64,000 nt of DNA from Asticcacaulis biprosthecium C19 (GTDB lineage Bacteria; Pseudomonadota; Alphaproteobacteria; Caulobacterales; Caulobacteraceae). A model generated the notes under the pieces. It saw only the letters and a program-made list of their open reading frames with translations. It had not been told where the DNA came from and made no database searches. Positions within the stretch are counted from its first letter, which is position 1. Every line of letters starts with the position of its first letter. A program made the position numbers and the translations under genes. This document shows, piece by piece, positions 1-64,000 of this stretch. The stretch is taken from NCBI RefSeq assembly GCF_000204015.1, contig NZ_GL883077.1:1104457-1168456 (forward strand). Direction: 5' to 3'.

Positions 1-34
1 GTCAGTTCGCCGTTATGGCTGGAGATGTACTGAG

Positions 35-1462
35 ATGATCCCCGTCAAAGGTTTTGAAGGCAAGCGTGTCGCCATTTTCGGCCTGGGCCGGTCTGGCCTG
101 TCGGCGGCGCGGGCGCTGAAAGCCGGCGGCGCCGAGCCGGTACTGTGGGACGACAAGGTCGCTTCGACGGCGGCCGCCATGAAGGAAGGCTTCACGGTCG
201 AGGACCTGAAAAAGGCCGACTGGGCGGAGTTCGACGCCCTGATGCTGTCACCGGGCGTTCCTTTGACTCATCCGGAGCCGCACTGGACCGTCAAGGCTGC
301 CAAGGCTGCCGGCGTTCAGGTACTGGGTGATATCGAGCTGTTCGCCCGCACCCTGGCGCGGTTTCCGGCGCGCAACCGTCCCAAGACAGTGGCCATTACC
401 GGCACCAACGGCAAGTCGACCACGACGGCGCTTATTGGCCATATCCTGAAGTCGGCGGGCAAGAACGTCCATGTCGGCGGCAATATCGGCATCGGCGTCC
501 TGGACCTGGATGAGATGCAGCCCGGCGCCGTCTATGTCATCGAGACCTCGTCCTACCAACTGGATCTGTCGCTGACCTTCAAGCCCGATGTGTCGATCCT
601 GATGAACCTCTCGCCGGATCACCTGGACCGGCACGGTGGCATGGACGGCTACATCGCCGCCAAGAAGCGCATCTTCATGAACCAGGAGAAGGGCCAAACC
701 GCCGTCATCGGCGCCGATGACGACTACACGGCCGACCTTATTTCGCAGATGCGCGTCAGCCATCCGGTCAAGCTGGTCGCCATCTCGTCGCGCCGCGTCG
801 TCGGCGACGGGGTCTATGCGCTGAACGGCGAACTCTACGACGCTAGCGGTGAGCGGGCGCGGCATATCATCGACTTGAAGACGGTGCGAACCCTGACCGG
901 CCGCCACAACTGGCAGAACGGGGCGGCGGCCTTTGCGGCGTGCAAGGCGCTGGGGCTGACCAACGAACAGATCGCTGTCGGCATGCGCTCCTTCCCGGGC
1001 CTGGCTCACCGCATGCAGGAGATCGGCCGCATCGGCAAGGTGCGCTTCATCAACGATTCCAAGGCGACCAATGCCGATGCCGCGCGTCAGGCGATGTCGA
1101 GCTTCGACAAATTCTTCTGGATCGCCGGCGGCAAGGCCAAGGCCGGCGGCATCGATGAACTGCGCGACCTGTACCCGCGCATCAAGCACGCCTTCCTGAT
1201 CGGCGAGGCGGCGGAACTGTTCGAAAAGACCATAGGCAAGGCAGCACCCTGCACCCAGTCGCGGCTGCTATTCACCGCCACTGCCCAAGCCTATGCTGAG
1301 GCGGAAAAGTCCGGCAAGGAAGAGATCGTGCTGTTCTCTCCGGCCTGCGCCAGCTTCGACCAGTTCACGGATTTCGAGGCCCGCGGTGATGCTTTCCGTG
1401 ATGCGGTCAATGAGATCGCCAAGTCGGTGGCGGTTGCTGGCGTACAGGATATTGGGGCTTAA
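35..1462 (+). CDS. murD: UDP-N-acetylmuramoyl-L-alanine--D-glutamate ligase MurD
   Basis: Cytoplasmic Mur ligase that adds D-glutamate to UDP-MurNAc-L-Ala in peptidoglycan precursor synthesis. The 475-residue product has an N-terminal Rossmann-like segment (VAIFGLGRSGLSAA, near residue 12), the ATP-binding loop ITGTNGKSTTT near residue 128, NLSPDHLDRHG near 190 and a C-terminal FSPACASFDQF motif, all typical of MurD. Length is normal for alphaproteobacteria. The ATG follows GGAG about 10 bases upstream. A TGA at 31-33 ends a frame entering from the left edge, possibly the preceding dcw gene, but too little of it is visible to name. ftsW and murG follow on the same strand, as in most dcw clusters. 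Confidence 0.97.
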   Translation: MIPVKGFEGKRVAIFGLGRSGLSAARALKAGGAEPVLWDDKVASTAAAMKEGFTVEDLKKADWAEFDALMLSPGVPLTHPEPHWTVKAAKAAGVQVLGDIELFARTLARFPARNRPKTVAITGTNGKSTTTALIGHILKSAGKNVHVGGNIGIGVLDLDEMQPGAVYVIETSSYQLDLSLTFKPDVSILMNLSPDHLDRHGGMDGYIAAKKRIFMNQEKGQTAVIGADDDYTADLISQMRVSHPVKLVAISSRRVVGDGVYALNGELYDASGERARHIIDLKTVRTLTGRHNWQNGAAAFAACKALGLTNEQIAVGMRSFPGLAHRMQEIGRIGKVRFINDSKATNADAARQAMSSFDKFFWIAGGKAKAGGIDELRDLYPRIKHAFLIGEAAELFEKTIGKAAPCTQSRLLFTATAQAYAEAEKSGKEEIVLFSPACASFDQFTDFEARGDAFRDAVNEIAKSVAVAGVQDIGA

Positions 1463-1467
1463 GTCGT

Positions 1468-1545
1468 CTTCGCGCCTTCGCGTCTTCGCGTGAAACCTTC
1501 GAACTCAGATAGGGACGTCTCACACGAAGACGCGAAGGCGCGAAG
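1468..1545. repeat. REP-like imperfect palindrome between murD and ftsW
   Basis: The arms 1468-1492 and 1523-1545 are inverted copies of a CTTCGCGCCTTCGCGTCTTCG unit and differ only by an extra CG in the left arm. The transcript would fold into a stem of about 21 pairs with a 30-base loop. It starts six bases after the murD stop. It could act as a terminator or RNA-stability element, or be a dispersed REP-type repeat; sequence alone cannot separate these. Confidence 0.6.
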
Positions 1546-1718
1546 ATTTTATGAGGGACTCTCAGGTTAAGTCCGACTTTAGGCAGAATACCCCGCTTGG
1601 CAGGGACGTCCGGATGGCGGGTTGCATTTCCGTTACCGAGGCGCCGCCTGGTTAATCCGATATTAACCGTGATGGGTTGAATCCTGACCCTTGGCTGTTT
1701 GCGTATTCAGGTTGCGTT

Positions 1719-2876
1719 ATGACCCAGGCCTATGCCCACCCTTTTACCCGGACAGACCGATCGCCGATCGCCATGTGGTGGTGGACCTTGGACCGCGTCA
1801 CCCTGGCGCTCGTCCTGATCCTGCTGATGCTGGGCTTCTTCTTCTCGTTTTCGTCGAGCCCTGTCGCAGCTCCGCATACCGATCCGTATGACGCCTTCTA
1901 TTACACCAAGCGCCACTTCGTCTTTGCCATCCTGACGGCCGCCGGCATGATCATGGTGTCGATGCTGTCGCTGAAAGGCGTCAAGCGGGTCAGCGTGCTG
2001 GTCTATGCCGGGGCTATCTGCATCATGGCACTATTGCCGGTGATCGGCCACGAAGCCAAGGGCGGGACGCGCTGGCTGAACCTGGGGCCTGTCGCGTTGC
2101 AGCCGTCGGAATTTCTCAAACCGGCGCTGATCGTGCTGATCGCCTGGATGTTCTCCGAAGGTCAGAAGGGCAAGGGGGTGCCTGGTGTCACCGTCGCCTT
2201 CTTCCTCTATTCCGTCGCTATCGGCCTGCTGCTGATCCAGCCTGATGTCGGCCAATCGGTCCTGATCACCTGCGTCTTCGGCGCCTGCTTCTTCATCTCG
2301 GGCGTACCGTTTCGCTGGATTATCGGCATGGGGGCGACCGCTGCCACCGGCCTGGTCGGGCTGTTCTTCATCCAGCCGCACTTTCGCAATCGCCTGCTCG
2401 GCTTCTTCAACCCTGACGCCGACAGCGGCTATCAGGTCAATAGCGCCAAGGCGGCCATCGCCAATGGCGGCCTGTGGGGCGAGGGGCTGAACGAAGGCGT
2501 CATGAAGAAGCGCATTCCCGACCTGCATACCGACTTCATCTATTCGGTGGTGGGCGAAGAATACGGCCTGTGGCTAACCCTGATCCTGATCGGCATTTTC
2601 GGATTTTTGATCGTACGCGGCCTGCTAAAATCCATGGCCATGCAGGACCCGTTCCGCCAGATCGCGACCTCGGGCCTGTACATCATGCTGGGGACCCAGG
2701 TGCTCATCAATGTCAGCGTGAATCTGGGCCTGATCCCGCCCAAGGGCATGACTCTGCCGTTTATCTCGTACGGAGGCTCGTCGATGCTGGCCATGGGATT
2801 GACCCTGGGCTTCATCCTGGCCCTGACTCGCAAACGTCAGGAAGAGGTGCCGCAGGACGATCCGACCAAGTGGTGA
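1719..2876 (+). CDS. ftsW: Peptidoglycan glycosyltransferase FtsW
   Basis: SEDS-family integral membrane protein that polymerises lipid II at the division septum with its partner PBP. About ten hydrophobic segments are visible. The diagnostic motif TLPFISYGGSS lies near the C terminus, and KGGTRWLNLGPVALQPSEF marks the conserved periplasmic/membrane loop. From the ATG at 1719 the product is 385 residues (MTQAYAHPF...). A TTG at 1677 would add 14 residues with no clear ribosome site, so the ATG is preferred. It follows murD after a 256-base spacer holding a REP-like hairpin, so it may have its own promoter. Confidence 0.95.
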   Translation: MTQAYAHPFTRTDRSPIAMWWWTLDRVTLALVLILLMLGFFFSFSSSPVAAPHTDPYDAFYYTKRHFVFAILTAAGMIMVSMLSLKGVKRVSVLVYAGAICIMALLPVIGHEAKGGTRWLNLGPVALQPSEFLKPALIVLIAWMFSEGQKGKGVPGVTVAFFLYSVAIGLLLIQPDVGQSVLITCVFGACFFISGVPFRWIIGMGATAATGLVGLFFIQPHFRNRLLGFFNPDADSGYQVNSAKAAIANGGLWGEGLNEGVMKKRIPDLHTDFIYSVVGEEYGLWLTLILIGIFGFLIVRGLLKSMAMQDPFRQIATSGLYIMLGTQVLINVSVNLGLIPPKGMTLPFISYGGSSMLAMGLTLGFILALTRKRQEEVPQDDPTKW

Positions 2877-2927
2877 CTCCGCCGAGTTGGCGGCGTAAGA
2901 TGACGCCGTTATCCATGGGAGGGTACC

Positions 2928-3221
2928 ATGACAGCCTTCAATGCCGTTCGCTTCAAAGTCAAACTCGGTCGCGAGGACGACTTCCTCGAAGCCCATCGCG
3001 CGGCAGTCGCCGACTGGCCGGGTTTGCGCCACGCCAATATGATCAAGACCGGTGAGGGCACCTACTGTATCATTGCCGAGTGGGAGAGCCTGGAGGCCAT
3101 GGCCGTTGCCAGGCCGCAGATGATCGCCACGCTCGATTCCTTCCGCGACACCCTGGAAACCCTGGACAATGGCGGGGTTACCGACCCGGTGTCGGGCACG
3201 GTCGTTCTGGCGCTGAAATAG
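2928..3221 (+). CDS. Small antibiotic-biosynthesis-monooxygenase (ABM) fold protein
   Basis: A 97-residue protein with the ferredoxin-like ABM fold pattern: FKVKLGREDDFLEAH at the N terminus, a central IAEWESLEAM strand-helix and a C-terminal VVLALK strand. ABM proteins are usually small dimeric monooxygenases or heme/quinone-linked enzymes; no substrate can be assigned here. GGGAGG stands just upstream of the ATG. It is an unusual insertion between ftsW and murG, co-oriented and closely spaced (51 bases after ftsW), so it is probably transcribed with the dcw genes. Confidence 0.75.
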   Translation: MTAFNAVRFKVKLGREDDFLEAHRAAVADWPGLRHANMIKTGEGTYCIIAEWESLEAMAVARPQMIATLDSFRDTLETLDNGGVTDPVSGTVVLALK

Positions 3222-3290
3222 CCGCGGGAGGAATTGCGGCGCAGCGCGATTCCCGGCTACAAGGTACAACCCTTTTCGGTGAGACATACC

Positions 3291-4442
3291 TTGGCCAAAG
3301 CCCCCAAACCGCGCCGCAAGGCTTCGTCCTTTTCCGAAACGCCGCTGGCCGTGGTGGCCGCCGGCGGTACCGGCGGGCATATGTTCCCGGCCGAAGCCCT
3401 GGCGCGCGAACTGATCGCGCGCGGCTGGCAGGTGGTGCTGGCCTCGGACGCCCGCGGCGCCGCCTATGCCGACAAGTTCCCGGCGATCGAGCGCCTGTCG
3501 TTGGAAGCCGCCACCTTCAAGGCCGGTGACCCCATCGGTATGGCGCGCGCTGCCATCAAGATCGCGCTGGGCACCATGCAGGCGCGCAAGGCCTTTGCCC
3601 GGCTGAAACCCTGGGCGGTCATCGGGTTTGGCGGCTATCCGTCCTATCCGGCTCTGCTGGCAGCGCTGGGGCGCAAGGATGTCACCCTGATCCATGAACA
3701 GAATTCAGTCTTGGGCCGTTCCAACCGGCAACTGGTCAAGAAGGTTGACGCCGTCGCCTGTGCCTTCCCGGTGTTGCGCATGGCGCCGTCAGAGTTGGAA
3801 GGCAAGGTCCAGGTCGTCGGCAACCCCGTCCGTCCGGACATCCAGGCCCTGTACGACGAGCCCTATCCAGCCGTCGAGAAGACCATTCGCATCCTAGTCA
3901 CCGGCGGCTCTCAGGGGGCCAAGATTCTGTCCGAACGGGTACCCCAGGCCCTGGCGTCACTGCCGATATCGATCCGCATCAATCTTCAGCTCGAACAGCA
4001 GGCGCGCGCCGAGCAGGCCGAGGCCGCGGTGAAGATTTATCAGGATGCCGAGATTCACGCCGAAGTCTCGCCGTTCTTTTCCAACATGGCCGAACGGCTG
4101 GAGCGGGCCCATATCGTCATCGGCCGGTCCGGGGCCTCGACCGTTTGCGAACTCGCGGTGGCCGGCAAACCCGCGATTCTGATCCCGCTGAAGATAGCCG
4201 CTGACGATCACCAGACCCACAATGCCGAGGTCCTGAAAGAGGCCAAGGCCGCCGTTGTCATCCCCGAGGATGAGGCTACAGTTGAACGCCTGGCCGAGGA
4301 GATTCGGACGATGATCGAAGGCGCGGCCTTGCTGCCGATGCGCGCCAAGGCTGCCAAATCCGTGGCGCGGCCGGATGCCGCCAAGCTGCTGGCGGATCTG
4401 GTTGAGCGGACCGTGGCGAAGGTCAAGCAAGGCGCAACATAG
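3291..4442 (+). CDS. murG: UDP-GlcNAc:lipid I GlcNAc transferase MurG
   Basis: Peripheral inner-membrane GT28 glycosyltransferase that converts lipid I to lipid II. Motifs in order: AGGTGGHMFPA near the N terminus, HEQNSVLGRSNR, VTGGSQGAK and GRSGASTVCELAVAGKP, the donor-binding region. The start is uncertain. TTG at 3291 (383 residues, weak GGTGAGA upstream), GTG at 3279 and TTG at 3234 are all in frame; the strong GGGAGGA at 3226-3232 is too close to the last one to decide. The last roughly 95 codons are duplicated as a decayed copy at 5998-6292. murC, the usual next gene, is absent. Confidence 0.95.
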   Translation: MAKAPKPRRKASSFSETPLAVVAAGGTGGHMFPAEALARELIARGWQVVLASDARGAAYADKFPAIERLSLEAATFKAGDPIGMARAAIKIALGTMQARKAFARLKPWAVIGFGGYPSYPALLAALGRKDVTLIHEQNSVLGRSNRQLVKKVDAVACAFPVLRMAPSELEGKVQVVGNPVRPDIQALYDEPYPAVEKTIRILVTGGSQGAKILSERVPQALASLPISIRINLQLEQQARAEQAEAAVKIYQDAEIHAEVSPFFSNMAERLERAHIVIGRSGASTVCELAVAGKPAILIPLKIAADDHQTHNAEVLKEAKAAVVIPEDEATVERLAEEIRTMIEGAALLPMRAKAAKSVARPDAAKLLADLVERTVAKVKQGAT

Positions 4443-4491
4443 GCCTCGTGCCGAACAAAGCGGCAATCTAATTTTGGGCATGAGGCAATAG

Positions 4492-5079
4492 CTAAAAGCC
4501 GGTACTGTCCCCCTGTACGGATATCCGGTCACAAATGTCCTTGTTTCGGAATCCGTAGGCGATCATCACACTTGTCGCGTTAGTCGCATCCGAAGTGATC
4601 AGCAACGCGAGGGCTGCGACGTCATCGGGGCCATCGTTCAGCTTCCACTTCACCGTCACTTTCCGCTCTCTTCGGAATATAGATACCGCAAAACTGCTGT
4701 CTCCATTCGACAAGGTATCCGGCGGCACTTCATCTTCCGAGATGGGGGGACCGTATTTTGCGATCAATGCCGTCCTGAGCCGTTGGTAGGAGGATATGAC
4801 GGTCGTTCCGTATCCGTCATTCGGATAAAGCCTTCCGAATCCGACAAGGCTGCATACACCGGTTTCCGGTGTAAGGCCGACGACATACCGCGAGAATTCC
4901 GCGTTGGGTTGTGGCACGGTGATCGAATAGTTTTTTACCGGGCCGGAGCCATTGAACAGCTTAGCGTCCCTCAGTTGGCTGAGCGGTGTCCCCATCTCGA
5001 CGCCGAAAGCGCCGGCCATGGCTGAGCCTGCCATCAACCAAGCCGCAGCGGCCGCCATAAAAATTGTCCTGTATGTCAT
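4492..5079 (-). CDS. Secreted protein of an unrecognised family (array member 1)
   Basis: A 195-residue product with a signal peptide (TIFMAAAAAWLMAGSAMA) followed by the family's mature N terminus GAFGVEMGTPLSQL. Shared family features: a YxVxxPxPNxxF stretch, GVC(x)nGFG with the first conserved Cys, a KYGPP motif mid-protein, an FAxS...W stretch, and a final strand IAYGFRNKDIC with the second Cys, which suggests a disulfide. I know no function for this family. The ATG at 5079 is chosen because it begins the signal peptide; the frame is open further upstream. It lies downstream of the 5193-5795 paralog, probably co-transcribed, and converges on murG with a 49-base gap. Confidence 0.75.
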   Translation of the reverse strand: MTYRTIFMAAAAAWLMAGSAMAGAFGVEMGTPLSQLRDAKLFNGSGPVKNYSITVPQPNAEFSRYVVGLTPETGVCSLVGFGRLYPNDGYGTTVISSYQRLRTALIAKYGPPISEDEVPPDTLSNGDSSFAVSIFRRERKVTVKWKLNDGPDDVAALALLITSDATNATSVMIAYGFRNKDICDRISVQGDSTGF

Positions 5080-5192
5080 TGCCGCGTCTTTCGTTTGGCG
5101 CAAATCGTGAACACTAGGCAGCGCCGATGTCAAATGCAATCTCGAGTGCATATGGCCATTCAGGTCTGTCATGAAAGTTGGACAAGATGATC

Positions 5193-5795
5193 CTATAAAC
5201 CCCTATCTCGGTCGTCGGGTAGGTATTCATCCAGGCATTGACTGAAGTTTGTCATCTCATAGTTCAGGATGACGTACGTGTCCCGGCCATTTGACGATCC
5301 GGCTATCAACGCAATGCTTTCGATCCTTGATGTCGGGTCGACGCTATCCCAACCGCTCGACAAATTACGCTGGTACTTGCGCAGCGAGGCGGCAAACTGA
5401 TCACGCCCGGTGAGCGTGGCGCTATCATTAAGACCCTCAAGGGTATCCGTGGGCGGGCCGTACTTACCACTCAGGGCGGTCTTCAACATCGTGAAAATCG
5501 CACTGACCTTGGCGCCGTCCAAATCATTCAACTGCTTATGCCCAAAAGCGGTGATGACGCAGACTCCGGCTTTTTTCGTCAGTTCGACATGATATTCGGA
5601 AAAGTGTTCATTCGGTACTGGCGGAATGACACCATAGGTTTGAACGGGACCATCGCCGAGTATCGGTTCCAGCGGCGAAAGCGTGAGATCTTCGAGCCTG
5701 GTCCCCATGGCGATTCCGAACGGCCCGTCGGCGGCCCAAGACGGAACCGCGATCATCAACCCCAGTACGGTCGCCAGCCACGTCCTCTGTAACAT
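5193..5795 (-). CDS. Secreted protein of an unrecognised family (array member 2, chimeric)
   Basis: A 200-residue product with a signal peptide ending SWA and the mature start ADGPFGIAMGTRL. It carries both conserved cysteines (AGVC and NFSQC). AGGTGGA precedes the ATG at 5795. The N terminus and promoter match the first domain of the 384-residue paralog at 7528-8682. The body (NDLDGAKVS, QFAASL, GRDT) matches that paralog's second domain better. The gene therefore looks like a fusion of domain 1's head to domain 2's body. It faces a duplicated promoter block shared with the AI-2E transporter gene. Function unknown. Confidence 0.75.
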   Translation of the reverse strand: MLQRTWLATVLGLMIAVPSWAADGPFGIAMGTRLEDLTLSPLEPILGDGPVQTYGVIPPVPNEHFSEYHVELTKKAGVCVITAFGHKQLNDLDGAKVSAIFTMLKTALSGKYGPPTDTLEGLNDSATLTGRDQFAASLRKYQRNLSSGWDSVDPTSRIESIALIAGSSNGRDTYVILNYEMTNFSQCLDEYLPDDRDRGL

Positions 5796-5864
5796 GTTCG
5801 TCCACCTTTGTACTTGTGGACAAATCAAGAACATGGCGATGAAGCTTTGTCAACCTCATCCTCG

Positions 5865-5990
5865 GGTTGAATGTCACTTACGGCTTGCAAGTTTAGCCGC
5901 TCTTGGGAGTAGTGATGCCGGTATCGGGTCGGGAACAGGTGGAAAAGGCATGACACGTGACGGTCTGACACGCGGATTTATGCAAAGGGT
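5865..5990. repeat. Duplicated promoter block, copy A
   Basis: These 126 bases align without gaps to 8752-8877 with about six differences by eye. The block contains the region between a secreted-array gene (minus strand) and the AI-2E start (plus strand), including the AAAAGG ribosome site and the first 13-14 codons. Here those codons lead into a dead fusion instead of a transporter. The block may still drive the 5193-5795 gene on the minus strand. Confidence 0.85.
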
Positions 5991-6006
5991 GGCCTCGTCA
6001 TTCTGG
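5950..6006 (+). pseudogene. Truncated 5' end of AI-2E transporter gene
   Basis: The ATG at 5950 begins MTRDGLTRGFMQRV, nearly identical to the first codons of the intact transporter at 8837. After about 18 codons the sequence changes to the 3' part of murG, and the frame stops at 6033. It is the left half of a duplication junction. Confidence 0.8.
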
Positions 6007-6292
6007 CCGTCGCCGGCAAGCCCTCGATCCTGATCCCTCTGAAGATCGCCGCCGATGATCGTAAGAACCACAATGCCGAGGTGCGAAGGAAGCCAAGGCC
6101 GCGGTTGTCCTCCCCGAAGATGAAGCCACGGTCGAACGCCTAACTAAAGAAATCCGCACGATGATCGAAGGCGCGGCCTTTCTGCCCATGTGGTCCAAGG
6201 CTGCAAAGTCGATCGCCCTGCCTGAAGCCGCCAAACTGCTGGCCGACCTGATCGAGCGGAGGGTGGCCAAGGTCAGGCAGGGTGTGAAGTAA
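5998..6292 (+). pseudogene. Decayed duplicate of the murG 3' end
   Basis: In two frames it encodes LAVAGKPSILIPLKIAADD...NHNAEV and then KEAKAAVVLPEDEATVERL...TMIEGAAFLPM...AKLLADLIERRVAKVRQGVK, matching the last roughly 95 residues of MurG (4155-4442) with scattered substitutions. A small deletion near 6082-6090 shifts the frame, and there is no N-terminal two-thirds. It cannot make a functional enzyme. It ends 16 bases before the convergent stop of the next array gene, just as murG itself ends 49 bases before array member 1. Confidence 0.85.
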
Positions 6293-6308
6293 TGGCTCAG
6301 CCCGCGTG

Positions 6309-6866
6309 CTACCCGGGCATGCATCCTTCCGAGTTCTTGAAATGATAAGAGATGAAAAGCGTCGTCGATGTTGCGTCGTCGGCGTCGGCGGACAGCATGA
6401 TTCGACTGAGATCGCCCGGTGAGTCCGGTTCGAAACGCCAGAATACCGCGATCTTTTTCTCATCCCTGTAAAGTTGACCGGCAAAATCCTTGGAACCGGG
6501 CCGGTGGTCTTTCAGATCGGAGGTCAAAGGGGTGCCTTTGCCGTACTTTTTCGCAAGACCTGTGGCAATTGTGTAGGCGGAGGAGACCACCTTCTGCCCA
6601 TCGGCTTCGTCCTGATTGGCATCACTGAAGGCTATCACACCGCAGGCGCCCGCCGTATCGTCGACAAGGACAAAGTAATATTGGAATTCCGGATTGATAA
6701 TCGGAGGTTCCACGCGATAGGTCGTCCTCTTTCCCTCTCTTTCCCACGTCTTGATAACCTTCAGGTCCTTCGCCTTGTCGCCCATGTCGATGCCGAAGGC
6801 GCCGGCCATGGCCGTGGTTGAAAACGACCCGGCGATCAGCAGAGCAGTGTTAATTGTCCGGAACAT
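6309..6866 (-). CDS. Secreted protein of an unrecognised family (array member 3)
   Basis: A 185-residue product with a signal peptide (MFRTINTALLIAGSF...TAMA) and the family start GAFGIDMGDKAKDL. The two conserved cysteines are present (AGAC, SEGC), as are the KKYGKG and FAGQL stretches. It is the most divergent member, for example with extra charged residues after the MG motif. The ATG at 6866 begins a good signal peptide and follows AGGCGGA; an in-frame ATG at 6893 is possible. It lies 29 bases after array member 4, so the two are probably in one transcript with member 5. Function unknown. Confidence 0.75.
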   Translation of the reverse strand: MFRTINTALLIAGSFSTTAMAGAFGIDMGDKAKDLKVIKTWEREGKRTTYRVEPPIINPEFQYYFVLVDDTAGACGVIAFSDANQDEADGQKVVSSAYTIATGLAKKYGKGTPLTSDLKDHRPGSKDFAGQLYRDEKKIAVFWRFEPDSPGDLSRIMLSADADDATSTTLFISYHFKNSEGCMPG

Positions 6867-6895
6867 ATTTGTCCGCCTACCCGTGGGTGTCATTT

Positions 6896-7465
6896 TCAAA
6901 GCCCGGCTCCCTCGGCTTCGGCCTCTAGGTCGGCACAGGCGTCGTCGTTGGTAAAGGCATACGCAATCATCAGCGCTGTGGTCGACGAATCCGGCGCTGT
7001 CGCCATAAGATGGATAGCTCTCACATCGTCGGCTTTCCCGCCGTTTGGAATCCATCCCGAAGTCAGGTTGCTTTCGTCGGTATGGAGTGACGTCGCGAAA
7101 TTGCGCGTAGCGGGCCTTTGGTTCTGTTGCGCCGGCTGGCCGTATTTTCGGACGAGATCGGCTTTGACTCGACTGTAAACGGCCTTGATCTGCGCACCAC
7201 TTTGGTCGTTCGGGTAGTTTCGGCTGACGGCGTAGATCCGGCAGACTCCCGTCCGGGGCGACAGGTCCACCGTGTAAATGCCGAAATCCGGATTCGGCGC
7301 AGGAACCCGTATATCGTAGGATTTGACCGGGCTAAGGTCGTCGAAAACCCCGACGACCTTCAGGTCAACAAGCGGTGTCCCCATTTCGATACCGAACGCA
7401 CCGGCCGTGGCCGTGTTTGAAACGGACCCGACGATCAGGAGGGCAGAGGCAAACGTCCTGAACAC
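6896..7465 (-). CDS. Secreted protein of an unrecognised family (array member 4)
   Basis: A 189-residue product starting at GTG 7465, which follows GGAGAAAT at good spacing. The signal peptide (FRTFASALLIVGSV...ATA) closely resembles that of member 3. Mature protein: GAFGIEMGTPLVDL, the YDIRVPAPNPDF stretch, TGVC, RKYGQP, FATSL and a final AYAFTNDDAC. In body sequence it is close to member 1 (GAFG-type), so members 1 and 4 are likely equivalent genes of the two duplicated units. It lies 62 bases downstream of member 5. Function unknown. Confidence 0.75.
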   Translation of the reverse strand: MFRTFASALLIVGSVSNTATAGAFGIEMGTPLVDLKVVGVFDDLSPVKSYDIRVPAPNPDFGIYTVDLSPRTGVCRIYAVSRNYPNDQSGAQIKAVYSRVKADLVRKYGQPAQQNQRPATRNFATSLHTDESNLTSGWIPNGGKADDVRAIHLMATAPDSSTTALMIAYAFTNDDACADLEAEAEGAGL

Positions 7466-7527
7466 ATATTTCTCCGGGTGGGGGATGTCACTTTCTAAGC
7501 CTGCTCCAACGGACGGGCGCGCTGTCG

Positions 7528-8682
7528 TCACAACCCGGAGGCATCCGATCCGCTGGCTTTCCCGCCTTTGCACTGGTTGTAATTTTTGAAGTCGTACACC
7601 AGATTGACATGTGTATCGCGCCCGTCCGGCGAGGTGGCATACAGCCAGATTTGCGCATATTGGGAGGCAGCGTCGGAGAATGTCCAGGTGCTCGAAAGCT
7701 CGCGCTGATCCTTTTCGAGAGATGCGGCGAACTGATTTCGAGCGGTGAGGCTGGCATAGGATTCCAAACCTTCCTCGATCTCCGAAGGCGAGCCATATTT
7801 CTTGGTAAGGGCTGACTTTAATGCAAAGTACACGGTGCTGACTTTGGCGCCATCAAGATCGTTCACCTGCTTGTTCCCAAATCCGACCACCTGGCAGGCG
7901 CCGGTCTGTTGCGTCAGCTTGACAATATAATCCTCAAATTGGGCGTTGGGTGTCGGCACGGCGACGGCATAGGCATCCAAGCCGTCGACTCTTGTGATAG
8001 GTTCTTCGAAGCGAAGCTCCAGATCTTTCAGCTTCGTTCCCATGCCTATACCGAACGCGCCGTCTCCGGCCGGGACCGGCGCCGCTTGATTATTGTGACC
8101 GACGACCGTCTTGCCGGCCTCGCACTGATCGTTATTTTCAAACTCATAGCTAAGAAACACCTTTGTGTTGCGGCTATCGGGGGAACTCGCGAACAGAAAG
8201 ATTTCCTTTACCTGGGCTGCCTGGCCGGTGAGCTCCCACTTCGCCGAGAGGGTACGTTCATGGCTGTATAGCGATTCAGCAAATTGCTGGCGTTGGGTCA
8301 GCCGGGAGGAAGACTCAAGTTCATCGACAACCGAGGCGGCCGGCCCATAAGTCTGAGTCACTCCCGACTTTACATTCTCGAACATAGCTCGGACCTTTTT
8401 TCCGTCCGGGTCATCAGCCAGTATCTGGCCGATGGCCGTTAGCTCGCACACGCCGTCCTTTGGAGTGAGATCAACGAGATAGCCTTCAAATAAATAATAA
8501 GGTTTGGGCGGTATCACGGCGTAAACTTGTACCGTCCCTGAGGACGAAATCGGAGCATCATGTTCGAGCTTCAGTGTCTGCAATCGGCTACCCATGCCGA
8601 TGCCAAAAGGACCGTCCGCCGCCCACGACGCCGTTGCCACAAACGTGGCCAAAAATACCGCCAAACCTGCTTTCTGCAACAT
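7528..8682 (-). CDS. Two-domain secreted protein of an unrecognised family (array member 5)
   Basis: A 384-residue product with a signal peptide ending SWA and two copies of the family domain. Domain 1 (ADGPFGIGMGSRL..., to about residue 185) and domain 2 (GDGAFGIGMGTKL..., about 200-370) are joined by a short linker rich in A, P and G. Each has the KYG/TYG and QFA(A/E)SL stretches and a final NxxQC. The ATG at 8682 follows AGGGTGG. It heads a likely operon with members 4 and 3 and is divergent from the AI-2E transporter (154 bases apart). The mature domains share about 40 percent identity with the single-domain paralogs by eye. Confidence 0.75.
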   Translation of the reverse strand: MLQKAGLAVFLATFVATASWAADGPFGIGMGSRLQTLKLEHDAPISSSGTVQVYAVIPPKPYYLFEGYLVDLTPKDGVCELTAIGQILADDPDGKKVRAMFENVKSGVTQTYGPAASVVDELESSSRLTQRQQFAESLYSHERTLSAKWELTGQAAQVKEIFLFASSPDSRNTKVFLSYEFENNDQCEAGKTVVGHNNQAAPVPAGDGAFGIGMGTKLKDLELRFEEPITRVDGLDAYAVAVPTPNAQFEDYIVKLTQQTGACQVVGFGNKQVNDLDGAKVSTVYFALKSALTKKYGSPSEIEEGLESYASLTARNQFAASLEKDQRELSSTWTFSDAASQYAQIWLYATSPDGRDTHVNLVYDFKNYNQCKGGKASGSDASGL

Positions 8683-8751
8683 CTTCATCCACCCTGCCTT
8701 CTGTGGACAAAGCAAGAACACGAAGGGTGCGTCTTGTCAACTACATCTTCG

Positions 8752-8877
8752 GGTTGAATGTTACTTACGGCTTGCAAGTTTAGCCGCTCTGGGGAGTAGT
8801 GATGCTGGCATCGAGTCGGGAACAGGTGGAAAAGGCATGACAAGTGACGGTCTGACACGCGGATTTATGCAAAGGGT
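8752..8877. repeat. Duplicated promoter block, copy B (parental position)
   Basis: This is the counterpart of 5865-5990. Here it joins the divergent promoter of array member 5 to an intact AI-2E transporter start at 8837, so this is the functional parent arrangement on the plus strand. Confidence 0.85.
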
Positions 8878-9916
8878 CGGTTTCGTCGTCCTGGCGGTGG
8901 CGGCGACCCTGCTGGCCTACAACCTCATGAATCTATGGATCCTCATCTTCGGTGCCATCGTGATCGCCGTCGTATTGCGCGGCATTGCCGAGCCTCTGAT
9001 GAAGGTCTGCAAGCTTAATGCGCCCCTGGCCGTGCTGGCCGCGGTGCTGCTGGTCGTAGGTGTTGTCGCGACGACCTTCTACCTGTTCGGCCGCGACATC
9101 GTCGCCCAGGTCCAGATCCTGTCGAAGCAATTGCCCGTCGCCTGGGCGGAGTTGCAGACCCGTCTTGAGGCGGCCGGTCTGAGCGACGAGGTTCAGGCCC
9201 AGATCGATGCGGCGGGCCAGCAGGCCGGCGGCGTCGCCTCCAAGATTCCGCAACTGGCCGGCGGGCTGCTGTCGGGTGTGGCCAATTTTCTGGTCGCCCT
9301 GATCGCCGGCATCCTGTTGGCTATCCATCCGGGCCAGTACCGCGACGGCATCGTCTTCCTCTTCCCAGACAGCTATAAGGCGCGTGTCAAGGACTCGCTC
9401 AATGTCGCTGGCAAGGCGCTGCAGCTGTGGTTCCTGGGCCAGTTCGTTTCGATGATCGTGGTCGGGGTGATGACCGGTGTCGGACTGTGGGTCATGGGCG
9501 TGCCCTCGGCCCTGGCCCTGGGCATGATGTCCGGTCTGGCCCAGTTCGTCCCCATCGTCGGTCCGGTGATTTCGGCCGGCCCTGGCCTGCTGTTGGCCGG
9601 TGCAGCCGGGCTGGACAAGTTCCTCTATGCCTTGGTCCTGTATGTCGGCGTGTCGCAACTTGAAGCCAACCTGATCACCCCGGCGGTGCAGAACCGGATA
9701 TCGTCGGTGCCCATGGTCCTGACGCTGTTCGCTGTCGTCGGTTTCGCCGGGCTTTTGGGTCCGGTTGGCGTCTTGTACGCGATGCCGCTGACGGTCGTGC
9801 TTTATACGCTGGTGATGCGCTTCTACAAAGGCGAAGACGTCAGCAAGAAAGGCGACAAGCCGGAAGCCGCGGCCGAAACGCCGACGAAAAAGCCACGCCG
9901 GCGCGCCGCTATCTGA
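8837..9916 (+). CDS. AI-2E family transporter (PerM/TqsA-like membrane protein)
   Basis: A 359-residue integral membrane protein with about eight hydrophobic segments. Features typical of the AI-2E exporter superfamily: ILIFGAIVIAVVLRGIAEPL near the N terminus, a long soluble segment with amphipathic helices (about residues 90-150), and the C-terminal LAQFVPIVGPVISAGPG and NLITPAVQNR motifs. The substrate cannot be inferred; members move autoinducer-2, ions or unknown solutes. The ATG at 8837 follows AAAAGG; the open frame continues upstream but runs through the duplicated promoter. A lysine-rich tail ends the protein. Confidence 0.88.
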   Translation: MTSDGLTRGFMQRVGFVVLAVAATLLAYNLMNLWILIFGAIVIAVVLRGIAEPLMKVCKLNAPLAVLAAVLLVVGVVATTFYLFGRDIVAQVQILSKQLPVAWAELQTRLEAAGLSDEVQAQIDAAGQQAGGVASKIPQLAGGLLSGVANFLVALIAGILLAIHPGQYRDGIVFLFPDSYKARVKDSLNVAGKALQLWFLGQFVSMIVVGVMTGVGLWVMGVPSALALGMMSGLAQFVPIVGPVISAGPGLLLAGAAGLDKFLYALVLYVGVSQLEANLITPAVQNRISSVPMVLTLFAVVGFAGLLGPVGVLYAMPLTVVLYTLVMRFYKGEDVSKKGDKPEAAAETPTKKPRRRAAI

Positions 9917-9953
9917 GGTTCACGCACAATTATCTTTCCCTTCGCGTCAAGTT

Positions 9954-9972
9954 TTGTTAGGCTCGCCTTAAC
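9954..9972. promoter_or_regulatory. Near-palindrome upstream of acyl-CoA ligase
   Basis: TTGTTAGGC and GCCTTAACAA form an inverted repeat with one bulged base, 29 bases before the GTG start. It could be an operator for a fatty-acid regulator or part of a terminator for the preceding gene. Confidence 0.35.
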
Positions 9973-10000
9973 AAAGAAAAACTGACTAAAGGGAAACGCC

Positions 10001-11635
10001 GTGCTCGGATTGATGATGGATGGGCCTCTGCTCATTTCCGCTGTTCTCGACTATGCCGCCAAATACCATGCCTCCAAGGAAATCGTTTCCCGCAACGAGG
10101 ATTCGAGCCTGCACCGGTACACCTATGCCGACGCCGGGCGGCGGGCGGCGAAGCTGGCGCATGCCCTGACCAAGCTGGGCCTGCAGCCCGGCGACCGTAT
10201 CGCTACCCTGGCCTGGAACAATTACCGCCATTTCGAGCTCTATTACGGAGCACCAGGCGCCGGCTTCGTTTGCCATACAGTGAATCCGCGCCTGTTCCGC
10301 GAGCAGATCGAGTTCATCATCAACGATGCGAAGGATCAGTATATCTTCACCGATCCTTGTTTTGCACCGCTGGTCGAGGCGATGGTGATCAACCTGCCCT
10401 CGGTCAAGGGCGTGGTGGTGATGGGCAGCCGTGAGCAGATGCCGGGCAATATCCTGCACCGTGCCCTGTGTTACGAAGACCTGATCGCCAACGAACCCGA
10501 TCATTTCGACTGGCCGCAGTTCGACGAACGGACGGCGGCGGGGCTTTGCTATACCTCGGGCACAACCGGCCACCCCAAGGGCGTCCTCTACTCGCACCGT
10601 TCGACCGTGCTGCATGCCATGGGTCTCAACCAGCCCGGCCTGTTTGGCTTCACGCCGGACGAAACCGTCATGCCGGTCGTGCCGATGTTCCACGTCAATG
10701 CTTGGGGCGTGCCCTATTCCGCCGCCCTCGCCGGGGCCCGCCTGGTCATGCCGGGACCGCGGCTGGATGGTCCGGGTCTGCTGGAAATTATTCGTGCTGA
10801 GGGTGTGACAGTCTCGGCCGGGGTGCCGACCATCTGGATGAACCTGCTCAATCACTGCGATCAGGTCGGCCAGTCGGTAGCGCCCTTGCGCCGCGTGGTC
10901 ATCGGTGGCGCCGCCTGTCCGCAGATCCTGATCGAACGTTTTGCGGCACATAAGGCCCTGGCCGTTCACGCCTGGGGCATGACGGAGACCTCGCCTCTGG
11001 GTTCGGTCAGCGTGCTGTCGTCAAACCACGAGGATTTGAGCAGCGATGACAAGATGAAGCTGCTGCTGAAGCAGGGGCGGGCCCCCTTCGGCATCGAGAT
11101 GCGCATCACGGGACCTGACGGCAAGGCTTTGCCGTGGGATGGCGTGGCGCGTGGCGAGTTGGAGGTCCGCGGGCCGTGGATCGTTTCGGGCTACTACAAC
11201 AATGCTGAAACGGACCAGTTCACGACGGACGGCTGGTTCCGTACCGGGGATATCGCGACCATCGACGGCGAAGGGTTTATGAACATTGTCGACCGATCGA
11301 AGGACGTCATCAAGACCGGTGGCGAGTGGATCAGTTCGATCGAGCTTGAGAATCTGGCCATGCAGCACCCCAGTGTCCGCGAAGCGGCGGTGATTGCGCG
11401 TATGGACTCCAAATGGAGCGAACGGCCGCGCTTTATCCTGGCCTTACATCCGGGCAAGACGATCACAGGGGCGGAGTTGCGTAAGGTAATCGAGCCGCAT
11501 GTGGCGCGGTGGTGGATCCCGGAGGACTATATTGTGGTCGACGAGATTCCGCATACGGCGACGGGCAAGATCCTGAAGACGAAACTGCGCGAACTGTACG
11601 GAATGGAACACCATCCGCAGGCGCAGAAGCTTTAG
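10001..11635 (+). CDS. Fatty acyl-CoA synthetase (AMP-forming)
   Basis: Cytoplasmic ANL-superfamily ligase of 544 residues that activates a fatty acid to its CoA thioester through an acyl-adenylate. Visible motifs: the P-loop-like YTSGTTGHPKGVLYSH near residue 185, HAWGMTETSPLGS near 325, WFRTGDIATID near 412, and the C-terminal lysine context TATGKILKTKLREL. The layout resembles medium/long-chain acyl-CoA ligases of the AlkK type; chain length is not resolvable. The GTG start has AAGGGA at good spacing. It converges on the GGDEF-EAL gene across a palindromic repeat region. Confidence 0.92.
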   Translation: MLGLMMDGPLLISAVLDYAAKYHASKEIVSRNEDSSLHRYTYADAGRRAAKLAHALTKLGLQPGDRIATLAWNNYRHFELYYGAPGAGFVCHTVNPRLFREQIEFIINDAKDQYIFTDPCFAPLVEAMVINLPSVKGVVVMGSREQMPGNILHRALCYEDLIANEPDHFDWPQFDERTAAGLCYTSGTTGHPKGVLYSHRSTVLHAMGLNQPGLFGFTPDETVMPVVPMFHVNAWGVPYSAALAGARLVMPGPRLDGPGLLEIIRAEGVTVSAGVPTIWMNLLNHCDQVGQSVAPLRRVVIGGAACPQILIERFAAHKALAVHAWGMTETSPLGSVSVLSSNHEDLSSDDKMKLLLKQGRAPFGIEMRITGPDGKALPWDGVARGELEVRGPWIVSGYYNNAETDQFTTDGWFRTGDIATIDGEGFMNIVDRSKDVIKTGGEWISSIELENLAMQHPSVREAAVIARMDSKWSERPRFILALHPGKTITGAELRKVIEPHVARWWIPEDYIVVDEIPHTATGKILKTKLRELYGMEHHPQAQKL

Positions 11636-11639
11636 GCTT

Positions 11640-11823
11640 ATACCAACCCCCAAAAAGACTGACCCATCCGACCAGATGAGGTGCGGTTGGTATTGCATTT
11701 TTTTGCTCAAGCGCCGCCGCACGGGCGGCCCCTATGGGTCCTCGCATAAGCTCGGGCGGCCAAGAAGCGTTCTTTGGCGCCCTTGCCAACCCACGATGAG
11801 TCAAAATCATCGTGGGTTGGTAT
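11640..11823. repeat. 184-bp intergenic element with terminal inverted repeats
   Basis: The ends ATACCAACCC (11640-11649) and GGGTTGGTAT (11814-11823) are perfect 10-base inverted repeats. A further GTTGGTAT copy sits at 11686-11693. The right part contains a strong hairpin (separate entry). No coding frame is convincing. It may be a REP doublet or MITE-like element lying between two convergent genes. Confidence 0.55.
11786..11820. terminator. Strong hairpin between convergent genes
   Basis: CCAACCCACGATGA and TCATCGTGGGTTGG form a perfect 14-pair stem with a 7-base loop. It lacks a long T run on either side but sits between the stops of the acyl-CoA ligase and the GGDEF-EAL gene, where a bidirectional terminator is expected. 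Confidence 0.55.
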
Positions 11824-13778
11824 TACTTCCCCATCCGACGCCGCGACGGCAATTTGTGCTCGGACTCGAGGTAATGCACCACGTCCTGCTCGGGCATGGG
11901 CCGGGCGAAATAATAGCCCTGGACGTAGATGCAGCCCAACGCCTGCAAGACCTCGAGCTGTGCCGCCGTCTCGACCCCTTCCAACACGCAGGCCAGGCCC
12001 ATGTCGGCGCAAAGGGCACTCAGCGACTTGATGATCTTGTGCGACACCGGGTTGGTGGTGACGTCTGCCACGAAACTGCGGTCGACCTTGATCTTGTCCA
12101 GCGCCAGGCGATGGACATGGCTGAGCGACGAATAGCCGGTGCCGAAATCGTCCAGGGATATCCCCAAGCCCAGGGCCCGGAAGGCGATGACTGCCGCACG
12201 CGCCTGCTGGAAGTCGTAGGAGATCGAGGTCTCGGTGATTTCGAAATCGATCCGCTTGGGCGAGACCCCGCTGCGGTTGATCAGGGCGATGATCTGGATA
12301 ACGCTCTCGGCCTGAGAAATGTCGTGGGCCGACAGGTTGAACGAGATGCGCACCGTTTCCGGCCACTGCGCGGCCGCGCGCAGGGCCTTGCCCAGCAGCG
12401 CCAAAGTCAGGTCGCGAACCTGACCGGTGCGCTCGGCCACCGGGATGAAGTCGCCCGGACTGACGGCGCCGAGCGACGGACTGTTCCACCGCGCTAAAGC
12501 TTCAAAGGTCGAGGCCCGGCCGGTACGGGTATCGACAATCGGCTGGTAGACCAGCGACATCTCGGCTTCGAAATTTGCCGCCTGAAGCGCCTGTTCGATG
12601 ACGCCGTGGCTGCGGATCTGTTCTTCGTGGCGGTTTGAGAAGACGACCACGTGTCCGCGCTGGTTGCGCTTGGCGTGGTACAGGGCGTAGTCAGCTCGTT
12701 CGAATAGCGATTCCGGTGTGTCGGCCGAGTCAGGGTAGCGGGCGACGCCGATCGAAGCACCCAGCGCCGCGTGGCTGCCGCCGATGGCAAAGGGCAGGCG
12801 CACCGTCTCGATCAGGGCCGCGCCGAAGGTTTTCAGGCGTTCCTCGCTGGGGTCGTCCCCCATGATGAAGCCGAACTCATCGCCGCCCAGGCGCGCCAGG
12901 GTGACACCGTCGCGACCGGCCTTGCTGAGCCGCCGGCCGACCTCGCTCAAGACCTTGTCGCCCGTCATGTGGCCGTAGGTGTCGTTGACCGGCTTGAAGC
13001 CGTCGAGGTCTATAATGCCGACGGCGAAGCCAGCGCCGGCCGCGGTGGCCTCGCCATGGCGGCGTTCCAGTTCGGCGAAGAACCAGCGCCGGTTGGGCAG
13101 GTCGGTCAGGGCGTCAAGATTGGCGATGCGGAAGTTTTCGTCCGACAGCCGCCGGGTTTCGGCCTGGGATTCCACCAGCCTGGCGAAGTCACGCGAATAG
13201 ACCAGCAGAATCATGATCATTGCCACCGACACTAGGGCCAGGTTGACGGCGACGGCCTTAAGGCTGCCGTGGCCCTCCAGGAAGAAGAACAGGATGAACG
13301 GGCCGTTGGCAAACAGAGTGACCGACAAAGCCGCCGGCCGCAGGTGCATCAGACAGAAGACGCAACCGATCACCGTTAGCGCCATGCAGAACACCACCTG
13401 ACCGCGGGCATAGGCGTCGCCGTAGGGGTAGAGCAGCAGGCCCCAGATGGTAAAGCCGAAGGTCAGCAGCGCCGCGAGTTGCGATGTCGTGCGCATGTGC
13501 TTGATGATGTAGGCGTCGCTGAACGTCTGTTTGCGCGCCTGCCACCACCACAGGCAGCGCACACCGCACAGGGTGCACAGGGCGGTCGGGATGTAGACGG
13601 CCAGCCAGGCCGGGGCGAACTGGGTAAAGGTCCAGGCCGCCGCCAGGGAATTGGTCGTCAGGATAAAATAGAGCAGCGGGATCTGTTTGGAAAAGGCGTC
13701 GAACTGCGCCCGGACCAATGGCATATTGCCGGTCGGGAAACGGAACAGGTCGAAAAAGGCAGCGAAAAGACACTTCAA
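11823..13778 (-). CDS. Membrane GGDEF-EAL protein (cyclic di-GMP turnover)
   Basis: A 651-residue inner-membrane signalling protein. The N-terminal 190 residues hold about five to six membrane segments. They are followed by a GGDEF domain with intact RLGGDEF near residue 298 and an EAL domain with FEALARW near 424, DDFGTGYSSL, EGVET and QGYYFARPM. Both catalytic cores look intact, so synthase and phosphodiesterase activity are both possible. The RxxD inhibitory site before GGDEF reads RDGV, so product inhibition is probably lost. The start is uncertain: TTG at 13778 keeps the conserved segment FRFPTGN; ATG at 13724 would remove it. Confidence 0.9.
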   Translation of the reverse strand: MKCLFAAFFDLFRFPTGNMPLVRAQFDAFSKQIPLLYFILTTNSLAAAWTFTQFAPAWLAVYIPTALCTLCGVRCLWWWQARKQTFSDAYIIKHMRTTSQLAALLTFGFTIWGLLLYPYGDAYARGQVVFCMALTVIGCVFCLMHLRPAALSVTLFANGPFILFFFLEGHGSLKAVAVNLALVSVAMIMILLVYSRDFARLVESQAETRRLSDENFRIANLDALTDLPNRRWFFAELERRHGEATAAGAGFAVGIIDLDGFKPVNDTYGHMTGDKVLSEVGRRLSKAGRDGVTLARLGGDEFGFIMGDDPSEERLKTFGAALIETVRLPFAIGGSHAALGASIGVARYPDSADTPESLFERADYALYHAKRNQRGHVVVFSNRHEEQIRSHGVIEQALQAANFEAEMSLVYQPIVDTRTGRASTFEALARWNSPSLGAVSPGDFIPVAERTGQVRDLTLALLGKALRAAAQWPETVRISFNLSAHDISQAESVIQIIALINRSGVSPKRIDFEITETSISYDFQQARAAVIAFRALGLGISLDDFGTGYSSLSHVHRLALDKIKVDRSFVADVTTNPVSHKIIKSLSALCADMGLACVLEGVETAAQLEVLQALGCIYVQGYYFARPMPEQDVVHYLESEHKLPSRRRMGK

Positions 13779-13939
13779 ACGCGAATCCAGGCAGGTTTAC
13801 GTCACCGCGGCGCGGTACTCCGGGCGAAGCGTCACCCTATCTGTTCAGCGTGACTATTCGGTTAGTGAACGCCGTTAATTTCGGTCCCGAAGCTGCCGGA
13901 TTGTCATGCCACAACCGCTTCACGTCGAGGGAGGCCGTT

Positions 13940-14650
13940 ATGCGAAACCTTTTGGTTTTATGGATTTTTGCCGTGATCTTTATGCCGCTGTCAGCACTGG
14001 CAGCGGACGCCTATACAGCCGTCACGATCGATCCGGGGAAGGAGCGTCTGAGCTTTCACTGGAAGGACGCCCGGGGCCATCGCATCGCCTCGCTGTCGGG
14101 CCTGGCAAGACAGGCAAAAGAACAGGGGCGGACCTTGGTCTTCGCTACCAATGCCGGGATTTTCGCCAAGGATTTTACGCCGCTTGGCCTGTTCGTCGCC
14201 GACGGCAAGACCAGAAGGCCATTGAACACCGGTACTGGCGGCGGCAACTTCTTTATGCAGCCTAACGGCGTCTTCTATGTGGACGGCACGGGCGGACATA
14301 TCGCGCGGACGGCAGGCTTCAAACCGACCCCGGACATTTCGCTCGCGACCCAGTCGGGGCCGATGCTGGTGGAGACGGGTGTCATCAACAGCCAGTTTGC
14401 CGTCAAATCAAAGAACAGGCTGGTGCGCAGTGGTGTCGGAATCAACCGTGACGGCAAGATTGTTTTCGTCATCTCGAACGGACCCGTATCGTTCTACGAC
14501 TTTGCTCGTTACTTCCGCGACGATCTGCGCTGCGACAATGCGCTGTATCTGGATGGCGTCATTTCGCGCATGTACGCCCCGGCGCAAGGCCGCCGCGACA
14601 CGGACGGCGACTTCGTCGGGATGCTCGCGGTGACCAAGGCTGCGAAGTAA
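13940..14650 (+). CDS. Phosphodiester glycosidase domain (NAGPA/DUF2233) secreted protein
   Basis: A 236-residue exported protein with a signal peptide (LLVLWIFAVIFMPLSALA). The body shows the NAGPA-domain signature: FATNAGIFAKDFTPLGLFVADGK, GGNFFMQPNGVFYVD, ATQSGPMLVETG, RSGVGINRDGKIVFVIS and LYLDGVISRMY. Family members hydrolyse phosphodiester-linked sugars (as in mannose-6-phosphate uncovering) or act on cell-envelope glycans; the substrate here is unknown. The ATG follows GGGAGG. It is divergent from the GGDEF-EAL gene with a 161-base spacer. Confidence 0.85.
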   Translation: MRNLLVLWIFAVIFMPLSALAADAYTAVTIDPGKERLSFHWKDARGHRIASLSGLARQAKEQGRTLVFATNAGIFAKDFTPLGLFVADGKTRRPLNTGTGGGNFFMQPNGVFYVDGTGGHIARTAGFKPTPDISLATQSGPMLVETGVINSQFAVKSKNRLVRSGVGINRDGKIVFVISNGPVSFYDFARYFRDDLRCDNALYLDGVISRMYAPAQGRRDTDGDFVGMLAVTKAAK

Positions 14651-14734
14651 CACTGGCCGGCCTCAGACGGCATGGCAAGGGGCTACCACTTCTATGTCAT
14701 AGTGAAGCAAACCGCGAAATGGCAGAAGGAAATT

Positions 14735-15625
14735 TCAGGGGTGCGTCCGCACCGGCGGCAAGGCATTGCATACATCGAGAGCGCCGGCGGCCTTTACGAA
14801 GAAGGCGCCGCTGCGGTTGGCCCTGGCCTTTAGCCAGGCGTCGAAGGTCGGCGTATCGCTATCGAGGATCTGCCAGTGCGGCTGTTCGGGCGCAGTCAGG
14901 TCGGCGGCCATGCGCGCAGAAACGATCTTCATCTGTTCGGGGCCGGTCTTGTAGAAGCCAAGGGCCTCGCTGCCGCGTGGCCGAGCGGTCAGGTATTCCA
15001 TGCCCGCCACGATACGGCCGACGACTGCCAGGTTGCGATCGAGATGGCGCGGCGCATGGCCCATCACGGTATAAAGCTGGGTGGAGGAGCCGGTGTCTGG
15101 CGCGACATCACGCGCCACGCCGATCAGGCCATAGCAGTGGACCAGCCAGGCGCTTTTTCCGTCCGTCGCCACTGGCCATGAAGCCACATGTCCGGCCTTT
15201 CTGGCATAAGCGTCTCGCCAGGGCATGGGCTTGAATTTCAGCGTCTTCAGCGGCCAATCATATTCCGCCGGGGGGTGTTCGTCTATGCCGACCGGCTTGG
15301 TCGGATCCTCGTCGGGACGCCCCCACTGGACGACGTAATTGTCCTGGACGCGCAGGATGACGGCGCCGTCGAAATAGCCGCTGCGCACCAGCTGGCGGAT
15401 ATTGGCGACGTGGACGGGGGCGAAATCAGGGGCCAGCTGGTAGATGACCTGCCCACCGTCGGCCAGGGTCATGACGACCAGGTCGTCAGCGGCGATGGTG
15501 CGCCATGACGCGGGCACGGAACGGTCGAGAATGTCCTGGGGCGAAGGCGGTTCGGCGGGTTTGTCCTGCGCCATGGCCGGTCCGGCCAGAGCCGCCGTCA
15601 AGATTATGCTTGCCCAGAACTTCAT
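14735..15625 (-). CDS. Periplasmic cyclophilin-type peptidyl-prolyl isomerase
   Basis: A 296-residue protein with a signal peptide (FWASIILTAALAGPAMA). A cyclophilin domain follows: APDFAPVHVANIRQLVRSGYFDGAVILRVQDNYVVQWG, then a long insertion, GHVASWPV, and AVVGRIVAGMEYL. It would catalyse cis-trans prolyl isomerisation during folding of exported proteins. The usual FxxxxxG/Q core is recognisable but interrupted by insertions, so activity may be reduced. The ATG at 15625 is preferred over the TTG at 15631 because GGAGGT lies at ideal spacing. Confidence 0.85.
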   Translation of the reverse strand: MKFWASIILTAALAGPAMAQDKPAEPPSPQDILDRSVPASWRTIAADDLVVMTLADGGQVIYQLAPDFAPVHVANIRQLVRSGYFDGAVILRVQDNYVVQWGRPDEDPTKPVGIDEHPPAEYDWPLKTLKFKPMPWRDAYARKAGHVASWPVATDGKSAWLVHCYGLIGVARDVAPDTGSSTQLYTVMGHAPRHLDRNLAVVGRIVAGMEYLTARPRGSEALGFYKTGPEQMKIVSARMAADLTAPEQPHWQILDSDTPTFDAWLKARANRSGAFFVKAAGALDVCNALPPVRTHP

Positions 15626-15631
15626 ACTCAA

Positions 15632-16230
15632 CCTCCTGCGATTTCATCTGCAACTTATCATGACCATTTCAGCCGTCCACGGTTATGCCTGATAAATTGC
15701 GGAAGCAAAATCTTGAGGGTAAGTCCTGTTCAACTCCTGAACCGGTGCGCCCCTTCCGAAGGCGACACCGCGGATCAGGGTTGCGAGGGGCACGGCGCGA
15801 CCTTCATAGGTGGCTCCACCGCGAACACATCCGGCATAGCGGCCGTGCTCAGTTATTGCAACGGCGAGCGGCCGGACGGCAGCCTGGCCGAAACCAACCT
15901 GCGACTTCAGGCTTGGCAGGATTGGGTCGAGGCTTTCGACTTCACGGGCGGTTCCGGCGGTGGCACCGGCCATAGCTTTCTCTCCGCCGATACCATCCGC
16001 TGCAGAAGCACCTTCAGAATGCCGGGCGCTCTCCTGAGTGAGGTCCGCGGGCATATCGCATGGTAACCACTCCGCACAGGAGCGACGGGGCTACTGCCGG
16101 AAAAATGCGATGTCAGACATACGTGATTTTCGTCGTGCTCGTTGCAGTTGGCAACATAATCAGGCATGACGTGTATCAGGCAGTTCGGCATAGCTTGTTA
16201 GCCTGAGCGCCTTTTAGGGGAAAAATCAAA
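15632..16230. other. 600-bp stretch without a convincing gene
   Basis: Upstream of the cyclophilin and RTX starts. A minus-strand frame (15683-16054, 123 codons) and plus-strand frames are open, but none has a ribosome site, signal peptide or recognisable motif. It may hold a decayed gene and the promoter of the RTX gene, whose ATG at 16231 is preceded by TTTTAGGGG. Confidence 0.4.
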
Positions 16231-19200
16231 ATGGCGAATTTTGTTGGCGGCGCGAACGCCGAAACTTTCACGGGCGGTGCGGACAATGATACGGCTTCGG
16301 GCAACGCTGGAAACGATGTCCTGATCGGCAAAGGGGGCAGTGACGTACTGGACGGCGGCGCGGACAACGATGCGCTCTATACTGACAGTTTGCTGGGGGA
16401 CAACGGCACTCTCGACCGTGACGCAACGGCCGATACGGTCAACGGCGGTGCCGGTGATGACACCATTTCGGCAGGATTCGGCGACAGCATCGACGGCGGC
16501 GACGGCGTCGACTATCTGCATGTCAGCTTCCAGGGAGCAACCTCAGGCATAAGTTTCGATATGATGCTGTCCAGCCAGACCGTGGGCGGTGCCACAATCA
16601 AGAACATCGAAAACCTGCTTTCGGTTGAGGGCAGCGAATTCAACGACATGATCAAAGGCGCGGCTATGTACTGGCATGGTGATGCGCCGTACATGCATGG
16701 CATGGGTGGAAATGACACTCTGACAGCCGGCTACTATACTTACGAAATGTACGGAGACGATGGCAATGACCTCGTGGACGGTCGCAGTTCCCAGTATCTC
16801 AACCGTCTTGACGGAGGCGCTGGTGACGATACCCTTTACAGCTACAGCAATAGCTGGACCAGCGCCCATGCCGGTGATGGGGATGACCTGATCTACGCCC
16901 ACTCCGACGTCTATGGCGGCGCCGGCAACGATACTCTGATGATGACGTCGGGCACGCACAACGGCCCGGGTTACGGCGGCGACGGAAACGACGAAATCGT
17001 CGGCGCGCAGGGCGTGGCATCTGTTCTGCTGGGTGAGGGTGGGGACGATATTCTGCTCGGAAACAGCGCAGAGGACATGCTGACCGGCGGCGCTGGTAAC
17101 GACTCCCTGACTGGTGGCGACAACATTCCGCACTATTATTATGGCACCGGCAGTGGCGATATTGCCGTCTACAGTGGCGCCGTTACTGATTACCAGGTAA
17201 CTCGGGACCCGGACACGCAATTTGTCACCGTGGTCGACCTGCGCCCCGATTCTCCCGACGGTACCGATCTGCTGGACTCCAGCATCGAAGCCTTGAAATT
17301 TTCCAACGGCACCTATCTCGTCGATGTGGTCCTGGCGGGCGCCAATCTCGGTGTTTTAAACTTTACCGGTACGGATAACCCGGACACCTATGCCGGCAGC
17401 GAGGACAGCAACACAGCCGTAGGCAAGGGCGGAAATGACAGCTTCAACGGCAATGGTGGTTCCGATGAGCTGCAAGGCGACAGCGGCAGCGACCTGTTGA
17501 ACGGCGGTACGGGGAGCGACCGCCTGCATGCTGCGGCGGCTCCGGGCAGCTACCAGACGCCATGGTACAATAATACCTATTCCCCGCCGCAGCTCGATCG
17601 CGGCAGCGAGACCGACACCTTGAACGGCGGTGCCGGTGATGATGTCCTGTCTGCGGGCTATGGCGACAGTGTAGATGGCGGCGAAGGTACCGACAGCCTG
17701 TTCATCAGCTTCCAGGGCGCCACCAGCGGCGTGACCTTCAACCTGAGCCTGACCAGCCAGGAGGTCGGGGGCGCCACCATTCAGAATATCGAAAGCGCCG
17801 TCTGGGTTGAAGGCAGCGAGTTCGGAGACACCGTTACCGATTCCGGCAATCCTTACGGGAGCTTCGGCCTTGTGTTCGGCATGGGCGGTAATGACAGCCT
17901 CAAGGCCGGCTACTATACCTCCAGCCTTTATGGCAACGAGGGCGACGATCTCGTCGACGGCCGTGGCTCACAATACCTTCAGCGTGTCGATGGTGGTGCA
18001 GGTAATGATACGCTCTACGCTAACGGTCTCACCTCAGGCATTGCTGATGGCGGTGCTGGCGACGACCTGATCTTTGCCTATAGCGGCGCAAACGGGGGCA
18101 GCGGCAACGACACGATCCAGAGCTCCGGGGCTCAGGGTGGTGACGGCAATGACGAAATTACGGCCTCGGGGTATTCCTCCGGGATGCTGTATGGCGAAGC
18201 CGGCAACGATACCTTGACCGGCAGCAATTCAGGCGATCACCTGGATGGCGGCCTTGGCGATGATCAGCTTGCCGGCGGCGTCGGCGATGACACCTATGTG
18301 GTCAATTCCGGCGATGATCAGATTGCGGAAGCTGCCAGCCAGGGCACTGATCAGGTTAACAGTTCCGCCAGTTTCACTCTGGGCGCCAATCTCGAGAATC
18401 TGATTCTGGCGGATGGAGCGGCGATCGACGGCACGGGTAACGGCCGCGCCAATGTCATCACCGGCAACGAATCCGCCAACCGTCTCGAGGGCGGTGCCGG
18501 CCTCGACACACTGTATGGCGGCGCCGGAAATGATGTCCTGAGCGGTGGAACCGGGGCCGACAGTCTGTCCGGCGGCTCGGGCAATGATACCTATGTCGTC
18601 GATGCTTCCGGCGAAGCGATCGTCGAAGCCGTGTTCCAGGGTACCGACACCGTCCAGGCGTCCGTCGGTCACACTTTGGCGATCAACGTCGAAAACCTGG
18701 AATTGACCGGTAGCGGCCATATCAACGGTAACGGCAATTCCGCCCAGAATGTGCTGACCGGCAACAGCGGCAACAACATCCTGAACGGCGCGGCTGGCAA
18801 CGACACCATGGCCGGCGGCGCAGGTGACGATACCTTCGTCGTCGCCAACAGCGGCGACGTCGTGACCGAAGCGGCGGGAGAGGGCGCCGACGTCGTCCAG
18901 GCTTCAATCAACTATACCCTAAGCGCGAACGTCGAAATCCTGACGCTGACTGGTACGGCCAATCTGACCGGCACCGGCAACGACCTTGCCAATGGGCTTG
19001 TCGGCAACGATGGCGACAATCTGCTGAATGGGGCAGGTGGCAATGACGCCCTGGCCGGCGGGCTAGGAAACGACACCCTCCTGGGCGGCCTGGGCGACGA
19101 CAGCTATGTTGTTGACGTGGCTGGAGACAGCGTGACCGAACTGGCAGGTGAGGGCACCGATACCGTGGTGGCCGGCCTGTCTCATAACCTTGGTGCCAAC

Positions 19201-20538
19201 TTCGAAAACCTTATGTTTGCGGGAACCGGCAACTTCGTGGGCAACGGCAACGGTCTTGCCAACGCGATCGTCGGCAATACCGGCAACAACTGGCTGGAAG
19301 GCGCCGCCGGCAACGACACCCTGACGGGTGGACTTGGCAATGACACCTTCGTGGTCGACGCCGACGATATCGTTGCGGAAAACGCCGGCGAAGGCACCGA
19401 CTGGGTGCTGGCCTCACGCAGCTATGTCCTGGGCGCAAACCTCGAGAGCCTGGCCCTGTCCGGCAGCGGCAACCTCACCGCCACGGGCAATGCCGTCGCC
19501 AACCGCATCGGCGGCAATTCGGGCAACAACCTGATCGACGGGCAGGGCGGCAATGACACCCTGCAGGGCGGCCTTGGCAACGACACCTATGTCATCGACG
19601 GGGCGGGTGACATGGTGACTGAAAATGCGTCCGAAGGTACGGACGCGGTGCAGGCGTCGGTCACCTATGGTCTGGGCGCCAACCTGGAAAACCTGGTCCT
19701 GACCGGTTCGGCCCATATCAACGGCACCGGCAATGGCGGCAACAATACCGTCACCGGCAATGCCGGTAACAACCTGCTGGACGGCGGCGCCGGAGCGGAC
19801 CGCCTGGTCGGCGGGTTGGGTGACGACACCTATTACGTTGACAGTATTGGCGACAGCGTTGGCGAGAACCACCTCGAAGGCACCGACACCATCATCTCTT
19901 CGGTCAGCTATTCGCTGTTCGGGCGAGCCGTCGAGGTCCTGACCTTGAACGGAACGGACAATCTGAACGGCACCGGTAACTCGCTGAACAACACCCTCAC
20001 CGGCACCAATGGCAACAACCTGCTGGATGGTGGGGCCGGCATGGACAAGCTGGTCGGCGGCCTGGGCGACGACACCTATTATGTCGACAATGCCCTGGAC
20101 AATGTCACCGAACTGCATTTCCAAGGCACGGATACAATCATCAGTTCGGTCACCTATTCGCTGTTAGGCCGCGCCGTCGAGATCATCACCCTTACGGGCG
20201 CGGGCAACATCAACGCTACCGGAAATTCGCTGGGCAACACGATCACGGGCAATGATGGCAGCAACCGCCTGGATGGCGGTGTTGGTAACGACACCCTGAC
20301 TGGTAACCTGGGGGCTGATATGTTCGTTTTCCTGACGGGTAGCTGGAAGGACACCATCACCGACTTCAGCGCGGCCGAGAATGACAGCATTAATGTCAAT
20401 GCCTATACCGCTGGCGTGATCAATACAGCCATGGTCACCCAGATGGGCGCAGACGTTCTGGTTAATCTGGGCGGCGGCAATACCGTCACCGTGCTGAGCG
20501 CTAGCCAGGCGGATGTCCTGGACCATATGGTGTGGTAA
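16231..20538 (+). CDS. Large RTX (calcium-binding nonapeptide repeat) secreted protein
   Basis: A 1435-residue acidic protein composed almost wholly of Ca2+-binding GGxGxDxLx repeats. It has no N-terminal signal peptide, as expected for type I secretion. The first 660 residues contain two homologous halves, each with a non-repeat segment of the kind FQGATSG...GGATI.NIE...VEGSEF. Eight longer units of about 85-95 residues follow, each with a DDTY(V/Y)V...EGTD...NLE.L strand block and a GNGxANxxxGN repeat. A final MFVF...DTITDFS region precedes the C terminus DHMVW. The exporter genes lie 0.4 kb downstream. It may be a surface-layer or adhesion protein; no enzymatic domain is seen. Confidence 0.93.
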   Translation: MANFVGGANAETFTGGADNDTASGNAGNDVLIGKGGSDVLDGGADNDALYTDSLLGDNGTLDRDATADTVNGGAGDDTISAGFGDSIDGGDGVDYLHVSFQGATSGISFDMMLSSQTVGGATIKNIENLLSVEGSEFNDMIKGAAMYWHGDAPYMHGMGGNDTLTAGYYTYEMYGDDGNDLVDGRSSQYLNRLDGGAGDDTLYSYSNSWTSAHAGDGDDLIYAHSDVYGGAGNDTLMMTSGTHNGPGYGGDGNDEIVGAQGVASVLLGEGGDDILLGNSAEDMLTGGAGNDSLTGGDNIPHYYYGTGSGDIAVYSGAVTDYQVTRDPDTQFVTVVDLRPDSPDGTDLLDSSIEALKFSNGTYLVDVVLAGANLGVLNFTGTDNPDTYAGSEDSNTAVGKGGNDSFNGNGGSDELQGDSGSDLLNGGTGSDRLHAAAAPGSYQTPWYNNTYSPPQLDRGSETDTLNGGAGDDVLSAGYGDSVDGGEGTDSLFISFQGATSGVTFNLSLTSQEVGGATIQNIESAVWVEGSEFGDTVTDSGNPYGSFGLVFGMGGNDSLKAGYYTSSLYGNEGDDLVDGRGSQYLQRVDGGAGNDTLYANGLTSGIADGGAGDDLIFAYSGANGGSGNDTIQSSGAQGGDGNDEITASGYSSGMLYGEAGNDTLTGSNSGDHLDGGLGDDQLAGGVGDDTYVVNSGDDQIAEAASQGTDQVNSSASFTLGANLENLILADGAAIDGTGNGRANVITGNESANRLEGGAGLDTLYGGAGNDVLSGGTGADSLSGGSGNDTYVVDASGEAIVEAVFQGTDTVQASVGHTLAINVENLELTGSGHINGNGNSAQNVLTGNSGNNILNGAAGNDTMAGGAGDDTFVVANSGDVVTEAAGEGADVVQASINYTLSANVEILTLTGTANLTGTGNDLANGLVGNDGDNLLNGAGGNDALAGGLGNDTLLGGLGDDSYVVDVAGDSVTELAGEGTDTVVAGLSHNLGANFENLMFAGTGNFVGNGNGLANAIVGNTGNNWLEGAAGNDTLTGGLGNDTFVVDADDIVAENAGEGTDWVLASRSYVLGANLESLALSGSGNLTATGNAVANRIGGNSGNNLIDGQGGNDTLQGGLGNDTYVIDGAGDMVTENASEGTDAVQASVTYGLGANLENLVLTGSAHINGTGNGGNNTVTGNAGNNLLDGGAGADRLVGGLGDDTYYVDSIGDSVGENHLEGTDTIISSVSYSLFGRAVEVLTLNGTDNLNGTGNSLNNTLTGTNGNNLLDGGAGMDKLVGGLGDDTYYVDNALDNVTELHFQGTDTIISSVTYSLLGRAVEIITLTGAGNINATGNSLGNTITGNDGSNRLDGGVGNDTLTGNLGADMFVFLTGSWKDTITDFSAAENDSINVNAYTAGVINTAMVTQMGADVLVNLGGGNTVTVLSASQADVLDHMVW

Positions 20539-20934
20539 CATATTGGTGCGTGTTTCGATCCTGTAGAGTAGGATCGGCGCTCTAAGCTTTTCTTTTGACG
20601 CGCACCTTGGTCCAGAACGTGCGTCACCCGTTTCGGGAAGCTCTCTGGCCGGCCTGTCTTTCGACGGGCCGGCCAAATCTAACTGTAGTATACTAGGTTT
20701 CCCCCGATGCGCATAACGGACAAATGTCTTTGCCTTGGCTACGCGATGCGGATAAATTTTGCCCGCAAGTTCTGACTACCCACAGGCCGCGTCGTCCCAG
20801 GCGGGAAGGCGCGACTTTTTCTTTCTCGATGCCGTGCACCCGGAAAGCTTGCGCTGGGGCAGGATTATCGGGTATGGCCTTTGGGGAAATTAACACGCTA
20901 TTTTTAGTCATTCTCTCCTGATATAACGGCCGCC
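20539..20934. other. Intergenic region between RTX gene and its exporter
   Basis: About 400 bases with no credible gene. It holds an imperfect inverted repeat near 20600-20625 (GACGCGCAC/GTGCGTC), the stronger hairpin listed separately, and an AT-richer stretch before 20935 that probably carries the exporter promoter. The arrangement would allow the RTX gene and its exporter to be expressed at different levels. Confidence 0.5.
20646..20675 (+). terminator. Hairpin downstream of RTX gene
   Basis: TGGCCGGCCTGTC pairs with GACGGGCCGGCCA (12 pairs plus one T-G wobble) around a 4-base loop. It has no T run, so termination may be partial. Confidence 0.5.
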
Positions 20935-22695
20935 ATGATTTCATCTCTCTTCCGAATCAAGATCAACCCCGTTATGGCGGACGCGATCAAACAATGCCGG
21001 CCGCACTTCATTAATGCGGCGGTCTTCAGCTTCTTCATCAACATGCTGAGCCTGGCGCCGACGCTGTACATGCTGCAGGTCTATGGCCGCGTGGTGTCGA
21101 CCGGCAGCATGACCACCCTGATCTACATTACCTTAATGCTGATCGTGTCGCTGATCGCCCTGTCGTTCCTCGACAGCGTGCGTTCGCGCCTGCTGATGCG
21201 CTCGGGCATGCGTCTGGACAAGGTGCTGGTCGGCAATGTGCTGAATCACTTGTACGCGCGGATCGGCAATGGCCGTCAGGCGACCAATGCCGGCCTGCTG
21301 CGCGAATTCGACACCTTCAAGCAGACCCTGTCAGGCCAGGGCATGGTGGCCCTGTTCGACCTGCCGTGGATCTTCCTCTTCGTCGGCCTGTGCTTCATCC
21401 TGCACCCGGTTCTGGGCTGGATGACGGTGGGCGGCGGCGTCGCCCTTGGCATCATCACCTGGCTGAGCGAGCGCGCCTCTTACCGCTACATCACCCAGGC
21501 CGCTGAAAACATGCAGAAGGCCTATACCCGCCAGGAAGCCACCACGCAGCGCGCCGATGTCGTGCGCGCGCTGGGCATGCGCCGCGCTCTGGTCAACCAG
21601 CAGCTAGAAGAGCGTCATTCGGCTCTGGACGATCAGGTCAAGGCCAATCTGAGCGTCGGCGGTTACACCACCAGCTCGAAATTCCTGCGCCAGCTGTTGC
21701 AGTCGATCTCGCTGGGCGTCGGTGCCTATCTGGCCGTGCAACAGGAAATCTCTGCCGGTGCTATCTTCGCCGCCTCGCTTCTGATGGCGCGCGCCCTGAT
21801 GCCGATGGAACAGGTGATCAGCAACTGGCGCAGCCTGATCCGCGGCTACAATGCCTTCCGCACCATCGACAAGGCCCTGGCCGAAGACGCCACCAAGGCC
21901 GTGACCAGCCTGCCGCGTCCCAAGGCCGTGCTGGAGGTCGAGGGCCTCAGCATCGTGCATGCCGAGCAGAAGGCCTATATCCTGCAGAACATCACCTTCC
22001 GGGTCGGTCCGGGCGAGATGCTGGGCATTGCCGGGGTTTCCGGCGCCGGCAAGTCGACCCTGGCCCGCGTCCTGGTCGGCTGCGACGGTTACGAGATCGG
22101 CGCGATCCGCGTCGACGGCGCCGAGCGCAAGGACTGGGATCCCGAAGTCCTGGCCAAGTATATCGGCTATCTGCCGCAGGACCCAACTCTGTTCCCCGGG
22201 ACGGTTCGCGACAATATCTGTCGTTTCGAATCCGGCGACTCCGACGAGATCGATGAACTGGTCATTGCCGCGGCCAAACTGGCCGGTGTCCACGACATGG
22301 TGCTGCAGCTGTCCAACGGTTACAACACTCTCCTGAACATGAATGGTCAGGGGTTGTCCGGTGGCCAGGCGCAGCGTGTTGCCCTTGCGCGGGCCCTGTA
22401 TCGCGACCCGCCGATCCTGGTTCTGGACGAACCTAACGCCTATCAGGACCAGGCCGGTGAAATCGCCCTGATCAATGCCATGAACGGGGTCTGCGCCCGC
22501 GGTGGTGCCGTCATTGTCATCGCCCACCGTGCCATGGTCCTGGACCGGGTCACGCGTTTGATGATGCTGGCCAATGGCCGTGTCGCCTTCCTCGGCACGC
22601 CGGCGCAATACGCCGAAGCCATGAAGAAACAACAAGCCTCCAACGCCACGCCGACCAGCCTGGCGCCGATTACCGGCGGAAAGGCCGCCAACTGA
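20935..22695 (+). CDS. Type I secretion ABC permease/ATPase (PrtD/RsaD-like)
   Basis: A 586-residue inner-membrane exporter with an N-terminal six-helix transmembrane domain (about residues 15-310) fused to an ATPase domain. The ATPase shows Walker A GVSGAGKST near residue 368, the signature LSGGQAQR near 475, Walker B ILVLDEPN near 495 and the H-loop IVIAHR. It lacks the C39-like domain of HlyB, which fits the PrtD/RsaD branch that exports RTX proteins with C-terminal signals. It is followed one base later by the HlyD-type adaptor, so the two are translationally close. No TolC-like outer-membrane gene is in the window. Confidence 0.94.
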   Translation: MISSLFRIKINPVMADAIKQCRPHFINAAVFSFFINMLSLAPTLYMLQVYGRVVSTGSMTTLIYITLMLIVSLIALSFLDSVRSRLLMRSGMRLDKVLVGNVLNHLYARIGNGRQATNAGLLREFDTFKQTLSGQGMVALFDLPWIFLFVGLCFILHPVLGWMTVGGGVALGIITWLSERASYRYITQAAENMQKAYTRQEATTQRADVVRALGMRRALVNQQLEERHSALDDQVKANLSVGGYTTSSKFLRQLLQSISLGVGAYLAVQQEISAGAIFAASLLMARALMPMEQVISNWRSLIRGYNAFRTIDKALAEDATKAVTSLPRPKAVLEVEGLSIVHAEQKAYILQNITFRVGPGEMLGIAGVSGAGKSTLARVLVGCDGYEIGAIRVDGAERKDWDPEVLAKYIGYLPQDPTLFPGTVRDNICRFESGDSDEIDELVIAAAKLAGVHDMVLQLSNGYNTLLNMNGQGLSGGQAQRVALARALYRDPPILVLDEPNAYQDQAGEIALINAMNGVCARGGAVIVIAHRAMVLDRVTRLMMLANGRVAFLGTPAQYAEAMKKQQASNATPTSLAPITGGKAAN

Positions 22696-22696
22696 C

Positions 22697-24103
22697 ATGC
22701 CCGACAGCACACATTTCGACCCGACCGCCCCTTCGCCTGAAGCCAAGACGCCGCCGTCGGGCGGTGGCATCGCTGGTGTCCTGGGGCTGAGCGGCACCGA
22801 CGGCTCGGATGATCCACGCAAGGACATCCGTTTCGGTCTGCTGGTGGTCTTCATCTTCTTCGTCGTTCTGATGGGATGGGCGACCTTTGCCCGCGTCGAT
22901 GCCGCGGTCTATGCCAGCGGTCAGATTGCCGTCGTCGGCAACCGCCAGGAAGTCGCGCACAAGGAAGGCGGCATCATCGCCGCCTTGCACGTCAAGGAAG
23001 GCGACGTGGTCCGCAAGGGCCAGGAGCTGATCACCATGTCGGGCGACGAAACCGAAGCCAATGCTAATGCTCTCATGGCGCAGTTCATCGACCTGAAGAC
23101 GCGCGAGGCGCGCCTGCTGGCCGAACAGGGGTTGCGCAATAGCTTCGCCGAACCGGTCGAGTTCGCCGACCTGCCGGAAGCCTTCCGCCCGGTGATCGAC
23201 GAATCCATGGATTTGCAGCGCAAGACCATGGCGTCCAACCGCACCTTCCTCGCGTCGCAGATGTCTGTGCTGGAGCAGCGCGTCGCTCAGAGCGAGCAGC
23301 AGATCATCGGCAACCAGGAGCAGATGACGTCCAACCAGACCCGTCAGGCCCTGACCAAGGATGAACTGAAGGGGGTCGAAGACCTGAACGCCCGCGGCTA
23401 TGCCCCGACCACCCGGGTTCGCGCTCTGCAGGAGTCGATCGCCGGCATGGAAGGCGAATACGGCGCTCTGAGGGCCCAGGTCGCTGCGGCCCGTGCCCAG
23501 ATCGGGGAAACCCAGATGCAATCCGTCGGCATCCGCAAGCAATATCTCGACCAGGTCATGGCCGACCTGAACGACACCCAGGGCCGTCTCAAGACCATGG
23601 AGCCGCAACTGGTGGCCGCGCGTGCCGCTTATGACCGGCTGCATGTCCGCGCCACGGCGACCGGCAAGGTGATGGGCCTGCAGGTCTTCACCGTCGGCGG
23701 CGTGATCCAGCCGGGTCAAAAGCTGCTCGATATTGTGCCCGAATCCACGCCCCTGGTGATCCAGGCCATGGTGCCGGCCCGCAACGGCAACGACATCAAG
23801 TCCGGCCAGATCGCTCAGGTGCGGTTCGTCTCGCTGCACGAACACAGTGCGCCGATCCTTGAGGGCAAGGTGCTGGACGTGTCGGGCGACAGCTTCACCG
23901 ATAAGGAAAGCGGCAATACCTTCTATACGGCGCGGGTGCAGATCTCGCCGGAAACCCTGGCAACCTTGTCGCGCATGGGCACCGAGCAACTGAAGCCGGG
24001 GCTGCCGGTGGAAGTGGTGGTCCCGATGCGTGAGCGGACCGTTCTGCAGTACCTGCTGGAACCGCTGAACCAGTCGCTGTGGAAGACGTTCCGAGAGTCG
24101 TAA
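22697..24103 (+). CDS. HlyD-family type I secretion periplasmic adaptor (PrtE/RsaE-like)
   Basis: A 468-residue membrane fusion protein with a cytoplasmic N terminus, one membrane segment (LLVVFIFFVVLMGWATF, about residues 54-70), a lipoyl/barrel half (ASGQIAVVGNRQEVAHKEGG), a long coiled coil (about residues 130-310, with repeated EQxxxxNQEQ and TQGRLK heptads), and a C-terminal RVQISPETL...GLPVEVVVPMRERT barrel. It bridges the ABC exporter to an outer-membrane channel. It ends just before a strong intrinsic terminator. Confidence 0.93.
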   Translation: MPDSTHFDPTAPSPEAKTPPSGGGIAGVLGLSGTDGSDDPRKDIRFGLLVVFIFFVVLMGWATFARVDAAVYASGQIAVVGNRQEVAHKEGGIIAALHVKEGDVVRKGQELITMSGDETEANANALMAQFIDLKTREARLLAEQGLRNSFAEPVEFADLPEAFRPVIDESMDLQRKTMASNRTFLASQMSVLEQRVAQSEQQIIGNQEQMTSNQTRQALTKDELKGVEDLNARGYAPTTRVRALQESIAGMEGEYGALRAQVAAARAQIGETQMQSVGIRKQYLDQVMADLNDTQGRLKTMEPQLVAARAAYDRLHVRATATGKVMGLQVFTVGGVIQPGQKLLDIVPESTPLVIQAMVPARNGNDIKSGQIAQVRFVSLHEHSAPILEGKVLDVSGDSFTDKESGNTFYTARVQISPETLATLSRMGTEQLKPGLPVEVVVPMRERTVLQYLLEPLNQSLWKTFRES

Positions 24104-24124
24104 GCTTGATAACATTGAGCCAAC

Positions 24125-24157
24125 AAAAATCCCGGATGGTTCATCCGGGATTTTTTT
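24125..24157 (+). terminator. Rho-independent terminator of the secretion operon
   Basis: AAAAATCCCGGATG and CATCCGGGATTTTT form a perfect 14-pair stem with a GTT loop, running into seven or more T's. The A run on the other side makes it potentially bidirectional for the convergent gene that ends at 24184. Confidence 0.93.
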
Positions 24158-24183
24158 GTTCGCAAATTTGCTAAACTGGCTCT

Positions 24184-24603
24184 TCAATGAAGCCGCGATC
24201 GCCAGCGGTAGTCAAAAAACCTTTGGCCGTTTTGTACGTCTCCGGCAGAGATGATTTCGTCCAGGGTCCAAAATCGCGCGGTATAGTCATCCCCGGCCAC
24301 GCCGCTGAATTTCGTTAGCATGACAGTAATAAACGCTTCAACCTCAAGGTCGCCGGAGTGCCGTCCGGAAATATCAGCGATAACGCTAATAGAAGGCATC
24401 AAGCCCAGCCGACGCTCCAGCTCTGAAAGTTCGTCGGGTCCGGCCTCTTCAAGAAGATGGGTATAGAAATTGATGTATAAACACTGTTCATTGTTAGACA
24501 ACGCGACCCAAGGTGGGCCGGCCTGAGTGGGATATCGCGTTTCAAGGAAGGCGCTGACTTCGGCTTCCGTGGTTTCTATCAAATGCACGATCACGCTGCG
24601 CAT
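24184..24603 (-). CDS. Hypothetical protein, 139 residues
   Basis: A soluble, acidic protein (MRSVIVHLIETTEAEVSAFL...) without signal peptide or membrane segment and with no family that I recognise. The N-terminal strand, the WVALSNNEQCLYINFYTHL stretch and a mixed alpha/beta pattern slightly recall small immunity-type or SMI1-like proteins, but this is weak. It begins 46 bases after the DeoR gene on the same strand and could be the last gene of that transcript. It ends at the shared terminator. Confidence 0.6.
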   Translation of the reverse strand: MRSVIVHLIETTEAEVSAFLETRYPTQAGPPWVALSNNEQCLYINFYTHLLEEAGPDELSELERRLGLMPSISVIADISGRHSGDLEVEAFITVMLTKFSGVAGDDYTARFWTLDEIISAGDVQNGQRFFDYRWRSRLH

Positions 24604-24649
24604 ACTATCAGCTCCTGATCCAGAGCGGTGACGCCCGCGTCACCAATAG

Positions 24650-25492
24650 CTACCGCGGCAGCGGCACCGGGGTATTGCGGTCCTCGGCCGTACGTTCGGC
24701 AATACGCACATCGATCCCGGCGTCACTCAGCCATTTGACCGCGTCCGGCGCGATACCGTCATCGGTGATTAGGACGTCGATCTTGGTGAGCGGACACACC
24801 GCCAGCGATCCTGACGCATTGATCTTGCTCGAATCCGCCAGCACGATGATTTCGTTGGCCCGTTCCATCAGGCGGCGTTCGGACTGGACCAGCAGTCCAT
24901 CAGTTTGCAGCAAGCCGTTGCGCGTGATCGCCTGACAGCCGATAAACATCCGCGCCGCCGTAAAGTGCTGCAGAATGCCGTCCTCATAGGGGTTGAGGAT
25001 GATACTCTGCTCACGGAAGAACTCGCCACCGGGCAGGGTCACCTTGACTTTCGGCCGCGCGATCAGTCCCTGCAGGATGGCGATCGAGGTGGTCAGCACG
25101 TGAAACGGCTCGTTCGGCATCATCGACGCCATGGTGTAGGTCGTCGTGCCCCCATCGATGATCATGGATAGGCCAGGTGTCAGGAACTCCAAAGCCGTGC
25201 GGGCTATGGCACGCTTGGACGCGGCATGGGTGATGACGGTGTCCAGGAAGCCCGGCTGGCCCTGCAGGCCTTCGCTGCGGCGCTCATCCGACGCCTGCTT
25301 GTAGGCCTTGCTCTCCGCGCGCATGGCGCCGCCGCGCACGCGCAGCAGATAACCCAGGCCGTCCAGTTCGTTGAGGTCGCGGCGAATGGTGGCCGGCGAC
25401 ACACCCAGGCGCTCGGTCAATTCATCGACCGAGGTGACGCGATCGGGGCTCAGTTCGTCGATAATCCGCTTCCAGCGATCCTGAAAATGCAT
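24650..25492 (-). CDS. rhaR: DeoR-family transcriptional regulator, likely of rhamnose catabolism
   Basis: A 280-residue repressor with an N-terminal DeoR winged helix (VDELTERLGVSPATIRRDLNEL, about residues 21-45, then YLLRVRGGAM) and a C-terminal sugar-phosphate sensor domain with DGGTTTYTMA, EDGILQHF and ADSSKI. In Rhizobium leguminosarum a DeoR-type RhaR controls the rha genes; the same role is inferred here from the adjacent kinase, aldolase and isomerase. It starts 88 bases after the kinase stop, and that spacer contains a palindromic ATCGATATTGATCGAT stretch, a possible autoregulatory operator. Confidence 0.85.
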   Translation of the reverse strand: MHFQDRWKRIIDELSPDRVTSVDELTERLGVSPATIRRDLNELDGLGYLLRVRGGAMRAESKAYKQASDERRSEGLQGQPGFLDTVITHAASKRAIARTALEFLTPGLSMIIDGGTTTYTMASMMPNEPFHVLTTSIAILQGLIARPKVKVTLPGGEFFREQSIILNPYEDGILQHFTAARMFIGCQAITRNGLLQTDGLLVQSERRLMERANEIIVLADSSKINASGSLAVCPLTKIDVLITDDGIAPDAVKWLSDAGIDVRIAERTAEDRNTPVPLPR

Positions 25493-25530
25493 GCGTCCCC
25501 GTATCCCGTTTGCGCGAATCGGTCCGCGCG

Positions 25531-25550
25531 GTGATCGATATTGATCGATC
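25531..25550. promoter_or_regulatory. Candidate operator upstream of the DeoR gene
   Basis: GATCGATATTGATCGATC includes ATCGAT-ATTG-ATCGAT symmetry and shares ATTGATCG (25540-25547) with the palindrome at 28095-28110 before the aldolase gene. Confidence 0.45.
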
Positions 25551-25580
25551 TATACGGAGGTTCCAGCCATTTGTCGATAA

Positions 25581-26964
25581 CTACGCGGCCAACTCTGCCG
25601 TGACACGGCCGCGCCATAGTTCGCGATAACGACGAATGTCGTCGCGTAATACCGGCGTTACCACCTGGCGGGGGCGGGGCCGCGGTGCAGGCCGATCATA
25701 GAAGGCGAGCCGCGCCGCCCCTAGGGTGACGGCATTGCAGTTGTTTTCTACCACCACCAGGCCAGGGCGAAGGGCGGCAATCAGGCCGCACAAAAGGGCG
25801 TTACCGGCGGCGGGGCCTTCGATCAGAAGTTGATCATCGGCATGGACCAGGTCCAGACAGGCCGAGGTCATCAGCGCCACATACAACAGGCCGATGGCGG
25901 CCTTCTCCTCTGCGGTCTCACCCAGCACGGGAACCCCGCCATTGAGGCCTGGGCAAAGCCCTTGCGTGTCCAGGAACACCGGAAGGCCGGCCGTCCCCTT
26001 GCGCATCACCGCGCGCAGAGCGGCTTCATCGACCTCGGAGCCGCCGACGATGTTTTCATAGACCCGGCCCCCCATGAAGCGGGCGCAGGGCACCGGCCGG
26101 CCGAAGACATCGACATTGGCCAGGCAATCGCGTTGCGGCACCAGGCCCTTGGGCGAGGCGCCGGGCGCCATGGCGATGTACCAAGTTCCGGTCGACAGCA
26201 GGGCCGGTGAGGTTTCGCCATCGACAATGACGCTGGCCAGGGCGGCGTTGGTATCGTGGGCACCGACGCAGACCTTCACCGACGGTGGCAGGCCGGCGGC
26301 ATCGGCCAGGTCACGGCGCAGGGTGGCCGTCGACTCCCAGGCTCGAAGCATCGGGGGAAACAGATCGGCCCAGCCCTGTTTGACGGCCAGTGATGAGAAA
26401 CCCTTTCGCTCCGGGCACCACAGATCGGTGTGACAGCCCATAGAAGTGACTTCGTTGCACAGGGCGCCGGTCAGACGCCACGCCCAATACTGCGGGTAGT
26501 TGAGGATCCAGCGCACCCGGGCGAACATCACCGGCGCGCGGCGCGAATGCCAGAAGATCTGACAACCCAGGTTCAGGCCCAAGGGCAGGGACGGCGATTG
26601 GGTTTCGTCGAAGCCCGGCCGGATAAAGCCATAGGCGCGGACATATTCGGCCGGGACGGCCGATTCATAGTCCTGGATCGGCTGGACCAGTTTGTGATCT
26701 TCGTCGAGGAAGGCGCAGGTTGCGCCATGGCTGACGGGAATGATGCGGTCGATGGCAAACAGGATGCCCAACTCGCGCAGTTGTTCGATTAGCCAGTCGT
26801 GCAGGGCGTCGACATCGAAGGCGCGATAAAGGGGGGCGTCGAAATGCGGAATGGCGCGGCGGCGCTCGGTCCAGATGCGGCCGTCACTGTCGACGACACT
26901 GACCTTGGCGAAGGTCTTGCCAACATCGAAAACGACGCACTTGCCCTGATGCTTTTTTTGGCAT
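25581..26964 (-). CDS. rhaK: FGGY-family carbohydrate kinase, likely L-rhamnulokinase, with frameshift at the start
   Basis: ATP-dependent sugar kinase of the FGGY/RhaK type that would phosphorylate L-rhamnulose. The body encodes the nucleotide-binding start FDVGKTFAKVSVVDSDG, HGATCAF, CVGAHDTNAALASV, STGTWYIAMAPG and a C-terminal glycine-rich IEGPAAGNALLCG. The only good start, ATG at 26964 with GGGA upstream, is one base out of frame with the rest: ATGCC is followed by seven A's (26953-26959), where six would give MPKKHQGKCVVFDVGKT. The span is 1384 bases, not a multiple of three. Slippage, phase variation or a sequence error are all possible. Confidence 0.82.
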
Positions 26965-27183
26965 GTTTTCCCGTTTCAACCCTGTGCCGAAGTCGCTGCG
27001 GGTAGACCCGTCGGCGCTTCGTGCCTTTTCTTTATTTGTATGACTATATCCCAAGGCGCCAGCAAATCAAGCCTTTGTGACACCGGTGACATAAGGCGGC
27101 TGCGGGTGTTGCCAAATCATGACGATTCCATTGTGCACGGTTCTTGGTTAAAGCAGATTGCAACAGTCACCAGGAGTTCGGGT
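26965..27183. promoter_or_regulatory. Divergent promoter region kinase/glycosyltransferase
   Basis: A 219-base spacer between the minus-strand kinase start and the plus-strand glycosyltransferase start. It is AT-richer than its neighbours around 27020-27075 and contains GTGACACCGGTGACA with a CACCGGTG palindrome at 27079-27090. Promoters for both sides probably lie here; no box is certain. Confidence 0.4.
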
Positions 27184-28017
27184 GTGAGCTATATCCGCGT
27201 GCAGGCATGCAATCTCGGCAACCAGATGTTCCGCTACATGCTGGCCGTGTACCTTGGAAACCGGTTGCCGGGCTTTGAGATCTGCGGCTGCAACATGCCG
27301 GAATGGGGTCTTGTGGATGTCATCGACCGGCCGGATTGGCAGGCGCCTTTTCGCCTGCCCTACGGCCATAAGGTCGATATCGACGGCGCCCTGCGTGGGG
27401 TTGCGCCCGGCGGTGGCCACGACGGGCTGAACATCGACGCCTTCGCCCAACGGATGGAGTATTTCGGCCACGACCTGGACCGCTTCCGCCGCATTTTCCA
27501 TTCTGACGAAACGGGCACGCCGGTCGGCGACGACGAGATCGTGGTCAATGTCCGCACCGGCGATATCCTGGCCGGCATCCATCCCGACTACTATCCCCTG
27601 CCGCTGGATGTCTATCGCCATATCCTAAATGTGACGGGGTTGCGGCCGGTCTTTGTCGGTCAGGTCGAGGCCGGCAACTGGTACACCGACGCCTTGCGTG
27701 CCGCCTTTCCCAGCGGCCGCTTTGTCGGCGGGCAGGGCGCTTTGGCCGATTTCCAGACGGTTCGCCACGCCCGCCACAAGATCATCGCCATCAGCACATT
27801 TTCGTGGCTGGCGGCGTGGCTGTCGAAGGACGATGCCGTCATTCACTATCCGGTGGCCGGCTTTCTCAACCCAGTGCAGCGCGGCGATGTCGATCTCCTG
27901 CCGATAGATGATCCGCGGTACCGGCTCCACCTTTTTCCCGTGCATCGCTATACCGCGTCGCCGGAAGACCAGGCCGCCATGACCGAGGGTATATGGGACA
28001 TCGCCTTCGGATTTTGA
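27184..28017 (+). CDS. Glycosyltransferase family 11-like (fucosyltransferase-like) protein
   Basis: A 277-residue soluble protein. The N terminus ACNLGNQMFRYMLAVYLGNRL closely follows the GT11 motif (LGNQMFQYA), and VVNVRTGDI corresponds to the donor-binding H-x-R-x-G-D region of fucosyltransferases; ISTFSWLAAWLSKD matches the late conserved Ser/Phe/W motif. GT11 enzymes transfer L-fucose, a 6-deoxyhexose like rhamnose, to galactose; the donor here is unknown. The GTG at 27184 is chosen because CAGGAG lies seven bases upstream. Its position between two rhamnose genes is unusual for a biosynthetic enzyme. Confidence 0.65.
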   Translation: MSYIRVQACNLGNQMFRYMLAVYLGNRLPGFEICGCNMPEWGLVDVIDRPDWQAPFRLPYGHKVDIDGALRGVAPGGGHDGLNIDAFAQRMEYFGHDLDRFRRIFHSDETGTPVGDDEIVVNVRTGDILAGIHPDYYPLPLDVYRHILNVTGLRPVFVGQVEAGNWYTDALRAAFPSGRFVGGQGALADFQTVRHARHKIIAISTFSWLAAWLSKDDAVIHYPVAGFLNPVQRGDVDLLPIDDPRYRLHLFPVHRYTASPEDQAAMTEGIWDIAFGF

Positions 28018-28094
28018 TTGATGTTGACGCGTATTCTCAAATATCCGCAATTGATCTCATAATGTGGCAAAATAAAGCGCCCCATGGTGATCAT

Positions 28095-28144
28095 TTACGA
28101 TTGATCGTAAGCGTTTGGGATTGTATTTAGAAAGGTACGATTGA
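28095..28144. promoter_or_regulatory. Candidate DeoR operator before the aldolase gene
   Basis: TTACGAT-TG-ATCGTAA (28095-28110) is a perfect 7-2-7 inverted repeat, and ACGATTGA recurs at 28137-28144, 40 bases downstream. The ATTGATCG core is shared with the site before the DeoR gene. It lies 62-77 bases before the aldolase start. Confidence 0.6.
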
Positions 28145-28171
28145 AAACATAGTAGTGGTTGGGGTTGGCGC

Positions 28172-30262
28172 ATGGGCGTATCGCAGGTGACACCGATGGA
28201 GGTTCTTCCAAGGCGTGGCGCGGTGTGGGACGATGCCCACCATGCGAACCTGACGCCGCCGCAGAGCCTGCTCTATCGGTCTAACTTGCTGGGGCGCGAC
28301 CCGACCGTCACCAATTTTGGCGGTGGAAACACCTCAGCCAAGATCACCCAGCCCGACCCGCTGACCGGTGAACCGGTCGAAGTCCTGTGGGTCAAGGGCT
28401 CGGGCGGCAATCTCGGCTCGATGAATCGGGACGGCTTTGCCACCCTCTATCTCGACAAGGTCCGCGGCCTCGAAAAGCGCTATGGCGGCTTGGCGCACGA
28501 AGACGAGATGGTCGACTTGTTTCCGCACTGCGGTTTCGGCCTCAATCCGCGTCCTGCCAGCATCGACACCCCGCTGCACGCCTTCCTGCCTTACGCCCAT
28601 GTCGACCACCTGCATCCCGATTCCGTCATCGCCATCGCGGCCGCGCAGGATTCCGAGCGCCTGACGCGGCTGGTCTATGGCGACAGTGTCGGCTGGATCG
28701 GCTGGCAGCGGCCGGGCTTCGACCTGGGTCTGCGCATCCGCGATGCTGCCGCCGCCCACCCGCACTGGCGCGGCATGGTCATGGCCGGTCACGGCCTGAT
28801 GTGCTGGGGCGACACATCGGAGGCCTGCTACCGTAATAGCCTCGACCTGATCCGTCGCGCCCAGGATTTCATCGATGCCCGCTCTGCCGGCCGGCCGGGC
28901 TTCGGCGGCGCGAAGATCCGCCCCCATGGCCGGGCTGAACGCGACGCTTTGTTTGCCCGCCTGACGCCTGTCCTGCGCGCCAAGCTCAGCGCTGAACGCC
29001 TGAAGCTGGCCCATGTCGATGACAGCCCGGCCGTGCTCGACTTCGTCTGTTCCAACGATCTGGAGCGTCTGGCAGCGCTCGGCACCTCCTGCCCAGACCA
29101 TTTCCTGCGCACCAAGATCCGTCCTCTGGTCCTGGCCGCCGATGCCGACGGGGCTGCCATCGATCAGGCTTTGGACGCCTACCGCGCCGGTTACGGCGCC
29201 TACTATGACCGCTGCCGACGTCCCGATAGCCCGCCCGTGCGCGACGCCAACCCGGTGGTCGTGCTGGTGCCGGGCTACGGGATGATGACTTTTGCGGCGG
29301 ACAAGGCGACGGCGCGTATCGCTGCCGAATACTACACCAACGCCATCCATGTGATGCGTGGCGCCGAAGCCATGGACCGCTACGCCGCCCTGCCCGAACA
29401 GGAAGCCTTCAATATCGAATACTGGCTACTCGAAGAGGCCAAGCTCAAGCGTCAGCCGAAACCCGGCCTGCTTGCCGGCCAGGTCGCCTATATTACGGGC
29501 GCTGCTGGGGGCATCGGCCGGGCCATTGCCGAGGCCGTCCTGCAACGTGGCGGCCACGTCGTCCTCACCGACATCGACGGTGGCCGGCTGGAAGCGCTGC
29601 GCGCCGACCTCAGCGCCGTCCATTCCGCCGACCGGGTGCGCGCCTTCGAAGCTGACGTCACCGACGAAGCGGCGGTGCTGGAATCCTTCACCTATGCGGC
29701 GACACAGTTCGGCGGGGTCGACCTGTTCGTCGCCAATGCCGGCATCGCTTCGGCAGCGGCCATCGAGGACACCTCTCTCGAACTGTGGCGGCGCAATTTT
29801 GCCGTTTTGAGCGATGGCTATTTCCTGGCCGTGCGCGAAGCCTTCAAAGCGATGAAGCCTCTGGGCGGCTCGATCGTCTTTGTCGGATCGAAAAATGCTC
29901 TGGCGCCGTCGGTCAATGCCTCGGCCTATTCCTCGGCCAAGGCGGCGGAACTGCACCTGGCGCGTTGCCTGGCGGTCGAAGGCGCGCCGCACGGCATCCG
30001 AGTCAATGTCGTCAATCCGGACGCGGTCATCCGCGGTTCGCAGATCTGGAACGGTGCCTGGCGGGCGGAACGCGCGGCGGCTTATAATCTGGAAGACGCC
30101 GAACTGGAGGAGTTCTACCGCAACCGCAGCCTGCTCAAGCGCTCGGTCTTCCCGGAAGACGTGGCGGAAGCGGTCATCTTCCTGGCCTCTCCCGCGGCGT
30201 CGAAATCGACGGGCAATATCCTCAATGTCGACGGCGGCAATGCCATGGCCTTTACGCGTTAA
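28172..30262 (+). CDS. rhaD: Bifunctional rhamnulose-1-phosphate aldolase/short-chain dehydrogenase
   Basis: A 696-residue fusion. Residues about 15-400 form a class II aldolase domain (TNFGGGNTSAKI, VKGSGGNLG, HLHPDSVIAIAAA, GHGLMCWGD; the H-x-H zinc ligands are visible). Residues about 430-695 form a short-chain dehydrogenase with the NAD-binding YITGAAGGIGRAI and catalytic SAYSSAK (Tyr near 585). The enzyme splits L-rhamnulose-1-phosphate to DHAP and L-lactaldehyde and oxidises the aldehyde. This fused form is the rhizobial RhaD type and differs from the separate enterobacterial RhaD. It is followed 140 bases later by the isomerase gene. Confidence 0.93.
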   Translation: MGVSQVTPMEVLPRRGAVWDDAHHANLTPPQSLLYRSNLLGRDPTVTNFGGGNTSAKITQPDPLTGEPVEVLWVKGSGGNLGSMNRDGFATLYLDKVRGLEKRYGGLAHEDEMVDLFPHCGFGLNPRPASIDTPLHAFLPYAHVDHLHPDSVIAIAAAQDSERLTRLVYGDSVGWIGWQRPGFDLGLRIRDAAAAHPHWRGMVMAGHGLMCWGDTSEACYRNSLDLIRRAQDFIDARSAGRPGFGGAKIRPHGRAERDALFARLTPVLRAKLSAERLKLAHVDDSPAVLDFVCSNDLERLAALGTSCPDHFLRTKIRPLVLAADADGAAIDQALDAYRAGYGAYYDRCRRPDSPPVRDANPVVVLVPGYGMMTFAADKATARIAAEYYTNAIHVMRGAEAMDRYAALPEQEAFNIEYWLLEEAKLKRQPKPGLLAGQVAYITGAAGGIGRAIAEAVLQRGGHVVLTDIDGGRLEALRADLSAVHSADRVRAFEADVTDEAAVLESFTYAATQFGGVDLFVANAGIASAAAIEDTSLELWRRNFAVLSDGYFLAVREAFKAMKPLGGSIVFVGSKNALAPSVNASAYSSAKAAELHLARCLAVEGAPHGIRVNVVNPDAVIRGSQIWNGAWRAERAAAYNLEDAELEEFYRNRSLLKRSVFPEDVAEAVIFLASPAASKSTGNILNVDGGNAMAFTR

Positions 30263-30402
30263 CCCTTTGCTATGGCCAATGTGACACGTTGCGGGTATGG
30301 AAAACCCATGGTAGCGCAACCATAATGTGCAGTTGAATTGACGAAAAGCCGACTTCGCGCGATGGTCTGAAAAAACAGACAAAGTAACGGGAGCGGATTC
30401 AG

Positions 30403-31728
30403 ATGGGTTTTTTGGCCGTCGACAGGAAGATCGCGACCATACCGCAGGAAGTCATCGCGCGCGCCAACGCCAAGCTGATGGATGCGCATATGGCCGATTA
30501 CGACGCCCTGGCGGCGCGTCTCGTTCGCGTCAATATCGATATCGAAGACCTCGTCGAAAAGCTGATGGCCTTTTCCGTCGGCCTGCCGTCTTGGGGTATG
30601 GTGTCGGGTGGCACGCGCTATGCCCGTTTCCCGCTGCCGGGTGAGCCAACCAATGTCTTCGAAAAGGTCGAGGACTGCTCGGTGGTCAATCAACTGGCCG
30701 GCCTGACGCCGCGGGTCTCCCTGCACTTTCCTTGGGACAAGTGCGACGACTACGAAGCCCTTCGCCAGTACACCCAGACGCTCGGCATCGGCTTCGACGC
30801 CATCAATTCCAACACCTTCCAGGACCAGACGGGCCAAAAGCGGTCCTACAAGTTCGGTTCGCTGTCGCATTCGCAGGAAGCGACGCGGCAACAGGCCATC
30901 GAACATAACCTGGAATGCCTCGACATCGGCAAGAAGCTGGGCTCGAAGGCTTTGACCGTGTGGATCGGCGATGGCTCCAACTTTCCGGGCCAGGTCGAAT
31001 TTACCGACACCCTGGAACGCTATCTCGAAAGCCTGCGCACCGTCTACGGCCAACTGCCCGACGACTGGCGGCTGCTGATCGAACACAAGATGTACGAACC
31101 GGCCTTCTATTCGACGGTCATCCAGGACTGGGGCACCTCGATCCTGTGCGCCCAGGCCCTGGGTGACAAGGCGCAGTGCCTGGTCGACCTGGGTCATCAT
31201 GCGCCCAACGTCAATATTGAGATGATCGTTGCGCGCCTGTCGCAGTTCGGCAAGCTGGGCGGCTTCCATTTCAACGATTCCAAATACGGTGACGACGACC
31301 TGGATTCGGGCTCGATCAATCCGTTCCAGCTGTTTCTGGTGTTCAACGAACTGGTCTCGGCCGAAAAGCGCGCCGAACGGACCGGTACGCGGTTCACGCC
31401 GTCCTACATGATGGATCAGACCCACAATGTCACCGATCCGATTGAGAGTCTGCTCAACTCGGCGCGTGCGATCGCCGGCGCCTATGTCAAGGCGCTGATC
31501 GTCGACCGTGACGCAATGCGCGCCTATCAGGAAGACAATGATGTCATCATGGCGCACAACAGCCTGCGGCTGGCGTTCGAAAGCGATGTCCGCGCGGCCC
31601 TGGCCATGGCGCGGGTTCGGATGGGCGGGGCTATCGACCCGATCGCCGCCTATCGCGAAAGCGGCTACCGCGCCCACAAGGCCGAAACCCGCAAGGCCCG
31701 CACCGAATTGGCCGGCGGGATCGTCTGA
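30403..31728 (+). CDS. rhaI: L-rhamnose isomerase (catabolic, RhaI type)
   Basis: A 441-residue cytoplasmic TIM-barrel isomerase converting L-rhamnose to L-rhamnulose with divalent metals. Conserved segments: SWGMVSGGTRYARFPLPGEP, RVSLHFPWDK, LIEHKMYEPAFYSTVIQDWG (metal ligand Glu), DLGHHAPNVNIEMIVARL and GGFHFNDSKYGDDDLDSG. This matches the RhaI branch of Pseudomonas stutzeri and rhizobia and differs from E. coli RhaA. The ATG follows GGGAGCGG. With the aldolase fusion and the kinase it completes the phosphorylated rhamnose pathway. It converges on the YhaN-like gene with a 21-base gap. Confidence 0.93.
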   Translation: MGFLAVDRKIATIPQEVIARANAKLMDAHMADYDALAARLVRVNIDIEDLVEKLMAFSVGLPSWGMVSGGTRYARFPLPGEPTNVFEKVEDCSVVNQLAGLTPRVSLHFPWDKCDDYEALRQYTQTLGIGFDAINSNTFQDQTGQKRSYKFGSLSHSQEATRQQAIEHNLECLDIGKKLGSKALTVWIGDGSNFPGQVEFTDTLERYLESLRTVYGQLPDDWRLLIEHKMYEPAFYSTVIQDWGTSILCAQALGDKAQCLVDLGHHAPNVNIEMIVARLSQFGKLGGFHFNDSKYGDDDLDSGSINPFQLFLVFNELVSAEKRAERTGTRFTPSYMMDQTHNVTDPIESLLNSARAIAGAYVKALIVDRDAMRAYQEDNDVIMAHNSLRLAFESDVRAALAMARVRMGGAIDPIAAYRESGYRAHKAETRKARTELAGGIV

Positions 31729-31749
31729 TACCCTTTACGACTCCCGCCC

Positions 31750-34700
31750 TTATGTGCCGGCGCGCGCCGGCAGTTCGTGAATCCTGACCGACGGACACAC
31801 CTGGCGGGCCATATCGCACAGGTGTTTGTGGTGGGTGAGATAGATCACCTGGCCGGAGGTCGCCATCTTCGCGAAAACTCTCAGCGTCTCTTCAGCCCGG
31901 ACATCATCGAATGTCTCAAGAATGTCATCGGCGATGAAGGGCACAGCCGGGCGCCGGCTGATGAGTTCCTGGTAACCCGCCACGCGCAAGGCGAGATACA
32001 ACTGAAATCGTGTGCCCTTTGAAAGTTCGGAGGCGCGTTTTGAGCTTCCATCCTCCGCGATCGCAACCAGGATTTCGCCGTCCTTCTCAGCGACCGCGGA
32101 AAGCCGGGTATAAGCGTTGTTGCTGACCAGGGCGAACGCCTCGGACGCGCGGACGAGCAGGGCGCTGCGATGACGTTCGCGATACAGGCCGAGCGCCTGC
32201 TCGGCGGATGAGATACCCAGCTTAAGCCGGAGCCATTGCAGTGCGCCGTCTTCGATTTGCAACAGCAGCGTCCGCTTCTGCTCTTCAAGTCGGGCCACCG
32301 CATCGTCGCCATCGACGGCGTTGACGGCGTCGTCACAACGGCTCTTTTGAGCAAACAAGTCTCTGAGCCGGTTTTCGTCGTTCTCAACGCTCAACGTCAT
32401 GGATTCGACATTCAGCCGGGCGCCCTCATCGTCAAATGCCTCCAGCCGAGCCTGGGCCTCGCCGACTGTCGCCACCCCCAGACGGCCCAAAACCTCCTCT
32501 TCGGCCGCCTCGATCTGGCCTTGCAGATCCCGGCGGTCCGCCAGCGCCATAAGCTTTTCCAGAACCGACGGAAGGCCGGTGACACCGAAGTGCGTCGCCA
32601 TCGTCGCAAGGCGTGCGTCATAGCCTATCCGTACCTCGGCCAGCCGTGCGCCCTCGGCACGCAGGTCCGCCAGCCGAGCTTCGGCGTTGTCCCGCGCGAG
32701 CGCCTGGGTATTGGCATGGGTCAGTGCGGCCATCAGGGTCTGGTCCGTCTCAAAAGCCGGCATGCCGGCTGTGAGACCCGCTTTCGCCGCAAGCGCTGCT
32801 ACGACGTCCGCATAGGTCTTTTGGTCCTGCTCCATCGCCGCGATGCGGTACTCAAGGTCGACCTGAGTGGCGACGAGGGGTGACAGGGTCTCGAGTTCGA
32901 CAAAGATCCGTCGCACCACGGCGGGGGGAGGGACCGCCCCTTCGCCGCCAAGCCAGCAAGACGCACAGGCGGCGTTCCAGGCGACCTGCCATGCCGCGAA
33001 TTTGGTCTGAGTCGTGCTCAGCGCAGCCTTGCGGGCTTGCTGATCGCGTCGAAGCCGGGAGAGTTCTCCTTCGCTTGCCCGCAACACCGTATCGGCTTCG
33101 AGACGCTCCCGCGCTCTCTGGATCAGGATGATCAACGCCGGGTCTGCCACGGTTTCGCCGGCCGCTTCAAGTGCGCCGCGAAGGACCGTGGCCAGGGCGG
33201 CTTCGTCGGCCTCGGCGCTGGCGATGCGAATAGAGGCTCTACGCAGATCCTCATAGGTGGCAAGGGCGCGCAAACGCAGGTCCAGCCACGTCAATACCTG
33301 TTGTGCGCTCCATCCGTCGGGGGGCGTCAGGAAGATGGCGCACAAGGCCCCGGCAACCGCCGCCTCCAGGTCCGCGAGGTCCTCATCCAGCGTCGCGAGG
33401 CTTGCTCGACGGTCTTTCAACTGTCTTGCCGCAACCGCCTGTTGGACACTCAATTCATTGATACGCGCGAGATCGGAGGCACGGGACAAACGCGTGTCTC
33501 CGATCTCATCATCGTTTCGCATGGCGGCCTCAAACCGGTCTGCCGATTGGGCATTCAACGCGGATTGATGCGCCAGCCACGCCGTTTCACGATCTCGCCG
33601 GCTCTTTTGCGCCTCCCCGTCGGTGACCAGGCCACCCACCGTCTCAAGGGCCGAAAGCTGTGCCTGGGCATCACCTTCCTGGTCTTCCAGACGCAGGATT
33701 TCGGCCTCTATCTGTTTTCGATGGTTTCGGCGCTCCTGTCCGGTTTCGAGCCAGGTACAGACTATGTCGCGCGCCGGAACCGGCAGGTCGCCAAGGGCTT
33801 CGACCTGACCCGTCCAGGGTCTCAGGTCGCGAAGCTGGGCCGCCAGGATGTCTGTCTTTTCGCGGTGGTCTTCGCTGGAGACCTGTTTTCGCGCCGCATG
33901 ATCCGAGGCCTGGATGGAGTCGATTACGGACAAAAGGCGATGGCGGACTGTATCCGACAGCGGATCGCGTGCCGCATTCGGGCCGCCGCGGTTGTCTTCG
34001 GCCTCACGCAGGGCGGCGGCTGCCCGGTCGTGTTCGGCGTTCGCCGCTTCAAGGTGTTCAAACAGCTTGGAATGTTCGGCCAGCAGGTCGTCGAAATGTC
34101 CGCGTACCGTGGGCGTGAGGATCAGGTCACCGGGCCTGGCATTGACGGGGCGTTCCAGGCGCTTCAAGGCTTCGGCGATCGCCCCCTTGGTTTCCGTCAG
34201 ACGTTCTTTGCGCGCCGGCAGATCGTTTACGGCCGACAGATGCTTGGCGCGCAAAAGCTGAAGATCGTCGAGGGCGGCGGCCAGCACCCTGATAGGTTCG
34301 TCGACGACGATCGCGGACACTTCGCCGGAGACCTTTACGACATTGGCGGTGTTGAGCGCCTCTGCCGTCTCAAGCCCCGCGGCCTCGACTTCGAGCTGTC
34401 GTGCTGCGGCGAGCCAGTCGACAGGCGCATCGGGAATGTCCGGCAAGGCATCAAGCTCACGCTTCAGCCGGAGCACAAGCTGGTATTTCGGATGGGCGCG
34501 CAGGGCTTTCTGGAGGCCGTCGAGGCGCGTCTTGTCGTTTGCGAGCTCCCTCAAGGCGCCGGCATAGGTGTCTGCAGCGACTTGACGGGCTTCTATCAAT
34601 TTGGCGTAGGCCGAGGCCGCGACGTCGAGCGCATCGGCGCGGGATTTCAGTGTGTCGAGTTCTTTCTTGCGTTGCGCCAACTCATGACTATGGCCGCGCG

Positions 34701-35229
34701 GCTTGAAAAACCGGTCCGTATCGCTGCGAAGCTCAATAAGCTTCTGGCTCAATAGGGACAGCCCGCTGCTGGCCGAAAACAGAAGCTCTCCCAGCGCTCC
34801 GCGGCTGGCCAGTATGCTTTCACCGCCCTGTTCGAGGGTCTCGTCATCAAGCGAGAACATGGTCTGAAACGCCGACCGTTCGATGCCGCCCAGATCCGCC
34901 AGGATCACGGCGTCGGCAATCGGCAGGCCTTGTGCATCGAGAAGACTTTGCTGGTCCCGCTTGAGGCGGGTAAACTGCGTCGCCTTGCCGTCGACCTCGA
35001 CGATCCCGCCCAACTGCATCGTGTTGTAGGGGTGCTTGAACCCATACTTGGACCGCTTTTCGATACCATAGAGCAGGTCCAGCATCGCGGCGAAGCTTGT
35101 CGATTTGCCGGCTTCGTTAGGCCCGTAGATGATATGCAGGTCGGAGCCATCCGCCGGCTTTTCGCCGAACCGGATAGAAAAGTCGGTGAACTTACCGTAC
35201 CGGGTGAGATCGAGCTGGTTGAACCTCAT
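31750..35229 (-). CDS. YhaN-type SMC-like AAA ATPase
   Basis: An 1159-residue coiled-coil ATPase. Walker A is GPNEAGKST at residues 36-44, with a long coiled-coil middle (about 180-1000) and a C-terminal half-site with LSKGTRFQLYLALR, Walker B PFIADDILETFDD and the H-loop YLTHHKHL. This is the AAA_27/YhaN relative of SbcC and Rad50, expected to work with the metallophosphatase encoded just upstream. Its ATG overlaps the stop of that gene (ATGA), a sign of coupled translation. The pair likely processes DNA ends; the substrate is unknown. Confidence 0.88.
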   Translation of the reverse strand: MRFNQLDLTRYGKFTDFSIRFGEKPADGSDLHIIYGPNEAGKSTSFAAMLDLLYGIEKRSKYGFKHPYNTMQLGGIVEVDGKATQFTRLKRDQQSLLDAQGLPIADAVILADLGGIERSAFQTMFSLDDETLEQGGESILASRGALGELLFSASSGLSLLSQKLIELRSDTDRFFKPRGHSHELAQRKKELDTLKSRADALDVAASAYAKLIEARQVAADTYAGALRELANDKTRLDGLQKALRAHPKYQLVLRLKRELDALPDIPDAPVDWLAAARQLEVEAAGLETAEALNTANVVKVSGEVSAIVVDEPIRVLAAALDDLQLLRAKHLSAVNDLPARKERLTETKGAIAEALKRLERPVNARPGDLILTPTVRGHFDDLLAEHSKLFEHLEAANAEHDRAAAALREAEDNRGGPNAARDPLSDTVRHRLLSVIDSIQASDHAARKQVSSEDHREKTDILAAQLRDLRPWTGQVEALGDLPVPARDIVCTWLETGQERRNHRKQIEAEILRLEDQEGDAQAQLSALETVGGLVTDGEAQKSRRDRETAWLAHQSALNAQSADRFEAAMRNDDEIGDTRLSRASDLARINELSVQQAVAARQLKDRRASLATLDEDLADLEAAVAGALCAIFLTPPDGWSAQQVLTWLDLRLRALATYEDLRRASIRIASAEADEAALATVLRGALEAAGETVADPALIILIQRARERLEADTVLRASEGELSRLRRDQQARKAALSTTQTKFAAWQVAWNAACASCWLGGEGAVPPPAVVRRIFVELETLSPLVATQVDLEYRIAAMEQDQKTYADVVAALAAKAGLTAGMPAFETDQTLMAALTHANTQALARDNAEARLADLRAEGARLAEVRIGYDARLATMATHFGVTGLPSVLEKLMALADRRDLQGQIEAAEEEVLGRLGVATVGEAQARLEAFDDEGARLNVESMTLSVENDENRLRDLFAQKSRCDDAVNAVDGDDAVARLEEQKRTLLLQIEDGALQWLRLKLGISSAEQALGLYRERHRSALLVRASEAFALVSNNAYTRLSAVAEKDGEILVAIAEDGSSKRASELSKGTRFQLYLALRVAGYQELISRRPAVPFIADDILETFDDVRAEETLRVFAKMATSGQVIYLTHHKHLCDMARQVCPSVRIHELPARAGT

Positions 35230-36500
35230 CGAGCGGTTCCTGCTACAGGGCTGGATAGGCGGGCGAGGACTTCGTCCGCGCCCTCGTGCAGAAGGGAGGC
35301 AAGGCAGGCTTCCCGTTCTGACTCGTCACGGCCCAACAGGTTGCGAAGCTCTGTCGGCAGGGCCCTGATCAGATCGCTGGCGTGTTCATCCATTTGCGAT
35401 CGAAAGCCTTCACCACGACCGACGTCGTTTAACATCAGCTTGTGGAGTTCGCTCAGCGTATCGCTGCTGTCAGCATCATTGACCGGCGCAAAATCGAGTT
35501 GCAGGTCAATTTTCTCAATCCATACAGATCCCGTCATTTCCGCGTGCATGCCGACCTCCTGCTCCAGAAGGTCCATATCGCGGCGTATCGTCCAGGCCAG
35601 AGAAGAGGCGCCGGTCAAGTGCAATCTGATAATCAAATGTTCGGTGGCGACTTCGCGGCGCAAGGCCTTCAAGGCGCTAACCGTGGCGCTAACCAGGTCG
35701 CGCCAGTCTGCTATGCCGGCGATGTCCACTGTAAGCCGTTCGAACTGAGCTATGCTGACCGCATGTTCTTCGAGCGAAATGCTGCCGTCTTCAGCGATGG
35801 TCGCCAGGGAAACGGATTTCAGCCCGGCCTCGTTGATGTCGCGCCCTTGAGGATTGCCAGGCATGACAATGGTTGCCCGGCCGATGTTCACGGAACGCTT
35901 GTGAATATGGCCAAGCGCCCAGTAGTGGAAGCCGCTCGCGTCAAGATCGGCCACCGTGCACGGCGCATAGGGATCATGACCCGGCGCACCATTCAGGCTG
36001 GTGTGCATCAGACCAATATTGACGGCCTTGGCTACCGGCGGCTTGTATTTCGGCAGGAGGCCCTCAGGCGCCTTTGGATTGGCAAAGCTCAGTCCATGGA
36101 TCACGATGTCCGGCAAAACGCCTCCGCGATCGAGCGCGACAGCCTCGGCGCGTCCGCCGAAGGTCGTGACGGTGTCAGGAAACGACAATTCCCTTGTGAT
36201 ACGGGAGAGTGCGTCGTGATTGCCGCGGAGGATGAAGGTCCGGATACCCGCAGCGTCCAGCCTGTGAAGTTGTTCCGCGAAGAAGCGCGCCGTTTTCATT
36301 GAGGTCTGGTCGCCGTCATAGAGGTCGCCGGCAATCAGGAGGGCGTCGACTGACTCTCGCAGACACAGATCGATGATCCTCACGAACGCCTGGCGCGTGG
36401 CATTGGCGACAATGTCCGCCAGGGACGGATTTCGCAAGGCGAGAGATTTCAACGGAGAATCGAGATGGATGTCCGCCGTATGCACAAAACGAAAGCTCAT
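35226..36500 (-). CDS. YhaO-type DNA repair metallophosphatase (SbcD/Mre11-like)
   Basis: A 424-residue calcineurin-like nuclease. Metal-binding motifs: FVHTADIHLDSP (Asp and His near residues 9-11), LIAGDLYDGD, LRGNHDALSR and WALGHIHKR. The C-terminal 200 residues have the capping-domain layout of YhaO. It is the nuclease partner of the downstream YhaN-like ATPase (4-base overlap). The ATG at 36500 begins directly at the conserved MSFRFVHTADIH. The frame is open for 40 codons further upstream, but those have no homologous look. Confidence 0.88.
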   Translation of the reverse strand: MSFRFVHTADIHLDSPLKSLALRNPSLADIVANATRQAFVRIIDLCLRESVDALLIAGDLYDGDQTSMKTARFFAEQLHRLDAAGIRTFILRGNHDALSRITRELSFPDTVTTFGGRAEAVALDRGGVLPDIVIHGLSFANPKAPEGLLPKYKPPVAKAVNIGLMHTSLNGAPGHDPYAPCTVADLDASGFHYWALGHIHKRSVNIGRATIVMPGNPQGRDINEAGLKSVSLATIAEDGSISLEEHAVSIAQFERLTVDIAGIADWRDLVSATVSALKALRREVATEHLIIRLHLTGASSLAWTIRRDMDLLEQEVGMHAEMTGSVWIEKIDLQLDFAPVNDADSSDTLSELHKLMLNDVGRGEGFRSQMDEHASDLIRALPTELRNLLGRDESEREACLASLLHEGADEVLARLSSPVAGTAR

Positions 36501-36873
36501 ATGTCCGGGTTCCCCTGGCCGAGCCTGCCGCATGACAGCCTTCAGGGCCTGCGGCGGCCATCCCACGGCGAGGGCTTGGCGGCGCCGCTCATGTTCTACA
36601 GTGCGTCGCCTCGCTTGCAAAGTGGCCCCTCATCGCGAGATGGGCGCGGTCAGCTTGTTTGTTCTCCCGAGCCAGGCGACGTCGCCTCAGGACATTTATG
36701 CAACGCCTTCATTTTGCAAAATTGCTTTCGTTAAGTTTCGATTTGACTGTTTTGCGAAAGTGATGTTACGCTTTTGAAACGGTATGGTTGGAAATCGAAA
36801 CGTTTCGCCACGGTTCCTTTTCAATAAGGCAAAAAATCCAGCCGTTTGAACACCTTGTGGAAAAGGATCGCAC
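36501..36873. promoter_or_regulatory. Divergent promoter region with a LacI-type palindrome
   Basis: A 373-base spacer between the nuclease and TonB receptor starts. The perfect 12-base palindrome CGAAACGTTTCG at 36796-36807 resembles LacI/GalR-family operators and lies 67 bases before the receptor ATG, within a stretch rich in A and T (36700-36840). No LacI-type gene is in the window. Confidence 0.55.
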
Positions 36874-39684
36874 ATGTCCCGTCGTCAAACCTTCCGCCGT
36901 GCCGCGCTTGCCAGCGCCGGAATCGCCGCCCTGCTGACCGCGGGCCCCTGTTTTGCCCAGGCGCAAACCTCAACCGAAACTGCTCCGGCCACTGACCAGA
37001 GCGACGACGTCATCGTGGTCGGCGTCCGAGGAAGTGTCGCCCGCGCCGTCAAGCTGAAGCGCGACGCCACCACGGTGACGGATTCTATCAGCGCCCTGGA
37101 ACTGGGCATGTTCCCCGACGATAACGTCGCCGACTCGCTCAGCCACATCACCGGTGTGTCGATCTCGCGCACCGCCGGCGGCGAAGGCCAGAAGGTCAGC
37201 GTCCGCGGTCTGGGGCCGGAATACACCCTCTCGACCTTCAACGGCCGTATCCTGGCGACCGACGGCGCCGGCCGCGACTTCGCCTATGACGTCCTGCCGT
37301 CCGACGTGATCAGCGGCGCCGACGTCATCAAGGGCGCCGAGGCCGCAAACACCGAAGGCGCCATCGGCGGCCTGATCAACCTGCGTTCGGCCAGCCCCTT
37401 CGACAAGCGCGGCCAGCACGGCATCGTCCGTCTGGAAGGCGACCGCAACGGGATGTCGGAACTGGACGGCAAGAAGCTGTCGGGCGTCTACAGCACCACC
37501 TTCAACAACGACACCATGGGCGTGCTGTTCGGCGTCGTGCTCGAAGAACGCGAAGACCGCACCGATGTCGCCGGCAATGACGGCGGCTGGACGCGCAACG
37601 CCGACCCGACCGATGAAACCTGGATGTGGGGCAATGCCTGGGGCGGCTCGATCGATCCCAACGACAACGGCGTGCTGGACGAAGACGAATACGGCCTGAT
37701 CGGTCCGGGCCAGTTCCGCGTCGGCTCGATCCTGGAGCAAAAGAAGCGCACCGCTTTTACCGGAAAGTTCGAATGGCGTCCGGCCGATAATTTCCGCCTG
37801 ACCATCGATGGCCTGACCACCAAGCTTGACTCGCCCCAGGTCGGCTACCAGCAGTCCTTCTACCCGCTGTACGCGCCCGGCCGCTGGTCCAACATGGTCA
37901 TCAAGGACGGTATCGTCACCAGCTTCGACATGGACAATCCCGATCCGGAGATGCGCCTCAATCCGGAACTGCTGAACCAGACGTCATACCGCGTGGTCGA
38001 AACCGATCTGTTCGGCGTCAACGCCAAATGGAACCTGTCGGACAGCCTGACCCTGACGGGCGACCTCTACCGCTCGACCTCAAGGCGCCATTCCGGCGGC
38101 CAGGACAGCTATGTCGTCCTGCGCATGAACCAGCCGAACTCGGCCCATATCAGCCTGACCGGCGACCGCGTCCCCAATGTCACCGTCAATTTCGCCGATG
38201 GCCGAAGCTTAAGCGCCGGCCTGGCCAGTGGCGCCTTCACGGAAGAGGATTTCAACACCCATTACTTCTCGCTGGCCGGTGACAATATCGAAGACGAGAT
38301 CAACGGTGCTACCGTCGCCGGCACCTGGTACGCCGGTAAGGGGTGGCTGGATAATGTACAGTTCGGGGCCAGTCTGACCGACCGCAAGAAAACGCGTGAC
38401 CTGGTCAATAACGGCCTGACCGGCGGTGCCGACTACTATTCCGGCGACAATGCCATCAATGTCGGTGAACTGGGCAATGTCATCTCGCACAGCTTCACCC
38501 TGCCCAACTTCATGAGCGAGGTCCATTCCGACTTCCCGCGCACCTTCCTGGCCTTCGACATCCAGGCCTACCAGGACGCCCTGGCGGATTATGATGGCAA
38601 CCTGCGTCCCGATGGCGACCCGTATGAGTATGCCGCCGCCGCCCCGGTGTGGAACCCGCTGCAAAGCTACCGCGTCACGGAAAAGACCTGGTCGGGCTAT
38701 GTCCAGGCCAACCTGGTGGCCGACCGCTGGACCGGCAATGTCGGGGTCCGGGTCGTGCAAACCAAGACCCATGCCCAGGCCTGGACCGCTGAGATCCTCG
38801 AGATCATCGAAAACGGCGCCTTCAACTACACCGCTGTCTATGATGATCCGTCGGTGATTGAGCAGGACAACGACTACACCTACATCCTGCCGTCTGCCAA
38901 CCTGAACTACCGCATCACGGAACAGTTACGCCTGCGCCTGGGCGCCGCCCGGACCATGGCACGGCCGTCGGTCGAGATGCTGGCCCCGACCAGCACGACC
39001 GAGAGCGTGTCGTGGGGTGAGTTCACCCAGGTGTTCGGCGGCAATGCCGAGCTGAAGCCCTATTCGGCTGACCAGTTCGACGTCTCGCTGGAATGGTATT
39101 TCGGCCGCAACTCGATCTTCAACATCGCCGGCTTCTACAAGAAGATCACCGACCAGATCACCAGCAGCTGGGAAACCGGCGTCGACATCGGCGTGCCGGG
39201 CTACCTGTTCAATGTCAGCCGCCCAATCAACGGCGACTACGCCAAGGTCAACGGCCTGGAAATCGGCCTGCAGCATTTTCTGGAGAACGGTTTCGGCCTG
39301 CGGGCGCAATATACCCGCAACTGGTCCAAGAGCTGGGTCGGTGACCAGGAACGTCCGCTGGAAGGCATTGCGCCGTCGGTCTATTCGCTAGGCGTCTTCT
39401 ATGAGAAAGGTCCGGTGTCGCTGAGCCTGTCGGCCGACCATACGGACGGTTTCGTGACGGCGACCAATGTGCTGGGCGGTGGTTTCAACGAAGAGGCCGA
39501 TCCAATCACCTGGGTGACGGGGCATGCGTCGTACAAGATTACCGACCGGTTCGACATCACGATCGAAGGCCAGAACCTGCTGGACGAGGCCCAGACCTAT
39601 AGCATCAACGGCAACCCGCTGCTGCCGCAGGGCTATTACCGCTACGGCCGTTCGTTTAAGATCGGTGCCAGCTACCGGTTCTGA
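36874..39684 (+). CDS. TonB-dependent outer-membrane receptor, probably for carbohydrate
   Basis: A 936-residue beta-barrel receptor with a signal peptide (residues 1-30, ending CFAQAQ), a TonB box-like DDVIVVGVR, a plug domain (LELGMFPDDNVADSLSHITGVSI, VSVRGLGPEYTLSTFNGR, EGAIGGLINL) and a long barrel with a C-terminal aromatic strand FKIGASYRF. The plug pattern is that of caulobacterial/sphingomonad receptors often linked to plant polysaccharide uptake. AAAAGGA precedes the ATG. It is followed by two secreted proteins of the DUF4832 and DUF1961 kinds, which suggests a small polysaccharide-use locus. Confidence 0.92.
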   Translation: MSRRQTFRRAALASAGIAALLTAGPCFAQAQTSTETAPATDQSDDVIVVGVRGSVARAVKLKRDATTVTDSISALELGMFPDDNVADSLSHITGVSISRTAGGEGQKVSVRGLGPEYTLSTFNGRILATDGAGRDFAYDVLPSDVISGADVIKGAEAANTEGAIGGLINLRSASPFDKRGQHGIVRLEGDRNGMSELDGKKLSGVYSTTFNNDTMGVLFGVVLEEREDRTDVAGNDGGWTRNADPTDETWMWGNAWGGSIDPNDNGVLDEDEYGLIGPGQFRVGSILEQKKRTAFTGKFEWRPADNFRLTIDGLTTKLDSPQVGYQQSFYPLYAPGRWSNMVIKDGIVTSFDMDNPDPEMRLNPELLNQTSYRVVETDLFGVNAKWNLSDSLTLTGDLYRSTSRRHSGGQDSYVVLRMNQPNSAHISLTGDRVPNVTVNFADGRSLSAGLASGAFTEEDFNTHYFSLAGDNIEDEINGATVAGTWYAGKGWLDNVQFGASLTDRKKTRDLVNNGLTGGADYYSGDNAINVGELGNVISHSFTLPNFMSEVHSDFPRTFLAFDIQAYQDALADYDGNLRPDGDPYEYAAAAPVWNPLQSYRVTEKTWSGYVQANLVADRWTGNVGVRVVQTKTHAQAWTAEILEIIENGAFNYTAVYDDPSVIEQDNDYTYILPSANLNYRITEQLRLRLGAARTMARPSVEMLAPTSTTESVSWGEFTQVFGGNAELKPYSADQFDVSLEWYFGRNSIFNIAGFYKKITDQITSSWETGVDIGVPGYLFNVSRPINGDYAKVNGLEIGLQHFLENGFGLRAQYTRNWSKSWVGDQERPLEGIAPSVYSLGVFYEKGPVSLSLSADHTDGFVTATNVLGGGFNEEADPITWVTGHASYKITDRFDITIEGQNLLDEAQTYSINGNPLLPQGYYRYGRSFKIGASYRF

Positions 39685-39697
39685 TCTTAATCTGATA

Positions 39698-39721
39698 CCT
39701 CCCCGCACGCTCGCGGGGAGG
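39698..39721. repeat. Short palindromic REP-like hairpin
   Basis: CCTCCCCGC and GCGGGGAGG flank a 6-base loop. A further CCACCC...GGTGGTGGTGGGG pairing follows to about 39770. It lies 14 bases after the TonB receptor stop and may serve as terminator or REP element. Confidence 0.55.
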
Positions 39722-39801
39722 GGGACCACCCGAAGCCGGAGCAAAGCGTCGGCGAAAGGTGGTGGTGGGGCGACTTCCTTTCCTTTATCACCGAAAACCC
39801 A

Positions 39802-41232
39802 ATGCAATTCACATCTCTAAAGCGCCTGCGCGTCGTTCCGATCCTGTTCGCCGCGACTCTGTTCGGCTGCGGCAGTGGCTTGAACTCTGCCCAATCGGCG
39901 CCACCCACGGCGCCCACGACCCTCTCCATCACCTTCACCGCCACCAATACTGACTTCGCCAATCCGGAACGCGGCTTCTACAAGGCCGCGCCGACCGACC
40001 TGGACAAACTCACCCCCGCCTATATCGATGACGCCTATAGCAAGGGCTACCGCCTTATCTATGCCCGCATCAATCTGGAAGCCTACCGCGACACCGACCT
40101 CCCGGCGGATTACCTCAACCGCCTGGACACCGCCTTCGCCACGGCGCGCGCCGGCGGGGTCAAGCTCATCGTCCGCGCCACCTACAACTATCCGCGCGGC
40201 GAAACCGAGTACCGCGACGCCAAGGATGCCTCCCTCTCGCGCATACTGAGCCACCTGAGCCAGCTCAAACCGGTGTTCCAGAGCAATGTTGACGTCATTG
40301 CCTTCGTCCAGGCCGGCTTTATCGGCGCCTGGGGCGAATGGCATACCTCGTCGAACGACCTGACCTCGCCGGCCAATCGCACGGCGATCAAGGACGCCCT
40401 GCTGGACGCTGTGCCCTCGACACGCTTCATCCAGTTCCGCTATCCGCCCTATGTCCATGACTGGTACCCGACCCTTTCGGGTTTGGACGCGGCCTTCATG
40501 GGCGCGTTCCGCGTCGGCTTTCATAACGACTGCTTCCTGGCCAGCCAGACTGATGTCGGCACCTATGACGAAGACGCAGGCACTCGCGCGGTCCAACAGG
40601 CGTATAATGACGCGCAGGGCGACCTGGCGCCGTTCGGTGGTGAAACCTGCAATCCGGCAGACGAAGCCTCGCCGACACCGCGCACGGCCTGCAGCGACAT
40701 CCTGAGCGAAGGTGCGCGCTTCAACCTGACCTATCTGAACGATGGCTATTACCGCCGCCTGTTCCACGACAACTGGACGAAGAATGGCTGCATGGCCGAA
40801 GTCCGCCGCAACATGGGTTACCGCTTCGGCCTGGTAGGCGCGAGCCATGCCGCCACCGCCAACCGTGACGCCGTGTTCGCCGTCGATATCACCGTCCGCA
40901 ATTCGGGCTGGGCGCGCCTGTATAATCCGCGTCCGGTCGAGATCCTACTGCGCAGCGGCAGCACCGTTCGCCGGATCGAAACCACGGGCGGAGATCCGCG
41001 CCGCTGGTTGCCGGGCGCCGAAACCGCTCAGACCCTTAGTCTGACCATTCCCTCGGATCTGCCGGTGGGCAGCTATGACGTCCTGCTGGCCCTGCCCGAT
41101 GCCGACAGCCGCATCAAGTCGGATATGCGCTATGCGGTCCGACTGGCGAATGCGGACAGCCTTGCCAAAAACCAGGCCTGGGAGAGTAGCCTGGGCGCCT
41201 TCGTCCTCGGTACATATGTGGAAGTTCGCTAA
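39802..41232 (+). CDS. DUF4874/DUF4832-type secreted lipoprotein
   Basis: A 476-residue protein whose signal peptide ends in a lipobox-like LFGC. The N-terminal half is a TIM-barrel-like domain starting FANPERGFYK (DUF4874 look: YARINLEAYRDTDLP, FVQAGFIGAWGEWHTS). The C-terminal half fits DUF4832 (GYRFGL...ITVRNSGWARLYNPR...LPVGSYDVLLALPD). These domains occur in polysaccharide-active loci; catalytic activity is plausible for the barrel but unproven. The ATG has no strong ribosome site. It lies between the TonB receptor and the DUF1961-like gene. Confidence 0.8.
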   Translation: MQFTSLKRLRVVPILFAATLFGCGSGLNSAQSAPPTAPTTLSITFTATNTDFANPERGFYKAAPTDLDKLTPAYIDDAYSKGYRLIYARINLEAYRDTDLPADYLNRLDTAFATARAGGVKLIVRATYNYPRGETEYRDAKDASLSRILSHLSQLKPVFQSNVDVIAFVQAGFIGAWGEWHTSSNDLTSPANRTAIKDALLDAVPSTRFIQFRYPPYVHDWYPTLSGLDAAFMGAFRVGFHNDCFLASQTDVGTYDEDAGTRAVQQAYNDAQGDLAPFGGETCNPADEASPTPRTACSDILSEGARFNLTYLNDGYYRRLFHDNWTKNGCMAEVRRNMGYRFGLVGASHAATANRDAVFAVDITVRNSGWARLYNPRPVEILLRSGSTVRRIETTGGDPRRWLPGAETAQTLSLTIPSDLPVGSYDVLLALPDADSRIKSDMRYAVRLANADSLAKNQAWESSLGAFVLGTYVEVR

Positions 41233-41255
41233 TACTTATCTCAAATCGTTCTTTT

Positions 41256-41515
41256 TCTCCCTCTCCCCACTTGAGGCAGGGCAATTGCATATGGGTGAAC
41301 AAATTCAGAACAACGGGGCTTTTGTTCCCCTATTGATTCAGGTTTGTTCACTGTTTGAATCTCATATGCAATCGCCCTGCCACTTGAGGGGAGAGGACGA
41401 GAGCCGAACGAAGTGAAGGCGATCGGGGGAGGGGTTGACGAGCATCGGCCTCGACAGCTTCTAGCGGAACAAACCCCTCACCCCAACCCTCTCCCCTCAA
41501 GTGGAGAGAGGGAGA
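41256..41515. repeat. Inverted REP doublet (REPIN-like)
   Basis: Arms 41256-41276 and 41495-41515 (TCTCCCTCTC..CACTTGAGG and its complement) match over 21 bases with one mismatch. Between them lie further inverted stretches (GGGGAGGGGTT/AACCCCTCACCCC). The left REP palindrome is split by the miniature element at 41277-41379. Confidence 0.65.
41277..41379. mobile_element. Miniature inverted-repeat element (MITE-like), 103 bp
   Basis: The ends CAGGGCAATTGCATATG and CATATGCAATCGCCCTG are 17-base terminal inverted repeats with one mismatch. The element is flanked by perfect 10-base direct repeats CCACTTGAGG (41267-41276 and 41380-41389), as expected of a target-site duplication. It is non-coding. 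Removing it with one repeat restores a continuous REP palindrome, CCTCTCCCC-ACTTGA-GGGGAGAGG-like. A transposase with the same ends would be needed in trans; none is in the window. Confidence 0.8.
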
Positions 41516-41599
41516 TTCCGTATGACTGACTTCTTCAGAAGCTATCCTCCGACAAAGTTGTCGGCTATCACTTACCTTCGTCTATGGAGGTCGTCCCTG

Positions 41600-42346
41600 A
41601 TGCTGGATCGTCGCCATGTCCTGATCGCCGCCGCCGCTGCGGTCGCGCTTCCGGCTCGCGCGGCCGAAGGCGATCTGATCTATGCCAATCCGCTCAGCAA
41701 ACCGTCCGATATCGCCGGCTGGAAAATGGAGGGCGAGGCATCAGTCGATTTCGACACCGGCAGGATGCGCCTGAAGAACAGGCTCTCACCCGACCAGGGT
41801 CAGGCGTCCAACTTCGTCTTGTGGAATCCTGCGGTGTTCGAAGGCGACGTCGCCATCTCCTGGAACTTCCGTCCTCTGGCCGAGCCCGGTCTCGCCATCC
41901 TGTTTTTTGCGGCCGGTGGCATCAACGGCCAGCATATCCTCGATTCCTCGCTGAAACCCCGCGCCGGCGTCTACGACCAATATACTCAATCCGATCTCGC
42001 GGCCTTGCAGATCGCTTATTTCCGCCGTCGCTGGCCGGAAGAACGCGCCTTCCACCTCAGCAACCTACGCCGGGCGCCGGGTTTCGAACTGCTGGCCCAG
42101 GGCGCCGATCCGTTACCCGATGTTGAGGACATGACGGTCGAAGCCTACCGGATGAAACTGCTCAAGACCCAAGCGGGCGTGGTGTTCAGCATTAATGATC
42201 TGTCGGTCCTCACCTGGCGGGACGACGGCACAAAGCCCACGCCGCACAAGGGCAGCGTGGGCTTTCGGCAGATGGCGCCGCTGGAAGCGGTCTATAGCGA
42301 TCTCGAAGTTCGCCGTATTACCCAGACATTTATTGAGCCGGAGTAA
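41600..42346 (+). CDS. DUF1961-like exported protein
   Basis: A 248-residue protein with a twin-arginine-like export signal (LDRRHVLIAAAAAVALPARA). The body is a concanavalin-like beta-sandwich pattern: NPLSKPSDIAGWKMEGEA, NFVLWNPAVFEGDVAISWNFRPL, ILFFAAGGINGQ, AYFRRRWPEERAFHLSNLR and FSINDLSVLTW. Close relatives labelled DUF1961 occur in polysaccharide utilisation loci, probably binding or cleaving glycans. ATG 41600 begins the signal and has GGAGGT nine bases upstream. Its last 17 bases overlap the convergent small gene. Confidence 0.75.
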   Translation: MLDRRHVLIAAAAAVALPARAAEGDLIYANPLSKPSDIAGWKMEGEASVDFDTGRMRLKNRLSPDQGQASNFVLWNPAVFEGDVAISWNFRPLAEPGLAILFFAAGGINGQHILDSSLKPRAGVYDQYTQSDLAALQIAYFRRRWPEERAFHLSNLRRAPGFELLAQGADPLPDVEDMTVEAYRMKLLKTQAGVVFSINDLSVLTWRDDGTKPTPHKGSVGFRQMAPLEAVYSDLEVRRITQTFIEPE

Positions 42347-42602
42347 CCGGTTCAACCGGAGTCGGGGCCGGTTCGGTTGCCGGGGCTGTCTGGGCCGGCG
42401 GGTTGGCGGGAAGGACCTGGGTGGGGACCTGTTCGATGATGGTCCGGTCGGTCGTGGACGTATTGGTCTCGGACGAGGTGACCGGGTTGTTCGAGAAATA
42501 GACAGCGCCGATGATCAGCGCAGCCAGAACGACGAGGGCGAGCACGATGATGGCCGTGCTGTTGCCGTTTTCGGTCGAGTTGTTGTAGCCAGTGTTAGCC
42601 AT
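42330..42602 (-). CDS. Small single-pass membrane protein, 90 residues
   Basis: N terminus MANTGYNNSTENGNST, one hydrophobic segment (AIIVLALVVLAALIIGAVYF, about residues 17-36), then a Pro/Ala/Thr-rich tail, presumably periplasmic. It has the look of small alphaproteobacterial proteins of unknown role. The frame uses AAAGGA about 10 bases before ATG. It overlaps the 3' end of the DUF1961-like gene by 17 bases. Confidence 0.7.
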   Translation of the reverse strand: MANTGYNNSTENGNSTAIIVLALVVLAALIIGAVYFSNNPVTSSETNTSTTDRTIIEQVPTQVLPANPPAQTAPATEPAPTPVEPVTPAQ

Positions 42603-42797
42603 GATGCGTATTCCTTTGCGCGGTTGCGACCACGCAAGGGTAGGGAATCCCTTGCAAAATCGCGCTACCCGAATGGGCGCCGTGACGTAAGGCGATGATC
42701 AAGCGGAATCATTACCGCGGCTCCGCACCAGACAACGCGGTTTGACAAATCGCCCGCGCGCGATAGTTTCAAGGTCAGGGTTGTTCCGGGGAGTTTC

Positions 42798-43466
42798 ATG
42801 TCACATCACGAAAGCAATGCACGCGGTCACGACGGCCGCATGGTCGACCGCATGCTGTTTTTTTCGGACGCGGTCTTTGCCATCGTCCTGACCATCATGG
42901 TGCTGGAGTTGCATGCGCCGGTGGTCGAGCATTTTGCCAATGAGCGTGCCGGCAGTGCGGAACTATGGGACGGAGTTGCGCATCTGGGACGTCTCCTTTT
43001 TGCCTACGGCGTCAGCTTTGCGCTAGTCGGCATGTGGTGGTCGATCCACATGCGTGTGACGCGTCTGCTCACAGCGTTCGACTGGCCGACAGCGACAATG
43101 AACCTGGTGTTTCTGTTCACTGTGTCGATGGCACCGTTCGCGTCGTCTGTGCTGGGTGAGAACCTCCGCCTGGGTGCGGCGTGGCAGATCTATTGGGGCG
43201 TGAACGCGGCGACCTCGGTGGCGCTGACCGTGATGATGTTGGTTGTGTCGCGTGGCGGTGGAAAGCTGCTGGTCGGGGGCATGGCCGGACGAGAGCGGTT
43301 TGCGCGCCTGCTTCAAGCGATAGGACCGGGGGTCGGTTTTTCCGTCGGCGTGTATCTGGCAGGGATCGGCGAAGTGCAGTTGTCGCAATGGTGCTGGATT
43401 TTTATCCTGCCGGTCATGTTCCTTGCGCGGTTGGTTTGGAACCCGAAGAAAAGCGTTGTCGAGTAA
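42798..43466 (+). CDS. TMEM175-family potassium channel-like membrane protein (DUF1211)
   Basis: A 222-residue integral membrane protein with six hydrophobic segments. The first carries the family hallmark FFSDAVFAIVLTIMVLEL, in which FSD lines the pore of bacterial TMEM175 channels. The rest (LLFAYGVSFALVGMWWSIHMRV; WPTATMNLVFLFTVSMAPFASSVLGE) matches the usual pattern. Selectivity for K+ is known for some bacterial members and inferred here. It ends before a cluster of hairpins shared with the convergent GIN-domain gene. Confidence 0.88.
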   Translation: MSHHESNARGHDGRMVDRMLFFSDAVFAIVLTIMVLELHAPVVEHFANERAGSAELWDGVAHLGRLLFAYGVSFALVGMWWSIHMRVTRLLTAFDWPTATMNLVFLFTVSMAPFASSVLGENLRLGAAWQIYWGVNAATSVALTVMMLVVSRGGGKLLVGGMAGRERFARLLQAIGPGVGFSVGVYLAGIGEVQLSQWCWIFILPVMFLARLVWNPKKSVVE

Positions 43467-43496
43467 CTGGGTGTGGGGCCTGAGGCCCCGCATCTT

Positions 43497-43554
43497 CTTA
43501 CCAATAAAAAAAGCCCCGCCCCGAAGAGGGGCGAAGGCTTCTTTTATTGGTAAG
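43497..43554. terminator. Long bidirectional hairpin terminator
   Basis: CTTACCAATAAAA (43497-43509) pairs perfectly with TTTTATTGGTAAG (43542-43554). The inner stems AAGCC/GGCTT and CGCCCC/GGGGCG extend it to nearly 58 bases. It lies between convergent genes, with GGGGCC-TGA-GGCCCC just before it (43475-43489). Confidence 0.8.
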
Positions 43555-43562
43555 GAAAAGGC

Positions 43563-43581
43563 GAGGGGTCGCGGACCCCTC
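43563..43581 (-). terminator. Hairpin near the end of the GIN-domain gene
   Basis: GAGGGGTC-GCG-GACCCCTC, a perfect 8-pair stem 21 bases beyond the stop of the minus-strand gene. No T run. Confidence 0.5.
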
Positions 43582-43601
43582 AACCCCGTAACGCGACAGC
43601 G

Positions 43602-44378
43602 CTATTCCTGCGTCACTTCGCCGGCGCCTGAGATATCCGTGCTCAGGCTGGTCGGCTTGGTCTTCAGCGTCACGTCGCCCATTCCCGACACATCCACAGA
43701 TACCTTGCCCGTCGCCGAGATATCGGCATCACCCGCGCCGCTGATGCTGACATCGGCATCGACCGCCTTCAGCGCTTCCAGATTGGCGTCGCCATTGCCC
43801 GAGATATCGAGTTCCAGGGCCTCGGTCTTGCCGAACACCTCGGCCTCGCCAGCACCGGAAATACGCAGGTCCAGCTCGGGTTGGTCATAGCCATGGATGG
43901 TCAGATCGCCCATCCCGGCCACTTCGAATTGTTTCACCGACGGCGCGGTGATCGTCACACGGATGGTGTCATCGCCACCGTCGACGTCCAGGCCATGCTC
44001 ATTCAGCTTCAGGCTGATTGTCTTGACCACACCCGGGCCATCCTTCAGTGACAGCCGGCCGTTGTCCAGCACCAGGCGATCGACCAGCGACTTGGGCCCC
44101 GTGGCCGAGACCGACACGGTCGGTCCCTGGGTGTAGACCACCTCGACCGGCGCCGAAATGGTCAGGACCTCACCGCCGGCCCAGGCCAGGGTCTTCGTCT
44201 CGACCGGCTCCGGCTTGACGTCCTGGTCCTTGCGGAAGCCAATATGGTTGTCGTTCTCCATGAACGAGATGCTGTAGCCGTTGCTGATGTCGTGGCCGGC
44301 AATGCTGGCGGCGGCGGTCAGACAGACCAGGGCGATGGCGGTGCCGAAACCCGTGACGAGTAGAAGCGTGCGGATCAT
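43602..44378 (-). CDS. GIN-domain (DUF2807) exported protein
   Basis: A 258-residue protein with an N-terminal membrane/signal segment (LLLVTGFGTAIALVCLTAAASIAG). A right-handed beta-type repeat region follows with the GIN-domain rhythm: VAGMGDLTIHG, ISGAGEAEVFG, ISGNGDANLEA, ISGAGDADISA, VSGMGDVTL and ISGAGEVTQ. Such proteins are often the last gene of PadR-DUF1700 operons, as here (23 bases after the DUF1700 gene). Role in the envelope unknown. Confidence 0.85.
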   Translation of the reverse strand: MIRTLLLVTGFGTAIALVCLTAAASIAGHDISNGYSISFMENDNHIGFRKDQDVKPEPVETKTLAWAGGEVLTISAPVEVVYTQGPTVSVSATGPKSLVDRLVLDNGRLSLKDGPGVVKTISLKLNEHGLDVDGGDDTIRVTITAPSVKQFEVAGMGDLTIHGYDQPELDLRISGAGEAEVFGKTEALELDISGNGDANLEALKAVDADVSISGAGDADISATGKVSVDVSGMGDVTLKTKPTSLSTDISGAGEVTQE

Positions 44379-44401
44379 GATAGATTCCTCCCAATCCGAA
44401 T

Positions 44402-44962
44402 TCAGTTGTCGAGCGCGGGCTTGAGCACGCGATAATGCAGGCGGCCGTACCAGATCAGGCCGTTAACCAGCCACACACTCAGCACGGCGGTGAAAGCGCC
44501 CAGAGCCGCGGCGCCGGCCATGACGCCGACTCCACCCAGCATGGCGGCGGCCACGCCGCCCGGCAGTGGCGTAAAGGGTCCGGCAGCGAACAGGACGCCA
44601 CCGGCGATGAAGATACCGATCGCGGCGGTAAACACCCCGATCAAAGTCCCCACGACGCCACCCAAAATCGGCAGCAAGACCAGGATATCAAGCGCGCCGA
44701 GGCCGATAATCCCCAGTACGGCGCCCGCCGCGGCGGACGGCGTTTTCGCCGATTCCCAGTTTTTCATACCGGCTTCGGCTTTCAGTTCGCGGGCCAGGCG
44801 GCCCGGATCGCCCAGGGCAGCCGCCACATCAGCCTCGCTGCGGCCAGCCGCCGCGGCTTCGGCGAAGTGCGCCTCATAGTCGGCGGCGATGTCAGCGATG
44901 GCCTCGGCCTTCAGACCCGACAGGCCGGCCTTCAGCCGTTCGATGAATTGATCTTTCGTCAT
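44402..44962 (-). CDS. DUF1700 membrane protein
   Basis: A 186-residue protein. N-terminal cytoplasmic helical part MTKDQFIERLKAGLSGL...IADIAADYEAHFAEAAAAGRSEADVAAALGDP is the DUF1700 hallmark, followed by four membrane segments (about residues 75-170). Its ATG comes two bases after the PadR stop, with GGAGG inside the end of that gene. The PadR-DUF1700-GIN order is common in bacteria; the module is thought to sense envelope state, but its biochemistry is not established. Confidence 0.85.
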   Translation of the reverse strand: MTKDQFIERLKAGLSGLKAEAIADIAADYEAHFAEAAAAGRSEADVAAALGDPGRLARELKAEAGMKNWESAKTPSAAAGAVLGIIGLGALDILVLLPILGGVVGTLIGVFTAAIGIFIAGGVLFAAGPFTPLPGGVAAAMLGGVGVMAGAAALGAFTAVLSVWLVNGLIWYGRLHYRVLKPALDN

Positions 44963-44964
44963 TC

Positions 44965-45309
44965 TCAGGCCTCCTGGGTGACGGTAGGGGTGGGGTCCAG
45001 CAGGGCGTCGACAGCATCGGTAAAGCCGCGCCATTCGGAGCTCTGGTCCTGCAACGCGCGGTGCCCGGCGCTGGTCAGGCGGTAGTACTTGCGCGATGGA
45101 CCCGCTGAGCTTTCGACCAGGTAGGTATCGACCAGGCCGTCCGACTGCATGCGCCGCATCAGCGGGTAGATCGTACCTTCGCCCATGCCGATGGCATCGG
45201 ACAGACGTGAGGCGATCTCATAAGCGTAGCTTTCGCCACGTGCCAGCACCGCCAGCACGCACAGACCCAGCACGCCTTTCTTCATTTGAATGTCTATGGT
45301 TTCAGGCAT
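44965..45309 (-). CDS. PadR-family transcriptional regulator
   Basis: A 114-residue winged-helix repressor: MKKGVLGLCVLAVLARGESYAYEIASRL, GMGEGTIYPLMRRMQSDGLV and SSAGPSRKYYRLTSAGHRAL are the canonical PadR elements, with a short C-terminal dimerisation helix. The ATG at 45309 begins MPETIDIQMKKG and follows GGAGGG closely. It heads an operon with DUF1700 and GIN-domain genes and probably represses itself through the palindrome at 45385-45394. Confidence 0.9.
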   Translation of the reverse strand: MPETIDIQMKKGVLGLCVLAVLARGESYAYEIASRLSDAIGMGEGTIYPLMRRMQSDGLVDTYLVESSAGPSRKYYRLTSAGHRALQDQSSEWRGFTDAVDALLDPTPTVTQEA

Positions 45310-45384
45310 TGGCCCTCCATCCGCTACAGCCAGGAACATCCCGGCGTTGAACTGTGTATAAAACAAGCTACCTTCCAACGCAAG

Positions 45385-45394
45385 GTACTAGTAC
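45385..45394. promoter_or_regulatory. Candidate PadR operator
   Basis: GTACTAGTAC is a perfect palindrome 76 bases upstream of the PadR start, inside an AT-rich spacer to the divergent nucleotidyltransferase gene. A wider 9-base inverted repeat, CAAGCTACC (45364-45372) and GGTAGCTTG (45419-45427), encloses it. Confidence 0.5.
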
Positions 45395-45478
45395 ATTAAA
45401 TGATAGTAAGCTTTGACAGGTAGCTTGCACCGCAAGGAACGCTGGCCTTTGTCCGTGATCCGCGGCATAGACAAAGCC

Positions 45479-46453
45479 ATGAAAACGCTCGTGGAAATGA
45501 AATTCGGCTCGCACCTGTACGGTACCGCGACGGCCCAGTCGGACCTGGACGTCAAGGCGGTCTACCTGCCCGATGCCCGCGATATCTTGCTCCAGCGCGT
45601 GAAGCCGTCCGTCAACATCGTCCGTGAAAAGGCCCGCGGCGAGAAAAACACGGCCGACGACATCGACTTCGAAGCCTACAGCCCGGCCAAGTTCCTCGAC
45701 CTGCTGGCCGATGGCCAGACCGTGGCGCTCGACATGCTGTTCGCGCCGGACGACATGATGCTGTCGCCACCGGACCCCATCTGGCATGAGATGAAGGCCT
45801 TGGCGCCGCGCCTGTTCAGCCGCAAGACCACAGCCTTCGTGAGCTATTGTCGCCAGCAGGCGCGCAAATATGGCGTCAAGGGCGCGCGTCTGGCCGCGGT
45901 GCGCCTGGCGCTGGACGGTCTGATCGCTATTGAGGATACCTACGGTGCCAATACCAAGCTGGGTGTTGCCGAAGCCGAAATCCGTGCCCTCGCGCAAAAT
46001 CACGACCTGTTGGACATTGTTGTCCTGCCGCACCCAGATGGCAGCCCGGCAAGCTACTTTGATATCGCCGGCAAGAAGGCGATCTTTTCGGCCTCGATCA
46101 AGGGCGCGCGGACCATGGTGCAAAACCTGTTCGACGAATTCGGCGCCCGCACCCGCGCGGCAGAGGATAACCAGGGCGTCGACTGGAAGGCCATGACCCA
46201 CGCGGTCCGCATCGCCGATCAGGCGATCGAGTTTCTCGACACCCGCCAGATTACCTTTCCGCGCTCGAATGCGGCGCATTTGCTGGCGATCAAGCGCGGC
46301 GAGATCGCTTACGCCGCCGTTGCCGAAGAGATCGAAACGCTGCTGGCCAAGGTCGAAGCCGCGGTGGAACGCACCACACTTCCGGAGGCGGTCGATCGCA
46401 GCGTGATCGACGATTTCGTGGCGGCACTCTATCGCCAGGTGGTGATGTCATGA
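45479..46453 (+). CDS. RlaP-type nucleotidyltransferase (DNA polymerase beta superfamily), first copy
   Basis: A 324-residue soluble protein. The nucleotidyltransferase signature GSHLYGTATAQSDLDVKAVYLPD stands at the N terminus with catalytic Asp residues in SDLDV. LDMLFAPDDMML, a helical domain with ARKYGVKGARLAAVRLALDGL and AMTHAVRIADQAIEFL follow, as in the PF10127 (RlaP/YcgL) group. Some relatives sit with RNA ligases in RNA-repair loci. The ATG at 45479 has no clear ribosome site. It overlaps the next gene, a paralog, by 4 bases (ATGA). Confidence 0.8.
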   Translation: MKTLVEMKFGSHLYGTATAQSDLDVKAVYLPDARDILLQRVKPSVNIVREKARGEKNTADDIDFEAYSPAKFLDLLADGQTVALDMLFAPDDMMLSPPDPIWHEMKALAPRLFSRKTTAFVSYCRQQARKYGVKGARLAAVRLALDGLIAIEDTYGANTKLGVAEAEIRALAQNHDLLDIVVLPHPDGSPASYFDIAGKKAIFSASIKGARTMVQNLFDEFGARTRAAEDNQGVDWKAMTHAVRIADQAIEFLDTRQITFPRSNAAHLLAIKRGEIAYAAVAEEIETLLAKVEAAVERTTLPEAVDRSVIDDFVAALYRQVVMS

Positions 46454-47265
46454 TCCCGGTTTCGCAGGTGTCGACCCAAGCCCGAGCCTATATAGGTGAA
46501 CGCCTGACAGAACTGGCGACGGAACGAGGCGTGCGGATTCTGTTCGCCGTCGAATCGGGCAGCCGCGCCTGGGGCTTTCCCTCGGCTGACAGCGACTATG
46601 ACGTCCGCTTCGTCTATGCCCGGACCGAGCGGCAGTATCTCTCCGTGCGCGACTATCGCGACGTCATCGAGACGCCGTTGCTGGAGGATGAAACCCTCGG
46701 CGTGCCGTTCGACCTGAACGGCTGGGACCTGCGTAAAGCCCTGCGGTTGGCCATCAATTCCAATCCGATCCTGCACGAATGGCTGGTCTCTCCCATCCTT
46801 TATGCCGGCGACGATGCCCTGCGCGACGATATCCGCTGGTTCGTGAACGCGACGGCCGATCCGGCCGCCTATGCCTATCACTATGATCGCCTGGCGCGCG
46901 GCGCCTGGGAGCAGATCGGCGACGAAGACACCGTCAAGATCAAGCGCTACTGTTATGTGCTGCGGCCAGTTCTGACGCGGCTGTGGCTGCGTGACCGAGA
47001 CGGCCTGCCGCCGATGGATGTCGCGTCCCTATGCACGGGCTTGAAGCTGGAGGTCGCTGAACTCTCCGCCATGGCGCAATTGTTCGCGCTGAAACATGCG
47101 GCGGATGAACAGGATCGCCTGCCGCGCCAGCCGGTTCTGGACGCGTTGATCGCCTCCGTCCTGGCCGACAAGCCGCCACGGCCGCCGCAAACCGAGCGCT
47201 TCGACGCCCGGACGGTGGAACTGGCCGATGGCCTGTTCCACCGTTTGATCACTAACGGCGTTTGA
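46450..47265 (+). CDS. RlaP-type nucleotidyltransferase, second copy
   Basis: A 271-residue protein of the same superfamily as its upstream neighbour but divergent: AVESGSRAWGFPSADSDYDVRFVYAR gives the GSx(Y/W)G...SDxDV signature, followed by FDLNGWDLRKALRLAINSNPILHEWLVSPI and a helical C-terminal half. The four-base overlap with the previous gene implies a coupled pair that may form a heteromer. No RtcB, Rnl or Ro60 gene is nearby. Its 3' end overlaps the convergent S41 peptidase by 14 bases. Confidence 0.8.
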   Translation: MIPVSQVSTQARAYIGERLTELATERGVRILFAVESGSRAWGFPSADSDYDVRFVYARTERQYLSVRDYRDVIETPLLEDETLGVPFDLNGWDLRKALRLAINSNPILHEWLVSPILYAGDDALRDDIRWFVNATADPAAYAYHYDRLARGAWEQIGDEDTVKIKRYCYVLRPVLTRLWLRDRDGLPPMDVASLCTGLKLEVAELSAMAQLFALKHAADEQDRLPRQPVLDALIASVLADKPPRPPQTERFDARTVELADGLFHRLITNGV

Positions 47266-48541
47266 GCGATGGGTCGCCGACCCGTATCCGTTCCATCAAA
47301 CCTAGTACGGCGGCTGCATGTCCCTGCGGTCCATACAGGTCCAGAACCACATCCGGCGCGATGCCCTTGCCTTCAGGCACAAAGCCCGACGGGTCGCGAT
47401 AGATTTCCGCCGACATCGTCACGTCCCAACCGTCGCCCAAAGGCTTGGTGATCTGATCCGAAAGGGCACCGCGCGTGGTCGTCCCCACCTGGACCACATT
47501 CGGCAAAGCCTTCAACAGCAATACGCCCGTCTCACCGGCGCTGACCGTGATGTCGCTGGTCAGCACATAGACGGGACCCAGAAAGCGCGGGCGTTGCGAT
47601 GGCACGGCATAGACAGATTGCGGCTCAGTCTGAGGACTGCCAGCCGGCCCCCGGGTATAGGCCAGCCTTTGCTGGTCAGCAAACCGGGGCGCGATCACCT
47701 GCGCGACGCGGTCGTAGCCGCCGCGATTGTTGCCGAGATCGACAATGACCGCGCGCTTGCCCTGGAAAGCTGACATGGCTTCGTCGAGGATGGTGTCCAG
47801 CGCGCCAGTATCATAGTCTTCGGCTTCGCCATCGAACGCGCCCATTGTCATGATATTGATATAGCCGATATCATCGTTGACGCCCCAAAAGACGCGCTTG
47901 TTGCCGACCTGATGCCCCTGGCCCAGCAGAATGTCGTTCAGTACCCCGTCGCGATAGCTTCGCAACCAGGCTTTCTGGGACTCAACGTCGCCGATCCGTT
48001 CCAGGGTGTCCGCTTCGCCAGTCGTGAATGTGCGCTCATCGGCATGGACTTCGCTATGCGTGTCATCCAGGACGCCATAGACCCGCGTCAGGGCCGTCCA
48101 CAGGTCCGTGTCATTCACGATCGGCCCAATGCCATTCACAGCCTTGTCCAGATCCACGCCTCGCGCTTCCAGTGGATACCAGGCGCGAAGATTGCCGATG
48201 ACAAAGTCGTACTTTTGCTGCGGCGTTAGCGGGTTGCCCTTGGCGCATGCGGCCGGCAAGGCCGGTAAACGGTCAAAGATATAGCGCGTGCCACCGGCTT
48301 CACCGGCGAAATTGGCTCGCTCAGGCGTCACCTCTTGATAGACTCTAAACTGCTCTTCGGGATCGCCGCCACGCGGGTCTTTAATGCACAGATCGCCCGC
48401 CTGATGGTACAGGGTCGGCTGGCCATCTCTCAACTCCAGAACATAGCCATAGCCCTGGGACTGCCATACGCCCGACGACTGAGGGGCTTCGGCTATGGTC
48501 GAGAAAGGTGAGGCGAGCAGCAACAGGGCGATGGAGATCAT
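47252..48541 (-). CDS. S41-family (C-terminal processing-like) peptidase, exported
   Basis: A 429-residue protein with a short signal peptide (ISIALLLLASPFSTIAEA). The C-terminal half shows the S41/tail-specific protease core: IGYINIMTMGAF, AVIVDLGNNRGGYDRVA, VYVLTSDITVSAGE (candidate catalytic Ser), VGTTTRGALSD and GKGIAPDVVLD. No PDZ domain is obvious, so it resembles the stand-alone S41 peptidases of unknown substrate. ATG at 48541 with GGATAGGG upstream. Confidence 0.85.
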   Translation of the reverse strand: MISIALLLLASPFSTIAEAPQSSGVWQSQGYGYVLELRDGQPTLYHQAGDLCIKDPRGGDPEEQFRVYQEVTPERANFAGEAGGTRYIFDRLPALPAACAKGNPLTPQQKYDFVIGNLRAWYPLEARGVDLDKAVNGIGPIVNDTDLWTALTRVYGVLDDTHSEVHADERTFTTGEADTLERIGDVESQKAWLRSYRDGVLNDILLGQGHQVGNKRVFWGVNDDIGYINIMTMGAFDGEAEDYDTGALDTILDEAMSAFQGKRAVIVDLGNNRGGYDRVAQVIAPRFADQQRLAYTRGPAGSPQTEPQSVYAVPSQRPRFLGPVYVLTSDITVSAGETGVLLLKALPNVVQVGTTTRGALSDQITKPLGDGWDVTMSAEIYRDPSGFVPEGKGIAPDVVLDLYGPQGHAAAVLGLMERIRVGDPSLKRR

Positions 48542-48577
48542 GCCCTATCCTATCCCAAAGCCGCTGACGGCGTTTGG

Positions 48578-48607
48578 CGAATTTCGCTGCTTTCATAGCG
48601 AAATTCG
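48578..48607. promoter_or_regulatory. Inverted repeat upstream of the Lrp-type regulator
   Basis: CGAATTTCGCT and AGCGAAATTCG are perfect 11-base inverted repeats with an 8-base spacer, 34 bases before the ATG of the regulator and 37 bases from the divergent peptidase start. Size and position suit autoregulation by an Lrp/AsnC protein. Confidence 0.6.
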
Positions 48608-48641
48608 TTGCCATTGAGCAATTCTATGGCGAAGATCGCCT

Positions 48642-49094
48642 ATGGATGATTTTGACCGCAAACTTCTTGAAATCGTGCAGGACGACTGCACCTTGTCCGA
48701 TTCCGAGATGGGGCGGCGGGTGTCGCTATCGGCTTCGGCGGTGCGGCGGCGCTTGGCGGCCATGCGCAGATCCGGCGTCATTGCCGCGGAGGTCGCTGTG
48801 CTTGGCTCGGTAGCCCAAACCGGTATTACCGTCATTACCAGTGTGGCATTCGAACGTGAAACCCCGACGGTCTATGACGATTTCCGCAACCGCATGAAGG
48901 CCGATCCGCATGTGCTGCAATGCTATTCGGTCGCCGGCCAGGCCGACTTTTTCCTGGTCGTGGCCGCTTCCAGCCTGGAAGCTTACGAGGCCTGGGGCGA
49001 GCAAGTTCTCTTGTCCGATCCGGCCATTCGCCGTTACGACAGCTACGTCGCCTGGTCGACGACCAAGTTCACCACTCGGCGTCCGGTGTTCTGA
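48642..49094 (+). CDS. Lrp/AsnC-family transcriptional regulator
   Basis: A 150-residue regulator with an N-terminal HTH (MDDFDRKLLEIVQDDCTLSDSEMGRRVSLSASAVRRRLAAM) and a C-terminal RAM/ligand domain (ITSVAFERET..., VLQCYSVAGQADFFLVVAASSLEAYEAW). Lrp-type regulators commonly respond to amino acids and control divergent transport or metabolic genes; here the divergent gene is an S41 peptidase and the convergent remnant is of a DMT-like protein. A good palindrome lies upstream. Confidence 0.9.
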   Translation: MDDFDRKLLEIVQDDCTLSDSEMGRRVSLSASAVRRRLAAMRRSGVIAAEVAVLGSVAQTGITVITSVAFERETPTVYDDFRNRMKADPHVLQCYSVAGQADFFLVVAASSLEAYEAWGEQVLLSDPAIRRYDSYVAWSTTKFTTRRPVF

Positions 49095-49095
49095 T

Positions 49096-49211
49096 CTGGG
49101 CTTATAGAAAACAAACGCCGCACCGCAGGCGATAAGGCTGAAACCCAGCGCCATCTGCCATTTCAGCGCCTCGCCGAGATACAGCCACGAGAACAGCACG
49201 AAATTCGGGCG
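49096..49211 (-). pseudogene. C-terminal remnant of a DUF486/DMT-like membrane protein
   Basis: The minus strand encodes FVLFSWLYLGEALKW and then a hydrophobic stretch ending FVFYKP, which looks like the last two helices of small DUF486 (DMT superfamily) proteins. There is no N-terminal part: the frame emerges directly from the spacer after the response-regulator stop at 49218. It has no stop of its own near the usual end and runs into antisense sequence of the Lrp gene. Confidence 0.55.
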
Positions 49212-49217
49212 CGCTTC

Positions 49218-49826
49218 TCAAGCTCTGAGCTTGCCGGCCTGGTCACGTATGCTCTGGTTCAGCCGATCCAGTTCCGCGGCCAAACGTGCGACACCCGGCT
49301 GGGCCGCCTGGTCCAGCAGGGTCTGCAGCAGTCGTGTCATTCCGTCTTCGTAAAGGCTGATAACCTCGTCCTGAGTACGGACCAGTTGGCGCAAGGCCTT
49401 GGCCTTGGCGCGGATGCGGTCTTCTTCGCGGGCATTACGCAGAATGTAGGCCAACTGGTAGGACAGCATGCGCCAGTTCAACGGTTTCGGCGCGAAGGCA
49501 GTAGCGCCGACAGCGTAGGCGCGGTCGATGGCCTTCATGTCGTCGCGGCTGGTGACGACCACAATCGGCAGGTCGCAGAGCGCCTCGTCGGCGCGGACCT
49601 GACGGATCAGTTCGAAGCCGTTCATCACGGGCATATCGAGATCGACCAGGGCTAGGTCGAAACCGCCCAGACGCAGACGTTCCAGGCCTTCGCCGCCATG
49701 GCTGGCCAGTTCGACGGTGACGCGGTGGCTGGACAGTTGGGCATGGGCGAATTCGCGCAGGATGGGGTCGTCGTCAACCACCAGCAAACGCGCCGCTTCA
49801 AGCCAGGCCTGACCCTCCGCTTCCAT
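49218..49826 (-). CDS. Response regulator with N-terminal receiver domain
   Basis: A 202-residue protein. A receiver domain (about residues 12-125) has the acidic pair LLVVDDDP, phosphorylation site LALVDLDMPVMNG, VVVTSRDD and AFAPKPLN (Lys). The remaining 75 residues form an amphipathic, coiled-coil-like helix and carry no DNA-binding or enzymatic domain, so it may act by protein interaction. The start is uncertain: ATG at 49826 or GTG at 49853, both with weak ribosome sites. No histidine kinase gene is adjacent. Confidence 0.88.
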   Translation of the reverse strand: MEAEGQAWLEAARLLVVDDDPILREFAHAQLSSHRVTVELASHGGEGLERLRLGGFDLALVDLDMPVMNGFELIRQVRADEALCDLPIVVVTSRDDMKAIDRAYAVGATAFAPKPLNWRMLSYQLAYILRNAREEDRIRAKAKALRQLVRTQDEVISLYEDGMTRLLQTLLDQAAQPGVARLAAELDRLNQSIRDQAGKLRA

Positions 49827-49893
49827 CAAACAACGCCGCTCCGGGACGAACACAGTCCGTATCCGTCATAACGCGCAATCGTATAATAAGCCC

Positions 49894-51627
49894 TTAAGCG
49901 CCGAAGCGGGCGGCGTCCTTGCCGGCATTGTCGGCCATGGCCTTCAGCCCCGGATGTTCCGGCTTCAGCGCCGACAGGTCGGAAAACACCTTGTGCGCCT
50001 TCTTGTACAGCGGTCCGGCCACATCGAACCTGCCCTGCATTTCACGCGCCTGAGCCAACCGCGCCAAGGTGATGGCGTGAGACGAACGGGCGGCTATGTC
50101 ATCCGGTTTCAGATAGGAGGTCGTCTCGTGCAGGCGGCTCAGCTCCTCCAGCGCGTCGGCGCCGGCGGCGACATTGCCCGCCTTCATCTGCAGGTCGGCA
50201 TAGGGCGTCAGCAGTTCGGTGCGTACGGCAGGATCGCTGATCACGCCCAGGGCACGTTCGATGACCGGCGGCAGCTTGGCGGCATCGCCGGCCATCTGGT
50301 AGCGCCGCGTCAGGTAGAGATGGATATTGGCATCGGCCGGATCCAGTTCGGACACCCGGGCATAGGCAATCATGGCGCGGCTGTCGTCGCGGCCCATATG
50401 CAGGGCACCATAGACACGCCACAACTCAGCCGCGGGACCGGTCTTGCCATCCTGGGCCAGAGCGTCGGCATGAACCTGCAGTGCACTGGCGGCGGCGCTA
50501 AGGTCGCCCGAAGCAATCAGATCGAAGATACGGCGGCTGTGGCTGTCACCGTCGTAATAGAGATGCGATACGCGCACGCTCAATTCATCCGCAGCGATGC
50601 CGCGTGTGCTGTCCGGCCACACCGAAAGCGCCGTCTGGACGGCTTGGCGGATGTCAGCCTCGCCATTGACGACGGGAGGAGCTACGGTTTCGGCGGGGAG
50701 GGGATCGACAAAGCGCATGGCCGACGAGATGACGGCGTTAATGTCGCTCTGCGGCGCGGGGCGCGGTGACGCGGTCGGTTCGGCCAGAAGGGCCACTTCG
50801 ACCGGGTCGGGCAAGCTGTTGGTGACAGTTTCCACGGCCTGAGGCGCGGTCACGGCCATATCGGGGCGGATCGGGATGATCTTGGCGCCTTCACCTTCCG
50901 GTGCGACGCGTACGACGTTCAGGCCGTGCGCGTCTGACAGGGCGGCATTGGGATCGAAACCAGTTGCCGCGGCGGCTGCTGGGTTCTGGCTCAGAAAGGA
51001 ATCGGAGGCGTTGTCGTGGAAGATGGCCGGTTCCAGCGACGGCATCTCGGCAACCGGGACATCAGCGAAGAGAGGCACAGCCGCCACCTCTTCGATTTCT
51101 ACGTGGGGCGTCGGGGCGGCGTTGAGGCGATGGGCATCGAACTTCAGGCTGCCACGCGTGTCGCGCGGCGGCATGACGGTCAGACCCTCGGAGGTGGGGA
51201 CGTGCAAGGGATCTTGGGTTACATGATCCTCAGTCGTGTCCGGCACATAGGACGGCATGGCCGCGGCTGGTGCGACCATGACCGGCGCCGGCGTAATGGG
51301 TGCCGGGGCCGGGGCGCGTTCGGGACGCGGCGCTTTTTCGGCCTTCACCTTGACTGGCTTGGGACCGGATCGCGAGAACAGACGCAATACCATGCCCAGA
51401 ATACCAATGATCGCCAACACGGCGGCACAGGCGAAGACACCTCCCCAAACCTTTTCGGCGCGAACCCATAGGAACCAGTCATCCGGACGGTTGGTCAGGA
51501 TCGGCGCTTCGCCGCGCAGAGCGGCCAGGGCGCACACCACCAGCGCCAGGATAACCAGGGCGACAAACGGTGTCATCTTCGGTTTCGCCGGAGGAAAAGC
51601 CTCCAGGGTCGAATTCGTAGTGCTCAT
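49894..51627 (-). CDS. Membrane-anchored protein with TPR-like C-terminal domain
   Basis: A 577-residue protein. Two membrane segments near the N terminus (about residues 19-38 and 62-85), then a Pro/Ala-rich low-complexity linker to about 330, then a helical repeat region (about 340-575) with TPR-like spacing: AAELWRVYGALHMGRDDSRAMIAYARVSELDPADANIHLYL. It probably scaffolds other proteins in the cytoplasm or periplasm; no specific family is recognised. It is divergent from ruvC with a 211-base spacer. Confidence 0.75.
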   Translation of the reverse strand: MSTTNSTLEAFPPAKPKMTPFVALVILALVVCALAALRGEAPILTNRPDDWFLWVRAEKVWGGVFACAAVLAIIGILGMVLRLFSRSGPKPVKVKAEKAPRPERAPAPAPITPAPVMVAPAAAMPSYVPDTTEDHVTQDPLHVPTSEGLTVMPPRDTRGSLKFDAHRLNAAPTPHVEIEEVAAVPLFADVPVAEMPSLEPAIFHDNASDSFLSQNPAAAAATGFDPNAALSDAHGLNVVRVAPEGEGAKIIPIRPDMAVTAPQAVETVTNSLPDPVEVALLAEPTASPRPAPQSDINAVISSAMRFVDPLPAETVAPPVVNGEADIRQAVQTALSVWPDSTRGIAADELSVRVSHLYYDGDSHSRRIFDLIASGDLSAAASALQVHADALAQDGKTGPAAELWRVYGALHMGRDDSRAMIAYARVSELDPADANIHLYLTRRYQMAGDAAKLPPVIERALGVISDPAVRTELLTPYADLQMKAGNVAAGADALEELSRLHETTSYLKPDDIAARSSHAITLARLAQAREMQGRFDVAGPLYKKAHKVFSDLSALKPEHPGLKAMADNAGKDAARFGA

Positions 51628-51838
51628 TCAGGCCCCCGTAACTGTAACCTTCATAAAACCTTAACCCCAGCTTTGGTGTTATGGCAATCTTAACTTCTTC
51701 ATCCCGTCCCGGAATGGTGAAATAAGGCTTCCGCCGCGACTGTTGTGCAACTTTCCGGCCAAACGGGTTTTCGCGCCTGACGACGAGTTTTTTGTAAATC
51801 TTGCTGACACTTTCGCCAAATGTGGCTAAATCGAACAT

Positions 51839-52369
51839 ATGATGAACAGAGTTAGGATTCTCGGCCTCGACCCAGGCCTTCGCCGGCTGGGCTGGGGCGT
51901 GATCGATGTCGAAGGCGCGCGCCTGTCGTGGGTGGCGCATGGCGTTATTGAACCGCCCCAGGGCGACGACCTGGCGGTTAGGCTGCTCAATCTGTTCGAG
52001 GGTGTGAATGCGGTGATCGCACAATGGCAACCCGATGAGGCCGCCATCGAAGAAACCTTCGTCAATATGAACCCGTCCTCGACCCTGAAACTGGGCCATG
52101 CCCGGGCCGCCGCCATGCTGGCCCCGGCCAGGGCCGGCCTGGTGGTCGCCGAATATGCCGCGCTGGATATCAAAAAATCGGTAGTTGGCGCTGGCCGCGC
52201 CGAAAAGGACCAGGTTTTGTTCATGATCAAGCGCCTGCTGCCCATGGCCGGCAAGACCGAGGCCGGACTGCCGACCGATGCCGCCGATGCCCTGGCCTGC
52301 GCCGTGACACATGCCCATAAGCGCAAGATGAACGGACTGAAAGCAGCTTTGAAGCGGGGGGCGGCTTAA
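51839..52369 (+). CDS. ruvC: Holliday junction resolvase RuvC
   Basis: A 176-residue endonuclease that cleaves Holliday junctions with RuvAB. The RNase H-like catalytic acids are visible in ILGLDPGLRRLGWG (Asp near 11), AIEETFVNMNPSSTLKLGHARAA (Glu pair) and TDAADALACAVTHAH (Asp). The usual length and order ruvC-ruvA-ruvB are kept; its stop overlaps the ruvA start (ATG at 52369). Tandem ATGs at 51839 and 51842 leave a one-residue uncertainty. Confidence 0.96.
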   Translation: MMNRVRILGLDPGLRRLGWGVIDVEGARLSWVAHGVIEPPQGDDLAVRLLNLFEGVNAVIAQWQPDEAAIEETFVNMNPSSTLKLGHARAAAMLAPARAGLVVAEYAALDIKKSVVGAGRAEKDQVLFMIKRLLPMAGKTEAGLPTDAADALACAVTHAHKRKMNGLKAALKRGAA

Positions 52370-52974
52370 TGATTGGACGGTTACGCGGGCCGTTGCTGGA
52401 AGTGGGTGACGAAGACGCCGTCGTCGAGGCGGGCGGGGTCGGCTATATTGTGCGCTGTGGTATCCGTACCCTGGCGGCCATGCCCAAGCCCGACACCGAA
52501 GTCATCCTGCACATCGACAGCCAGACACGTGAGGATGGCACGCGGCTGTATGGCTTCCTCAACAAGGACGAACGTCAGGCGTTCCAGGCGCTTCTGGGCG
52601 TCCAGGGCGTCGGCCCCAAGGCGGCGCTGGCTGTGCTGGACGTGCTGAGCCCGGGGCAACTGGCCCAGGCGGTTGCGCAGGATGACAAGGCTTCGGTCGG
52701 CCGCGCCAATGGCGTCGGTCCGAAACTGGCCCTGCGCATCGTGGTCGAACTGAAGGGCAAGGCCCTGACATCGGCGACCTTCGAGCCGATCGCGCTGAAA
52801 CCGGCGGAGCCGGTAAAGGCTTCGGTCAATGGTGAAAGTGTCGCTGCCCTGATCGGCCTGGGCATTTCGGAAACCCAGGCGCGTCTGGCGGTCGAGGCCG
52901 CGATCCAGACCTTGGGCGCCGATGCGGCCCTGCCAGCAGTGATCCGCACAGCCCTCAAGAATTTGGGTAAGTAG
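52369..52974 (+). CDS. ruvA: Holliday junction branch-migration protein RuvA
   Basis: A 201-residue junction-binding protein. N-terminal OB domain MIGRLRGPLLEVGDEDAVVEAGGVGYIV, helix-hairpin-helix pair (FQALLGVQGVGPKAALAVLD and ANGVGPKLALRIVVELK), and a C-terminal RuvB-binding domain with LIGLGISETQARLAVEAA. It overlaps ruvC by one base. Confidence 0.96.
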   Translation: MIGRLRGPLLEVGDEDAVVEAGGVGYIVRCGIRTLAAMPKPDTEVILHIDSQTREDGTRLYGFLNKDERQAFQALLGVQGVGPKAALAVLDVLSPGQLAQAVAQDDKASVGRANGVGPKLALRIVVELKGKALTSATFEPIALKPAEPVKASVNGESVAALIGLGISETQARLAVEAAIQTLGADAALPAVIRTALKNLGK

Positions 52975-53085
52975 CATGTACGAAACGTCCAAGCAGGCTC
53001 AGATACAGCGCCCGACTGGGCGCCGCGCACACTTGCGCGCCCCATCGGAGCTGCGCGCGCAGCGCGCATGGCGTGAGATGTAAAA
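52975..53085. other. ruvA-ruvB spacer with small hairpins
   Basis: The 111-base spacer is unusually GC-rich. It contains GCGCCC-GACT-GGGCGC (53008-53023) and an alternating GCGCGC region near 53035-53075. It may tune the ruvB level, or be neutral. Confidence 0.4.
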
Positions 53086-54120
53086 ATGGCGCGTTTGGTA
53101 TCTGGAGAGTCCGACAACGACTACGAGGAAAAGGCGCAGGACCGGGCCCTGCGGCCGCAAACCTTCGACGACTTTGTCGGCCAGGCGCCGCTGAAGGCCA
53201 ATCTGAAGGTCTTTGTCGATGCCGCCGCGCAACGCCGTGAAGCGCTGGACCATGTGCTGTTCTACGGCCCGCCGGGTCTCGGCAAGACGACCCTGGCCCA
53301 GATCGTCGCGCGCGAACTGGGCGTCGGCTTTCGCGCCACCTCGGGTCCGGTCCTGGCCAAGGCGGGCGACCTGGCGGCCATCTTGTCGAACCTGGAACCC
53401 AATGATGTCCTTTTCATCGACGAGATCCACCGTCTTAGTCCGGCGGTCGAGGAAATCCTCTACCCGGCCATGGAAGACTATGTGCTGGACCTGATCATTG
53501 GCGACGGTCCGGCGGCGCGTACGGTGCGCATCGACCTGGCGCCGTTCACGCTTGTCGGTGCTACGACACGGGCCGGCCTGTTGTCGACGCCGCTTCGGGA
53601 CCGTTTCGGGATTCCGCTGCGGTTGGAATTCTACACGCCGGAGGAACTTGTCCGCGTCGTCATGGGCACGGGCCGCAAGATGGGTGCACCTCTGTCGGAA
53701 GATGGCGCACTGGAGATCGCCTCGCGGTCGCGCGGCACGCCCCGTGTGGCCGGACGGCTGCTACGCCGTGTACGCGACTTCGCCACGTCCGACGGCGTGG
53801 CGCTGATCGACAAAAAGGCGGCGAGCAAGGCTTTGGCGCGACTGGAAGTCGATCCGGTTGGGCTGGACCACTCCGACCGCCGCTATTTGAAGGCATTAAT
53901 CGAAAACTACGGTGGTGGTCCGGTCGGTCTGGAAACCTTGTCGGCGGCGATAGCCGAGGCCCGCGATGCGGTCGAGGACATGATCGAACCCTATTTGCTG
54001 CAGCAGGGCTTTATCCAGCGTACCCAACGCGGTCGCATGGCATGCGCGAGGGCCTACCTGCACTTGGGCCTGACCCCGCCGGCGGCGCCAACGGGGACAG
54101 GTGAACTGTTCGACAACTGA
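53086..54120 (+). CDS. ruvB: Holliday junction branch-migration ATPase RuvB
   Basis: A 344-residue AAA+ motor. Sequence order: [11 protein letters not shown], Walker [13 protein letters not shown], Walker [12 protein letters not shown], the sensor region [21 protein letters not shown], the arginine-finger/sensor 2 region [20 protein letters not shown] and a C-terminal winged helix ending [18 protein letters not shown]. Typical length. Its stop is two bases from the convergent DoxX-type gene. Confidence 0.97.
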
Positions 54121-54121
54121 T

Positions 54122-54553
54122 TCAGCGCTTCCGCCCCAGCCAGTGATCGATGCTGAATAGCCCGCCGCCATGGGCGACAATGGCGAAGCTCAGCAGCAGC
54201 AGGAAATAGTTCTCGGCATAGCCGGGATAGACAAACACCGCAATAACCAGCGTCATGGCGAACAGACCCGCCGCCGCAATACGGCTGAGCAGACCGACGA
54301 GCAGCAACACGGGCAGGGTCAATTCACCTGCCGCCGCCATCACTGCCGCAAGGTCGGGCGGTAGCAAGGGCACCTTGTACTCGTCGGTAAACAGGGCGAT
54401 CGTCGCCGGCCAGCTCTGGATCTTGGTCAGGCCGGCGAAAAAGAAAAACTGGGCCAGGTAAATACGAATGGCCAGAAGCGACAGGCCTTTCAGCCAGCCC
54501 AGGCCGAGCAGGCGGGTTTCGAACTGGTTGTAGGCGGTCAGAAGGGTGGTCAT
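54122..54553 (-). CDS. bufD: DoxX-family membrane protein of the bufferin operon (BufD-like)
   Basis: A 143-residue protein with four membrane segments and DoxX signatures (LLAIRIYLAQFFFFAGLTKIQSW; LAAVMAAAGELTLPVLLLVGL; HGGGLFSIDHWLGR). In bufferin operons this protein is the last gene and is thought to sit in the inner membrane. Its ATG overlaps the stop of the bufC-like gene (ATGA). The gene name rests on operon context and family resemblance. Confidence 0.82.
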   Translation of the reverse strand: MTTLLTAYNQFETRLLGLGWLKGLSLLAIRIYLAQFFFFAGLTKIQSWPATIALFTDEYKVPLLPPDLAAVMAAAGELTLPVLLLVGLLSRIAAAGLFAMTLVIAVFVYPGYAENYFLLLLSFAIVAHGGGLFSIDHWLGRKR

Positions 54554-55278
54554 GAAGGGTTCTCCGAAAGGGAAACAAGAAGGCCGTTCTGAACCAGTCG
54601 GGCCAGCAACGTCTGCAGAAGGGACATATCGTCGGGAGTGGGGTTGAGGCGGTCGAGCACGGTCATCAGCGACCGTTCCTGCGTCAACAGGGTGAGGAAT
54701 TCGGCCTCCAGAGGGGCCAGGCACAGGTGCAGAATCTCATCGTCGCGGGCGCGTCCGATCAAGGCGTCGCAGACCAGACTGTGCACCGGCGATGGGGCCT
54801 CGCCGGCAAGAGCTGCGGTGTAGGCCGGCCTGATGTCATGATCGAGATGTATCCGTTGCGTGGCGGGATGCAGGCCAATGCGGCCATGCGGATCCAGCAG
54901 GGCCTCGAAGTCACACGCCGGCGTATCGTCGGCGCATTCGGCGCGGTGCAGCGCCCATTCGTACCGCGCCAGAGCCGGCAACCAGTCGATGGTCAGTTCC
55001 GGATGCCGAGTCAATAAGTCGGCAAACTCATCACCATACAGGTTGCGATCGCCATGCACCTGCGGATGGGCATGGATGTAATCGCGGGCGAAGGCCTTGA
55101 AGGCTTCCTCACCCAGTGTCGTCCGGGTGGCGGCATACACCTCCTCCAGACAGGCGATCAGCCCCAGGAACCAGGTATCGTGATGGACGCGCAGGCCGGG
55201 ATGCTCTGGCGGCTGTGATGCGGTTACCGCCTGCAAAAATTCGACCTGGAAGCCAGCCAGGGAGCGGGTGTCAAACAT
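54550..55278 (-). CDS. bufC: DUF2063-type bufferin-maturation partner (BufC-like)
   Basis: A 242-residue protein. N-terminal half MFDTRSLAGFQVEFLQAV...VHHDTWFLGLIACLEEVYAATRTTLGEEAF...ARDYIHAHP is the helical DUF2063 (putative DNA-binding/peptide-recognition) domain. DUF2063 proteins partner the DUF692 enzyme and help it bind the precursor peptide. It overlaps the bufB-like gene by 8 bases and the bufD-like gene by 4, indicating coupled translation. Confidence 0.85.
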   Translation of the reverse strand: MFDTRSLAGFQVEFLQAVTASQPPEHPGLRVHHDTWFLGLIACLEEVYAATRTTLGEEAFKAFARDYIHAHPQVHGDRNLYGDEFADLLTRHPELTIDWLPALARYEWALHRAECADDTPACDFEALLDPHGRIGLHPATQRIHLDHDIRPAYTAALAGEAPSPVHSLVCDALIGRARDDEILHLCLAPLEAEFLTLLTQERSLMTVLDRLNPTPDDMSLLQTLLARLVQNGLLVSLSENPS

Positions 55279-56095
55279 GGGCAGGTATCCGCGTATGGCG
55301 GTCGGCCTCGGCGGCCTGGGCCAGCAGGATATCGAGAGGCGGGATATCGCTGTCCCACTCGATCAGGGTGGGCTTGGGTCCGAACTTTTCCAGCGCCTGA
55401 TTGTACAGAGACCAGACGTCGGCGCCGACAGTGGTGCCATGGGTATCCAGCAGAAGTTCGCCCGACCGGATATGGCCGGCGAGGTGAAACTGCTGCACCG
55501 ATTTTGCGTAGCCTATGCCATCAAGATAGGCGAGGGGATCGCGCTTTAGATTATGCGCACTGACGAAAATATTGTTTAGATCCAGCAGCAGTCCGCAGCC
55601 CGTTCGCCGCGCCAGCAATGATAGAAATTCAGGTTCGTCGTAATCCAGACCGTCGAAAGCGACATAGTTGGATGGATTTTCGATCAGCACCTGGCGGCCG
55701 ACAAGCTGTTGAAATTCATCGATATGGCCCGCAAAAATGTCCAGCGCTTCATGGGTGAGGGGGACGGGCAAGAGATCCGGCACGCAGACATGGCTGTAGG
55801 CGGACCAGCTCAGATGCTCTGACACCAGGATGGGATCGAACCGCTTCACCAGCGCCGCGACCTGCCGCAGATGTTCCCTGTCGAGACCATCTGCCCGACC
55901 CAGCGACAGGCCGACGCCATGAAACGATAAAGGATAGGTTTCGCGCAGCCGCTCCAGGGTTTTCAGCCGGGCGCCGCCGCCGAAATAGTTCTCTGTATGG
56001 ACTTCCAGGAAGCCCACGGCTGGACGATGTTCGGCGATCTGCGCCACATGCGGCGCACGCAGGCCGATACCAGCGGCTAAGGGGAGTGGGGGCAT
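55271..56095 (-). CDS. bufB: DUF692 multinuclear non-heme iron-dependent oxidase (BufB-like)
   Basis: A 274-residue TIM-barrel enzyme of the MbnB/MNIO family. Candidate metal ligands are in EVHTENYF, LSFHGVGLSLG, LVSEHLSW, VLIENPSNYVAFDG, GLLLDLNNIFVSAHN, FHLAGHIRSG, DTHGTTVG and LIEWDSDIPP. In related operons it converts cysteines of the small precursor into thiooxazoles that bind copper. It begins 92 bases downstream of the precursor gene, a gap that holds two strong hairpins. Confidence 0.9.
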   Translation of the reverse strand: MPPLPLAAGIGLRAPHVAQIAEHRPAVGFLEVHTENYFGGGARLKTLERLRETYPLSFHGVGLSLGRADGLDREHLRQVAALVKRFDPILVSEHLSWSAYSHVCVPDLLPVPLTHEALDIFAGHIDEFQQLVGRQVLIENPSNYVAFDGLDYDEPEFLSLLARRTGCGLLLDLNNIFVSAHNLKRDPLAYLDGIGYAKSVQQFHLAGHIRSGELLLDTHGTTVGADVWSLYNQALEKFGPKPTLIEWDSDIPPLDILLAQAAEADRHTRIPAHV

Positions 56096-56116
56096 GGTCA
56101 GTTGCGCTCAAGGGAG

Positions 56117-56179
56117 GCGCCTTCCCGCCGGGGCAGCGGGAAGGCGCGATGGGCCACCGTCCAGGGGGAGACGGTGGCC
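56117..56179 (-). terminator. Double hairpin between bufA and bufB
   Basis: GCGCCTTCCCGC/GCGGGAAGGCGC (56117-56128/56136-56147) and GGCCACCGTC/GACGGTGGCC (56152-56161/56170-56179) are perfect 12- and 10-pair stems. Neither is followed by a T run, so they could reduce readthrough or protect the bufA mRNA, giving more precursor than enzyme. Confidence 0.65.
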
Positions 56180-56187
56180 GGTGCGTA

Positions 56188-56451
56188 TTACGAAACGACC
56201 TTGCCGCCGGCCAGCTTGGCGCAGGTGCCGGTCGGGACATAGACCCATTCGGCCGGATCGCGGTCGGCCTTGGCCTGGCCGGCGCAGGAGTGCGCCTTGG
56301 TGGCGCAGTCGTTCATGCGCGCCTTGGCGACGCCGGCGCACTTTTCGAAGCCTTCCTTGGCCGAAGCCGTAGTGGCAACCAGGGCGGCACCGCCGACCAG
56401 GGCAGCCAGGGCGGCAGTGACTTGCAGAACGCGGATCGAGGTATTGGACAT
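56188..56451 (-). CDS. bufA: Bufferin precursor (DUF2282, BufA1-like)
   Basis: An 87-residue exported peptide. Signal-type N terminus ([24 protein letters not shown]) followed by [18 protein letters not shown]...[10 protein letters not shown]...[10 protein letters not shown]. Four cysteines at residues 38, 49, 56 and 77 match the DUF2282 bufferin pattern (EKC, NDC, HSC, GTC). Such peptides are modified at Cys by the DUF692 enzyme and bind copper in the periplasm. It is the first gene of a minus-strand operon with bufB, bufC and bufD and starts beneath an ECF-type promoter. ATG at 56451 chosen because the signal starts there. Confidence 0.9.
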
Positions 56452-56508
56452 GGGTGTATTCCTCAGACAATGTTGAAAGGCATGCAGCAGCGCATCCTGG
56501 CTGAGGTT

Positions 56509-56534
56509 TACGCAGGGCGGATACATCGGGTTAC
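56509..56534 (-). promoter_or_regulatory. ECF-sigma promoter of the bufferin operon
   Basis: On the minus strand GTAACC (56534-56529) is followed after exactly 16 bases by CGTAAA (from 56512). This is the -35/-10 pattern typical of caulobacterial ECF promoters and lies about 58 bases before the bufA ATG. Confidence 0.75.
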
Positions 56535-56626
56535 ATCGCGATCGCGGAAATTTTCGCTGGCCTGATGCCACCTGTGCAGCTTACAACCGCAAACAAGGCG
56601 ATCGTTTAAAAAGGCGGTCCGGCAGT

Positions 56627-56652
56627 GTAACCTTATTGGTCATGAACACGTA
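56627..56652 (+). promoter_or_regulatory. Second GTAACC-N16-CGTA box at the sigma gene
   Basis: GTAACC (56627-56632), 16 bases, CGTATAAT (from 56649). Spacing and sequence match the bufA promoter. It overlaps the first codons of the sigma gene, so the real start may be the ATG at 56678, which has AGGGG upstream. Confidence 0.55.
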
Positions 56653-57184
56653 TAATTCGGACGAATGGCAGGGGTGGATGCGTGCGGCGCTGAACGGCGA
56701 CGCAGGCCTTTACCGCAAGCTGCTGGCCGCCGTGCGGCCATGGCTCCTGTCCTATTTCCGCCGCCGTTTGTACGGCAGCGAATGTGAAGACCTGGTACAG
56801 ATGACCCTGTTGAGTTTACATGAAAAGCGTCACACCTACGACGTTTCCGCGCCCTTCATGCCGTGGATTGCGGCGATCGCGCGCAACAAGCTGATCGACT
56901 ATGTCCGCAAGGCCGGCCGTCATGTTCATGTCGAGCTGGACGAGGCCATGGGCGTCGATGATGGCCTGCGACCCGAACTGGCCGCGCGTGATGTCCAGGT
57001 GCTGCTGTCGCAGTTGCCCAAGGATCAGGCGCGCGTCATCGGCCTGCACAAGCTGAATGAACTTAGCGTCGAAGAGACTGCGGCTGCGACCGGCAAGTCT
57101 GCGTCGGCGGTCAAGGTCATCGTGCATCGCGGGCTGAAAAAGCTGCAGGGCCTGGTCGGCCTGAAGGGAGGCACCAATGAGTGA
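56642..57184 (+). CDS. ECF RNA polymerase sigma factor (SigF-like)
   Basis: A 180-residue sigma factor. Region 2 with YFRRRLYGSECEDLVQMTLLSLHEKRHTYD and FMPWIAAIARNKLIDYVRK, region 4 with LLSQLPKDQARVIGLHKLNELSVEETAAATGKSASAVKVIVHRGLKKLQ. It likely pairs with the NrsF-type anti-sigma whose start overlaps its last 8 bases. The divergent bufferin operon carries a matching promoter, so this factor probably drives it. In Caulobacter a SigF/NrsF pair responds to metal or oxidative stress. Start ATG 56642 follows the family's N terminus; ATG 56678 is an alternative if the overlapping promoter box is used. Confidence 0.9.
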   Translation: MNTYNSDEWQGWMRAALNGDAGLYRKLLAAVRPWLLSYFRRRLYGSECEDLVQMTLLSLHEKRHTYDVSAPFMPWIAAIARNKLIDYVRKAGRHVHVELDEAMGVDDGLRPELAARDVQVLLSQLPKDQARVIGLHKLNELSVEETAAATGKSASAVKVIVHRGLKKLQGLVGLKGGTNE

Positions 57185-57815
57185 CGCCCTGATCGACGAT
57201 CTCGCCAAGGACCTGAAGCCGGTCAAGCCAATGCGGACATGGCCGATGTGGCTGGGCGCGGGCATCGGCCTGGTCCTTGCCGCCGCCTATGTCATTGGTT
57301 TCTACGGCCTGCGTCCCGAGCTGGATGGCGGAACGTTCACGTTCATGGCCATCGGCAAACCGCTGCTGTTCCTGCTCACCGGCGTCAGCGCCCTGTGGGC
57401 CGTGTCCGGCCTGGTGCGGCCGGAAGGCTGGCTGAAATGGCGTCATATCCTGCCAATCGCGGCCATGTTCGTCCTTGTGACGGGGGCCCTGATGCTGGAT
57501 CTCGGTCGGTCTGGCATGGCCGGGGTCAGCGACGGTCTGAACGGCGGCGTGCTGCTATGCTACATGACCATTGTTTGCGGTGGCATTGCCGGGCTTGTGG
57601 TGCTTTGGCGGCTGTGGCTGCGGCGGGCAGCCACCTCGCATCCGGTGACTCTGGGGGCCATGGCTGGCCTGGCGGTCGGCTCCCTTATGGCAGCGGCCTA
57701 TTCGCTTCACTGCAACATGGATGCGCCGGTCTATATCCTGGCGGTCTACGGTGTGGCGGTGGCGGTGGTGACGGCCGCAGCCGCGTTGATCGGCGGTAAA
57801 CTGCTGCGCTGGTAA
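57177..57815 (+). CDS. NrsF/DUF1109 anti-sigma factor
   Basis: A 212-residue membrane protein with six hydrophobic segments and the DUF1109 hallmarks: MSDALIDDLAKDLKPV at the N terminus, a central GxRPELDGG loop and the late AAAYSLHCNMDAPVYI with a single Cys. Such proteins hold the cognate ECF sigma at the membrane and release it under metal or oxidant stress. It overlaps the sigma gene by 8 bases and converges on the following minus-strand gene with no gap. Confidence 0.88.
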   Translation: MSDALIDDLAKDLKPVKPMRTWPMWLGAGIGLVLAAAYVIGFYGLRPELDGGTFTFMAIGKPLLFLLTGVSALWAVSGLVRPEGWLKWRHILPIAAMFVLVTGALMLDLGRSGMAGVSDGLNGGVLLCYMTIVCGGIAGLVVLWRLWLRRAATSHPVTLGAMAGLAVGSLMAAAYSLHCNMDAPVYILAVYGVAVAVVTAAAALIGGKLLRW

Positions 57816-58319
57816 TCAAACCCACCGTCTGGGCAGGAACAACCACACCACGTAGCCGATCCAGGCCAGGCCGCATCCGCCCGCCAGCATCATCTCGATG
57901 GGAGACAGGGCCGTGACCGGCCGCAAGTGATGGGCCCAAAACGCCCAGGCCAGGGCAAGGGCAAAAACGCAAAAGCCGAGGTAGGCGTTCTGCGACGAAC
58001 GGCGCCCCTTCGGGTCAGGTGGGTCATGGGGATCCATGTGACGCGGCGCCAGATAGTAGAAATACGCGGCCTGCTGGGCAACCGCGAAGAGCGCGGCATA
58101 CAGCGCCAAGTCCAGCCGGAACAGGCTGAACAATCCGCTCAGCGCGATGACCAGAGAGCCGGCCGTCAGATAGGCCGTCTGATACCGCGACCAGAACGGC
58201 CGCTGCTTGCCCTCAATCAGGTCGAGAGCGACATCCAGCGACTCGTAGCGCATCAGCAACCGCGCGGCATACAGCCCGGTCAAAAGGTAAAATGCGGCGG
58301 CGAGATAGAGTAAGGGCAT
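57816..58319 (-). CDS. Hypothetical membrane protein, 167 residues
   Basis: Four to five hydrophobic segments (about residues 2-22, 50-68, 70-92, 112-130 and 140-160), with a cytoplasmic PRHMDPHDPPDPKGRR loop. I recognise no family. It shares its stop region with the convergent anti-sigma gene; no partner on its own strand is close enough to imply an operon. Confidence 0.7.
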   Translation of the reverse strand: MPLLYLAAAFYLLTGLYAARLLMRYESLDVALDLIEGKQRPFWSRYQTAYLTAGSLVIALSGLFSLFRLDLALYAALFAVAQQAAYFYYLAPRHMDPHDPPDPKGRRSSQNAYLGFCVFALALAWAFWAHHLRPVTALSPIEMMLAGGCGLAWIGYVVWLFLPRRWV

Positions 58320-58390
58320 ACAGCCCGTACCGGTAACGAACTTCCGGTGTCAGAACGAATGACAAATGCTGAAAGGTTTGGCGCGGCGCT

Positions 58391-59626
58391 CTAATTCGTC
58401 TTCATCAGCGCTTCGCGGATCGGCAGGAAGCGGTCGTTGAACGGCAGGATTCCGGCGCCGCGCGCCGCAGCATCCTCGGCCAACTCGGCGCGCTTGACCG
58501 GTGCGATGCTCTTGATGCGATCGCGTTGGCCCTGCATCCGTTCGTTAATTCGCGTGCACAACTGCTCGATAAACCGCGCTGGCATGCGGCCGCCGATAAA
58601 GTGCGCCTCCGGATTGACGGCGCAGTTCATCACCAGCAGGGGCTCAAACAAGAGATCCGCCGCCCGGTCCAGCCAGGCCTCGACCCGCGCCAGCCCCAGA
58701 GAAGGCAGGTTGTCGAGATCGTCCGGCGTCGCGATCTGGAAGCCGGCCTTGCGCAGATATTCGTACAGCGCATACAGCGAGACCATGTCCTCCAAGGCGC
58801 GGATCTGGCCGTTTTCGTCCTTTACCGGCAAAAAGCCGATCTCGCCCGACCGGCCATCGGCACCACGATAATAATGCCCGTCGATCACCAGCCCGCCACC
58901 CAGGCCGGCCGAAATCATGGTGTAGATAAAGCTGCGTGTCTGCAATCCGTGGCCGAATTGCATTTCGCCGATCGAGGCGGCGGCGGCGTCGTTTTCGACA
59001 TAGACCGGCACGGGCACGACCAGGGCGTCGGCGACCAGCGAGGCGACATCGACGGTTGACCAGATTTCATAGGCATCCGGACGGTTGGACACCGGCACAC
59101 GGCCCAGATCATCGGGAATGCCAATACCGATGCCGATCAGCCGGTCGATGTCGATGGCCCGACTGGCCACGATCTTGTCGACCTCGGCCTTGAAGAAGGC
59201 AATGACGTCCTGCGGCATGGCGAAGTGGACTTCACGGCACGCCCGGGCGCGCACCTGACCGACGAAGTCGAGCGCCACGATGGCAATGTGGTCGCGGTCG
59301 ATATTCAGCCCGATCGAGAAGGCCCCGTCGGGATTGACCACCAGCTTGGTCGCCGGCTGGCCGCGGCCGCCCAGTTGCCGGCCGGCCTTCAGGATCATGC
59401 CGTCATTGAGCAGTCGCTTGGTGATATTGGCGATGGCCGGGGCGGTCAGGCCGGTCAGGTCGGCGATCTCGGCGCGGGTAATCGGCGCCCCGGCAGCCCG
59501 AACGGCCTGCAGGGTGACGCGCTGGTTATGGTCCCCGGCCCGTTCGAGATTGGTGCCGGACAGAGAATCGCCAAGGGCATGGACGCGCGGCTCCGCGCGG
59601 GGCGAGCCGTTTCGTTCGTCAGCCAT
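58391..59626 (-). CDS. ROK-family transcriptional regulator/sugar kinase-like
   Basis: A 411-residue protein. N-terminal winged helix (DHNQRVTLQAVRAAGAPITRAEIADLTGLTAPAIANITKRLLNDGMI), then an ROK ASKHA domain with IGLNIDRDHIAIVALD, VPVYVENDAAAASIGEMQFG (ExGH-like zone changed), YTMISAGLGGGLVIDGHYYRGADGRSGEIGF. The zinc-binding CxCGxxGC motif of NagC-type ROK proteins is not seen. AGGAGG lies well placed before the ATG at 59626. It probably represses a sugar locus in response to a sugar or sugar phosphate; the target is not identified. Confidence 0.88.
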   Translation of the reverse strand: MADERNGSPRAEPRVHALGDSLSGTNLERAGDHNQRVTLQAVRAAGAPITRAEIADLTGLTAPAIANITKRLLNDGMILKAGRQLGGRGQPATKLVVNPDGAFSIGLNIDRDHIAIVALDFVGQVRARACREVHFAMPQDVIAFFKAEVDKIVASRAIDIDRLIGIGIGIPDDLGRVPVSNRPDAYEIWSTVDVASLVADALVVPVPVYVENDAAAASIGEMQFGHGLQTRSFIYTMISAGLGGGLVIDGHYYRGADGRSGEIGFLPVKDENGQIRALEDMVSLYALYEYLRKAGFQIATPDDLDNLPSLGLARVEAWLDRAADLLFEPLLVMNCAVNPEAHFIGGRMPARFIEQLCTRINERMQGQRDRIKSIAPVKRAELAEDAAARGAGILPFNDRFLPIREALMKTN

Positions 59627-59813
59627 GTACGCCCCCTCCTGGGGAAGTCTTCCAGGCCCCATGCGGGGCTTATTATCGTCTGGCAAGTCTTGGGCTTGCT
59701 GGGTTCTTTGGCGGTTTCACCGGGCCATTCCTGTCCCGATGTCACATAGCCGCGTTCAGATATAGGACCTATCGCATGAAAAGGTAAGATAAATTCTCGA
59801 CCGGTTGAAAATC
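59627..59813. other. Spacer with possible ROK promoter
   Basis: 187 bases between two minus-strand genes. An AAGATAAATT...AAAATCTT near-symmetry at 59786-59815 could be an operator; otherwise nothing distinct. Confidence 0.3.
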
Positions 59814-60836
59814 TTATTCCGCCAGGGTCTCGGTAAAGACAAAGGTCTCGACCTTCTTCTGGCTCTCTCCGCCGAACTGGAAGGCCACCGTCTTGACGCA
59901 GGTGCCGGCACTTACCAGACCGGTTGCGATCGCCACGTCGAAGTCGCAATGCGTCGTCATGTCCATGACGCTGGTTGAAAGGCCCGCCGCCAGTTGCTTG
60001 TCCATCTCGGCCCGGGCCGTCGCCGGCATGTCGAGACTTTTGAGGAATCGCGGCAGGAAGTCGGAGACGAAGGCTTTCAGCGACTCCGGTGTCGGGGCGT
60101 AGTCATAGGTGACATGCGCCGTGCCGGCCGCTTCGTTCCATTGCGAGAGCGTCAGGGTCTCGCGGGCATCCAGAACGGTATTGCCGATTGGTACGGCGAT
60201 CTGGCCGTCGGCGGACAGCGGCTCATTTAGCACCAGACCGATATTGCGCGGAATAGACAACATGGTCTCGTTGCTGAGGAAGAGACCGGCGGCGGATTCG
60301 GCTGTCAGTTGGCCGAAAAGCGAGTCGGCGATCTGATGCGACTTGGCCTTGATCTCCGGCGACGGGTTGGCGCCCATCAACTGGTCGAACAACGCATAGA
60401 TATTGGTCTTGAAGGTCGGCCAGTCCTCGATCCGGGTCGGTCGCAGGCTGTCGTCCGTGACGTAGCGAACAGATTTTATGCCGCCCAGCGCATTGGTGAC
60501 GGCGTCACGGCTCTCCGCAAGGTTGGACGCGCTGGCGTCCGGACTGGTCGCGTCGAACGTATCGAGCGTTCGCGTCACGTAGAATTCTTCGCCTTCCATC
60601 CGGTAATCCAGGGTGGCCTGTGAGGTCAGGACGACCGTCTGGCTTTTGCCCGCTCGGGTCTGGCTTTTGGTGACCTTGGCGGTTTGACGAATCTTGCCGT
60701 CCTCGCCGATGTCCAGCGGAAGGACATGGAAATCCGGATGTGCCACCATGCGCGCGATCTCGGCCTCGTCCTGGGCGAGAGCGGGGCCGGCCAAGAGAGC
60801 GGCGGCACAGGTGAAAACGGTCAGAAAACGGCGCAT
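59814..60836 (-). CDS. Hypothetical exported protein, 340 residues
   Basis: Signal peptide MRRFLTVFTCAAALLAGPALAQ. The rest is a mixed alpha/beta sequence with no motif that I recognise; two late cysteines (THCDFD, AGTC) may form a disulfide. It is single-gene spaced from its neighbours (58 bases after the next upstream gene). Present in caulobacterial genomes as an unnamed periplasmic protein, I assume, but this cannot be checked here. Confidence 0.7.
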   Translation of the reverse strand: MRRFLTVFTCAAALLAGPALAQDEAEIARMVAHPDFHVLPLDIGEDGKIRQTAKVTKSQTRAGKSQTVVLTSQATLDYRMEGEEFYVTRTLDTFDATSPDASASNLAESRDAVTNALGGIKSVRYVTDDSLRPTRIEDWPTFKTNIYALFDQLMGANPSPEIKAKSHQIADSLFGQLTAESAAGLFLSNETMLSIPRNIGLVLNEPLSADGQIAVPIGNTVLDARETLTLSQWNEAAGTAHVTYDYAPTPESLKAFVSDFLPRFLKSLDMPATARAEMDKQLAAGLSTSVMDMTTHCDFDVAIATGLVSAGTCVKTVAFQFGGESQKKVETFVFTETLAE

Positions 60837-60894
60837 AGGTGATCCCCCCGAGCAGTGTAGGCTCAGCTAAACCCCGCGCGCCCGCCCAAGTCAA

Positions 60895-62400
60895 TTATTC
60901 CTTCGGACGGTAGCTGACGAAGGCTATTTTCTTGCTGTCGGGTGACCAGGACGGCACATTGATCGTTCCCTGGCCGCCGAACAGCCACGCCAGCACGACC
61001 GCCTCTCCGCCCGCCGCCGGCATCAGCCTCAGCTCGACATCCTTGTTGGCCGGGTGATCGCCGACCGCGACGTCTGTGCCGAAGGCAATAAAGGCGATCC
61101 ACTTGCCATCCGGCGACGGGTGCGGGAACCAGTCGCGGCTGTCGTCGCCGAAGGTCAGTTGCTCCGCCCCGCTGCCGTCGGACTTCATCCGCCACAGCTT
61201 CATATTGCCGCTGCGCACCGAGTTGAAATAGATCCATTGTCCGTCCGCAGAATATTCCGCCCCGTCATCCAGCCCCGGCGTCGTCGTCAACCGCGTCTCA
61301 GGTCCGCCCCCGACCGGAATGCTGTACACATCATAGTCGCCGCCGCGTTGGGCGATATAGGCCAGGGTCTTTCCGTCAGGGGACCAGCCGTGCCAGTAGG
61401 ACGGACCGTTGGGCGTGACCAGGCGCGGCGTACCACCCGCCGCCGGCAGGATATGGATGCGCGACTGGTTGTCGGGCTCGGTCTGGTCGCTGACCACGAT
61501 CTCCTTGCCGTCCGGCGAGAAGCCGTGGTCGTTGTTCATCTTGTTGAGGGCACCGGTTTCCAGCTTCACCGGCGTTCCACCGTTCACCGGTCCAGAAACA
61601 GGAATCGTGAAGAGATGACCTGCGGAATTGTACAGCAGATAACTGCCGTCCGGCGACCAGTTGGGCGCTTCGATATGGCCGGTGGTGTGCCAGACGATGG
61701 TGCGGTTCTTGTTGCTGATCTCCAGCGTCTCCAGCGTGCTCTCGACCGGGGTCAGAAGTGTCGGCGCCGACATGGCCACTGGTCGGCTCAATTCGACGCG
61801 CGAAAACACGGCGGTCTCGCTGACGGTATTGTTGTGTGAACTCAGCGCCAGACCGGCCAGATAGGTCCCGCTCAGCGGCAGCCGCACGCCCCCGCCGACA
61901 TAGCGCACGGCGCCATCCTGTCCGGCCAGCGACATCCAGGCGTAGCCGTTGCGATATTCCAGTTTGACGCTTCTGGCGCCGGTCTGGTTGGCCACGACCT
62001 GGTGGGTTTCGCCGCCCTGGGTCTCGCGAAACTGAAGGGACACCAGGCCGTCGCCATGCAGCATGATATCGAGATAGGGGCTGCCGGCATCCAGGCTCTG
62101 GCGCAACATGACGCCGGCCTTGCGATGCGGATCGACGCCCTGGCCTTCGAAGGCAATATCCGCCGACAGTGCAACATCGCCCATGACCTCGTCATAGGCA
62201 TAGTGGAAGGCATCTGTGGTGCCCCATATATTGGTTCCGCTGGCGCTGAGTGTGTAGACGCCTTCGTGGAAATCGGCCTTTCCGGCGATGGCGGTATCGC
62301 CGACATCCTGATGGCGATCGAATACACCAACGGTTCCGGCCAGGCTTGAGGCCGAACACAAGGCAAGGGCAGCCGCAGCCGCCAGGGCAGGCAGTTTCAT
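60895..62400 (-). CDS. Exported TolB-like WD40 beta-propeller protein with an N-terminal beta-sandwich
   Basis: A 501-residue protein. Signal peptide MKLPALAAAAALALCSASSLA, an N-terminal beta-sandwich (about 25-190; DUF1349-like, HRKAGVMLRQSLDAGSPYLDIM), and a C-terminal propeller of repeated PNWSPDGSYLLY, GFSPDGKEIVV, HGWSPDGKTLAYIA, EYSADGQWIYF, HPSPDGKWIAFIA and PSWSPDSKKIAFVS units. Such proteins often bind or cleave glycans or peptides. The start at ATG 62400 is favoured by GGGAGA nine bases upstream; ATG 62406 is also possible. A LacI-type palindrome lies 50 bases upstream. Confidence 0.82.
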   Translation of the reverse strand: MKLPALAAAAALALCSASSLAGTVGVFDRHQDVGDTAIAGKADFHEGVYTLSASGTNIWGTTDAFHYAYDEVMGDVALSADIAFEGQGVDPHRKAGVMLRQSLDAGSPYLDIMLHGDGLVSLQFRETQGGETHQVVANQTGARSVKLEYRNGYAWMSLAGQDGAVRYVGGGVRLPLSGTYLAGLALSSHNNTVSETAVFSRVELSRPVAMSAPTLLTPVESTLETLEISNKNRTIVWHTTGHIEAPNWSPDGSYLLYNSAGHLFTIPVSGPVNGGTPVKLETGALNKMNNDHGFSPDGKEIVVSDQTEPDNQSRIHILPAAGGTPRLVTPNGPSYWHGWSPDGKTLAYIAQRGGDYDVYSIPVGGGPETRLTTTPGLDDGAEYSADGQWIYFNSVRSGNMKLWRMKSDGSGAEQLTFGDDSRDWFPHPSPDGKWIAFIAFGTDVAVGDHPANKDVELRLMPAAGGEAVVLAWLFGGQGTINVPSWSPDSKKIAFVSYRPKE

Positions 62401-62449
62401 AGACATCTTCTCCCACACGATGCCGCGATCTTGCTGTGCCGCGGCTATT

Positions 62450-62461
62450 GTAATCGATTAC
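62450..62461. promoter_or_regulatory. LacI-type palindromic operator candidate
   Basis: GTAATCGATTAC is a perfect 12-base palindrome about 50 bases upstream of the propeller gene, with the CG centre typical of LacI/GalR-family operators. Confidence 0.6.
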
Positions 62462-62511
62462 GAAGGTTAACAGATGTGGAGAAGGGAGGGAAGGGGGGTT
62501 TGGGCGCTGAT

Positions 62512-64000
62512 CTAGATGAGGAAGATATCCCCGGCCGTCAGGTTCGCATGGTTCGCATACGCTGCGATCTGGATCTGCGCCAGACCGCCGGCCCCATCGG
62601 CATCGTAGTACAGGACCCCATTGGTGGCGTTGTAGATGATGTGCTGGTTCGCAGTCTGCGCTTTTGTGCCGAGAAGGAAGGCATCTACCGCCAGCATGCC
62701 GGCCGCATCCGCCGCAAAAGCGGTGAAGGCGGAACGGTCAATTTCAATCCGATCCTCACCCGCCGCGAAATCGCGCACGCTGTCGCGTTCGCTGGAAACA
62801 CCCAGATGGTCGAAACGGAAGGTATCGCGGCCAGCCTCGCCGGTGAGGTGGTCGCTGCCGGCGCCACCGATCAGCACATCATTGCCGTTACCGCCGAATA
62901 GCCGGTCATTGCCGCCAAGGCCGGTGAGGGTGTCTTCTCCCGCCCCGCCGGTGAGGGTATTGTTGAGACCATTGCCGCTACCGGCAAAATCACCCGTCCC
63001 GGCAAACACAAGCTTCTCGAGGTGGTCGCCCAGGCCGTAGCTGGCCGCAGTCGCCCGCACAGTGTCTATACCCTGACCGATGTGCTCGACGATCTGATCG
63101 CTTGACGCCCCGACATAGTAGCTGTCACTGCCTTCGCCGCCCGCCATCAGGTCGTCACCAGCCCCGCCGTTCAGCGTGTCATTGCCGCCCAGACCGGTCA
63201 GGGAGTCATTTCCGGCGCCACCCGTCAGGTGGTTGTCGAGGCCGTTACCGGTGCCTTCAAAATCGCCCGTCCCAGCAAACAGCAGCTTCTCGACATGGTC
63301 GCCCAGAGCGTAACTGTTCAGGGTGGATCTCACCGAGTCGCTCCCCTGGCCCGCCTGTTCGATGACCTGGTCGGCAACATCATCGATGTAATAGCTGTCA
63401 TCGCCAAGGGCGCCCGTCATCAGATCGCCGCCCCCGCCGCCGTTCAGGGTTTCGTTGCCCGCCCCGCCAATCAAGGTGTCATTGAAGGCTGTTCCGGTGA
63501 TGCTGTGGAGTGCGCCGTCGCCGGAAACGTCAAAAATCTGCGCCGAATCCAGCCGCGCAGCAAAGATGGTCCTGGGGGTTACGCCCGTGACCGTGACGTC
63601 GACGGTGGCCGTAACCTCGCCGCCCTGGCCGTCGGACACGGTGTAACTGAAGCTGTCGGCGCCGGTGTAGCCGTAATAGGGGGTGTAGATGGCCGCGCCG
63701 TCGGGCCGGTGGTGACCGTGCCGTGGGAGGCCGCGCCGAGAGCTGTGACGGACAGGCTGTCCTGGTCGAGGTCGATGGCGCCGGCCAGAAGCTGGACCTC
63801 GCTGAGCGAAGCGGTGTGGTCGCGGCCGGTCGACAAGGTCTTGTCCGTCGCCGTCGGCGCATCATTGATCGCCCGGACATCGAACCACAGCCGGGTTGCG
63901 ACACCGTTGAGGGTCACGACGGCGATATCCGCGCCGCTATAGTCGGGTGACGGCGTGTAGACCCAAACGGAATTGTCCTGGATCAACGTACCATGCAACG
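62512..64000 (-). CDS. Second RTX protein, 3' part, with frameshift and running off the window
   Basis: The distal 375 codons encode RTX repeats (SITGTAFNDTLIGGAGNETLNGG and two DDSYYIDDVADQV/SDSYYVGASSDQI units) and a C terminus typical of type I secretion substrates (TFRFDHLG...DRIEIDRS...GDIFLI). Upstream, in another frame, is a cadherin/Ig-like region (INDAPTATDKTLSTG...DQDSLSVTALGAASHGTVTTGP). The two frames join only if one base is added near 63701-63705: GTVTTGP then DGAAIYTPYYGYTGADSFSYTVSDGQGG. A single-base deletion or sequence error is likely. The 5' end is outside the window. Confidence 0.8.

Follow-up and report, generated by a model that had tools for sequence, protein, structure and literature searches.

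A chromosomal array of six secreted domains in Asticcacaulis biprosthecium C19 with relatives in prophages and satellites and a possible role in phage exclusion

The window analysed here is a 64,000 nucleotide stretch of the A. biprosthecium C19 genome. Positions 4492-8682 hold five minus-strand open reading frames that together encode six homologous secreted domains with a mutual identity of 28-48% (Table 1). When the 5.41 Mb genome (G000) was searched with one domain, the six array domains were found and nothing more. The other five were matched at E values of 3e-20 to 3e-46, so their homology is far beyond chance, and the reading frames and this search together confirmed the five genes and six domains of the initial annotation. 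Inspection of the N-termini also bore out its claim of a signal peptide on every gene, as each of the five begins with a signal-peptide-like sequence. The array had been placed directly behind murG; the two are adjacent, but murG lies on the plus strand and is convergent with the array. Promoter and terminator scans gave no excess over shuffled sequence, and no Rfam matches were found in positions 1-12000.

Table 1. Features of the array, its internal spacer and its flanks (positions in the window)
Feature	Position	Strand	Description
murG	3234..4442	+	flank, convergent with the array; outside the system
g1	4492..5079	-	signal peptide and one domain, 195 aa
g2	5193..5795	-	signal peptide and one domain, 200 aa; source domain of the structure model
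Permease 5'/array-upstream segment, copy	5786..6014		AI-2E permease start; 84% identical to 8673-8901
murG 3' end, dead copy	6002..6282	+	281 bp, 80% identical to 4151-4432; reading frame broken
g3	6309..6866	-	signal peptide and one domain, 185 aa; the copy that diverged most
g4	6896..7465	-	signal peptide and one domain, 189 aa; GTG start
g5	7528..8682	-	signal peptide and two tandem domains, 384 aa
g5 domain 2	8061-7543	-
g5 domain 1	8613-8107	-
AI-2E-type permease	8840..9916	+	flank, start approximate; outside the system

Several of the motifs first described for the array were found in all six domains, while others proved less uniform. The start motif G[AP]FG[IV].MG, the final strand [ILV].Y.[FM].N and the N...C motif are each present in all six, and YG is invariant. 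The first cysteine motif, originally given as GVC, is G[VA]C across the array, KYG becomes TYG in domain 1 of g5, and FAxSL is kept in four domains, g1 having FAVSI and g3 FAGQL. In an alignment of 22 domains, Cys58 and Cys166 were both present in 20 and both missing in the remaining two. Since the two cysteines are kept or lost together, this pattern supports the formation of one disulfide by the pair.

The spacer between g2 and g3 (5786-6282) consists of a dead murG end and, fused to it, a second permease start, the two overlapping by approximately 12 bases; the initial annotation had missed both. The order of the region is therefore permease, g5, g4, g3, the murG end and permease start, g2, g1, murG, and the spacer is apparently the scar of two complete arrays joined end to end. 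A simple tandem duplication was considered as an explanation for the two halves and rejected, as the flank copies are 80-84% identical, versus 52-55% DNA identity and a dS above 2.5 between the g2 and g5 domains. Because the flank copies are far less diverged than these domains, the joining of arrays that already differed fits better, and the gene content of the halves was probably already different when they met.

Among 25 Asticcacaulis genomes, the array was present in two, the source genome and Asticcacaulis sp. AC460 (G007). In the other 23 it is absent and the permease gene comes straight after murG; in the nearest of these (G009, murG 93% identical) the gap between the two genes is approximately 420 bp and contains no array gene. 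The array thus counts as accessory DNA, inserted between murG and the permease. All Asticcacaulis domains fell into one group of the tree (100/98), in which g2 paired with AC460 copy a, its ortholog at 82% amino acid identity, and g1 with AC460 copy b (57% amino acid identity), while g5 was specific to the source genome. A g4-like gene in AC460 is reduced to an N-terminal fragment. The tandem expansion and two-domain fusion noted earlier, and a turnover of the copies, are thus supported by the genus comparison, this fragment, the tree and the scar. The dN/dS of two array gene pairs from the source genome and AC460 was 0.20-0.21, compared with 0.03-0.08 for ftsW, murG, fadD and the permease; these ratios point to functional genes under purifying selection that evolve faster than their neighbours, a dN/dS of 0.2 not being a sign of positive selection.

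The array domain had no confident match in Pfam, NCBIfam, PADLOC or the PDB sequences. Low-scoring Pfam hits, such as that of one AC460 protein to DUF6301 (E value 0.009), lay beneath the cut-off. The initial statement that no named family could be recognized therefore holds against Pfam, NCBIfam and the PDB sequences, and HMM and structure searches with the domain matched no well-characterised family confidently. The family is nevertheless not unrecognized altogether, as the domain shows homology to PHROG 28385, a catalogued phage family with no assigned function. A profile comparison with hhalign (A7 against A10) gave a probability of 99.1 and an E value of 4e-19 over 148 columns, and the AC460 array protein P0006 matched PHROG 28385 with an E value of 4e-8, while the array protein P0001 alone reached just 0.13. 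A relative from the Alphaproteobacteria (L026) itself belongs to PHROG 28385, the broader of the two families (E value 1e-26). The array domain is accordingly a member of the PHROG 28385 superfamily. Members such as the ORF21 lipoprotein of Erwinia phage Midgardsormr38 resemble the array in homology across nearly the whole domain, in predicted fold and in being secreted, and the two share an [AG]PFG start, a long helix ending in YG and a final Y strand. They differ in their start, which is APFGLKW in PHROG 28385 and GPFGI.MG in the array, and in not conserving the array's cysteine pair. The phage genes, several of which encode lipoproteins, are also single-copy rather than part of a six-domain array. 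Within the Alphaproteobacteria, relatives detected by profile searches had a patchy distribution; they occurred in 4 of 398 genomes at the level of the order, 11 of 385 at that of the class and 5 of 199 at that of the family, the source genome being counted in each. A secreted protein of AC460, encoded close to the end of locus L012 beside a GH92-like gene and carrying an SQYGQP motif, looked similar by eye; profile comparison did not support this likeness.

A model of the g2 domain built from the 22-sequence alignment had a pLDDT of 93 and a pTM of 0.87, and consists of three strands, a long helix, a strand, a helix, three strands and a final helix. In a Foldseek search of viral models the top match was an Erwinia phage lipoprotein (A0A5Q2F5G3; E value 6.7e-8, probability 1.00, TM 0.69), and a member of PHROG 28385 is thus predicted to have the same fold as the array domain. 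No strong structural match to the g2 model was found in the PDB. The best aligned PDB chains, with Z scores of 6-7 and a best of 6.8, were PA1624, PsbP and DcrB, all of the alpha-beta sandwich type. The sandwiches of DcrB, PsbP, Mog1 and LpqN share with the model their overall arrangement of strands and helices, but they lack any sequence or profile match to it. DcrB aligned over 96 residues with a Z of 6.4, a weak match since values below 8 may reflect merely a common arrangement. DcrB is an envelope protein with an annotated role in bacteriophage sensitivity, which is no more than suggestive. Membership of the DcrB family (PF08786) was rejected, as there was no Pfam match and hhalign against E. 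coli DcrB gave a probability of 0.1.

Scans of viral contigs for the array domain yielded two loci and then nineteen, in prophages and satellites. The relative comes after a CI-like repressor in L066 and L079, adjoins an endolysin in L062 and L080, and lies just upstream of the tape-measure gene in L064, L067 and L076, with one intervening reading frame in L076. In Erwinia phage Midgardsormr38, Klebsiella phage 2b LV-2017, L058 and L059, too, a gene of the PHROG 28385 type lies upstream of the tape-measure gene. Among the Erwinia, Klebsiella and IMG/VR relatives, those that were read carry lipoprotein signals. In genome G436 the relative is antisense, between the portal and capsid genes, where genes expressed from a prophage are typically located. 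The positions of the phage relatives are typical of morons.

The enterobacterial members are lipoproteins in which helical repeats are combined with the array domain at the C-terminus. In WP_001044338.1, from an E. coli satellite, and in the proteins of L064, L067, L075 and L076, the C-terminal 180 or so amino acids are the array domain, and the E. coli type shares its start motif and cysteine pair. Unlike the array proteins, which lack the lipid anchor and helical spacer, this type has a lipobox, its domain is preceded by helical repeats of approximately 140 amino acids and by a linker, and it occurs as one copy per element, annotated as hypothetical. When the complete E. coli lipoprotein was modelled, the quality of the result allowed only its secondary structure to be used. 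Because a search of finished phage records for the lipoprotein type found nothing, the evidence for it is drawn from IMG/VR proviruses, E. coli chromosomes and plasmids.

The E. coli member was found in 112 of 5426 complete E. coli genomes. The copy in E. coli 55989 lies in an element integrated at tRNA-Thr. This element also carries genes of the integrase, antirepressor and primase-like kinds, and its far end holds a PARIS pair (AriA, 5e-43; AriB, 4e-22). A copy on an Enterobacter plasmid lies approximately 6 kb away from a gene of the Abi family with a match to PD-T4-5, and one plasmid relative is near a colicin gene. The L116 member, which has no signal peptide and no cysteines, is preceded by a type III methyltransferase gene and by a DUF262-like gene, the latter matching the PADLOC models PDC-M55C and HEC-05. 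Around several chromosomal relatives (G028, G821, G284, G785 and G630) neither phage nor defence genes are evident. Taken together, the contexts of the relatives indicate a conflict between phage and bacterium in the envelope. The signal peptides and lipoboxes, recognized by inspection of the sequences, would place the array proteins and their relatives in that compartment, and the earlier suggestion of an envelope function is supported by the signal peptides, the lipoprotein relatives and the co-conserved cysteine pair.

Several proteins are known to block the injection of phage DNA. Ltp of phage TP-J34, which has a lipid anchor, a spacer and a repeat domain, targets the tape-measure protein and blocks DNA injection (PMC3952083). 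HK97 gp15 is a prophage-encoded superinfection-exclusion protein predicted to lie in the inner membrane (PMC10883804), the mEpimmI Lpp lipoproteins, whose genes are inside the structural gene cluster, exclude phages when expressed (PMC11893012), and the nuclease SNIPE associates with tape-measure proteins (PMC13190303). Ltp, HK97 gp15 and mEpimmI Lpp resemble the phage relatives of the array in being prophage-encoded envelope proteins; no sequence relation to the array is shown, and they are single-copy phage genes rather than a diversified chromosomal array.

As no member of the family has an assigned function, a role in phage exclusion is an inference from context. Our tentative proposal, to which we give slightly less than an even chance, is that the array is a domesticated and diversified system of periplasmic phage exclusion that blocks DNA injection, perhaps through the tape-measure protein. 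Each protein would be secreted to the periplasm, as its signal peptide suggests, where the domain is predicted with high confidence to take a compact alpha/beta-sandwich fold, probably locked by one disulfide between the co-conserved cysteines. We propose that it would there bind an incoming component of the injection machinery, most plausibly the tape-measure protein as this crosses the periplasm, to which gene position and precedent point; alternatively, it might bind a host protein that the machinery uses. Several diverged copies, gained, fused and lost, could widen the range of phages excluded. Temperate phages and satellites would spread the domain, often as a lipoprotein with a helical spacer, and the ancestor of the two Asticcacaulis lineages may have acquired and multiplied it, transfer having presumably been in that direction. 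A bolder version, which we consider doubtful, would make this a widespread, undescribed anti-injection family exchanged among siphoviruses, satellites and chromosomes, with a combinatorial array in which each domain excludes different phages and with arrays joined by flank recombination. Against exclusion, tape-measure adjacency may merely mark a common insertion site for morons, prophage morons can serve host fitness without excluding phages, and the DcrB match is weak (Z below 8) and has no sequence support. The chromosomal relatives with ordinary neighbours, the purifying rather than positive selection on the array and its want of the lipid anchor and helical spacer of the E. coli type also speak against exclusion, whereas the accessory status of the array and the faster evolution of its proteins speak for it. 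Relatives lie in prophages, beside repressors or antisense among structural genes; the array of the source genome is outside any prophage.

The strongest alternative, although an unlikely one, is that the array descends from a lysogenic-conversion envelope protein with a role in host fitness, such as tolerance of stress, lysozyme or predation, that was domesticated and amplified. The relatives are prophage-borne, secreted or lipoproteins, and apparently separate transcription units, and some are in ordinary chromosomal contexts, all of which would suit such a role. DcrB-, PsbP- and LpqN-like sandwiches serve varied envelope roles, and the DcrB- and PsbP-like structural matches are consistent with it as well. 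The PARIS, Abi and type III restriction neighbours and the recurrent adjacency to tape-measure genes point instead to phage conflict. Immunity to the toxins of other bacteria is possible but rather less probable; here the array would neutralise T6SS effectors or bacteriocins in the periplasm. Immunity islands are typically tandem arrays of small secreted paralogs, which the array resembles, RhsI1 (Z 5.8) and TplEi (Z 4.1) are among the structural matches, and there is the plasmid relative near a colicin gene. The T6SS sheath gene VipA/TssB, however, had no match in any of the four genomes searched (G000, G007, G009 and G028), in a search whose E. coli control was positive. Neither the array nor the prophage copies that were read have an effector-like partner beside them, and moron sites by repressor, portal and capsid, or tape-measure genes would be an unusual home for immunity genes. 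The inter-bacterial function raised in the initial annotation is thus not supported, given the lack of a sheath gene in these four genomes and contexts that point to phage-bacterium conflict. A functional tie to murG and ftsW, with the array encoding accessory proteins of the cell wall or division, finds its sole support in the position behind murG; as 23 of the 25 genomes of the genus lack the array, such a tie is very improbable, and relatives elsewhere are not near cell-wall genes.

The array domain represents a genuine domain family that is uncatalogued and clearly linked to mobile elements, present here in an unusual chromosomal array. The family is absent from Pfam, NCBIfam and PADLOC, and it is shared between prophages, satellites (one with PARIS), a restriction region and the array on the chromosome. 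If these proteins do block DNA injection, the family would provide a new fold and a broad family for phage exclusion at the level of the envelope, a layer with few known mechanisms, and the array would be a natural set of diverged copies with which to map specificity.

Within the array, the fused murG/permease piece is apparently a scar left where two arrays joined. On the far side of murG, the monooxygenase-like ORF that separates this gene from ftsW resembles, as judged by eye, the antibiotic biosynthesis monooxygenase type. It is present in the window genome, in Asticcacaulis sp. AC460 and in G009, the array-less genome of the genus nearest by murG, and none was found at this position in the remaining loci compared across Asticcacaulis. 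The small secreted protein encoded between ftsW and murD in AC460 was considered as a family member, a placement unsupported by profile comparison.

Features of the window and of the compared loci
Locus	Position	Feature
Window	2928-3221	Small monooxygenase-like ORF between ftsW and murG
Window	5786-6282	Dead murG 3' end joined to a copy of a permease 5' segment
AC460, L012	12336-15160	GH92-like gene and small secreted protein with SQYGQP motif, both located between ftsW and murD
Viral locus L059	5001-5501	Lipoprotein gene; tape-measure gene downstream
Klebsiella phage 2b LV-2017, L053	5929-6609	Unannotated lipoprotein gene between KilA-N and tape-measure genes
E. coli 55989, L081	15489-17445	PARIS pair AriA/AriB
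L116	5465-5995	Family member lacking signal peptide and both cysteines; type III methyltransferase upstream

The viral L059 lipoprotein looks like a shortened form of the PHROG 28385 domain. In E. coli 55989, the PARIS pair and the lipoprotein member lie in one common tRNA-Thr-integrated element, and the L116 member is possibly a cytoplasmic defence variant.
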